Shown: positions 1-37,785 of the stretch, piece after piece
How positions within the stretch are numbered: the first letter of the stretch is position 1
How the letters are laid out: each line of letters begins with the position of its first letter
IMG/VR virus record: IMGVR_UViG_3300020185_000123
Location: 1-37,785 of that record
Length of the DNA: 37,785 nucleotides
Origin: a virus
Direction: 5' to 3' (one strand)
The notes under the pieces: model-generated
Told to the model about the DNA's origin: nothing
The model's database searches: none
What the model saw: only the letters and a program-made list of their open reading frames with translations
Program-made: the position numbers and the translations under genes

Positions 1-2
1 GA

Positions 3-197
3 GAGATCGATACTGGCTACCGAGGCGATTGCAGTGTAAAGATGTATAATTTCTCTAATGTAAGTTATAAATTTAAGAAAGGTGATAAAGTAGCTCAGAT
101 CAAGATTGAGAAGAATTATGATACTACTGTTGAATGGGCTGATGAAGTCGAGGTAGCTGAACGAGGTGAAGGTGGATTCGGATCAACGGGTAAGTAA
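3..197 (+). CDS. dut: dUTPase (C-terminal part, 5' truncated by window)
   Basis: The last 64 residues of a trimeric dUTP diphosphatase, which hydrolyses dUTP to dUMP and PPi, keeping uracil out of DNA and feeding dTMP synthesis. Visible family motifs are IDTGYRGDCSVK (motif III, with the uracil-binding Tyr), GDKVAQI (motif IV) and the C-terminal RGEGGFGSTGK (motif V, the flexible arm that closes over the phosphates). The frame is open from base 3 and ends at TAA 195-197. The start lies outside the window. A dUTPase fits the nucleotide-metabolism set of T4-type phages. Identification is secure from the three motifs; only the N-terminal half is missing. Confidence 0.93.
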   Translation, partial: EIDTGYRGDCSVKMYNFSNVSYKFKKGDKVAQIKIEKNYDTTVEWADEVEVAERGEGGFGSTGK

Positions 198-214
198 TAA
201 AAGCCTAGTAGCAG

Positions 215-370
215 TTATTTTCTACCTAGTCTGCCTTCAGCTATACCATTACTAAACCAATGTAACATAGCACTAAGCAGTGCGTCAGGCCCTGTACTAC
301 CGAACACAGCTTGCAAGTCTGGATTTAAATCGAGGTAATCTTGAGCCATAAGATCAGCATAAAACTGCAT
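215..370 (-). CDS. 51-aa ORF or UGA-readthrough extension of the upstream fibre gene
   Basis: Encodes 51 residues from ATG 370-368 to TAA 217-215. It is in the same frame as the fibre-like gene upstream (stop TGA 400-398), and the frame between that TGA and this ATG is fully open. The sequence, including the residues before the ATG (FDPYLYMQFYADL, then DYLDLNPDL and HWFSNGIAEGRLG), resembles short 'FDP-Y...NPD...H...G..EGR' modules found at the ends of bacterial and phage adhesins. Because the module seems to begin before the ATG, it may be translated as a readthrough extension giving a 536-residue product. Alternatives are a separate small gene, or a C-terminal domain recently cut off by a nonsense mutation. 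No TAAATA motif or Shine-Dalgarno precedes the ATG on this strand. Confidence 0.5.
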   Translation of the reverse strand: MQFYADLMAQDYLDLNPDLQAVFGSTGPDALLSAMLHWFSNGIAEGRLGRK

Positions 371-397
371 ATATAAATAAGGATCAAATTGATTCGG

Positions 398-1825
398 TCA
401 GGTACCGTTATAATATTGGTAAGTAATACCAGCACCGTGTAATGCTTTTAGCTCTGGGCTCGCAGATGAATTCAGCATTGACGGTGCTGAAGATTTAATA
501 TCAGGGTATGTATTAGTACTACTCGTTTGTATAATTTGCAACTCTTTTTGAGACTGAACAGTGATGCTATTAACTGCTATACCGTCCATATTAACTGATA
601 CTAGGCTACCTTGCGAATCTATATTATTAAAAATTAAATTTTCTGCTGGTAAGCTAGTAGCTGGCGGAGGAACCCGTACCCCAATAACGTTAAAGACAGC
701 GTCATATGGCGGGTAGCTACCGCGCACAGTACCGCCTGGTAAGTAAAATTGCATTAAAGTAGGAATGGTGCTTGAGCTCCAGTCAGACCATACATAAGTC
801 GAGCTTTGATTGGATTGGTTATAATAGACACGATATTCAATCACCTCACCTTTATTGTTTGTTTTTAAATCTATATCCGTGACGAATGGGTTAGAACCAT
901 CCCAGAGCTCTTCGGTATCAACAACAGCTTCAGTTCGCATTAAAGAATTCTCAGCATAACCAATACCCCTGTCTACTATTTCAATTGTATGTCCCGTTGT
1001 GAGCACCCAGATGGTCGAGGAGACGCGCCTCAAATCCCAGAGCCAATTCTTAGCTACAAACTTCACTGGTCTACTTTTCACCGTAAATGAGCTGTTACTG
1101 GCAAGGGCTTCTGCTTCTGTTAATGCATATACATCTACTCTTGTTAGCTTATCACTGACTGTTGGTAGGTTATCTTGAGCACCAAATCTATAATAAATAG
1201 GAGCTAGTGGCGTATAGTTAGTATTTATTGTAACTGATATTTGCTCACTAGTATTATCGGTTACGTTTGTGATGGTAATAAGTTTACTACCTCTACTCAA
1301 CGCGGTAAATGATATAGTAACAGATGACTCACCGGCAATGTTTGCAGTTTTAGTATTACCATCTAAATTAACTGAAAATGTAACAGCATCGATGAAATCG
1401 TTTGAAATAGTTACATTTACGCTACCGTTATTATAATCAGCATTATATCTGGTCACTTGAGTACCTCGACCGGTTATAGTAACCTCGCGGCGGTTATATA
1501 ACGGTAGATTTATATTTGTTAATTGTGTACCCGGCGGAGTTGTGTATGACTCATTATACGAATAACTCGCCGCCTTAGCTTGAATTAAATTAATAGACTG
1601 TGGATTCGGATGTAACATACTTTCATTACCGTTAATAACAGTAGCAATAATACCAGTATCCGATGCTACATCAAAATTTAACTCGCCTCCGGATTGATAC
1701 GTATCGAATGAAAATATAGGAGCTAATGGCCATACATGATTATATCCTAACATCATCTTACTAACTTGATTTGTACCTCTATATGCGTTGGATATAGATG
1801 CATTAGTAAAAGCGGGTGATAACAT
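398..1825 (-). CDS. Putative tail fibre / virion structural protein
   Basis: 475 residues, no recognised enzyme motif. The composition is Thr/Ser/Asn-rich and beta-strand-like throughout, typical of phage fibre or adhesin proteins. Residues about 130-200 look like an Ig-like sandwich (alternating Val/Ile/Thr strands such as SVNVTISNDF and ESSVTISF). The start ATG at 1825 is supported by a perfect TATAAATA (1831-1838) exactly 5 nt upstream, so late transcription is expected to begin on the start codon. It is divergent from the clamp-loader gene. It ends in TGA, one of only two TGA stops among about 29 genes here, followed in frame by an open 60-codon extension. Fibre function is inferred from composition and from the late promoter. 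Confidence 0.6.
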   Translation of the reverse strand: MLSPAFTNASISNAYRGTNQVSKMMLGYNHVWPLAPIFSFDTYQSGGELNFDVASDTGIIATVINGNESMLHPNPQSINLIQAKAASYSYNESYTTPPGTQLTNINLPLYNRREVTITGRGTQVTRYNADYNNGSVNVTISNDFIDAVTFSVNLDGNTKTANIAGESSVTISFTALSRGSKLITITNVTDNTSEQISVTINTNYTPLAPIYYRFGAQDNLPTVSDKLTRVDVYALTEAEALASNSSFTVKSRPVKFVAKNWLWDLRRVSSTIWVLTTGHTIEIVDRGIGYAENSLMRTEAVVDTEELWDGSNPFVTDIDLKTNNKGEVIEYRVYYNQSNQSSTYVWSDWSSSTIPTLMQFYLPGGTVRGSYPPYDAVFNVIGVRVPPPATSLPAENLIFNNIDSQGSLVSVNMDGIAVNSITVQSQKELQIIQTSSTNTYPDIKSSAPSMLNSSASPELKALHGAGITYQYYNGT

Positions 1826-1830
1826 ATTAA

Positions 1831-1838
1831 TATTTATA
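1831..1838 (-). promoter_or_regulatory. T4-type late promoter, TATAAATA
   Basis: Exact match to the T4 late promoter core, 5 nt before the ATG at 1825. In T4 the core spans about -13 to -6, which puts +1 on the A of the ATG. Confidence 0.65.
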
Positions 1839-1846
1839 AGTCGGTG

Positions 1847-1874
1847 TTGATATAGTAAGGAACATCTTTATAAT
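1847..1874 (+). promoter_or_regulatory. Sigma70-type promoter for the clamp loader gene
   Basis: TTGATA (1847-1852), 16 nt spacer, TATAAT (1869-1874). The ATG at 1881 begins 6 nt after the -10 box, so +1 should fall on or beside the start codon. There is no Shine-Dalgarno at usable spacing; AAGGA at 1857-1861 is 19 nt away. Confidence 0.65.
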
Positions 1875-1880
1875 AGTAAT

Positions 1881-2795
1881 ATGTTCGATAGCCTGTTTAC
1901 AGAAAAGTATAGACCTAAAACGTTAACTGATTTAGTATTATCTGATAGTAATAGAAAGTATTTTGATTCTATTACTGATGAGATTCCTAATCTGTTATTC
2001 GTCGGTACCCCAGGTATCGGTAAGACTACTTTAGCGCGAATATTAGTTAATGATATTCTAGAATGTCAGTATTTGTATATTAATGCATCTGATGAAAATG
2101 GTATCGATACTATTCGCTCTAAGGTAGTTGGCTTTGCGCAGACTAAGTCTCTCGACGGTAAAGTAAAGGTTGTTATACTTGATGAAGCAGACGGTATCAC
2201 CATTGATGGCCAAAGAGCTCTGCGCAATACGATGGAGGAATATAGTAGTGGTACACGCTTCATCTTAACTGCCAACTATAAGCATAAGATTATACCTGCT
2301 ATTCAAAGTAGAACTCAATTCTTCGATCTCAACCCGCCGTTTGATACTGTATTAAAGCTTATTGTAGGTATTATAAAGCAAGAGGGTATTAAGATTACTG
2401 AAGATCAGAAAAGTAATTTTGTAAACGTAGTAAAGCAGAATTACCCAGATATCCGTAAGATTATCAACAGTGTACAGAAAGCTACAGTTAAAGGTATCTT
2501 TGAAGTTAATGTAGGTTTAGATAGTAAAGAGATAGTAGAGAGAATTCATACTGAGATTCAATCTAAGAATACATTTGGTTTACGGAAGTATCTTATTGAG
2601 AATGAAAACGAGTTTCAAGGTGATTATCATAATCTAATGAAGCAGTATCTAAATTATGTATACGACTCTAGCTTAGATGACAATAAAAAACGTCAATATA
2701 TTGTAACTATTTCAGAGAGTATGGTAAATGACGTCTGGGTGCTAGATAAAGAGATTAATGCTTTTGCGTGCTGGGTTAAATTAGAAAGAATTTAG
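1881..2795 (+). CDS. 44: Sliding-clamp loader ATPase, gp44-like
   Basis: 304 residues; T4 gp44 is about 319. It is the AAA+ large subunit of the clamp loader, which opens the gp45 sliding clamp and places it on primer-template DNA for the replicative polymerase. Visible features: EKYRPKTL at residues 8-15 (typical RFC/gp44 N-terminus), Walker A GTPGIGKTT (42-50), Walker B VVILDEAD (97-104), sensor-1 Asn in LTANY (132) and the SR arginine finger (S143-R144). It is the only replication-complex gene in this stretch and lies alone on the + strand between two structural gene groups. It has its own sigma70-like promoter, consistent with early or middle expression. Its TAG stop overlaps the TAA stop of the convergent gene. 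The small subunit gp62 is not seen here. Confidence 0.93.
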   Translation: MFDSLFTEKYRPKTLTDLVLSDSNRKYFDSITDEIPNLLFVGTPGIGKTTLARILVNDILECQYLYINASDENGIDTIRSKVVGFAQTKSLDGKVKVVILDEADGITIDGQRALRNTMEEYSSGTRFILTANYKHKIIPAIQSRTQFFDLNPPFDTVLKLIVGIIKQEGIKITEDQKSNFVNVVKQNYPDIRKIINSVQKATVKGIFEVNVGLDSKEIVERIHTEIQSKNTFGLRKYLIENENEFQGDYHNLMKQYLNYVYDSSLDDNKKRQYIVTISESMVNDVWVLDKEINAFACWVKLERI

Positions 2796-3412
2796 ATAAG
2801 AAAATAACCTAGTAAAGCTAAGCCAGCACCACCCTTACCTTTAAGGAATTTAGTAATTGCATTTAATGCTTTCAACCACCACGCTTTTTCTCTATTAGGA
2901 TACTTTTCAGTTAACTTATCAGATATATCATTTGCTAGCTGCTGTTTTTCCTCATCAGTTAATGCATCACCTCTTTTAATAGCATCCTGAACTTTATCGT
3001 TAAACGTTGATTCGCCTTCTGCATCAGAAATTTCAGCCGCTTTATCTGCTTTCGCATTACTTTTTGCGAGTATCTTTTCAAGTATTTTTGCAATAACTTT
3101 AACAGCGATAACAGATAAACCTGCACCTGCTAACCACTCGAGTGGATTCGGAAACAATCCAATAAGCCCGCCATCTGGAAAAACTCCAGCAGCGTCTAAC
3201 GCGTTGTTTACATATTCAGGATCACTAATTGCCTGGCTCACCGCACTTCCATCAAATCTACTTAGGGCTTCGATTGGTGTGCCTATGCTTTCATTAATAA
3301 AAATATTTGAAATATTCTCAACTATAACATCTTCACTTGCATTGCTAGCTAGTTGCTCGTTAATTACATTATTAAATTGAGTATCTGTATAATGTTGCTT
3401 AAATGTCTTCAT
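2792..3412 (-). CDS. Hypothetical protein with hydrophobic central segment
   Basis: 206 residues, not recognised. N-terminal part MKTFKQHYTDTQFNNVINE is helical and acidic, similar in style to small T4-like marine phage proteins. Residues about 70-120 contain ALDAAGVFPDGG followed by a hydrophobic stretch (LAGAGLSVIAVKVIAKIL), then a charged Lys/Ala/Glu-rich helical region, and a glycine-rich hydrophobic C-terminus (GKGGAGLALLGYFLI). The ALD-AG-xP-xG pattern is shared with the next gene upstream and resembles the hydrophobic 'pre-toxin' linker found in secreted proteins. It is the last gene of a four-gene minus-strand operon and overlaps the gene before it by 14 nt, suggesting translational coupling. 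It could be an internal or ejected virion protein; this is inference. Confidence 0.72.
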   Translation of the reverse strand: MKTFKQHYTDTQFNNVINEQLASNASEDVIVENISNIFINESIGTPIEALSRFDGSAVSQAISDPEYVNNALDAAGVFPDGGLIGLFPNPLEWLAGAGLSVIAVKVIAKILEKILAKSNAKADKAAEISDAEGESTFNDKVQDAIKRGDALTDEEKQQLANDISDKLTEKYPNREKAWWLKALNAITKFLKGKGGAGLALLGYFLI

Positions 3413-3812
3413 ATGAGTATTTTTCTAGATATTTCTTGTATTCACTGTCGAATTTTTTTACCGGCTCATCATCTTTATAATTCTTATAGCCTTTAGCAGC
3501 AACTTTACCCGCTCTGATACTTTTAATAGCTGCTTTTGTAGCTGGTACACCTAACTTGCGAATTTTAAAGATTTTTAATATATCTCCAAATGGTATAATA
3601 GATAAAGTACTAATACCAGCGTTTATTAAATGTTTCTTACGATCATCTTTCTCTTTAGCTGCAGCTGCTCTTAGTGTAGAGATAACTGCGTTAGAACCAT
3701 CAGCAAACGCACCTATAGTTGGTTCCAAACCAGCAACGTCTAAAGCTGTTTGAATAACGTTTAAAGTCCTACTGAAATCTTCTTCAATCACCGGAGGGTT
3801 ATCAGATTGCAT
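3399..3812 (-). CDS. Hypothetical protein with pre-toxin-like segment
   Basis: 137 residues. Residues about 20-75 read ALDVAGLEPTIGAFADGSN..., then HLINAGISTLSIIPFGDILK. This closely matches the pattern of the pre-toxin (PT-TG-type) domain: 'DxxGxxPxxGxxADxxNA...NAGLSxxSxIPxxGD'. That domain usually links a delivery module to a toxin, but no toxin domain follows here; the C-terminus is short, basic and Tyr/Lys-rich. The ATG overlaps the TAA of the upstream gene (TAATG), with a GAGGG Shine-Dalgarno-like sequence about 6 nt before the start. The similarity is judged by eye, and a role as a membrane-active virion protein is only a hypothesis. Confidence 0.72.
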   Translation of the reverse strand: MQSDNPPVIEEDFSRTLNVIQTALDVAGLEPTIGAFADGSNAVISTLRAAAAKEKDDRKKHLINAGISTLSIIPFGDILKIFKIRKLGVPATKAAIKSIRAGKVAAKGYKNYKDDEPVKKFDSEYKKYLEKYSYEDI

Positions 3813-4090
3813 TAGTAGCCCTCTTCGTCGCTTACTCTTATCTCTCCAGCTTTATCTAGAGCTGCTTGTCCGAGCTTCTGAAGCTGCTCTGATGTAAGAT
3901 AGTTGAGAGCTTTCATTAAACCGTCTAATCCAATCCCAGTACCTTTTGCTATTGCACCGGTAGCAGCAAGACCTGTCTTTGCAGCAGCCCTACCAGTCAT
4001 CTTTGCAGCACCTTTTGCGAAATCGCCGAGCTTACCTTCTTGGATCTGGCAATATGCCTCTTCTAATAGTCGTGTATCGTTGTTTTTCAT
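3812..4090 (-). CDS. Small Ala/Gly-rich amphipathic protein
   Basis: 92 residues from ATG 4090. A longer reading to 4222 in the same frame would overlap the upstream gene by 128 nt and adds a basic, unlike N-terminus, so the start just after the upstream stop (TAA at 4097-4095) is preferred. The N-terminus MKNNDTRLLEEAYCQIQEG is a type seen on small virion proteins of T4-like marine phages. Residues about 22-60 form an Ala/Gly/Lys-rich run (KGAAKMTGRAAAKTGLAATG) with small-residue spacing typical of membrane-associated or packed helices. The stop overlaps the next gene's start by one base. Function unknown; its neighbours suggest a shared role with the two following genes. Confidence 0.72.
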   Translation of the reverse strand: MKNNDTRLLEEAYCQIQEGKLGDFAKGAAKMTGRAAAKTGLAATGAIAKGTGIGLDGLMKALNYLTSEQLQKLGQAALDKAGEIRVSDEEGY

Positions 4091-4094
4091 AAAA

Positions 4095-4685
4095 TTATCC
4101 GTTGATTGGCATATACTGCGAAGTATAGCTTTCGTTAACCGCAGGTGATGGAGTAGCAGACTTCGAAGGGATCTTTGTATTCTTACTAGCGTTAGAAAGA
4201 TTTGACTTCTTAAGGCTATCACCTTGCTGGGTCATTGTTTGTTGCTGCTCTTCGTTTTCTTCCGGCTTGGCTGGATCGATTTGAACCTTATTATCATACT
4301 TAACTGAATCAGGTACTGGAGAACCGAATGATATATCTTCTTCTTCAACCTTTAAAATATCAGAAGGTACTGTAACTGCGTTCTGATTATCATATAAGCC
4401 ATTAGTTAATTCTACTGCAACGTCGACAAAAAACGAGTCAGCTCTGTTATCTGAATTAGCTGGGGCTCTAGAACCGTTATCTGTCTTAACATTGATAACT
4501 TTCTTATTAAGATCGTTGCCAGTAAACATATCTTCGATATATTTCTTTACATCGTCGGATAGACCTTTAAAGGAGTCTTTACTCTTATACCCAGATACTA
4601 ACGATACACGATCACCGACTAAAATACCGCCGTTAGTCATTTTTTGGATTGTACTTTCAATTAAATTTAAAAACTTATGTGACAT
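4095..4685 (-). CDS. Conserved T4-like phage structural-type hypothetical
   Basis: 196 residues. The N-terminus (KFLNLIESTIQKMTNGGIL, then VGDRVSLVSGYKS) has the 'helix, TNGGxLxGDxVxL' pattern that I associate with conserved hypothetical, probably virion, proteins of marine T4-like phages. The middle is acidic and the last 60 residues are low-complexity (Gln/Ser/Lys/Thr/Pro), likely disordered. It is the first gene of the minus-strand operon 4685 to 2792. The start is supported by AATAAATA (4691-4698) exactly 5 nt upstream. The function is not known to me. Confidence 0.75.
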   Translation of the reverse strand: MSHKFLNLIESTIQKMTNGGILVGDRVSLVSGYKSKDSFKGLSDDVKKYIEDMFTGNDLNKKVINVKTDNGSRAPANSDNRADSFFVDVAVELTNGLYDNQNAVTVPSDILKVEEEDISFGSPVPDSVKYDNKVQIDPAKPEENEEQQQTMTQQGDSLKKSNLSNASKNTKIPSKSATPSPAVNESYTSQYMPING

Positions 4686-4690
4686 ATTAT

Positions 4691-4698
4691 TATTTATT
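4691..4698 (-). promoter_or_regulatory. Late-promoter-like AATAAATA
   Basis: Seven of eight bases match TATAAATA; spacing to the ATG at 4685 is 5 nt. It likely drives the four-gene operon 4685-2792. Confidence 0.55.
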
Positions 4699-4721
4699 GT
4701 TTTTTGTTAATTATTCTATAG

Positions 4722-4729
4722 CTTAAATA
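4722..4729 (+). promoter_or_regulatory. Late-promoter-like CTTAAATA
   Basis: TAAATA core with 8 nt to the ATG at 4738, the loosest spacing but one of the set. Weaker match to the T4 late consensus. Divergent from the 4691-4698 motif. Confidence 0.4.
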
Positions 4730-4737
4730 TTATTATA

Positions 4738-5220
4738 ATGGCTACGTTGAATTTAGATATATTAAAACAGGAAAAGGTTTTAGATCAGGAAGAATCTAGT
4801 ATCATATATAAGGATCTTCATTTAGATATTAAACAAAGATACCCTCTTAGGAGCGAGCTTGAGAAAAAATTCCAAGTGAATGATATTATTGCGGATGATA
4901 ACATAGATGCTATAAGTAATGCTTTTATTAGTCTACTAACAACGAGTCCGGGGGAAAAGATATTAAACCCTCTATTTGGGATTAATTTCGGTGATTTACT
5001 TTTTTTACCAGTAACTGAAGTTCGTGCAGATGTTATAGGTAAAAACATTATATCTAATATGGAAAAATTTGAACCAAGGATAAAATTAATATCCCTTACA
5101 ATAACTCCAATTATAGATGATCAGGAATATGAATGTGATTTTATATATACAATTCCACGATTTAATAATAGTGCTTTAAATCTTAAGGGTAAACTTAGCA
5201 GCTCAGGATTTTATATATAA
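4738..5220 (+). CDS. 25: Baseplate wedge subunit gp25-like
   Basis: 160 residues; T4 gp25 is 132. The protein belongs to the gp25/GpW-type sheath-initiator family, a baseplate wedge protein that contacts gp6 and starts sheath assembly. Residues about 40-110 carry the family pattern: an N-terminal helix (DNIDAISNAFISLLTTSPGEK), then the RNP/LNPxFG-like loop (LNPLFGINFGDLLF), a helix (ADVIGKNIISNMEKFEPRIKL) and a terminal beta-hairpin. It lies 8 nt before a gp6-like gene, which is the typical gp25-gp6 order in T4-type phages and strengthens both calls. It is the first gene of the long + strand structural block. Confidence 0.88.
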   Translation: MATLNLDILKQEKVLDQEESSIIYKDLHLDIKQRYPLRSELEKKFQVNDIIADDNIDAISNAFISLLTTSPGEKILNPLFGINFGDLLFLPVTEVRADVIGKNIISNMEKFEPRIKLISLTITPIIDDQEYECDFIYTIPRFNNSALNLKGKLSSSGFYI

Positions 5221-5223
5221 ATA
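5216..5223 (+). promoter_or_regulatory. T4-type late promoter, TATAAATA
   Basis: Perfect core overlapping the stop codon of the gp25-like gene; 5 nt to the ATG at 5229, so +1 is expected on the ATG. Confidence 0.65.
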
Positions 5224-5228
5224 TTATT

Positions 5229-7061
5229 ATGGCTTTTGCTGATACTGATTTTTCGCTTCCAAGAGATGCATATGCAACCTTCGATGCACTTACTCTTAAG
5301 AACCTTATAAAGCAAAGGCTCACGCAAGGTGGGGTATTTACAGATCAAGACTTCGAAGGTAGTAATCTGTCGTCTATTATTGATATAATAGCGTTTTCAT
5401 ATCATCTATCATTATTCTACTTGAATCAGACAGCATCTGAAGCATTGTTTGACGAGGCAACTTTATTCGAAAATATAAATAGAGTAACAAAGCTTATAGG
5501 ATATAATCCGACAGGTTATAAGACTTCTGTAATGTCCTTTGACGCAACTGCAAGTGAGCTGTTGCCTCTTAATATTTATACCATTAAAAGATTCTCATAT
5601 TTTAATATTAATGGTGTAGATTTTTCCTTTACTAGAGACGCCACATTTACAAAAACTACCGATGTAACTGAAAGATTAGCAACATTATCTGATCAAAATT
5701 TATTATATCAAGGTAAATATTTTGAGCATCCGGTACAGACTGCAATTGGCGAAGATTTTGAAATTACATCTTTAGTCGTTAAAGATACGGTTAATAAGCG
5801 CGCAATTAACATTGAACATGATAGTATTAACGTTTTTGTCAAGAGATTCAATGATGATAAGTATATTGAGTTTATTGAGGTTAATTCAATATTTGACCAA
5901 GATAGTTCAACATACGCGTTTGAAAAAAGATTAAACGAAAACGGATTTTATGAATTAAAATTTGGTAATAATGTTAATGGAGTTAAACTAGAGGCAGGGG
6001 ACAATGTATATATATACTACTTAAAGAGTGATGGCGGTAAGGGTGTTGTTGCAGCTAATACTCTTAACGGTAACAATATAAATATTTTTACTAGTAATCA
6101 ATTTGAAGCAATCTCTAAATACATATATTCTACTAATACATTATTTTTAACTCCTAATATAGCTACTAATATTTCATTTACTAATAATTTTGAATCAACT
6201 AACCCTGCTGAAATAGAAACTGTAGATCAAATAAAAGCTAATTCACCAAAAACGTTTTTTGCTCAAAATAGATTAGTAACAGTAAATGACATAGATACAT
6301 TTATTAATAAGAAATATTCAAATATTGTTGCTAGCTCTGTATCAGTTAATAATAGCTCGTATGTCGATAATGTTATAAAATATTATTATGATTTAGGTCT
6401 AGATCGACCTAATGATGATCCGAGATTTTTATTTAATCAAGTTAAATTTAGTAGTTCGTCGCAGTTAAACTCAGTTCACTTGTTCTTAGTGCCACGGCTT
6501 AAGACTGTAGATGCCAGCAATCAGCCGTTTTTCTTGACTAGCTCGCAAAAATCTGAAATCCTAAATTCTATGGAATTTAGTAAAATGTCAAACATGGAAA
6601 TAGTACCTCATGATCCTATTTATAATGCTATAACTGTTGGGTTGCAGCTACCTGGAGTTCAGCCTGATATTACTGATATAGATAATACATATATTGTTAT
6701 AAGCCGGGTTATTAATGAGAGATTTAGCGCAGTTAAAATTAAAGAAAGAGTTGATAATATTTTTAAGCAGGTCTTCGCGGTTGGCAGTGCAGAACTAGGT
6801 CAAACTATTAACGTTAGTGATATATCTGCAGAAATATTAGCTATTCCAGGCGTGCAGAGCATTACTACTAGGTTAGTAGATGCTAATAACAATATTATCC
6901 GCGAAGTGCCTTTCTTAAACTTGTATTCTTTTAATGTAATATATAGTGACGTAGATATCGAGTCTACATCATCTAATATCACATTACCATACTTCAAGTA
7001 TCCATTCTTATACAATACAACATTATCAGATCGAATTATCGTTGAAACCGTTAATATATAA
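5229..7061 (+). CDS. 6: Baseplate wedge subunit gp6-like
   Basis: 610 residues; T4 gp6 is 660. It is the baseplate wedge protein that forms the inner dimeric ring and corresponds to the gpJ-type baseplate proteins of simpler phages. The N-terminal region (LRQ-like TLKNLIKQRLTQGGVFTD, then GSNLSSIIDIIAFSYHLSLFY) matches the gp6 opening: an amphipathic helix, 'D..YEGSNxSxxIDxxAY...', and a region of tail-like helices. The middle has a repeated beta domain (YAFEKRLNENGFYELKFGN, an 'F.DG' type hairpin). The C-terminal part contains VGQTINVSDISAEI-like and 'IPGVQSITTRLVD', typical of baseplate J/gp6. Adjacent to gp25, with its own TATAAATA. The TAA overlaps the next ATG by one base (TAATG). Confidence 0.88.
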   Translation: MAFADTDFSLPRDAYATFDALTLKNLIKQRLTQGGVFTDQDFEGSNLSSIIDIIAFSYHLSLFYLNQTASEALFDEATLFENINRVTKLIGYNPTGYKTSVMSFDATASELLPLNIYTIKRFSYFNINGVDFSFTRDATFTKTTDVTERLATLSDQNLLYQGKYFEHPVQTAIGEDFEITSLVVKDTVNKRAINIEHDSINVFVKRFNDDKYIEFIEVNSIFDQDSSTYAFEKRLNENGFYELKFGNNVNGVKLEAGDNVYIYYLKSDGGKGVVAANTLNGNNINIFTSNQFEAISKYIYSTNTLFLTPNIATNISFTNNFESTNPAEIETVDQIKANSPKTFFAQNRLVTVNDIDTFINKKYSNIVASSVSVNNSSYVDNVIKYYYDLGLDRPNDDPRFLFNQVKFSSSSQLNSVHLFLVPRLKTVDASNQPFFLTSSQKSEILNSMEFSKMSNMEIVPHDPIYNAITVGLQLPGVQPDITDIDNTYIVISRVINERFSAVKIKERVDNIFKQVFAVGSAELGQTINVSDISAEILAIPGVQSITTRLVDANNNIIREVPFLNLYSFNVIYSDVDIESTSSNITLPYFKYPFLYNTTLSDRIIVETVNI

Positions 7062-7840
7062 TGGCACTTACAACACCAACCTCAGTTTCTTATAATTACG
7101 AGAGAGATTACGATTCCTTGCCGGAAATTGTAGTTCCAATAGTCGTTAAAAATTCGAATTTCTTCGAAGAAGATGGTCAAGTACTATCAGCTTATGCATG
7201 CCCTATTGATAATCTCTATATATATCCAAACTTTCTATCCGCTACATCTATCGCTGATGATTACCGGTATTTTATTGATCTAGGCGATGGTACAATTAGT
7301 GACGATTTAACTGCTCAACATTTTTACTCAACTCCCGGCGATTATACAATAACTCTCGTTGCTTGTGATAGCGCGACTAACTTTTATAAGTCTACAGATC
7401 GACCGATTATACGCGTATTTAACGCAGTTGAAGATACATTATATATGACATATAAGGAGCAATCTTCAGCGTACCAATCTACTTTTGAAAATCCAATTAT
7501 AATAACTAGATTTAACTCATATCAAACGTACCGCACGGTATCAGCAAATGGCGGCTATACCATTAATTTAAATGTATCAGGTAATCGTAGCGATTTTAAG
7601 ACTGAAGAAGAATATAATAAAGACCCATATATACACTTAAAAACGTTTTCTATATTCGCGTCAGCCACCGAAAATGGGTTTATCCCCATAACATCCCTCA
7701 AGACTAATAATACCTTTATATATGCTAGACGGGATCGATTAAATCCATCTCAAGGGCTGGAGTTTTTTAGCGAGTATAGGGCTGGTACTATTTTTATAGG
7801 TTCATCTGGCACAGCGGAAGTATATTATTACGAAGATTAA
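7061..7840 (+). CDS. Virion protein with PKD-like domain
   Basis: 259 residues, not assigned to a T4 gene. Residues about 68-103 show the PKD pattern: YFIDLGDGTISDD, then HFYSTPGDYTITLVACDS (a 'W-x-F-G-D-G...H-x-Y...G-x-Y-x-V-x-L' relative). PKD domains are Ig-like beta sandwiches that mediate protein or glycan contacts. The gene starts inside the stop codon of gp6 and has no TAAATA motif of its own, so it is probably translated by coupling with gp6. Its place after gp6 and its beta-rich sequence suggest a baseplate or tail-fibre attachment protein. Confidence 0.75.
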   Translation: MALTTPTSVSYNYERDYDSLPEIVVPIVVKNSNFFEEDGQVLSAYACPIDNLYIYPNFLSATSIADDYRYFIDLGDGTISDDLTAQHFYSTPGDYTITLVACDSATNFYKSTDRPIIRVFNAVEDTLYMTYKEQSSAYQSTFENPIIITRFNSYQTYRTVSANGGYTINLNVSGNRSDFKTEEEYNKDPYIHLKTFSIFASATENGFIPITSLKTNNTFIYARRDRLNPSQGLEFFSEYRAGTIFIGSSGTAEVYYYED

Positions 7841-7848
7841 AGTAAGTT

Positions 7849-7856
7849 AATAAATA
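7849..7856 (+). promoter_or_regulatory. Late-promoter-like AATAAATA
   Basis: TAAATA core with 5 nt to the ATG at 7862; expected +1 on the ATG. It sits in the 21-nt gap after the PKD gene. Confidence 0.55.
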
Positions 7857-7861
7857 TTCAT

Positions 7862-9361
7862 ATGGCAGATCACCAAACAGTTTTATTTGCATCATTCGAT
7901 ACAAGTCAATTTTTAGATCCGGAGTCAAACTTTATTAATTACTCGAATGATAATCGAGCAATTCTTAACCCGGTACCAGCTACAATCTATTTTTCGATCT
8001 GCGCGCGCGATGTCAATCAGATTACACCGAGTATTAATTTTACATCAAATGGCGTCGATGGGCTTGGAGATTCAATCGATACGTTCAATATACCTACTAT
8101 AAACTTCACAAATCAAAAAATATATTTTATAGCTAGATATAAAGAAGATGTTATACCATTTAAAAGAGAACCGTTAATTCAAAGTACAATAGATTTTCTT
8201 ATAACTCAGAATACTGCAGATACTATAAGAATATTTAACACTAATAATGAATCTGTTATAATCAATGAAGGAGACCTAATATTATCCTTAATAACATCAA
8301 ACAGTTCAGTGGTACCGGAGACGTCTGCTACTTTTGAGAGTAATTTTAACAATATTTCCGGTACCGCCGGAGGCTTCTTTAAAGGTTATGTTACTAGCAC
8401 ATTAACAGGTGAAGATATGAGGATTCGAATGATATATAACTCCTCAACATTGAGTGAAACATTTACATCATATTCGACACCATTTAATATATACAGCGCT
8501 AACGGAGTATATGATATTCGTAAAGAAAACGAAGATAACAACCAGACGCTTAATTATAAAAATTTAATATACCAAGATGTTCTATTAAATAAACCTCAAT
8601 TTTTTGATAACTTACTTGGCCAGGCAGTTGGTAACGATAATAGCTCTACTGATACTCTAGGTATAAAGATGTTTGAAAAAACTACTAATTTTGTCTCTAA
8701 TATAGCTGATGTAGATTATTGTAATTTAAGAGCTCTCATATCTATGCTTAATAGTTTAGATATAGATTTTGAAGAATATAATCAACAATTCCCACCTACC
8801 TTGCAGCGATTAATAGACATACTCTCTGTAAATTTCTCAAGACAAATTGCTAAGAAAAATGAATTTCAATTAAACTTTGATGATAAGGGGTTTACCTCAA
8901 AGACAATATTTGGTAAAAATAAAGGCGATTATCTTCCAATAGATACCACTATATTATATACGGGCAGCCAATCTAAATATATAATAGCTTACGAGAAGTT
9001 TAGTGAAAACTATACCCTTGTTAATACAAATATTCTTAGTGCTACCGAAGTTGACTATAGGACTATTAACTCCTACGCACTTTCAAGCTATAATGACAGC
9101 TGGGGCTGGGGCTTAGTGTTACCTAAAGATGTTAGCGGTATAGCTATTCAACCATATTACGAATTTTACGACTATAATAATACCGTCGATGGTACGTTAA
9201 TAGCAGACTTTATTGATTATACTAACTCAAACTGCACATACTTACAGACTATATCATCATATAATGAAATTATAGGTAAAGACGGGGTAGCTGATAGCTT
9301 AATACAATATAATTTATATAGTAGCTGCGGCCTTATTTCAGGTACAGAGTATAACGATTAA
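7862..9361 (+). CDS. Putative baseplate/tail structural protein
   Basis: 499 residues with no motif I recognise. The N-terminal half is beta-rich (Asn, Thr, Ile, Ser). The centre, about residues 275-340, has helices with DYCNLRALISMLNSLDIDF and LQRLIDILSVNFSRQI, followed by a segment of beta strands and aromatic-rich loops (DSWGWGLVLPKD). This helix plus 'FDDKGF-KTIFGKNKGDYL' arrangement resembles the large structural proteins that follow gp6 in marine T4-like phages. A late-promoter motif precedes it at 5 nt. Baseplate membership is inferred from location between gp6 and a collar fibre gene. Confidence 0.7.
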   Translation: MADHQTVLFASFDTSQFLDPESNFINYSNDNRAILNPVPATIYFSICARDVNQITPSINFTSNGVDGLGDSIDTFNIPTINFTNQKIYFIARYKEDVIPFKREPLIQSTIDFLITQNTADTIRIFNTNNESVIINEGDLILSLITSNSSVVPETSATFESNFNNISGTAGGFFKGYVTSTLTGEDMRIRMIYNSSTLSETFTSYSTPFNIYSANGVYDIRKENEDNNQTLNYKNLIYQDVLLNKPQFFDNLLGQAVGNDNSSTDTLGIKMFEKTTNFVSNIADVDYCNLRALISMLNSLDIDFEEYNQQFPPTLQRLIDILSVNFSRQIAKKNEFQLNFDDKGFTSKTIFGKNKGDYLPIDTTILYTGSQSKYIIAYEKFSENYTLVNTNILSATEVDYRTINSYALSSYNDSWGWGLVLPKDVSGIAIQPYYEFYDYNNTVDGTLIADFIDYTNSNCTYLQTISSYNEIIGKDGVADSLIQYNLYSSCGLISGTEYND

Positions 9362-9364
9362 ATA
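9357..9364 (+). promoter_or_regulatory. Late-promoter-like ATTAAATA
   Basis: TAAATA core overlapping the stop codon of the previous gene; 7 nt to the ATG at 9372, giving a predicted 2-nt leader. Confidence 0.5.
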
Positions 9365-9371
9365 TTTCTAT

Positions 9372-11738
9372 ATGGCCGAGATCGTAGCAGAAGTTTTAGT
9401 ATATAATAGTATCACCAATGCATTGGATGATAAAAAATTTGACGGTCGCTCGCCCTTCTCATTAATAGAGTTCTTAAACTATACCGGAGCTTTAGAAAAA
9501 ACGTCAGATGAACTTAATCTATATAACATCTATTTACGTAAATGGCAAGATACAGCTAATGTAACATTAACAAATATTAATGCAGACTTAAAGACTCAAT
9601 TTTTATCCTTCTTAAGTGAAGTCAAAATATTTTATACTACACCTGAAGAGAAGAGATATCTAGATAATATAAACCTAGAAGATGATGAGCAGCTTTCTAT
9701 TGCAATTCCTTTCTTCGCTCGAAAAATTAAAGATATCTCGCAATATTTCGCAAAAAAGCGAAAGGAGGTCGCGCGCGATGTTCAGTATGTTAAGAGAAAG
9801 GGATCTCATACAGGTCTTACCGATGCTATTAAGATAGAATTATTAGATATTTATAGCGGAGATGATATAATAACAGGGTTGACTATACCTGAAGATATTG
9901 GAACTTTCATTAATAATATATCAATTGAGGTAGAAAATAATTATGATATTTTTAATGATTATTATGATTTAGATCCTGGCCAGGAGCCAGCTTTTTATGA
10001 TACTGTGTCCGGTAATAGGTATGATTACTTTACATCCAATACAAATATAATAAGCGGTGCATTTTTTTACGATACCGAACAAGCGATTAAGGATATTATA
10101 AACACTCAAGGAGTCGTATTAAAAGAAATTCCCGGTCTTTTGGTGGATTTCGATACTACTGATACATCATCTTTACCTAATACATTTTTTCAAGACTATC
10201 AGAATACCGGTAGTTCGAATTTAAAATATCTATTACAAGCGGAGTTAATACAGAACTATATGGGTACTGATATGTACTATATTTCGTCTAATTCAAATAA
10301 TCAAGTATTATCGGGTAAAATGTTTGACGCGTCATACCCTCATAGAAATTTACTTAATATAAATAATGCCGCTACTATTCAAGTGTCAAGTGATCAGATA
10401 CAGAGTGAGCGTGATGTTGGGTTATTCTATAAGCCTACAAATTTTGGTATAATTAAGATCGACGCAGCATTTGAACCGGTACTCGATACCCGGACTATCG
10501 AAAAAGATACGGTATATATGTTTCCTGATCCTGCTAGATACGGTAACATTGATGGAGTGGGAGGCGCGCCTCGAACATCACCATTTATCTTTGTACTCAA
10601 AAACACGGAGTTTAAAAACAATTCATCATCTTTCGGTAAACCTCTAGTTAAGAGTAATAGTGATGATCAAAACTTTTATAGCTATTCATCTTTAGAACAA
10701 GATAATTTTAAAATAGATAATATATCCCCATTATATGGAATCGAGTCTGGTAAGCTTTCAGGTAATATATTTAAAGAAGTTGGTGATATATACGGTAATA
10801 TATATTTTGTTGTAAATCCTACTAATTTTTTAAATAGGAATATTTCAGGCTTTACACCTACAGTTCCTCCTCTAGAGATAGCTCCTACTGAAATTGTAGA
10901 ATTACCGACAGAGGAAAAAATGACTATTAATGGTAAGTTGAATACAGCAAAGGATATTTTAGTATATAATACTATTAGAGATGCATACGAGTCAATTAAC
11001 TCTGCTCTAAGTAGTGTATTCGACAAATATATATATGATAATAAAATTTATACAGAATTAAATAATAATATAATTGATGTCGATATATTTCAAAATACCT
11101 TTTTCTTTAGAACTTCTAGCTATCTAATTACAGAAAATATAACATACAATACCAATGGTTCATTTAGTTCTAAATCATTCGTATCGCGCGTCAAAAAAGT
11201 TAATACCGGTATTGTAGTATATCAAAATCGGCAGCAAATTAGTAATATAAGTAATCCAGTAAGATTGGATAATAATGTATTTACTATAAAAGCTGAGAGT
11301 ACTTTAACAACATCGCCGATTAACGCTAGAACGTTTAACTTCTCTATATTTAAATATAACTTAGATACTCAGAAAGAAGTTAATATAATAGACGAAAATA
11401 CCACAAATCGAAGCTATTTTGCTGAAAACTTTACCTTTGATGTAGGTACGAGTATATCGCAGATAAAGACTATGAAATTATCTTATAATAGCTATCAAGA
11501 GAAATTTTTCCTAATGACGGATTTTGCGGATATTAACAATGCTAATAATCTTCATGTACTAGTTTTTAGTATAAAAGGCAATAAATTAAATATATTTCAA
11601 AATTTTGTTATAACCCCCGATAATTATAATAATACAAATAATTTCTATAAACAACGCGAGTTTACAGATAATTTTATATTTCAATCTCTTTCATCTACCC
11701 CAACCCAAACTACTTTTAATGGCGCACTTAACTTCTAG
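9372..11738 (+). CDS. Large putative baseplate structural protein (VrlC-like position)
   Basis: 788 residues. The first 160 residues are helical (SPFSLIEFLNYTGALEKTSDEL and a conserved-looking block ending AIPFFARKIKDISQYFAKKRKEVARD), the rest is beta-rich with many Asn/Ser/Tyr. The helical block 'PFFARKIKDISxYFxxKRxxV' is typical of the large virion proteins (often annotated VrlC-like) next to gp6 in marine T4-like phages. That family assignment is from memory and is not certain. The gene might replace T4 gp7 by position. It ends with TAG inside the next gene, overlapping it by 20 nt. Confidence 0.7.
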   Translation: MAEIVAEVLVYNSITNALDDKKFDGRSPFSLIEFLNYTGALEKTSDELNLYNIYLRKWQDTANVTLTNINADLKTQFLSFLSEVKIFYTTPEEKRYLDNINLEDDEQLSIAIPFFARKIKDISQYFAKKRKEVARDVQYVKRKGSHTGLTDAIKIELLDIYSGDDIITGLTIPEDIGTFINNISIEVENNYDIFNDYYDLDPGQEPAFYDTVSGNRYDYFTSNTNIISGAFFYDTEQAIKDIINTQGVVLKEIPGLLVDFDTTDTSSLPNTFFQDYQNTGSSNLKYLLQAELIQNYMGTDMYYISSNSNNQVLSGKMFDASYPHRNLLNINNAATIQVSSDQIQSERDVGLFYKPTNFGIIKIDAAFEPVLDTRTIEKDTVYMFPDPARYGNIDGVGGAPRTSPFIFVLKNTEFKNNSSSFGKPLVKSNSDDQNFYSYSSLEQDNFKIDNISPLYGIESGKLSGNIFKEVGDIYGNIYFVVNPTNFLNRNISGFTPTVPPLEIAPTEIVELPTEEKMTINGKLNTAKDILVYNTIRDAYESINSALSSVFDKYIYDNKIYTELNNNIIDVDIFQNTFFFRTSSYLITENITYNTNGSFSSKSFVSRVKKVNTGIVVYQNRQQISNISNPVRLDNNVFTIKAESTLTTSPINARTFNFSIFKYNLDTQKEVNIIDENTTNRSYFAENFTFDVGTSISQIKTMKLSYNSYQEKFFLMTDFADINNANNLHVLVFSIKGNKLNIFQNFVITPDNYNNTNNFYKQREFTDNFIFQSLSSTPTQTTFNGALNF

Positions 11739-12831
11739 ACATAAATTAACTATAGATATATCTAACGCTGTACCTACTACTTCAGCTGAAACATATAATC
11801 ATATATATGCTATTCAGGGCCCGACTGATGTATTATTTGTGCTATCGGGGATTGATTTAGGATCTACCGGTATATATGATTTTACGGTGAATTATGGTGA
11901 CGGTTCAGTTATTAAAAATATAGAACCGCTATTTATTAATAGATTACCTACAGAGCTGAGCTTAAGTGCCGTGCAACATACATACTATCAAACTGCCTCC
12001 TCTTCATCTGAAGTTAATGCTCAAATAGTAGCTAGATATTTATCAGTTGGAGGTAATGTGCCATCTACAGTTACTCATAATATCAACATAAAGCAATCTG
12101 CAGGTAGTACTATTGAAAAAAACATCGAAGTTCTCAATACTCAGTTATTTACTATATCAGCTGCAGCTGTGCCTTTAATGAATTTAGAGTCTGACGAAAA
12201 TATTATATATCCATGTGCCTTTTTTGAAATTGAAGAAGTTGAGAGAGTTGATGATAACATATATATAAATACAGACCCTGAAGATATCGACTTAGATGCT
12301 GAATATTTATATAGATCAGATGTTACGTTAATCCCCGCGGATTTAAATAACGTTGAGTTACAAGCGCTTTCAGGTTCTGGATTTACATTACAAGGGAAGA
12401 GTGGTAAGTTATATACAATTGTATTCGGTATAACCGGAGATGATCCTAGATATACATATACACAAAATACGACATCCATTGTATTATCTACAGATATAAC
12501 CATATATCAAGGGATAACAGGGTTGCAGGATACAATAACAACATTATTTGATATTAACGGTTTAGTAGGTACTGAATTTAGTTTAATTAGTAGCGCCGGT
12601 AATGATATATATTTCTACCAGAGTAATCAATTACCACCAGAAGCTACATTATATACGTATACAACTAGTGTATCATCTACAACTGCAGTAGGGGGGTATA
12701 CTCCTTACACCGCTACTGATAATATATATTCATATACTACTAACTCATTCGGACCTTCAGGTAATATCGGATTAAGCGCAGTTAATAGAATGAAGACCGA
12801 TCCAAACGGGTTATTAATAAGAGCTTTATAA
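11719..12831 (+). CDS. Virion protein with PKD-like motif
   Basis: 370 residues. A PKD-like element sits at residues about 46-95: YDFTVNYGDGS, then VQHTYYQTAS. This is the second such protein in the module, the other being at 7061-7840. The rest is beta-rich with Thr/Ser/Tyr-rich loops and no enzyme motif. Its start lies 20 nt inside the previous gene, and it has neither a TAAATA motif nor a clear Shine-Dalgarno, so coupling to the 788-residue gene is likely. A role in the baseplate or as a fibre attachment is inferred from neighbours. Confidence 0.7.
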   Translation: MAHLTSRHKLTIDISNAVPTTSAETYNHIYAIQGPTDVLFVLSGIDLGSTGIYDFTVNYGDGSVIKNIEPLFINRLPTELSLSAVQHTYYQTASSSSEVNAQIVARYLSVGGNVPSTVTHNINIKQSAGSTIEKNIEVLNTQLFTISAAAVPLMNLESDENIIYPCAFFEIEEVERVDDNIYINTDPEDIDLDAEYLYRSDVTLIPADLNNVELQALSGSGFTLQGKSGKLYTIVFGITGDDPRYTYTQNTTSIVLSTDITIYQGITGLQDTITTLFDINGLVGTEFSLISSAGNDIYFYQSNQLPPEATLYTYTTSVSSTTAVGGYTPYTATDNIYSYTTNSFGPSGNIGLSAVNRMKTDPNGLLIRAL

Positions 12832-12837
12832 TAAATA
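12830..12837 (+). promoter_or_regulatory. Late-promoter-like AATAAATA
   Basis: TAAATA core, 5 nt to the ATG at 12843, overlapping the stop of the previous gene. Confidence 0.55.
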
Positions 12838-12842
12838 ATATT

Positions 12843-14777
12843 ATGGCGACCGATATAAAGATTTCAGAGTTAAACGAAATAACCGCAAATGACGATATTA
12901 ATTACATTATTGTTAATGATAGAGAGAATGCCGGTGATGAGGGCATTACAAAGAAAATTACATTAGAGAATTTTCTGACACCTAATATTGTCCAGGAAAC
13001 TAATATTCTTAATGATGCTGTTACTAGGGACAAAATAGAAGATTTAGCAGTCGACTGTTCTAAGATAGCCAGTAATACAATAACATGTAATCAAATTTTA
13101 GGATGCACTATTAACAACCCTTCTCTAGATAGTAATAGTGTAGATAATAGAGTTCTAAATAACAATTGCAATTTTACTGTTAAGGGGTTATTAGTTAACG
13201 ATGGTTGTATTAATATCAGTAACCCAACTAACGGTTGTTTGCAGATAACTTCCGGAGTAACAAGATTAAACGGAGTACAGTATAATTGGCCAGATATACA
13301 GACAGCAGATCGATTTCTTAAGACTGATGGATCTGGTAATTTATCATGGCAGGAAGCTGTCCCAGGCGAGTCGACCGCGTTAGTTTTTGCTGAAATTATG
13401 CCTGTTGGTACGATTATACCATGGGGCGGTGCTGATGATATACCTGATGATAAATGGTTAGCATGTAATGGTGGTCTTTTTAACGGTCCTCAATATCCAG
13501 AGTTATCTGCAGCGATTGGAGAGAACTTTGGAGCAAGAATCGGTGAAGGCTTTAGGTTACCGGATTTGAGAGGTAAAGTACCTGTAGGATCGGCACCGAA
13601 TGGAGCTAGTGACGGTACTGATACTTGCAATTTTGATTTAGGAGCTACCGGCGGTAAGTATAATCACCGACTTACTTCACAGCAATCTGGATTACCTTCG
13701 CATAAACATATAAATGGGCTAGGGATGACTAATGAAAGTAGCAACCTGTTCGGTGGTTGTGGTCTTGGAGGCGCGTTCAGCGATTACCCGCTGACGTGCG
13801 ATAAAGTCTCACATAACGGTTGTAAGGGCGACTTTTCGCCATACACTCAAACCGTGAGTAGCGACGCGGCTCAATCTCACAATAACATTCAACCATATAT
13901 GGTAACAAAGTATATTATTAAGGCGAGGCCTGATGATATTCAGCAATTTAATCCAGAGGTGGGCCCTGGTCTATCTGCAAGGGATGTTACAGGTCAAACT
14001 GCTAACGTAACACTTACTAGTTTAGAGATCGGTCTAAAGGTATCTGATGATTTTGAATTTGATACAGGTGGTAGATTGGCATTAGTTGATCCAAATTATA
14101 GACCAGGCGAGATTATCGAGTCCTTTAGTGCCTTATCTAATGGTAGAAACGTTACAATTAGGAGCGGTACATACACAATGCCAAATGTAACGTTACATTA
14201 TGATGTAAATCCAGCCATAGTGCCAACGCCCCTAACCAACGCTCTTACTCGTTACCTAGGTGATATCAGTACTCCTTATCTGAGTGCTGCAGCAAACACT
14301 GGTTATACCTACGATGTAACAGGAAGTCTTATTAGATATAAATTACCTGCTAACGCGACAAGAGTGAAGTATACATTTACTTATAACTGGAGCCACATTG
14401 CTGCTTATAACAACCCGTTATTCTACTTCACCCCATTCATCGGTGGCGGGGAAGGCACTACCTCCGATGATGAAACTTGGACACGTCTAACCGAGCTAGC
14501 AGTGACCCCCGCTCAATATGGTTCATTTGAAGGGCAACATGCCGCGAGTATATATCTAGAAATAACTGATATTGCACAAGAAGAAGACGTAGAAAAGGGA
14601 ATAATATACAGAGGAAACTGGCCTTCAGGCGGTAGAAGTTTGCTTTGGAATGCTGGGATATACAACGCATCATACCCGGTACGATTATACACTAACTATC
14701 ATCTTCAAAAATCATTTGGCTCAGTCGCCGCCATAAAATTTATACCACCTTCTATAGAAATAACAACTTACGCGTAA
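12843..14777 (+). CDS. Short tail fibre with phage collar domain
   Basis: 644 residues. Residues 1-50 form a short N-terminal adaptor (IKISELNEITANDDINYIIV, then KKITLENF) shared in style with other fibres in the window. Residues about 70-135 are a Cys-rich, repetitive strand region. Residues about 187-250 are a phage tail collar domain (PF07484-type): MPVGTIIPWGG, then WLACNGG, FRLPDLRGKVPVG. That domain is known from T4 gp12 and many fibre tips. The C-terminal 250 residues are beta-rich, possibly a receptor-binding jelly roll. Last gene of the + strand structural block. The fibre call is firm; the receptor is unknown. Confidence 0.85.
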   Translation: MATDIKISELNEITANDDINYIIVNDRENAGDEGITKKITLENFLTPNIVQETNILNDAVTRDKIEDLAVDCSKIASNTITCNQILGCTINNPSLDSNSVDNRVLNNNCNFTVKGLLVNDGCINISNPTNGCLQITSGVTRLNGVQYNWPDIQTADRFLKTDGSGNLSWQEAVPGESTALVFAEIMPVGTIIPWGGADDIPDDKWLACNGGLFNGPQYPELSAAIGENFGARIGEGFRLPDLRGKVPVGSAPNGASDGTDTCNFDLGATGGKYNHRLTSQQSGLPSHKHINGLGMTNESSNLFGGCGLGGAFSDYPLTCDKVSHNGCKGDFSPYTQTVSSDAAQSHNNIQPYMVTKYIIKARPDDIQQFNPEVGPGLSARDVTGQTANVTLTSLEIGLKVSDDFEFDTGGRLALVDPNYRPGEIIESFSALSNGRNVTIRSGTYTMPNVTLHYDVNPAIVPTPLTNALTRYLGDISTPYLSAAANTGYTYDVTGSLIRYKLPANATRVKYTFTYNWSHIAAYNNPLFYFTPFIGGGEGTTSDDETWTRLTELAVTPAQYGSFEGQHAASIYLEITDIAQEEDVEKGIIYRGNWPSGGRSLLWNAGIYNASYPVRLYTNYHLQKSFGSVAAIKFIPPSIEITTYA

Positions 14778-14804
14778 GCAAATAAAGCTGTAGTAAGAAA
14801 CTAA

Positions 14805-15557
14805 TTAAAAGGATTGAATATTCTTTAACTCTTCTACCTCAGCGTTAAGGCGCTTGACCTCTTCGATAAGAACAGGAATAAGCTTAATGTAATCTACTGC
14901 TAGATAACCATTATCCCGTTCTTTAACAATAGATGGCAGTACCTCTTGAACATCCTGAGCTATTACACCTAAGTCGTTTCCTTCTCTATCAGACTCTTCA
15001 TTCCAAGTGAAGGAATAACCAGTTAAGCTATTAACAATACTCTGTGTATTGCAGATAACGTTAAGATCGTCTTTAAGTCTGCAATCTGAAGAATAGAAAG
15101 CGATAACATCAGCTCCAGCTGTTATACAACCATCAACGTTAAGATTACCAGTTACACATAAATCAGCAGCTACCCGTGTTGGGTTAGTAGTACTTGTACA
15201 TGTGCTAGTTACGCTAAGCTTATTGGTTAATACATTAAGACCGCCTCCGTCAACATCAGCGCCGTTCAACGTAGCACAACCGCTGCTAAATGTACCGGTC
15301 ACTTGACCGGTACCGCACATGAACGCGTTACTGATAATAGTAGCACAACCACAAATAGTGGTATTGCCATCAATACAACTAGGTCCTCCAATACAAACAC
15401 CTTCGCCTTGAACACCTAATTGTATTGCACTAGCTCCACCGGTACTGTCGCGGACGGTACATCTATTACCCGGTGTTAATATATCATTATCTAAATTGCC
15501 TATATTAATTATAGACTTAAAAGTTCCACATATTTCACAGCCTCTAAAATCACTCAT
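14805..15557 (-). CDS. Fibre protein with S74 intramolecular chaperone
   Basis: 250 residues. The first 150 are short strand repeats very rich in Cys and Gly (for example GNTTICGCATIISNAFMCG), typical of a triple beta-helix shaft. From residue 156, SSDCRLKDDLN begins a Peptidase_S74 domain, followed by GYSFTWNEES, LGVIAQDVQEVLPSIV and a C-terminal coiled coil (VLIEEVKRLNAEVEELKNI). In this family the domain trimerises the fibre and then cuts itself off before the Ser of the SD-x-R-x-K motif; here the Ser is residue 157, which would release a 94-residue chaperone. AATAAATA lies 5 nt before its ATG. Unusually short for an S74 fibre, so it may assemble with another fibre protein. Confidence 0.88.
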   Translation of the reverse strand: MSDFRGCEICGTFKSIINIGNLDNDILTPGNRCTVRDSTGGASAIQLGVQGEGVCIGGPSCIDGNTTICGCATIISNAFMCGTGQVTGTFSSGCATLNGADVDGGGLNVLTNKLSVTSTCTSTTNPTRVAADLCVTGNLNVDGCITAGADVIAFYSSDCRLKDDLNVICNTQSIVNSLTGYSFTWNEESDREGNDLGVIAQDVQEVLPSIVKERDNGYLAVDYIKLIPVLIEEVKRLNAEVEELKNIQSF

Positions 15558-15562
15558 AATAA

Positions 15563-15570
15563 TATTTATT
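15563..15570 (-). promoter_or_regulatory. Late-promoter-like AATAAATA
   Basis: TAAATA core, 5 nt to the ATG at 15557; predicted +1 on the ATG. Confidence 0.55.
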
Positions 15571-15585
15571 CAATTGTCTAATATA

Positions 15586-17400
15586 TTATGTTATATATCT
15601 AGGAGTAGTTATAGGATATTTTTTATTTGTAATCCTACCCTGTAATACTGATAATACATACTCCTGGTAATCTACAATTTTATTAATACATCTATTAATT
15701 ACTTGAGGCGTAACAACTTCATTAGGCCCAACAAACATATCATAATCTTTAGCATAGTATAATGTACTAGATAATGTCGTTTTTGTGTTTAATTTTAGTT
15801 CAGAGTATTGATCGTATGTCAATATAAATTTTGATTGTATAAACGAAGACATCACATCTAGATTAGATATTAGCTTTTTAAAGCTTTTATTAAAAGTTAA
15901 ACTATTAAAGTATTGATCTGTAACATATATATCATTTAAATCAAATATTACATATAATTCATTTTCCTGAACCGATAATCTGTTATTAGTTTCGTTACAC
16001 CTTAAAATTTTATCTAACCCAGTATAATCTTCGGTCACAGGATTAAACCCAGCTACCTTTTTATTTAATATAAACAAGGAATCATAATCATTATCTTCAT
16101 CTAAAATAGCTGCGTCCCATATTTCATTATCCGTACCGGTTAATCCAGCATTACCCGTCTTGGCCCAATCGAACTTACCGATAGGTATATTACCACCAAC
16201 GTTAAAGTACTTATAGGTGTTATATGTTGTCATTATATAAAATATATTACTATTATTCTTTGAAAATAATATCTTTGTAGGTCTTTCATATGGATTAAAT
16301 GTATTACCTATTTCCACTTCTTGCGCCGGTTGCTTAAAGTCAGTGCCAAGCTTTAAGACTTTAAAATTAGAGAGTAATATGTATAATGACCTATCAACGG
16401 TATTAATTGCAAAACTTACTGGCTCGCTATCCTTAATTTCTTTACTAGTAAATCTCCTAATAAAAGATAAATCACTACCCAATACAACAAAACTTTTTGT
16501 GCCGCTATTATACGTGTAGAGTTCGCCTAGACCGTATTCTATTATATTAGCGCCGGATAGTACACCGTTACCTGTTGTATTAATTTCAACACCGCCTAGA
16601 TTTAAATATTCTAGATCATTTCCAGTTATTCTCGAATCATTAACTAGCGGGTCAATATACAGTCTATATATTTGATTATGAGCCACATCACTAACAAACA
16701 ATAGATCTTTATTATTTGTTGTTATATCCGCAATATTTTCATACGCGCGTGTATTAAACCCATCAACAAACCCAGTAGATGCTCTAAATGTATATGTAGT
16801 CCCAGTACTTACGTTCGGGCAAGTAAATGCATATATACTATTATCTGTAGCGTATATCGATATAAATGTATCAGGATTTATTTGCTCGGGGCCTACCTTT
16901 CGAGGTATAACTTCAAATCTTTTTAAATTTTGAAGACCTGACGCGGCGTTTGATAGACTCTCAATACTTCTAAATATTTCCGTTTCTAGACCAAAATTAC
17001 CAGCCCCAGCAGCAGTAACTCCAATAAACCCAGTATACCCTTCCGGTAAGTCGTTAGTTTGGGTAGCTGTAAAATTAAAGAGCTCGAGAAAATTATCATT
17101 TAATCTTTTAAGCTTTCTATTAATACTATTTTGATTTATAAAATCGCTCGGCTGAAATTTTATATCTTGATATACATATGGTAGTTTAAGATTTTCTAGA
17201 GGTATTCTATTGAAGTATAACTTTTGTTCTATATATTTTGCCAGTGCATTATCTCTAATATTCAGAAGACTAGAAGTGGTAGTAACTTCACGACCGCTAT
17301 AAAAATTACCATCTGTAACATTATAGTATCCTGTATATGTTTCGCCATTTAATAATAGCGTATCCCCGGTGGTGTAGTTAAATAAGATCCTATTATTCAT
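15586..17400 (-). CDS. Putative fibre/structural protein with propeller-like repeats
   Basis: 604 residues. Residues about 165-420 contain repeated short blades of the type 'x-SIYATDNSIYAF', 'DLLFVSDVAHNQIYRL', 'RSLYILLSNFKVLKL' and 'NIFYIMTTYNTYKYF', which resemble NHL or similar beta-propeller repeats. The N-terminal 100 residues include a helical region (NQNSINRKLKRLNDNFLELFNF). No catalytic motif is evident. The late-like motif AATAAATA is 12 nt from the start, the longest spacing in this set. The large protein at 24265-27891 has similar propeller-like stretches, so the two may be related fibre components. Function beyond that is unknown. Confidence 0.65.
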   Translation of the reverse strand: MNNRILFNYTTGDTLLLNGETYTGYYNVTDGNFYSGREVTTTSSLLNIRDNALAKYIEQKLYFNRIPLENLKLPYVYQDIKFQPSDFINQNSINRKLKRLNDNFLELFNFTATQTNDLPEGYTGFIGVTAAGAGNFGLETEIFRSIESLSNAASGLQNLKRFEVIPRKVGPEQINPDTFISIYATDNSIYAFTCPNVSTGTTYTFRASTGFVDGFNTRAYENIADITTNNKDLLFVSDVAHNQIYRLYIDPLVNDSRITGNDLEYLNLGGVEINTTGNGVLSGANIIEYGLGELYTYNSGTKSFVVLGSDLSFIRRFTSKEIKDSEPVSFAINTVDRSLYILLSNFKVLKLGTDFKQPAQEVEIGNTFNPYERPTKILFSKNNSNIFYIMTTYNTYKYFNVGGNIPIGKFDWAKTGNAGLTGTDNEIWDAAILDEDNDYDSLFILNKKVAGFNPVTEDYTGLDKILRCNETNNRLSVQENELYVIFDLNDIYVTDQYFNSLTFNKSFKKLISNLDVMSSFIQSKFILTYDQYSELKLNTKTTLSSTLYYAKDYDMFVGPNEVVTPQVINRCINKIVDYQEYVLSVLQGRITNKKYPITTPRYIT

Positions 17401-17412
17401 GAGTTATACTAA

Positions 17413-17420
17413 TATTTATT
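17413..17420 (-). promoter_or_regulatory. Late-promoter-like AATAAATA
   Basis: TAAATA core, 12 nt from the ATG at 17400. This is an outlier and would give a leader of about 7 nt. Confidence 0.4.
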
Positions 17421-17456
17421 TTTAACCACCACTTACACATAAAATACGTTAGATAT

Positions 17457-17464
17457 ACTAAATA
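17457..17464 (+). promoter_or_regulatory. Late-promoter-like ACTAAATA
   Basis: TAAATA core with 7 nt to the ATG at 17472; predicted 2-nt leader for the giant fibre gene. Confidence 0.5.
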
Positions 17465-17471
17465 TTTAGAT

Positions 17472-20400
17472 ATGTCAGGTATTAGAATTAATGAAATCCC
17501 TCGCGATAGTATTTTAGATGGTAAGACAGATTTAGTCCATATTTATAAAGAGATTAATGGTACGTTTAAATCTGTTGCAGCTCCACTATCTGCCGTCGCC
17601 TTTCAAGGGCCCGTAGGTAACCCCGGTAGTCCTGGTACAAATGGTATCGACGGTAATAATGGTAAGAGCATCGCGCAATTAGTATGTTATAGAAGATTTC
17701 CATCTGATGCGACATTTCAAGAAGTTTTGGATGAAAAGCCAGGGGCAGCAGATGCTGATGGTAATTATAATGATGATGGTTCATTTAATTTTACAAATCG
17801 TATATTTGATCCGCCTGACGAGTGGTCGGGCGGAGTACCTGTAATTGAAATTGGTCAAGAAGACTGGGTTTTATATTCTTGTAATGGAGTTGCATCGATA
17901 GACGGTGTTACTAATACGGACGAAATTATAGTATGGTCTGATCCTGTTGCCGATGGCATTCAAGGTCTCCCCGGTAGCGATGGAAAGTCTACATACCAGG
18001 CTGTTGTATTTACTAGAAAGCCTACTGTACCGAGTCCACCTATAGGCGGCTCGTTTGACTTTGGATCAAATCGATTAACTCCGCCGGAGATTAATGACGG
18101 TAACGGAAATGTAGATGATTGGTATATAGATGTTGCAGGAGATCTTGGACCACCCGCCGAAGGTGCTTATGCCGGTACGCAATTATGGATGTGTAATTTT
18201 CAGTTTAGTATTACCGGAGACACAGGAACCTCAATAGCTACTACTTGGTCACAGCCAACACGATTTGCTTCAGATGGTGCAGATGGTTATTCAACATACT
18301 TTGGTAGTATATATACAAGAACTAACAATGATATCCGCAACGATAAACCAGGCGGCATCGACGACACAACTTCCGGTACTTATAGCTTTACTAGTAATGA
18401 GTTTATAGACTTACCAGACGGCTGGACTGAGGCTATTCCAGAGTATGACGGCCAATCATTGTGGGTATCTCATACGGTAGCTACTGTCAGCGGGCCTACT
18501 GGTGAAGATAGTAGTTTATCTTGGTCGTCACCGGTTAAAGTAATGCAACCTGCTATAGATGGTAATAATGGAGATGCTGTAGTGCAGCTATCTATATATA
18601 CTAGAGCTATTGGGTTTACAGAGGCTGATACCCCTACCGGAGGTTCATTTAATTTTCAAAGCCGTATACTTACACCACCAAGTGGTTGGAGCTCTGCACC
18701 ATATCGATCGGTTATTCCAGATGACGATCCAGATGCTGGATACGATTTTCTATACGTATCAGTTGGAGTAGCAGCTACTAGTGAATATGATGTAGCTCTA
18801 GGTAATTATGGTATCGATAGTGATATAACTTGGTCAGCGCCGATTTTATCACCAAATGAAGGTATAAATGGCATATCTACATACTTGTCTCAGGTATATA
18901 CAAGATATGCAGGCGATGAAGATATACAGACACTTACCAATGCACCAACAGGTGGTTCTTATAACTTTAGTAACAGTACACTTACAGTACCAAATTCCGC
19001 TAGCGGTGGTGAAGCTTTAACCTGGTATGATCGGATACCCGGTGGCTTAGCTCCAATATATATATCCCAACAGCAATTTGGCATTATAGGTAATACTGGT
19101 ACAGCAGCTGGTTCTGACAATTGGTCAGCTCCTGCTATTATGGCTTATAATGGAACAGCTGGGTTTGACGGCGTTACTAATAAGTTAATTACTTTATATT
19201 ATGGAGCTGATACTGAATTAGCTACTATACCAGTCTTTCCTATCGATATCGATCTCACTGTTCAACTAGACGTTACAGAAGATACATTTGGTAAGATAAT
19301 TGATGATGGAGATATTACTATTAGTAGTAATCAAATTATAAGCGGTGGGAATGCTACTGGTTGGTATACTCAAATACCTACAGATGCAGAGTGGGTATAT
19401 GCTACGGAAGCTATAGCCGCGGATTCTAATGAAACAGACTTAATTAAGGTTGATGTTATAGGCGGTAATGAGTGGAGTGATACTGTATTATGGAGAAAAC
19501 CAGGTAGTAATGGTCTAGTAGGATTGGCTACTGGCCCAGTTAGATTATATCTAAGAAATAATAACATTAACGCTCCATCTACTACTCCAACCGGGCCTAT
19601 AAATTATTACGTTCAAAATAGCGGCAGTAATTCGCGTGGAGATCTAGTAGTACCTGCAGGGAGTAGTTTGAACGGATGGTCATTATTAGAGCCATCATAT
19701 GATGGTACAAATCACTACTTATGGAGTATTGTAGCAACGTCTTCTACAAGAGAAGTTTACGATATAATAGAGGATGATGAGTGGTCTGAACCTTTTATAT
19801 ATTCACAAAATCCTTTCGATTTAACTGAAACTGTTGTATCACATATTGTACAAGCCTATAAGAGATCGAGTTTACCTGTTACTGATAATCCCGGGACAGT
19901 AACTGTTGATCTTTCCGGCACTAATGCAGGTCTAATCCAAGAAGCGTCGCTAGATAATGGATGGTCGAAGGTAATTCCAGACGGTGATCAGCAATTATAT
20001 ATAACGCATGCAACAGCATCTGGTAATGTATCTATTAATGATGGTACTGAGACTGATATTATATCTGCAGACGAATGGTCAGATGGTTCACGGTGGGGTA
20101 TTAAGGGCGATCCAGGCAATGACGGCGCTCCTGGTTATAATACTACTCCAGTAGCTATATATAAAAGAACAGATCGATCACCCGCAGCAACTGAACTAAA
20201 TCCCCCGGCAGATGGCTCTACATATAATTTTAGTAATAAAGCAGTTAGCTTTACTACTTCCAATGGCTGGTCAAGTACAGAACCAGTAAAGCAAGCTACT
20301 GATAAAATATTATGGCAGCGCTGGGCAACCGCTATTGATACAGGCACTGGTTCAGATACTATCGCGAGTGATGAATGGGGACCCGCTATTAATATAGGCG

Positions 20401-23400
20401 AAGATGGGCTAGATGGTACATCATTTATTGTTAAGGGTACTGTTGATGCTATAAGCAATTTACCAACCGATGCTGCGGAAGGAGATGCATATATCTTTGA
20501 TGGCGACCTATACGTATGGGACGGGACGTCCTGGGTTAATATTGGAGATATACAAGGGCCTGCAGGTGAAGTAGGAGCAGCTAGTTATTTACATATAAAG
20601 TATGCGAGTAGCGTTACATATAATAGTAGTGGTGATGTGACAGCAGTAGTGTTAACTGATAATAACGGAGAAGATATAGGCGATTATATAGGTACCCATG
20701 TAAGTTCTACAGAAGCTGATCCTACCGTCAATACTAGTACCGGTGCACCGTATAAGTGGAAGTTACTGCAGGGCAGTCCCGGTAGAACTGCTGGTACAAT
20801 AGCTTACGCTGCTTATAGTAATAGCGACCCCGATACTATAACGTATGATAGTACAGAGAATGCATTGGTATTACAATCAGATACCGATTATAACATCGGA
20901 ATGGCTTACCCAGCATTTGATGTTTCAGATTTTGCAGGCACTGATAAGAAAATTAAATTCGATATACCGGTAAAATCTAGTTCCGCTTCCGTTAGCGGAT
21001 TTTATATTAGAGTTTATGAGTATGATGATGTATTACCAGCCGGTAAGCTAGCTATTAACGGGTCGCCGAACCCAGCAGGTGGGGAATACGGTGCAGGAAA
21101 TTCGCCAGAAGTTCAGCTAGGAACCAGAATAAGATACCAAACACCTAGATTTGAAAATCAACCGATATCTACTGACTATGAGATAAAAAGCTTTGAATAT
21201 ATCCCGACTAGTACTGCAAAATATGCAAGTATCGTTATTTTAAACTGGACCGGTATGGGGCTTTCAGAGCTTTACGTCAAGCCTGTTATTGGTAATATAG
21301 TAGGAGGGTCCGGCGCTGATGGTATACCTGGCCAGACACCGGTTGTTATAAATGTATATAAGAAAGTAGGGCTAGGCGCACCAGCACCAGATGCACCAGG
21401 AGCTGGTACATATGATAAAGATACAGGCGTCTTTACTTTTAACTCTAACGCTTCTAACGGATGGTCAGTTACAACACCAAATGCTGAATCTGGTAAAAGA
21501 ATATATATAACTTCAGCTACAGTTATTTACCCAGCTAACTCCACGACAGGTACTGTAAGCGTGCCAGGCACATCATGGGCTAACATCATCGACGGTAAAG
21601 CAACTGTAACATGGTCTAGTGTGCCGGGTAGAACTGCACCAGCAGTCTCTAGAATAGCTGATTATAAATATTTAAATCTATACCTAGCAGGCATATATAA
21701 CCCATCTCCATGGAGTAACGGTCAGTATTATTTCGGTAAGAGCGGTACACTGCACTTTGGTAGTACTGTTGATAATATGGTAGCTGGCGATTCTATCGAT
21801 GATATTACTACTTTAGGATTTAGTCTCAAAAGTAGTAGTGGAGCTGACATGTCTCAATTTATATCAGATACCGAGCTAACGCAAGAGATATTATTTAAAC
21901 AAGGAGCAAGTTGGATTCTATTTAAACGGTTAAGCGCTGTTAAAAATGTGCCAAACAATCACGGTCAATATATAGATGTCGAGGTAGTCGATAAGTCTGA
22001 AAATCTTTCTACTATATCAGATCTAGAGTATATTGCAGCAGGGTTTACAGACGCCAATACATTACCTACAGGCGCTGAAGTCGCTGCAATTTTCGGATAC
22101 ACACCTGCCATAGCTAGAGATACGGTTTACCTCTACCAAAGATCTGATTCAACTACTGTACCTGGAGACCCGACTGGCGATTACAGTTACAATTTTAATA
22201 CTGAAACCTTAACTCTAGAAAACGGAGCAGCTAACGGATGGTCGTCAACTATTGATGGTAGTAATGGTAAGTATCTCTGGAGACTACACGCAACTGCTAG
22301 TGGTACTATAGATAGTGGTAGTAACGTATTTACTGATACTATTACACCTTCTGAATGGTCAGTTATGTTAATATCTCAAGACGGTATAGACGGAGCTACT
22401 GGTACGTCATTCTCACAAAAATTCCTATACACCCGTACTGCTACATCAACCCCGACTTTCCTTGGATTTGGTTGGAATAACACCACACAGCCGGTACAGT
22501 TACAGGTTGCTGTTGCTAATACCGGTTCTGATACAATAGGTAGAGTTAGAAGTACTGATGCTAACGACCTCGTCCGGACTGGCGTTACTTGGTTTGAAGA
22601 TATACCAGATCAGACAAACGGAGATCACCTATGGGTTATTGTAGCGCCGGTAATTAGTACAGGTACTAATAACTACGTCACAATTCCTAATACAGCTTGG
22701 GCCGAGCCAGTTAAATTATCTCAAAACGGAGTCGGTCTTAATACAGCGACCGTTCGCTTATATAAGAGGACGGCCGGGCCAGAGCCAACGGCGCCGGCGC
22801 CTACCAATTCGCTAACTTATAATTTTTTAAACGGGAATCTCACCGATATTACAACAACTCAATTGGCTGGATGGAGTAAGGGTATACCTAGCACTGGAGG
22901 TAATACATTATATGTCATTAGAGCAATTGCATCAAGTATAAGTACTGTAGATTCTATTGGAACTGATCAATGGTCGGCACCTGAAGTTTTATTAACGGAC
23001 GGTACTGGTATGGTATTTATCGGTGGCTTTTCGAATCGAGCGACTTATATCGAGTATATCGATAACTCCCAGACATATAACGGTATACCTCCGGTAAATT
23101 CTTATCATATTGAACCTGAAGTAGTTGACGGATCTAATACTGAAAGAAAGGTATCCCTATTATATACTGGAGGCCAGAACACTACCGATAAAAACAACGG
23201 CGCGAATTTCGTACAATTGACGATTGATGGTCGAGATGGGTTAGCTGGTCGAGACGGTGTTGATGGATCATCATTTACCTTTAAAGGTACATTCTCTTCC
23301 GCGCCCACCTCGGCTGTATTAGGAGACATGTATAAAAATAGCGTCAATAACATAGTTTATGTATATGATGGAGATAGCTGGCAAGTACTAGTTAGCGATG

Positions 23401-24260
23401 GGACTGATGGGGCTGATTCCACCGTTCCAGGACCAGACGGTAAGAGTATATTTGTAGCTTATCATAACAACTTACTTACAAATCAGCCTATTAAACCCGT
23501 CGCGACTAGTAACGGTAATACTAACGGTTGGTCTACAACCAGTAGTTCTGCAGCAAACTGGATGAGTCAAAAGATAGCTCAAAGTGCCGATGAGGCCGGG
23601 ATCTATTGGAGTAATCCGATTAAAATATCCGGCGAGGTCGGCGAAGCTGGCTATAAGACAGTAACCTTAACATGTTATAGGCGAGCCGGGACGTTAAGTA
23701 ATGCGGCTACGGGTCTGAACCAAGACTTATTCCCGTCAGCCGTATCCTTTAACGGTGGGTATGACTTTGATAATCAACGATTTGCGCCGCCAACTGGCTG
23801 GAGCTCCACGGTTTTAAACGCTGCTTCTAATGCTACTGGAACTAAGCCTAGCAATCCTGTTGATGGAATAGGATGGGAATGGGATGCTAATTTAACGACT
23901 ATATCTGCACGTTCGAATGCATCTAAATCTGGCTTGGTTTTATGGAGTACTACTACTGTAGCAACAGTACAGACTACAGCTGATATTCAAAGAGACACTT
24001 CTCTAAACTGGTCTACTCCGCAGTTACAGACATTGAACGGAATTGATCTTATTGATGATTCTGTTTCTGTTGATAGAGTCAACGGAGCAGTTAAAAATGG
24101 TGGAGGTGTTCAAAAGATGGTAGCAACGGATAGGAATAACGCTCCATTAACTCAAGCAGCTTATGATGCATTAGGCGTATATAGCGACCCAACGCGCGGA
24201 GATTACGGGTGGTTAATAGGAGACGGTATAGATCCTGAAACTTTTTATATTATATTCTAA
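17472..24260 (+). CDS. Giant repetitive tail fibre (2262 aa)
   Basis: The largest gene here. Residues 1-40 are a short adaptor (IRINEIPRDSILDGKTDLV). Then about 14-15 diverged repeats of roughly 90-120 residues follow. Each has a strand like 'VxxYxR', a P-G-GSYNFSxxxLTxP centre, 'GWSxxIP', a strand 'LWxxxAxA', and an end 'DEWSxP'. Repeats are often joined by short collagen-like Gly-x-y turns (GPVGNPGSPGTNG; GIKGDPGNDGAPG). Around residues 1000-1040 and 1960-2010 there are 'GDxYxxDGxxWVxxGD' modules seen in phage fibres. Such architecture fits a long side fibre or host-specificity fibre. No enzyme domain seen. Its stop is 4 nt from the convergent gene's stop. Confidence 0.82.
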   Translation: MSGIRINEIPRDSILDGKTDLVHIYKEINGTFKSVAAPLSAVAFQGPVGNPGSPGTNGIDGNNGKSIAQLVCYRRFPSDATFQEVLDEKPGAADADGNYNDDGSFNFTNRIFDPPDEWSGGVPVIEIGQEDWVLYSCNGVASIDGVTNTDEIIVWSDPVADGIQGLPGSDGKSTYQAVVFTRKPTVPSPPIGGSFDFGSNRLTPPEINDGNGNVDDWYIDVAGDLGPPAEGAYAGTQLWMCNFQFSITGDTGTSIATTWSQPTRFASDGADGYSTYFGSIYTRTNNDIRNDKPGGIDDTTSGTYSFTSNEFIDLPDGWTEAIPEYDGQSLWVSHTVATVSGPTGEDSSLSWSSPVKVMQPAIDGNNGDAVVQLSIYTRAIGFTEADTPTGGSFNFQSRILTPPSGWSSAPYRSVIPDDDPDAGYDFLYVSVGVAATSEYDVALGNYGIDSDITWSAPILSPNEGINGISTYLSQVYTRYAGDEDIQTLTNAPTGGSYNFSNSTLTVPNSASGGEALTWYDRIPGGLAPIYISQQQFGIIGNTGTAAGSDNWSAPAIMAYNGTAGFDGVTNKLITLYYGADTELATIPVFPIDIDLTVQLDVTEDTFGKIIDDGDITISSNQIISGGNATGWYTQIPTDAEWVYATEAIAADSNETDLIKVDVIGGNEWSDTVLWRKPGSNGLVGLATGPVRLYLRNNNINAPSTTPTGPINYYVQNSGSNSRGDLVVPAGSSLNGWSLLEPSYDGTNHYLWSIVATSSTREVYDIIEDDEWSEPFIYSQNPFDLTETVVSHIVQAYKRSSLPVTDNPGTVTVDLSGTNAGLIQEASLDNGWSKVIPDGDQQLYITHATASGNVSINDGTETDIISADEWSDGSRWGIKGDPGNDGAPGYNTTPVAIYKRTDRSPAATELNPPADGSTYNFSNKAVSFTTSNGWSSTEPVKQATDKILWQRWATAIDTGTGSDTIASDEWGPAINIGEDGLDGTSFIVKGTVDAISNLPTDAAEGDAYIFDGDLYVWDGTSWVNIGDIQGPAGEVGAASYLHIKYASSVTYNSSGDVTAVVLTDNNGEDIGDYIGTHVSSTEADPTVNTSTGAPYKWKLLQGSPGRTAGTIAYAAYSNSDPDTITYDSTENALVLQSDTDYNIGMAYPAFDVSDFAGTDKKIKFDIPVKSSSASVSGFYIRVYEYDDVLPAGKLAINGSPNPAGGEYGAGNSPEVQLGTRIRYQTPRFENQPISTDYEIKSFEYIPTSTAKYASIVILNWTGMGLSELYVKPVIGNIVGGSGADGIPGQTPVVINVYKKVGLGAPAPDAPGAGTYDKDTGVFTFNSNASNGWSVTTPNAESGKRIYITSATVIYPANSTTGTVSVPGTSWANIIDGKATVTWSSVPGRTAPAVSRIADYKYLNLYLAGIYNPSPWSNGQYYFGKSGTLHFGSTVDNMVAGDSIDDITTLGFSLKSSSGADMSQFISDTELTQEILFKQGASWILFKRLSAVKNVPNNHGQYIDVEVVDKSENLSTISDLEYIAAGFTDANTLPTGAEVAAIFGYTPAIARDTVYLYQRSDSTTVPGDPTGDYSYNFNTETLTLENGAANGWSSTIDGSNGKYLWRLHATASGTIDSGSNVFTDTITPSEWSVMLISQDGIDGATGTSFSQKFLYTRTATSTPTFLGFGWNNTTQPVQLQVAVANTGSDTIGRVRSTDANDLVRTGVTWFEDIPDQTNGDHLWVIVAPVISTGTNNYVTIPNTAWAEPVKLSQNGVGLNTATVRLYKRTAGPEPTAPAPTNSLTYNFLNGNLTDITTTQLAGWSKGIPSTGGNTLYVIRAIASSISTVDSIGTDQWSAPEVLLTDGTGMVFIGGFSNRATYIEYIDNSQTYNGIPPVNSYHIEPEVVDGSNTERKVSLLYTGGQNTTDKNNGANFVQLTIDGRDGLAGRDGVDGSSFTFKGTFSSAPTSAVLGDMYKNSVNNIVYVYDGDSWQVLVSDGTDGADSTVPGPDGKSIFVAYHNNLLTNQPIKPVATSNGNTNGWSTTSSSAANWMSQKIAQSADEAGIYWSNPIKISGEVGEAGYKTVTLTCYRRAGTLSNAATGLNQDLFPSAVSFNGGYDFDNQRFAPPTGWSSTVLNAASNATGTKPSNPVDGIGWEWDANLTTISARSNASKSGLVLWSTTTVATVQTTADIQRDTSLNWSTPQLQTLNGIDLIDDSVSVDRVNGAVKNGGGVQKMVATDRNNAPLTQAAYDALGVYSDPTRGDYGWLIGDGIDPETFYIIF
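17679..24036 (+). repeat. About 14-15 diverged protein repeats inside the giant fibre
   Basis: Protein-level tandem repeats, each ending in a Trp-Ser (W-S) motif such as DEWS or TWS followed by P. DNA identity between units is low, so they look old and diverged, not recently amplified. The limits are approximate. Confidence 0.7.
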
Positions 24261-24264
24261 TACA

Positions 24265-27200
24265 CTATACAATCATAACGAATAACTGAACTCCGTTGCG
24301 GTCATAAAGAATAGGTATTAGATCAGTAGTTACCTCAAATGAGATAAAATTACCGGGATTGAAGACATTACTATCAGGGTTATTCGTTATAGGTAACGTT
24401 GGTTGAGATATCACAGGTGTATCAGCTGGCTCTGCCAATTGATTACCTACATTATAATTAAATTCAATCTGAGATACATCTACGGTAGCAGGTAAATACT
24501 TGGCTAATCTTACTTTTAATCTCTCCGTTATAATCTTTTGATCTTCTAAAGATAAATTACCATTTTTTATTAATAATGTTATAAAGTTACTTAAGTTACC
24601 GGGTATATTATATGTATACAGATTATTAATAGTTTCAGTATTATTCCGTGCAGAAGTTGTTACATCAAAATTAACACTATCGATTGTGTCAGTACATTTT
24701 AAATATAGATATTTTAAAATGTCTCTATCAACAGTAGTATTAAATACGTTGATATCTTTTAAGATCGCGTTCTTTGCTAAACTCTTACTATTAGGTTTAT
24801 AATCTATAATAGAACCTGTACTAAAGTTAGGTATACCGATATAAAAATCATTATAAAGGTAATTCTTTAAAGGCTTAATTCCGGTATATATAGTAAATGA
24901 TGTTGTTAAGCTCCCGTTAACATACACATTAACAGCTCCTGTCACTAAATCTAAGTCTAGTTGTATACAGTTTTGACCATCAACTATACCTTCAATTACG
25001 TTGATAGAGCTATTATCAACTAACGTGGCTCCTGTACCTTTATAATTAACAGACCAGTTACCAGATTGGAATGTATCCCATACTGTTAAGTTATCGTCCC
25101 ATATATCCACTTCATCTTGCTCAGCTTTCTCATTATCGAATTTAGTTATAAAGCAGAATTTATTTTCATATTCTTTAAATGTATCTTCTAAACTATGTAA
25201 GTTAGTTGGACTAGTAAAATATCCAGGTCGTTGTTCATATCCCCACCCTGTATCTGTTGATGATATATTTAAAGCATAAGATAGTACTGTGTTATTATCA
25301 TTTGTTATAATCTTATCAATTATTAAATTAGAATTAGCGTCTCTTGAGAAAACAATTGGATTTACAACATAATCTTCAGATATAAAATCAATTTTATATC
25401 CAGATACAGCTGATGTTGATAGGTTTATAGTTGATAATAAATCTCTCTCGGTACTATATACATATAGCTTATTGTTTGTTTGTATATATAGCTTGTTATC
25501 AAAAGCATTTATATCATATATACGGGTCAGTGATTGTATAGCTGAGAAGTATTCTCCTGTACTATAATCAGTAAATAATACATCAGTTCCACCTGCAGCA
25601 GGTCCAGATGCAACTGAAGATAATGAAGCTGCATACTGACCGTCTATATTTACTCCGCGGTAACCTGATATAAAAGCTCCAAAACTGCTAGCAGATGATA
25701 ATACTACAGATTCACCGCTGCCTGGTAGTACAGTATCTATAGAGAGTGTCTGTAGATCTAGATTAAACGATACGCCATTAGCGCCGCGGAATAATGCACG
25801 AGATCCAATACTATAAAATATTCGAGAGGTATAATTGCTGTTAATTAGTTGCTGTGAGAGTGAGTGTCTAGATTCTCTAACTATATCCCCATTATAATTA
25901 ACTCTCAGTAGCCTGCCTCCACCCAGATCGCCTCCAACATTATCAGCGCATACTAAAACCGCATCACCACTTTGTGTTAAATAGCAGACATCTTTAATTT
26001 CAGTTATACTTGAAAATGTATTACGCTTTACTAACTTAAAATTATTATCATAATAATTTAATGAATTACCATCAGCTAGAATAGTGAATGGAGTAAAGTA
26101 GAAATTCTTAAGAACTGACATACCTACATTATATACATTACCTACTAGCTGATGTGCCTTAGTGGTTACTATATCAGGTGTATTCAATCCAAATGAGATT
26201 GACATAGAGCCTTGATCTGCAGCCAGTTGCGATGGGAAGGTAAATTCATCGTATGACTTACCATCCAAGACTATCTTAGATTGGTCTGATAAAATACTTT
26301 CTGTGACAGTACTTCTTGTATTAAATGTGTTCTTTATTAGTTTATTAGACACCCCTTGCAAGGTTTTATTAACATACGATTTACCTATTCTCGCGTAATA
26401 ATATGTATTATCTGGCTCTAAAGATAGAGTACTACGCACATCATAATAATACATATTATTATCACCTAAACCATACGCGGAGGATATCTGCTGGATTTGA
26501 GTAGTATAGGGGTTTACAGCACCAGTTAGCGCTGAAACTTTAGATTTAAAGTTAGGTAAATAATACCTATCATACCACACACCTGCGACATTATCATCAT
26601 ATAACCAGCTACATAAAAATGTGCCATTATCTTCATTTCTTGTGTTATTATTACTTTCGTCTAATAATTTATACACCCTGTCGCTATAATAGGGTGAGTT
26701 AGCAGCGTACGCTCCTGACTCTTGAAGCCCTGCATCATTTATATTAATACTCTTAAATGGTAGAATATTATCAGGTAATTTAAATTTGGTATATTTATCT
26801 GGGGTAAATCTATACTCCGCTGTGTAAAAATTATAATTAAGCTTTAAATCTTCGTCGGATGTTTCTCTAACTTCGTCATTTAAAATGCTTGTGTAGTAGC
26901 GTTGCTGCTGCGGACGCTCAAACGGTAAGTTTTTATTTACATTATAGTTGTTTGATATTTGATTTTTAAGGTTAAAATAGCTTAAACTACCTATAATATC
27001 GCTCCCCGATAAATAATTTTGCTCATATTTATTATAGAAAATAAAATTATATTTTTGATTTGGAATTGATTTGCTATTATTAATAGTAAGGTCGGAATTA
27101 TAATAATTAAAATTATTACTATATATACTATAATCGGTATCGATTACATTTGACTTATCGAATGTAAATGCAGCCGCAGCTAGTTGAGTATTATTAAATG

Positions 27201-27891
27201 CTGAAATTGCTGTTAAAGTTGACGCTTGAGAACCTATTATATATTGAGCAGTCAGCGATGGTATATATATTGTATTATTATATAAAGATAATAATGCGGT
27301 ACCATCGCTAATTGCTATATTGAATGTAGCTCTAGTATAATTTGGGTCTGTAGCTGTATTAATAGTATCGAATTTAATATCTAAATTTGTAGTATTACCC
27401 GCGTCCGTCTGTACTAAGTATTTTTTATATATACCATCATAAGTCCATATCCGACATGTCGACTGAGTATTAATAATATTGCTACTTAAATCAACGACAA
27501 AACTCTGATTATTAAAAGGGTTTAGATCTCCCGTAGAGAGTGATGATAATGTGGCTGTTGATGATAAAGACGTATTATTCTTTAGGATTGTTAAATATTT
27601 ACTCGGATCATCTGCAAAATTTAAACTACTTATAAAACTAAAATTTAAATTCTCACTAAAATTTAAATCAAATATTTCTGTTTCAGTTTTTGTATCAGTT
27701 AGGTAATTTGATGTATAATTTTTATTCTTTACGTCGTTACTGGTTGCCAGGAAATTATATTCTAAGAAGAAATTTCCTTGAGCTGTCGCGTACTTCGAAG
27801 GTATACTTAAATCTAAACTTCTATCGCGATCCTTTAAGCTAAATTTAATTGGTCTTAAATCACTATAATTTTTTTGTATAACCGTTGCCAT
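24265..27891 (-). CDS. Large fibre/adhesin-like protein with LamG-like domain
   Basis: 1208 residues. The first 400 residues are Asn/Ser/Tyr-rich strands. Residues about 590-870 contain propeller-like repeats (for example DVCYLTQSGDAVLVCADN, RIYDINAFDNKLYIQTNN). Residues about 920-1080 look like a concanavalin A/LamG-type sandwich: an 'FCFITKFD' strand, then QNCIQLDLDLVTGAVNVYVN, then 'NDFYIGIPNFSTG'. That fold commonly binds glycans. The last 100 residues contain a helical region (SLEDQKIITERLKVRLAKYL). A TAAATA motif lies 6 nt upstream. A receptor- or glycan-binding role is inferred. Convergent with the giant fibre gene. Confidence 0.72.
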   Translation of the reverse strand: MATVIQKNYSDLRPIKFSLKDRDRSLDLSIPSKYATAQGNFFLEYNFLATSNDVKNKNYTSNYLTDTKTETEIFDLNFSENLNFSFISSLNFADDPSKYLTILKNNTSLSSTATLSSLSTGDLNPFNNQSFVVDLSSNIINTQSTCRIWTYDGIYKKYLVQTDAGNTTNLDIKFDTINTATDPNYTRATFNIAISDGTALLSLYNNTIYIPSLTAQYIIGSQASTLTAISAFNNTQLAAAAFTFDKSNVIDTDYSIYSNNFNYYNSDLTINNSKSIPNQKYNFIFYNKYEQNYLSGSDIIGSLSYFNLKNQISNNYNVNKNLPFERPQQQRYYTSILNDEVRETSDEDLKLNYNFYTAEYRFTPDKYTKFKLPDNILPFKSININDAGLQESGAYAANSPYYSDRVYKLLDESNNNTRNEDNGTFLCSWLYDDNVAGVWYDRYYLPNFKSKVSALTGAVNPYTTQIQQISSAYGLGDNNMYYYDVRSTLSLEPDNTYYYARIGKSYVNKTLQGVSNKLIKNTFNTRSTVTESILSDQSKIVLDGKSYDEFTFPSQLAADQGSMSISFGLNTPDIVTTKAHQLVGNVYNVGMSVLKNFYFTPFTILADGNSLNYYDNNFKLVKRNTFSSITEIKDVCYLTQSGDAVLVCADNVGGDLGGGRLLRVNYNGDIVRESRHSLSQQLINSNYTSRIFYSIGSRALFRGANGVSFNLDLQTLSIDTVLPGSGESVVLSSASSFGAFISGYRGVNIDGQYAASLSSVASGPAAGGTDVLFTDYSTGEYFSAIQSLTRIYDINAFDNKLYIQTNNKLYVYSTERDLLSTINLSTSAVSGYKIDFISEDYVVNPIVFSRDANSNLIIDKIITNDNNTVLSYALNISSTDTGWGYEQRPGYFTSPTNLHSLEDTFKEYENKFCFITKFDNEKAEQDEVDIWDDNLTVWDTFQSGNWSVNYKGTGATLVDNSSINVIEGIVDGQNCIQLDLDLVTGAVNVYVNGSLTTSFTIYTGIKPLKNYLYNDFYIGIPNFSTGSIIDYKPNSKSLAKNAILKDINVFNTTVDRDILKYLYLKCTDTIDSVNFDVTTSARNNTETINNLYTYNIPGNLSNFITLLIKNGNLSLEDQKIITERLKVRLAKYLPATVDVSQIEFNYNVGNQLAEPADTPVISQPTLPITNNPDSNVFNPGNFISFEVTTDLIPILYDRNGVQLFVMIV

Positions 27892-27897
27892 TAATTA

Positions 27898-27905
27898 TAT
27901 TTAAT
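27898..27905 (-). promoter_or_regulatory. Late-promoter-like ATTAAATA
   Basis: TAAATA core, 6 nt to the ATG at 27891; predicted leader of 1 nt. Confidence 0.5.
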
Positions 27906-27929
27906 ACGAATATGTATTAATACATTATG

Positions 27930-28499
27930 TTATGACGTCGATAAGTCGCCTGTAAGAGTATATAGCTGATTACCCAAATATGTGAGATCTATCTTAGAAT
28001 ATATACCAGCTGACGATAGTGAGCTATTGAGACTACCTACGGTTACCCCGAGGCCTGCCGAAACAACCATCGTCGCAGTTCCTAGCTGAATAAATGATTT
28101 GGTAAATCCAGCATAATTTGATATATTAGGTACAGTAATGGTAAGTTTTGGCGCTGCATTGGATGATAATGCATGTACATAGTGACCTTGACTTGAAACT
28201 ACCGTATAATTAGTAGTTATAGTTGTAGGTTGGAAGCCGGTATTTGGGGTAAACAGCGATTCAATCACATCATAAACATGCCAAGCATAATCGCGATCAG
28301 CATCTATAATAGAACTACTAGCTTGAATAACGATATCACCGCTAATATTAGCATTACCGGTAGTTGTGATGCTAGGTAAATTATTAGAAAAGCTATCAAC
28401 TGTTATACTTTTTGATAGGTTATTATTTACAATATAAAGCTTATCAGCCGAGGATGGTACTGTAATATTTGGTAGGTCTGTTAATTTAGCATCAGGCAT
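27930..28499 (-). CDS. Small tail-fibre-like protein
   Basis: 189 residues. The N-terminus (AKLTDLPNITVPSSADKLYI, then SKSITVDSF) is the same adaptor type as in the collar fibre at 12843 and is common at the start of fibre proteins in marine T4-like phages. The rest is strand-rich, ending with GLGVTVGSLNSSLSSAGIYS and a LTYLGNQLYTLTGDLS tail, a pattern often found at the C-terminal end of fibre subunits. No catalytic motif. ACTAAATA is exactly 5 nt before the start. It sits between two other fibre-like genes and may form a hetero-fibre or cap. Confidence 0.72.
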   Translation of the reverse strand: MPDAKLTDLPNITVPSSADKLYIVNNNLSKSITVDSFSNNLPSITTTGNANISGDIVIQASSSIIDADRDYAWHVYDVIESLFTPNTGFQPTTITTNYTVVSSQGHYVHALSSNAAPKLTITVPNISNYAGFTKSFIQLGTATMVVSAGLGVTVGSLNSSLSSAGIYSKIDLTYLGNQLYTLTGDLSTS

Positions 28500-28504
28500 A
28501 TAAT

Positions 28505-28512
28505 TATTTAGT
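28505..28512 (-). promoter_or_regulatory. Late-promoter-like ACTAAATA
   Basis: TAAATA core, 5 nt to the ATG at 28499. Confidence 0.5.
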
Positions 28513-28516
28513 TGTA

Positions 28517-29281
28517 TTATACAATAGTACCATTAATTGTTATGTTTTTTAGTTCCATCGGTCTTACTCCTGAATAACTAAAACCTATTCTAAAATATTG
28601 AGGTATATTATCCAGAGGTATATCTGTATTAAAAGTCTTAGCAGTTTCTATTAACTCAGGTGTTCTATTATATATTACAACATCCTGTAAGTGCCGCTTA
28701 AAGCCAATAGAAAATATATTAAATGTCTTATCAACTACTAACCTATCTTCAATACTATCTACCGCAATAGAGCCTTTATAGTTAAAAGTAGATAAATCCT
28801 CTACAAGCGTTCTTAATACAATATTACCAGGTTCGAGTGATGATGTACCGCCTATAAACTGGTCTAATGCTCCATTAAGTGATGGTTCACCATCCCCGGT
28901 ACCGCTGAGCCCGAAGTATCCGCTTTGATCTAACGCCGCTATTAAGAACATACCTGAAACTGCACTGTTCGAGGCTTGTGTTGTATCTGTAACTAAGTTT
29001 AGGCCTGGGTTATATATCTGTGAACCACCGCCAGCCAAAACGCTAGTAACAGCATCATCAACTAAGAATACCGCTAAACCATCTACAGCTGATATACCAG
29101 GCACAGAGTCACTAGCAATATTAAGTATAAAATCTCCTCCATCTTCTAATACCAAGTAGTTTTGACTCTGCGTCAATAAGGTACCTAAATTTTCAGTTTC
29201 AGGTGATGTATAGAGAAATGATAGAGTAGTATCATCTGTTGCCTTAAAGGCTTGCGTATATAGTATGTTACTTGATATCAC
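28517..29281 (-). CDS. Putative virion protein with GTG start
   Basis: 254 residues, not recognised. It starts at GTG (29281-29279); an ATG at 29283-29281 is out of frame and runs straight into TGA. The GTG choice is supported by the TAAATA core (29287-29294) exactly 5 nt upstream, the same spacing as at eight other genes. The sequence is mixed alpha/beta with hydrophobic strands (YLVLEDGGDFILNIA, AVDGLAVFLVDDAV) and a C-terminal 'IGFSYSGVRPMELKNITINGTIV'. Its place at the head of a fibre cluster suggests a fibre-associated virion component. Confidence 0.65.
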   Translation of the reverse strand: MISSNILYTQAFKATDDTTLSFLYTSPETENLGTLLTQSQNYLVLEDGGDFILNIASDSVPGISAVDGLAVFLVDDAVTSVLAGGGSQIYNPGLNLVTDTTQASNSAVSGMFLIAALDQSGYFGLSGTGDGEPSLNGALDQFIGGTSSLEPGNIVLRTLVEDLSTFNYKGSIAVDSIEDRLVVDKTFNIFSIGFKRHLQDVVIYNRTPELIETAKTFNTDIPLDNIPQYFRIGFSYSGVRPMELKNITINGTIV

Positions 29282-29286
29282 ATTAA

Positions 29287-29294
29287 TATTTAAT
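29287..29294 (-). promoter_or_regulatory. Late-promoter-like ATTAAATA
   Basis: TAAATA core, 5 nt from the GTG start at 29281; its position selects GTG over the nearby out-of-frame ATG. Confidence 0.55.
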
Positions 29295-29302
29295 TTTAAA
29301 AC

Positions 29303-29331
29303 TTGATATATAAACTATCTTACACTATAAT
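29303..29331 (+). promoter_or_regulatory. Sigma70-type promoter for the GMP reductase operon
   Basis: TTGATA (29303-29308), 17 nt spacer, perfect TATAAT (29326-29331). The start codon ATG at 29338 is 6 nt after the -10 box, so +1 should coincide with the ATG. The same -35 sequence is used before the clamp-loader gene. Confidence 0.72.
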
Positions 29332-29337
29332 TATGGT

Positions 29338-29535
29338 ATGAGTAAGTATAATACTATAAGAGAGCAGTTACGTGTGGAAGCAGATAGGAAATATCAAGGG
29401 GCAATTGAAACATATCTACTCGATATTGAGCGTAGAAGTATGCAAGATGAATTCTGTACACAATATATTAAATTATTAGATGTTGGGTTTCATCCATATG
29501 ACTGTTTAATTGCATTTATGAAAGGAGTTAAATAA
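29338..29535 (+). CDS. 65-aa hypothetical protein, first gene of metabolic operon
   Basis: 65 residues, not recognised. Mostly helical and charged (REQLRVEADRKYQGAIETYL), with two Cys near the middle and C-terminus (FCTQY, YDCLIAF). An upstream ATG at 29333 is followed at once by a stop, so the ATG at 29338 is chosen; it lies where the sigma70-type promoter should start transcription. It ends one nucleotide before the GMP reductase gene, and its last codons (AAA GGA GTT AAA) form that gene's Shine-Dalgarno. It could be a small regulator or partner of the operon enzymes; the sequence does not tell. Confidence 0.7.
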   Translation: MSKYNTIREQLRVEADRKYQGAIETYLLDIERRSMQDEFCTQYIKLLDVGFHPYDCLIAFMKGVK

Positions 29536-29536
29536 T

Positions 29537-30562
29537 ATGCACGGTGGAACAGCTTACAGTTATAATGATATCGCCCTACAACCAGCTTACTCAGATATTA
29601 AATCTCGATCTAGCTTAGATGCATCAGTAGATTTTTTAGGTTACAAATTTGAGAGTGCAGCTATTCCAGCTAATATGAAATGTACCATCGACTTTAAGAA
29701 AGCTAAAGAATTAAGTGAGGCTGGTTACTTTTATGTATTGCATAGATTCTATGAATATGATGATATCTTAGATTGGGTTCAAAATAATCAAGACCTTAAA
29801 ACTATTTCAATTTCTATCGGAGTTAACAAGAAAGATTATAACCTGATTGATAAATTAGTAGAGAAAAAATTATATGTCGATTTTATTACCATTGACGTTG
29901 CTCATGGTCATCATATCTTAGTAAAGAATCTGATTACGTATATTAAAAATAAATGGAATGTAAAGATTATTGCAGGTAATGTAGGTACATATGAAGCTGC
30001 TCGAGACTTATACGACTGGGGAGCTGATGCTGTTAAAATTGGATTGTCGATGGGTAAGAGCTGCACAACGTACAATTGTACAGGTGTTGGAACCCCTATG
30101 TTTAGCGCAGTATTCTCTGCAGCACGTAAGAAATTTGCTAAGTTTATAGTTAATCATCACGGTGGTATTGCTGGTGAGACTAAAGAGGTATCGATTCCAG
30201 TTATTGCTGATGGTCAGATTAGAGAAGTTGGTGATGTTTGTAAGGCTCTAGTAGCTGGGGCAGATATGGTAATGATTGGTTCTGAATTTGCTAAGTGCTC
30301 TGATAGCCCTGCAGATATTCTTGGAGGAGCAGCATTTAATAATGAGAGTAAGAAAGTATTCTTCGGTAGTGCTTCATCGACTAATAAAGGTCATAATGGG
30401 TTTATAGAAGGTCAGACAGTTCTGTTAGATATGAGAGATGAAACATACTTGCAATATTTTAATCGTATTAATGAAGGTGTTCAGAGCTGTATGAGTTATG
30501 CAGGTATTCGTGAAATTAATGACCTATCTGCCATGGATTTTAAGTACCGTTTTAGTAATTAA
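29537..30562 (+). CDS. guaC: GMP reductase-like enzyme (IMPDH/GMPR family)
   Basis: 341 residues, close to the usual length of about 345 for GMP reductase, which converts GMP to IMP and ammonia with NADPH. It is a TIM-barrel enzyme. Family landmarks: SYNDIALQPAYSDIKSRS (7-24), the PANM segment (44-47; GMPR has ANM where IMPDH usually has SAAM), AGNVGTYEAA (146-155), the catalytic loop GKSCTT with Cys176, then TGVGTP, and the phosphate-binding IADGQIREVGDVCKAL (223-238) and MIGSEFA. There is no CBS domain insert, which also favours GMPR over IMPDH. Preceded by a GGAG Shine-Dalgarno at 29524-29527. Its substrate is inferred from family; a modified or deoxy nucleotide substrate cannot be excluded. 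Confidence 0.85.
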   Translation: MHGGTAYSYNDIALQPAYSDIKSRSSLDASVDFLGYKFESAAIPANMKCTIDFKKAKELSEAGYFYVLHRFYEYDDILDWVQNNQDLKTISISIGVNKKDYNLIDKLVEKKLYVDFITIDVAHGHHILVKNLITYIKNKWNVKIIAGNVGTYEAARDLYDWGADAVKIGLSMGKSCTTYNCTGVGTPMFSAVFSAARKKFAKFIVNHHGGIAGETKEVSIPVIADGQIREVGDVCKALVAGADMVMIGSEFAKCSDSPADILGGAAFNNESKKVFFGSASSTNKGHNGFIEGQTVLLDMRDETYLQYFNRINEGVQSCMSYAGIREINDLSAMDFKYRFSN

Positions 30563-30567
30563 TATAT

Positions 30568-31464
30568 ATGTCAAAAAAAGATAATTACATAATCTTTAAC
30601 CCCGAAGGTGGGTTAGGTAAAATTATTGCATCAACTGCAGTAGTAAGGTCAATTAAAGAACAGTATCCTAATTATAAGATCGTTGTAATTACACCATGGC
30701 CGGAAGTATACTTAAATAACCCTAACGTTTATAGAGTATTTAGATCAGGCAATACTCCGTACTTCTATAAGGATTATATTAAAGACAGATCTTCTATAGT
30801 ATTCAAAGGTGAGCCATACTTTAATACAGGTCACCTATATAACAATCAGCATTTAATTAAATCGTGGTGTGAAACTCATAATATAGAATATGATGGCAAT
30901 AGTAAACCTGAATTATTTTTTACACAAATTGAATATTCAAAAGCTCGGAGCAGTATAGTTAAAGAGAAGCCTATACTAATTATGCAAACTAACGGTGGTA
31001 TGTATAATAGTGATAAGGATTATTGCTGGGCTAGAGATATACCGTTTACACAAGCTCAGCACTTAGTTAACGAATTTAGCAAAAACTTCAGTGTATTGCA
31101 TGTTACAAGACCTAATTGTAGAAAATTAATAAATACTGATACGGTTAATGAGCTCGATAAAAGATCTTTAATGTTACTATTGACTATATCTCAAAAACGG
31201 TTATTAATTGATAGTTGTTTACAACATGCAGCTGCAGCACTAGATCTACCATCAACGGTATTATGGGTGGCAACAAGTCCTGAAGTATTTGGATATGATA
31301 TGCATGATAATATTAAACCCGCAATTAGTATGCAAGATTCAAACACAAATTATATAGATAGTTTATTCTTTGATTACGACTTTAACGGACCAGAGCATGA
31401 ATATCCATTTGAATCAGCTGATATTTTCAACTTGCAGGAAGTTTATAACAGTGTTGTCAAGTAA
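30568..31464 (+). CDS. GT9-type glycosyltransferase (heptosyltransferase-like)
   Basis: 298 residues. The N-terminal domain opens with FNPEGGLGKIIASTAVVRSIK (10-30), the glycosyltransferase family 9 pattern 'GxxGDxxxxTPxxxxLK', followed by YPNYKIVVITPWPE. The C-terminal Rossmann-like domain includes LLIDSCLQHAAAALDLPSTVLW (about residues 210-235), where the family has 'S.xxHLAAAxGxPxxxLF'. The enzymes of this family transfer sugars such as heptose from nucleotide-sugar donors. Here the acidic Asp of the GxGD motif is replaced by Lys (GLGK), so donor use or activity may differ. Its TAA overlaps the ATG of the sulfotransferase (TAATG), which suggests the two work together. Confidence 0.72.
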   Translation: MSKKDNYIIFNPEGGLGKIIASTAVVRSIKEQYPNYKIVVITPWPEVYLNNPNVYRVFRSGNTPYFYKDYIKDRSSIVFKGEPYFNTGHLYNNQHLIKSWCETHNIEYDGNSKPELFFTQIEYSKARSSIVKEKPILIMQTNGGMYNSDKDYCWARDIPFTQAQHLVNEFSKNFSVLHVTRPNCRKLINTDTVNELDKRSLMLLLTISQKRLLIDSCLQHAAAALDLPSTVLWVATSPEVFGYDMHDNIKPAISMQDSNTNYIDSLFFDYDFNGPEHEYPFESADIFNLQEVYNSVVK

Positions 31465-32291
31465 TGAAAGATATCTATTTCAACTCCTCAATGCCTAGAG
31501 CCTGTAGTACATTACTACAGAATATTTTTAATCAGAATCCTGATTTTTATGCTACCCCTACTGATGGTGCTTTAGAGTTATTAGCTGGGGCAAGAGAGAG
31601 ATTTACAAATTCATCTGAGTTTAAAGCCGCAGTTGATCAGGATCTTGCATTACAATCTTGGCGTAGCTTTTGTAGAGGAGGTTTAAACGAATATGTAAAC
31701 ACCTTAACCGATAGACCAAATATTGTGTTAAAGAGTAGGGGCTGGAAAGGTAATGTTAAATGGGTAGAAAATATTCTTGAAGCTAAGCCTAAAATATTCT
31801 GCATGGTTAGAGACTTAAAGTGTATAGCAGCATCGTTCGAGAAGCTACACAGAAAGAATCCAGATAAAACATCTCAATGGTTAATTGAATCTGAAGTTAG
31901 AGGTACAACGGTCTTTAAGAGAACTGATATGTATATGAAAAATATGCCAGTTAATATATCTTTAGATAGAATTCAAGAGTTAATTGAGATGGGATTAGAT
32001 GGTAGTGTAATGTTTATACGAGCAGAAGATTTAACTTCAAGACCTCAAGAAATAATGGATGAGGTATATAAGGTATTAGAGGTAAAGTCATACATACATA
32101 ACTTTGATAACATCGAACAAACAACTAAAGAGAACGACGTGATACATGCATTAGACAATGATCTACACACTATACGTAAGAAGGTAGAGCCTCTAGTAAA
32201 TGATTCAGAAGAAATATTAGGAGAAGCTGCTTGTAACTTTATCGATACTGAATATGCGTGGTATCAGAGGTATTTCGGCTATATTAGCTAG
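31464..32291 (+). CDS. PAPS-dependent sulfotransferase
   Basis: 275 residues, typical size. The N-terminal SMPRACSTLLQN (9-20) is the 5'-phosphosulfate binding loop of sulfotransferases (usual form 'xPRSGTTxLxxxL'), and IFCMVRDLKCIAASFEKLHR (111-130) carries the 3'-phosphate-binding Arg116 and Ser124. The enzyme should transfer sulfate from PAPS to a sugar or protein hydroxyl. The acceptor is unknown; translational coupling to the glycosyltransferase suggests a glycan. Last gene of the 29338-32291 operon; its end overlaps the convergent YadA-like fibre gene by 8 nt. Sulfotransferase genes are known from marine T4-like phages. Confidence 0.85.
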   Translation: MKDIYFNSSMPRACSTLLQNIFNQNPDFYATPTDGALELLAGARERFTNSSEFKAAVDQDLALQSWRSFCRGGLNEYVNTLTDRPNIVLKSRGWKGNVKWVENILEAKPKIFCMVRDLKCIAASFEKLHRKNPDKTSQWLIESEVRGTTVFKRTDMYMKNMPVNISLDRIQELIEMGLDGSVMFIRAEDLTSRPQEIMDEVYKVLEVKSYIHNFDNIEQTTKENDVIHALDNDLHTIRKKVEPLVNDSEEILGEAACNFIDTEYAWYQRYFGYIS

Positions 32292-35200
32292 CTGCTGTAA
32301 TAATACCATTTGTAACAGTAATTGATGTGCACCCAGCAATATCACCGGTAAATCCATTACCAGCAGCGATTGTACCTTGAGCTGTTAAATTATTAACAAA
32401 CGTTGTACAAGCTGCACTTGATGTTATATTACTACCGATAATAAATGATTCTGTATGAGCTGAAAGTATTACATTAGTTGTACCTCCTAAGATCGCAGAA
32501 AAGTTAGCGCAAGCTGTATTACGACAACCACCAACTACGCTAGAACTATCGCCGCTAGCTTCATTACCATAATAACCGCCACCACCACCAACAAATGAAT
32601 AACCACCACTAGCTGTATTACCCTGATAACCACCACCACCAACCACGACTGATCTAAGACCGCGCGCCAGATTATTAACACCACCACCTACAAATGAAGT
32701 ATCACCACAAGCTGTATTACGATGACCACCAGCTACGTTAGAGAAAAAACCATTAGCGCAATTTTTATAACCACCACCTACAAATGAATAATTACCACAT
32801 GCTATATTAAAATAACCACCAGCAACAGTATCACTACCATCACATGCTTTATTATTAGAACCACCTGCAACGTTAGAGTAACATCCGAATGCATAATTAT
32901 AAGTACCGCCAGCTACGTTAGAAAAGTCACATAAAGCTTTATTACTACTACCACCAGCTACGTTAGAGAAACATCCGCTAGCTGTATTAGAACAACCACC
33001 ACCTACGAATGAACTTTCGGCGCTAGCGCTGTTACAAGCACCACCAACTACAGCTGATCTATCACCAGTAGCAATATTTTTACCACTGTAACCAATACAA
33101 CAACCACCACCACCGACGAATGAATTTTCGCCGCTAGCTATGTTACTATAACCACCGGCTACAGTAGAGTAACGTCCGCTAGCTGTACCACTTAAACCAC
33201 CAGCTACATTAGAATAATTACCGATAGCTTGATTACTTTTACCACCACCAATAAATGCATTATGACCGCTTAAACCAATTGGATATGGCTCATCAGGAGC
33301 TCCAGATAATGCTGGGTTAGTACCGGTATAATTTAATTCGCCACCAGCTACAATTGAACGATTACCGCTTGCTGAGTTACAGCGACCACCAACTACGCTA
33401 GAACTATCGCCGCTAGCTATGTTATAGTAACCATTACCTACAAATGCATAAAAATTGCATGCTTTATTAAGAGTACCATTAACAACAGCAGTATTCATTC
33501 CATTTGCTCTATTACCAAGACCATTCCCAATAAATGAATAATCATCTTGAGCGCAATTACTAAAACCACCAGCTACATTAGATTGTAAACCGGTAGCTGC
33601 ATTATATGCACCACCAGCTACGTTAGAACAATTACCGCGAGCTGCGTTAAACTTACCACCAGCTATGTTTGAATGTGTACCACATGCTATATTAAATAAT
33701 CCACCGGCTACATTTGAATAAGCACTCATCGCTCTATTACCAGAACCACCAGCAATGGTTGAGAAATTACCACCAGCAATGTTAGAATCTCCAGGTGTAT
33801 AAGAACTACCACCTCCAACAAATGAAAAGGCACCAGATGCTACATTTTCAAAACCACCTCCAACGAATGAAGAAGCTCCAGATGCTACATTACCGCAACC
33901 ACCGGCTACAGCTGAACAATTACCGCTAGCTTGATTATTATTACCACCTCCAATAAACGATTGACTGCTTAATGCTCTATTATTGGTACCTCCAGCGACA
34001 GTAGCCTGACTAGCGCAAGCTCGATTACCACTACCGCCTCCAATAAATGAACCGGAACCACCAGCGATGGAATTAGACGACCCACCAGCGATAGTTGAAT
34101 AACTACTACAATTGCAATTATAGTATCCATGTAATATAACTGCGCCATCATAAAAACCGCTACCGCTATTAACTGTGTTATACGCACCACCACCTACGGT
34201 ATCCAAACTACCAATGGCGGAATTTTCAAAACCACCAGCTACGTTAGACCGGCAACCGCTAGCGCAATTATTATTACCACCAGCTACATTAGAGGTATAA
34301 CCGCTAGCTGCATTATTAGCGCCACCAGCAACATTTGCAAAATCATTACTGACTGTATTACCAAAACCACCAGCTACATTAGAGTTAATACCACTAGCTG
34401 TATTACTAGAACCACCAGCTACGTTAGAATAATTAGCAGTTGCTGAGTTACAGCGACCACCGCCAATAAATGAACCAGTACTAAGTGCTGTATTACATGT
34501 ACCCCCGGCTATAGTAGCGCCATTACTATTTACTTTATTATAGCATCCACCTCCAATAGTACCATGAGTGCCTAACGAGTATATTTTATTTTTAGCTCCA
34601 CCGCCAATTGTTGTACAATATGTAAATGACTCATTGCAATAACCACCACCAATAACATTATATTGGCCTGTAGAGGCATTATCTACCCCACCTCCAATAG
34701 TTGAACCTATACCGGCAGCGCTGTTTGAATGGCCACCTCCAATAGTTGATCTTGCAGAGGTTGTGCAATTGAATGTACCTCCCCCTATTACACTATCAGT
34801 ATTGCCAGTTCTATTCCATCTACCCCCAGTGATTGAACTGCCGGATAGGACGATTTGATTATTACTACCACCACCTATAAATGAATTTGAAGCACTTAAA
34901 AATATTGTATTATTATTGCCACCGACAATACTCGAGTTAGCTCCAGATATAGCGGAGTTTAGCCCTCCACCAATAAACCCGTTAGAGTCTAAGACCGTAT
35001 TCGAAAACGCATTGCCTATTATCTGCGCGGCAGATATATTACCAACACTTAAACTACGGGAGGTGGTATTGCCGGATTCTAAAACTGAATCAATATTACC
35101 ACTACCAGTTGACTGGGTAATAAATATATCGGTTAAATTCTGACCTCCAGATATATATCCTATTGAATTAATACCAGTTGGGATGTCAAACTTATTTGCC

Positions 35201-35613
35201 GCAATAGTGTTATCAACGGATAACATATTAGTAGTAGTGTTACCGTTATCGGTTATTTGCTGCAGATTACCTAAGCCTGATAATCCTGTGTTTATTAAAC
35301 TTGTGACATCTATACCACCTGATATCAATCGACCACAAGTACTCATATCACCGGCAGCAGTTATATTATTTGAGGCGTTTAAATTTCTAGACCCGATATT
35401 CTCAGTAACGTTTAAGCAGCCGGTTACATTTATATCACCTGTTGTGCAAAAGAAAGGTGCGTCTGTTATAACAAAAGATTGAATTTTAGTAAGATCTGTA
35501 CGAACTGTATCTAAGCCCGAAATACACGTCGGGGTAACCTGGTCAATAATAAAATTTTCATCTCCTCTCAAGTCTCCTGAGATGCTTAAGTCCGTTATAC
35601 GTTTGTTTGCCAT
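32284..35613 (-). CDS. YadA-like trimeric fibre with about 50 beta-helix repeats
   Basis: 1109 residues. Residues 1-45 form an adaptor (KRITDLSISGDLRGDENFII). Residues about 200-1060 consist of some 50 tandem units, mostly 16 residues, with consensus x-N-x-A-S-G-x-x-S-x-V-A-G-G-x-x. This resembles the left-handed trimeric beta-roll of YadA/Hep_Hag heads, where the repeat is usually 14. Three parallel chains would build a long rod. Unusually many Cys sit at fixed repeat positions (for example NCASGCRSNVAGG and CGNYSFVGG). The C-terminus (ITVTNGIITAAS) is short and lacks a membrane anchor, as expected for a virion fibre. TATAAATA lies 7 nt upstream. The call is firm for fold class, inferred for role. 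Confidence 0.82.
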   Translation of the reverse strand: MANKRITDLSISGDLRGDENFIIDQVTPTCISGLDTVRTDLTKIQSFVITDAPFFCTTGDINVTGCLNVTENIGSRNLNASNNITAAGDMSTCGRLISGGIDVTSLINTGLSGLGNLQQITDNGNTTTNMLSVDNTIAANKFDIPTGINSIGYISGGQNLTDIFITQSTGSGNIDSVLESGNTTSRSLSVGNISAAQIIGNAFSNTVLDSNGFIGGGLNSAISGANSSIVGGNNNTIFLSASNSFIGGGSNNQIVLSGSSITGGRWNRTGNTDSVIGGGTFNCTTSARSTIGGGHSNSAAGIGSTIGGGVDNASTGQYNVIGGGYCNESFTYCTTIGGGAKNKIYSLGTHGTIGGGCYNKVNSNGATIAGGTCNTALSTGSFIGGGRCNSATANYSNVAGGSSNTASGINSNVAGGFGNTVSNDFANVAGGANNAASGYTSNVAGGNNNCASGCRSNVAGGFENSAIGSLDTVGGGAYNTVNSGSGFYDGAVILHGYYNCNCSSYSTIAGGSSNSIAGGSGSFIGGGSGNRACASQATVAGGTNNRALSSQSFIGGGNNNQASGNCSAVAGGCGNVASGASSFVGGGFENVASGAFSFVGGGSSYTPGDSNIAGGNFSTIAGGSGNRAMSAYSNVAGGLFNIACGTHSNIAGGKFNAARGNCSNVAGGAYNAATGLQSNVAGGFSNCAQDDYSFIGNGLGNRANGMNTAVVNGTLNKACNFYAFVGNGYYNIASGDSSSVVGGRCNSASGNRSIVAGGELNYTGTNPALSGAPDEPYPIGLSGHNAFIGGGKSNQAIGNYSNVAGGLSGTASGRYSTVAGGYSNIASGENSFVGGGGCCIGYSGKNIATGDRSAVVGGACNSASAESSFVGGGCSNTASGCFSNVAGGSSNKALCDFSNVAGGTYNYAFGCYSNVAGGSNNKACDGSDTVAGGYFNIACGNYSFVGGGYKNCANGFFSNVAGGHRNTACGDTSFVGGGVNNLARGLRSVVVGGGGYQGNTASGGYSFVGGGGGYYGNEASGDSSSVVGGCRNTACANFSAILGGTTNVILSAHTESFIIGSNITSSAACTTFVNNLTAQGTIAAGNGFTGDIAGCTSITVTNGIITAAS
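32420..34990 (-). repeat. 48-bp periodic coding repeats in YadA-like fibre
   Basis: DNA shows recurring blocks such as ccaccagctacgttaga at many sites with a 48-bp period, matching the 16-residue protein unit. Variation is concentrated between the AGG/GGG turns. Boundaries approximate. Confidence 0.75.
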
Positions 35614-35620
35614 TTAATAA

Positions 35621-35628
35621 TATTTATA
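35621..35628 (-). promoter_or_regulatory. T4-type late promoter, TATAAATA
   Basis: Perfect core, 7 nt to the ATG at 35613; predicted 2-nt leader for the YadA-like fibre. It lies just beyond the stop of the preceding gene. Confidence 0.6.
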
Positions 35629-35630
35629 GT

Positions 35631-35906
35631 TTAATCTTCATATTCACTACTATCTTCATCTAAATAATCTATATAGCTATCAACAAATTGAGGTGAGCTA
35701 GCTACAACTGTCATTATACCAGGTGTTAGCTCCTTTACAAACGTGATATCCAGCAGTAAGATGTCAGATTTTAAAATCTTGAAAATTTCATCCAAATAAT
35801 CTACCTGCACCTCTAATAGAATTGTATCTCTCTCGTAATCAACGAAATAATCATCGGTAAATTCACTAATATTACCCTTGACGTCAAAAAATATATCTTC
35901 AACCAT
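35631..35906 (-). CDS. Small acidic hypothetical protein
   Basis: 91 residues, not recognised, strongly acidic (Asp/Glu-rich, ending DYLDEDSSEYED). Predicted mixed alpha/beta with strands DTILLEVQVDY and DILLLDITFV. No Cys, no membrane segment. Located directly before the YadA-like fibre gene, so it could be a fibre chaperone or adaptor, but nothing in the sequence proves this. GATAAATA lies exactly 5 nt before the ATG. Confidence 0.65.
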   Translation of the reverse strand: MVEDIFFDVKGNISEFTDDYFVDYERDTILLEVQVDYLDEIFKILKSDILLLDITFVKELTPGIMTVVASSPQFVDSYIDYLDEDSSEYED

Positions 35907-35911
35907 ATAGA

Positions 35912-35919
35912 TATTTATC
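35912..35919 (-). promoter_or_regulatory. Late-promoter-like GATAAATA
   Basis: Seven of eight bases match TATAAATA, 5 nt to the ATG at 35906. It sits in a 34-nt divergent gap that also holds the promoter of the + strand gene. Confidence 0.55.
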
Positions 35920-35926
35920 GGAACTA

Positions 35927-35935
35927 TGATATAAT
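35927..35935 (+). promoter_or_regulatory. Extended -10 promoter TGATATAAT
   Basis: TGnTATAAT extended -10 (35927-35935), 5 nt before the ATG at 35941; no good -35 needed or seen. It places +1 near the start codon. Confidence 0.5.
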
Positions 35936-35940
35936 AATGT

Positions 35941-36351
35941 ATGGCTAGAAAGAAAAAGATATATAATTACGAGTTTATTGATTGCAAGCAATCTTTACCG
36001 AGTTCTGTGTTGGTTAAATGCTCCAAGACAGGCGAACAGGTAAGGATGTACCATAAGCAATTAATTAAGCTTATACAAAATAAGTATCGCAATAACTGGA
36101 GCTTATTCAAAGCGTCTTATATTAAGAAAGGTAATAAGACTGATCCTGATGTTGATACTAGTGAAGAGTATAATACGCGCCCGGAAGGCTATCGTAAATA
36201 TCTCATTACTAGCTATATGTGGTTCAAGCAAGAGATAGGTCTGGATGCATCACAAAAAGCAGCAAAGTTAGAGTTTCTGGATAAGTGCTATTACAATCGC
36301 TGGGGCGAGGGATTAGAGCAGGTAATAGCTAGAGCTGATATGGAACTATAA
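35941..36351 (+). CDS. Hypothetical basic protein
   Basis: 136 residues, not recognised. It opens with a basic run (MARKKKIYNYEF), has a CKQSLPSSVLVKCSKTGEQVRMY segment with a pair of Cys (too few for a clear zinc site), then a Lys/Arg/Tyr/Trp-rich helical region (LIKLIQNKYRNNWSLFKASYI) and an acidic C-terminal helix. The overall basic character could suit nucleic-acid binding. Followed after 4 nt by a small membrane protein gene. An extended -10 promoter just upstream suggests early or middle expression, unlike the divergent late gene. Confidence 0.68.
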   Translation: MARKKKIYNYEFIDCKQSLPSSVLVKCSKTGEQVRMYHKQLIKLIQNKYRNNWSLFKASYIKKGNKTDPDVDTSEEYNTRPEGYRKYLITSYMWFKQEIGLDASQKAAKLEFLDKCYYNRWGEGLEQVIARADMEL

Positions 36352-36355
36352 TATA

Positions 36356-36520
36356 ATGAAGAAGATATTATACGATATTGGTGTAATATTGTGCATTGCA
36401 GCAGTCTTACCGCTCATCGCAGTTTGGTCCGGAATTGTTGCAATGTATTATACATGCACAGCTTTACCTGGAGATCTCTTAGCTCTTGCCGAGAGAATAT
36501 ATTACGATAAGGAACAGTGA
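36356..36520 (+). CDS. 54-aa single-span membrane protein
   Basis: 54 residues: MKKILYDIGV, then a hydrophobic stretch of about 22 residues (ILCIAAVLPLIAVWSGIVAM), then a short polar tail ending YYDKEQ. Likely an inner-membrane protein with a short N-terminal positive segment, either anchored or a signal-anchor. It starts 4 nt after the previous gene, so it is probably in the same transcript. It ends in TGA, and that TGA is also the TG of the extended -10 box of the next promoter. No family recognised; a small lysis-related or host-membrane protein is possible. Confidence 0.6.
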   Translation: MKKILYDIGVILCIAAVLPLIAVWSGIVAMYYTCTALPGDLLALAERIYYDKEQ

Positions 36521-36605
36521 TATAATTGTTATGTAAGAAAGATTAATAACAAACCCAATAATATATGAACTTAAATTATACAGCTACAGACTTCAAGAAA
36601 GTATC
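36518..36605 (+). repeat. Left copy of duplicated promoter and gene start
   Basis: Contains TGATATAAT (36518-36526), an A/C-rich leader, and ATG plus 12 further codons. The coding part is 38 of 41 bases identical to 37439-37479; the promoter and leader are also similar. The right copy is at 37390-37479. Homology stops sharply after GTATC. Confidence 0.8.
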
Positions 36606-36621
36606 CGAAAAGTACCGGTAA
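36565..36621 (+). pseudogene. Truncated 5' remnant of the RadA/RecA-like gene
   Basis: ATG 36565 to TAA 36619-36621 encodes only MNLNYTATDFKKVSEKYR. The first 13 codons match the start of the ATPase gene at 37439 with three base changes (two silent, one Thr to Ala), then sequence diverges and stops. It is the orphaned front end of the same gene, separated from the rest by the GIY-YIG endonuclease gene. A translated 18-residue peptide is possible but unlikely to be functional. Confidence 0.78.
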
Positions 36622-36622
36622 T

Positions 36623-36650
36623 ATAGCGTCGATATGATAGCGTCGGTATA
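36623..36650 (+). repeat. 14-nt tandem repeat, two copies
   Basis: ATAGCGTCGATATG followed at once by ATAGCGTCGGTATA (two mismatches). It lies between the gene remnant and the endonuclease start, and the second unit overlaps the endonuclease's late promoter. Confidence 0.6.
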
Positions 36651-36654
36651 AATA
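36647..36654 (+). promoter_or_regulatory. T4-type late promoter for the homing endonuclease
   Basis: Perfect TATAAATA, 7 nt to the ATG at 36662. Late expression of homing endonucleases is known in T4 (for example I-TevI). Confidence 0.6.
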
Positions 36655-36661
36655 TATATAT

Positions 36662-37408
36662 ATGATTGGATTTATATATGAAACGACGAACTTAATAACT
36701 AACCAAAAATATATAGGTAAAAGGCAGACTAATTGGGGTAAGCATAAAATCGATGAGTATCTCGGAAGCAGTAAATTGCTTCGTGAAGATATAATAAAGT
36801 ATGGTAAAGAGAATTTTTTACGAGAGATCATCGACACCGCTGAAACTAAAGAAGAGTTAGCAGAACTCGAGGTAAAATATTTAAAAGATAGAGATGTAGT
36901 ACGTAAGGATGACTACTACAATAAATCAATCCCTAGAACCGCATGGTGGAAAGATGGTTGGCATCAGAGATCAAAACAATCTCCAGAGTTAATAGAAAAA
37001 AGAGCGAGTAAAATGAGAGGTGTTAAGAGAGATAAATACAATATGACTGTAAAGTTTCGAAATATGACTGCAGAAAGATCAGCTCAAATTATAGAGCTAC
37101 ATGAGCAGGGTATGACCCCGTGGCAGATACAGAGCGAAATTAAATATAACGCTGTAAGTGTAGGGGAATTCTTAAAATCAAAAGGGTTTACCCCTAATAA
37201 AAGTAGAGGCAAACAATTGATATGGACTAAAACGCAAGAAGAGGAACTAATAAGATTATATAAAAGCGGTTACTCGTCAACTCAGCTAGCTAATCATACC
37301 GGTAGGACTGTCACTAGAATTACAGATAAATTAAAAGAACTTAACATGTCTATTAGAGACTCTAATTGGTATAAGAGTAATCGGAACACTGATATAATTA
37401 TAGAGTAA
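36662..37408 (+). CDS. GIY-YIG homing endonuclease, free-standing
   Basis: 248 residues. The GIY-YIG nuclease domain covers about residues 1-95: GFIYETTN (3-10) for GIY, KYIGK (16-20) for YIG, YLGSSKLLREDIIKYGKENF (33-52), a probable metal-binding Glu in LAELEVKYL (about 67-73) and YYNKS (85-89). A basic linker follows. C-terminal DNA-binding parts: AERSAQIIELHEQGMTPWQI (a helix-turn-helix) and WTKTQEEELIRLYKSGYSST...TGRTVTRITDKLKEL (a second, Myb/recombinase-type helix-turn-helix). It is flanked by duplicated copies of the next gene's promoter and start, which points to insertion by homing. Its own last codons contain the promoter for that gene. Confidence 0.88.
   Translation: MIGFIYETTNLITNQKYIGKRQTNWGKHKIDEYLGSSKLLREDIIKYGKENFLREIIDTAETKEELAELEVKYLKDRDVVRKDDYYNKSIPRTAWWKDGWHQRSKQSPELIEKRASKMRGVKRDKYNMTVKFRNMTAERSAQIIELHEQGMTPWQIQSEIKYNAVSVGEFLKSKGFTPNKSRGKQLIWTKTQEEELIRLYKSGYSSTQLANHTGRTVTRITDKLKELNMSIRDSNWYKSNRNTDIIIE
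37390..37398 (+). promoter_or_regulatory. Extended -10 TGATATAAT inside the endonuclease 3' end
   Basis: TGATATAAT lies within the last codons of the endonuclease gene (the Thr-Asp-Ile-Ile codons) and is the right-hand copy of the promoter at 36518-36526. It should drive the ATPase gene with a leader of about 34 nt. Confidence 0.55.
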
Positions 37409-37479
37409 CAAATATTAACAATAACAATACTAATATATATGAACTTAAATTACGCAGCTACCGACTTCAAGAAAGTATC
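37390..37479 (+). repeat. Right copy of duplicated promoter and gene start
   Basis: Pairs with 36518-36605. It holds the extended -10 box, an A/C-rich leader and the first 13 codons of the ATPase gene. Confidence 0.8.
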
Positions 37480-37785
37480 AGATATCGTCATTCCGGAAAT
37501 TTTCTTCCGTAGATACAAAAGCGGTATTACCTCGATCGACGAATTGTTCGGTGAAGGGATTTTACCTGGTTCATCAATTACGATGTGTGCTTCTGCTGGT
37601 TGTGGTAAGACTACGCTACTATTGCAAATCTTAGAAGGTTTTGCTGCAAATGATTACGCTACTGCTTATGCTTCAGGTGAAGAAAATACAGCTCAGTTAG
37701 CGTTTACTTGCAATCGTATCGGTGTTAAGAATGTAGCAGTTGCTAATATGACTGATATTGATGATTTAGCTGCTCAGATGGAGCA
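37439..37785 (+). CDS. RadA/RecA-like ATPase (3' truncated by window)
   Basis: 115 residues visible. KSGITSIDELFGEGILPGSS (27-46) is the RadA/Sms and KaiC-type entry to the RecA fold ('TGxxxLDxxLGGGIxPGS'). Walker A is ASAGCGKTT (51-59). AYASGEENTAQLAFTCNRIG (77-96) matches the RadA 'YVSGEES..QI..RA.RL' block. Such proteins remodel recombination intermediates or act as RecA/UvsX-type recombinases; which of the two cannot be told from this part. No zinc finger is present at the N-terminus, unlike bacterial RadA. The first 13 codons are duplicated at 36565. The rest lies outside the window. Confidence 0.82.
   Translation, partial: MNLNYAATDFKKVSDIVIPEIFFRRYKSGITSIDELFGEGILPGSSITMCASAGCGKTTLLLQILEGFAANDYATAYASGEENTAQLAFTCNRIGVKNVAVANMTDIDDLAAQME

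Follow-up and report, generated by a model that had tools for sequence, protein, structure and literature searches.

Endonuclease ORFs that lie beside a duplicated end of a host gene are known from fungal mitochondria as mobile ORFs (mORFs), where mostly 3' ends are involved (PMC3630166); examples are atp6 of Allomyces macrogynus and atp6, atp9, cox2 and nad3 of Glomus sp., in which the differences between the copies are largely synonymous, a horizontal origin has been inferred and mobility of the element has been reported (PMC3630166). The Tremella-kind intron with a host-gene-end duplication is likewise a mobile element whose host gene fragment replaces the interrupted part, in this case borne on an intron and without a promoter. 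In phage T4, the free-standing endonuclease genes segG, segA, segE, mobB and mobC contain the promoters of their downstream genes within their own ORFs, which favors retention of the endonuclease, and the available part of that account describes these genes as intergenic insertions, with no dead 5' gene stub found in the description (PMC2988022). T4 also provides an endonuclease within a phage gene, mobA at the gene 39-60 split, where a 50-nt bypass element has been proposed as a change acting against cleavage (PMC5009743). Finally, engineered home-and-rescue gene drives, which are synthetic, CRISPR-based and used in animals, combine a nuclease with a recoded rescue of the target gene (PMC7968924). 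A search of the open-licence literature returned no description of phage endonucleases with duplicated gene ends, which is not proof of absence.

The window analyzed here is the whole of a 37,785-base IMG/VR virus fragment (IMGVR_UViG_3300020185_000123) from an uncultured phage. Its last 1.3 kb holds, in order, a 54-aa ORF, a promoter-like motif, a stub, a GIY-YIG ORF, another promoter-like motif and the beginning of a radA-like gene (Table 1). An earlier, sequence-only reading had described two copies of a segment flanking the GIY-YIG gene, the left a dead stub and the right the start of the gene, with the right promoter written within the last codons of the endonuclease; all of this is borne out, and the radA-like frame stays open to the window end. 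The same reading knew of no standard name for the arrangement, and here the mORFs correct it: as in mORFs, an endonuclease ORF lies within a gene beside a duplicated gene end, a second, in-frame copy replaces the native end and restores the gene (115 codons are visible before it runs into the contig end), and the native end is left cut off as a remnant. Unlike mORFs, which replace a 3' end and need no promoter, the window replaces a 5' end, with promoter and start, and does so in a phage; since carboxy-terminal (3') replacement is absent, the window is a variant, not a member, of the mORF kind. The Tremella kind is intron-borne, whereas an Rfam search over 35600-37785 gave zero matches up to E=5, so that a group I intron in the window was ruled out and the mark of a self-splicing intron is missing. 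The window shares with the T4 seg and mob genes the downstream promoter inside the endonuclease ORF; T4 gene 39-60 remains split, with a bypassed insert as its proposed protection, whereas in the window a second start restores the gene. With the engineered drives the likeness is one of logic only, an analogy and not kinship.

Table 1. Features at the right end of the window, and loci with flanking duplications beside other phage GIY-YIG endonucleases (positions are those of the window or of the locus named).
Feature	Position	Strand	Basis or remark
Small membrane-like ORF, 54 aa, ending YYDKEQ-stop, native upstream neighbor	36356..36520	+	stop overlaps left promoter
Left promoter copy GGAACAGTGATATAAT, native radA promoter, now 5' of endonuclease	36511..36526	+	exact motif GGAACNNNGATATAAT
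Leader, left copy	36527..36564	+	alignment to right leader beats all 500 shuffles
Dead radA-like 5' stub, ATG 36565, 18 residues, 14 homologous codons, MNLNYTATDFKKVSEKYR-stop	36565..36621	+	sequence
Putative inserted element, 874 bp: endonuclease, replacement promoter, leader, first 14 codons	36609..37482	+	removal gives single-copy L003/L065/L066 arrangement
GIY-YIG homing endonuclease ORF, 248 aa, SegE-like catalytic domain and C-terminal HTH	36662..37408	+	
Right promoter copy GGAACACTGATATAAT, within last codons of endonuclease ORF	37383..37398	+	exact motif
Leader, right copy	37399..37438	+	resembles L062-L064 leaders
Putative replacement radA-like 5' end, codons 1-14 and two bases	37439..37482	+	
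RadA/KaiC-like ATPase gene, ATG 37439, open at window end	37439..37785	+	Pfam KaiC ATPase 4e-8
L249 (IMGVR_UViG_3300035666_000856), 5' type	2451-3718		stub MIFNKIKELKAAGLKIGITFSIG-stop; GIY-YIG ORF 2550-3242; cytidylyltransferase-like gene restarts at 3239
L276 (IMGVR_UViG_3300028048_000089), 5' type	2820-4330		39-residue stub with QPNSGA; GIY-YIG ORF 3001-3984
L250 (IMGVR_UViG_3300032311_000372), possible 5' type, DUF6267 gene	2902-4901		both start copies look frame-disrupted near EHIEDE
L149 (IMGVR_UViG_3300043104_000118), 3' type	849-1841		terminase-like gene with replaced C-terminus; endonuclease 962-1735
L279, 3' type	1946-3697		ribonucleotide reductase small subunit gene
L275, 3' type	2552-3690		gene of unknown kind
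L054 (IMGVR_UViG_3300043435_000315), 3' type	106-853		37-nt, 97% duplicate of upstream gene's end (QPELIDMLLSL-stop)
L012 (IMGVR_UViG_3300012979_001189), 3' type	1-2511		major capsid-like gene (named from its sequence), intact 3' end

We put at roughly 60% the probability that a free-standing GIY-YIG endonuclease invaded the radA-like gene after codon 14 and brought with it a replacement 5' end from a related allele. The enzyme, or its ancestor, would most likely have broken an empty radA near codon 14, within about codons 10-20, and repair from a donor would have brought in the endonuclease together with the promoter, the leader and the first few codons of that donor. What is now the upstream stub would be the native start, its old promoter probably driving the endonuclease, while the imported copy, joined to the 3' end of the endonuclease and possibly derived from another phage, would drive and start the working radA.

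The two copies (36511-36608 and 37383-37482) are each about 98-100 nt long and comprise the promoter, the leader and the first 14 codons of the radA-like gene, with two further bases; the duplication that had been proposed is thus real, although its size was underestimated at 88-90 bp and 13 codons. Comparison of the flanks by blastn gives 101 columns at 82% identity (E=3e-24), and the coding part taken separately gives 48 nt at 92% (E=3e-16). Outside the promoter core, the left and right leaders align with a score of 28 against a maximum of 26 among 500 shuffles, and since this exceeds every shuffle the copies have more in common than a promoter motif; the motif alone as the source of the similarity was ruled out, the leader and 14 codons matching too. 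Where the coding parts overlap (from 36565 on the left and over 37439-37482 on the right), 40 of 44 nt are identical and four codons have changed, three of them silently (TAT/TAC, ACA/ACC and TCC/TCA) and one not (ACA/GCA, T/A). The differences are therefore mainly silent, as had been claimed, and finding at least three silent changes among four has P=0.02 against random change, with only four changes to count. If the enzyme recognizes the region around codon 14, the 5' duplication would recreate an uninterrupted target at the right junction and the right copy would, by this logic, have to differ in order to survive; the silent changes may accordingly reduce re-cutting.

The same four changes bear on whether the insertion instead copied the phage's own 5' end by aberrant break repair, the copies diverging afterwards. 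In keeping with such an internal duplication, the copies agree with one another at 40/44 coding nt, whereas the best relative reaches 33/42. A dead stub would be expected to drift, yet three of the four differences are silent, and in the comparable locus L249, described below, the stub and the working start come from different lineages; we therefore regard an internal duplication as quite unlikely.

Searches with the radA product returned 9 and then 80 loci; full-length homologues of the gene are AAA_25/KaiC and DnaB-like/phrog_26214. A test suggested with the sequence-only reading was that relatives lacking the endonuclease should carry one copy and an unbroken junction, and three relatives do: L003 (the same contig as L060), L065 and L066 each have a single promoter and a single, intact start of radA, and the genes upstream are those of the window, an ORF beginning MARKKK and a small ORF ending in DKEQ, NKEQ or NEQ. 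In L065 and L066 the small ORF has the same position and ending (DKEQ-stop or NKEQ-stop) and the same +7 overlap of stop and promoter as in the window, and the spacer AGT of the left promoter is identical in L003, L065 and L066. Because the left copy adjoins this ancestral neighbor, whose stop overlaps the promoter as it does in L065 and L066, the left copy is the native one and the right copy was added. The ends of the inserted element can be placed only to within a few bases, at the shared GTATCnGA. The earlier suggestion that the insertion restores function with a recoded 5' end is thus partly upheld, by the single-copy empty relatives and the intact frame, whereas its word recoded finds weak support in only four changes, and the scores of the native and the added copy against the nearest relatives (33 and 31 of 42 bases) are too close to separate the two. 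A duplication like the one in the window is present in none of the 78 radA relatives in which it could be tested (best E about 0.006). In L002 (5747-5950), closely related to the empty site, the space that separates the small ORF from radA holds another, different small ORF (MEKEYNLTFNSMFGF..), which has a promoter motif of its own; insertions may therefore have entered this slot repeatedly.

The window contains three exact copies of the promoter motif GGAACNNNGATATAAT, at 35920, 36511 and 37383, and a fourth copy, with a single mismatch, at 36342. A slightly looser form lies upstream of 22 of the 80 radA relatives, and for 16 of these 22 the gene before it has its stop codon between -8 and +24 relative to the motif; given how common this is among the relatives, overlap of stop and promoter is a habit of the family and nothing special to the endonuclease.

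The endonuclease matches Pfam SegE_GIY-YIG (1e-12) and the homing endonucleases of phrog_314 (2e-26). The best match of its predicted fold is the I-TevI catalytic domain (1ln0), with a probability of 1.00 though E=0.02, and the model, although the alignment behind it is shallow, has high confidence over most of the GIY-YIG domain (residues 1-90) and at an HTH around 190-230; the catalytic domain is thus predicted to be intact. The model shows residues 234-248, whose codons run across the right promoter, as disordered, and a search for relatives of the C-terminal domain found none. With a GIY-YIG domain, its own start and stop, and endonuclease-free alleles at the same site, the gene has the properties of a free-standing SegE-type endonuclease. 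A T4-type late promoter (TATAAATA) at 36647, 5' of the endonuclease, was rejected as a chance-level motif (15 occurrences in the window against 14.3 expected), as was a regulatory hairpin ahead of the gene, whose folding is no better than that of shuffles (z=+1.1). The latter result, together with the lack of an Rfam match, also speaks against retention of the stub for a function of its own, such as that of a leader coupling or attenuating the translation of the endonuclease, which starts 41 nt further on. The open frame of the stub and its end shortly 5' of the endonuclease start would suit such a role, but the stubs of the comparable loci L249 and L276 show no relationship in length or sequence. 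We consider this function improbable, although it would be compatible with invasion by the endonuclease.

The main rival to that invasion is a one-sided recombination with a donor in which an intergenic endonuclease already lay 5' of its own promoter and radA. The recipient radA, broken after codon 14, would have been joined illegitimately to the left of the endonuclease, while the right crossover took place by homology inside radA, so that the second start is simply the donor gene's own. A single illegitimate junction then suffices; intergenic endonucleases that contain a downstream promoter are normal in T4 (PMC2988022), and the right leader resembles the ordinary radA leaders of L062-L064. 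An attempt to trace the donor of the right copy found the bases before the right promoter alike at 7-8 of 12 positions in L063 and L064, too weak to count. With the present relatives, no shift in affinity is detectable at codon 14 between right codons 1-14 and the remainder of radA, as this recombination would have it. The same T4 account places the usual cut site of free-standing enzymes away from the insertion site (PMC2988022), which counts against invasion with a replacement 5' end, as do the near-equal distances of the two window copies from the nearest relatives and the position of the remainder of radA beyond the contig end. Relatives of the window endonuclease are, however, found upstream of radA in none of the 80 loci, and the L249 working start matches lineages other than that of the syntenic allele, though the gene body there does not discriminate; we judge the one-sided recombination somewhat unlikely.

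The arrangement is not unique to the window, as judged from the sequences of other loci. For related GIY-YIG ORFs in IMG/VR and in eleven isolate-phage regions, the flanks on the two sides were compared under one uniform rule, which found an adjacent same-strand flanking duplication at 10 of 189 endonuclease ORFs (the window included); among 569 control ORFs there were 6 (Fisher P=0.0014). The rule takes any flanking similarity, and some control matches may be other mobile genes. For the same reason L037 and L272 were counted without a gene end being recognized there. One control, L283, has two unannotated ORFs (3460-4194 and 4232-5230) with adjacent duplications at their borders, which may be another mobile gene. 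Sorted by eye, the 5' cases besides the window are L249, L276 and, weakly, L250, and the 3' cases are L149, L279, L275, L054 and, with a longer gap, L012 (Table 1). These independent contigs with the same anatomy also speak against the possibility that the locus is an assembly chimera of two strains at a repeat near the contig end. The window is a single metagenomic contig with the repeat less than 0.4 kb from its end, and the exact shared 5' sequence, used as a query in IMG/VR, returned no close relative and no independent record; copies just 82-92% identical would nevertheless make a poor seed for a mis-join, and such a chimera is very unlikely.

The clearest case for an imported gene end is L249, whose new ATG shares bases with the endonuclease stop codon. 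Its gene was compared with 79 relatives, of which L320 is the syntenic allele without the insertion. L320 agrees with the L249 stub at 53 of 63 bases and with the working start at 44 of 63, while the best matches of the working start are other lineages, at 49-50 of 63; this indicates that the working end of the L249 gene was imported. The pattern is that reported for the Allomyces and Glomus mORFs (PMC3630166), and by the same sequence measure a foreign 5' end is much better supported by L249 than by the window. In L276, the new start of the QPNSGA-containing gene (3962) lies within the last codons of the endonuclease.

Among the 3' cases, the endonuclease of L149 is followed by an orphan copy of the gene's last 34 codons (DIADSVVGSLFNAV..); Pfam gives no match for this gene, and the name terminase-like is a reading of its sequence. 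The L054 duplicate lies at the end of the GIY-YIG ORF and directly past it. L012 is nearer than the window to the Tremella-kind intron: after its gene comes a group I intron-like RNA (E=4e-9, short of the Rfam cutoff) with a GIY-YIG ORF, which is open only with TGA read as W, and then a dead 58-codon copy of the gene's end, with 18 silent against 5 amino-acid-changing codons. Its gap is longer because the ORF reads through two TGA codons.

From these cases we put forward, tentatively, that homing endonucleases of phages repeatedly move as natural home-and-rescue cassettes, each a nuclease with a recoded, cleavage-resistant replacement end of the gene that it cuts, either a 3' end or a promoter-carrying 5' end. 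A selfish nuclease could then sit inside a coding sequence with neither intron nor intein, the broken gene end being replaced; coding sequence would be invaded without death of the gene, loss of the nuclease would be costly, and foreign gene ends would spread among phages. In the 5' version the element carries the promoter, so that deleting it would cost the gene its start, and the element would be fixed in place. If general, such cassettes would explain scattered dead stubs near phage endonucleases and the mosaic N- and C-termini of phage genes, and would be a natural counterpart to engineered rescue drives, with resistance of the recoded copy to cutting as the key prediction.

Elsewhere in the window, the minus strand at 32284-35613 encodes a 1109-aa protein with many degenerate repeats (e.g. 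SNVAGGSNNxASG), likely a repetitive fiber or surface protein.
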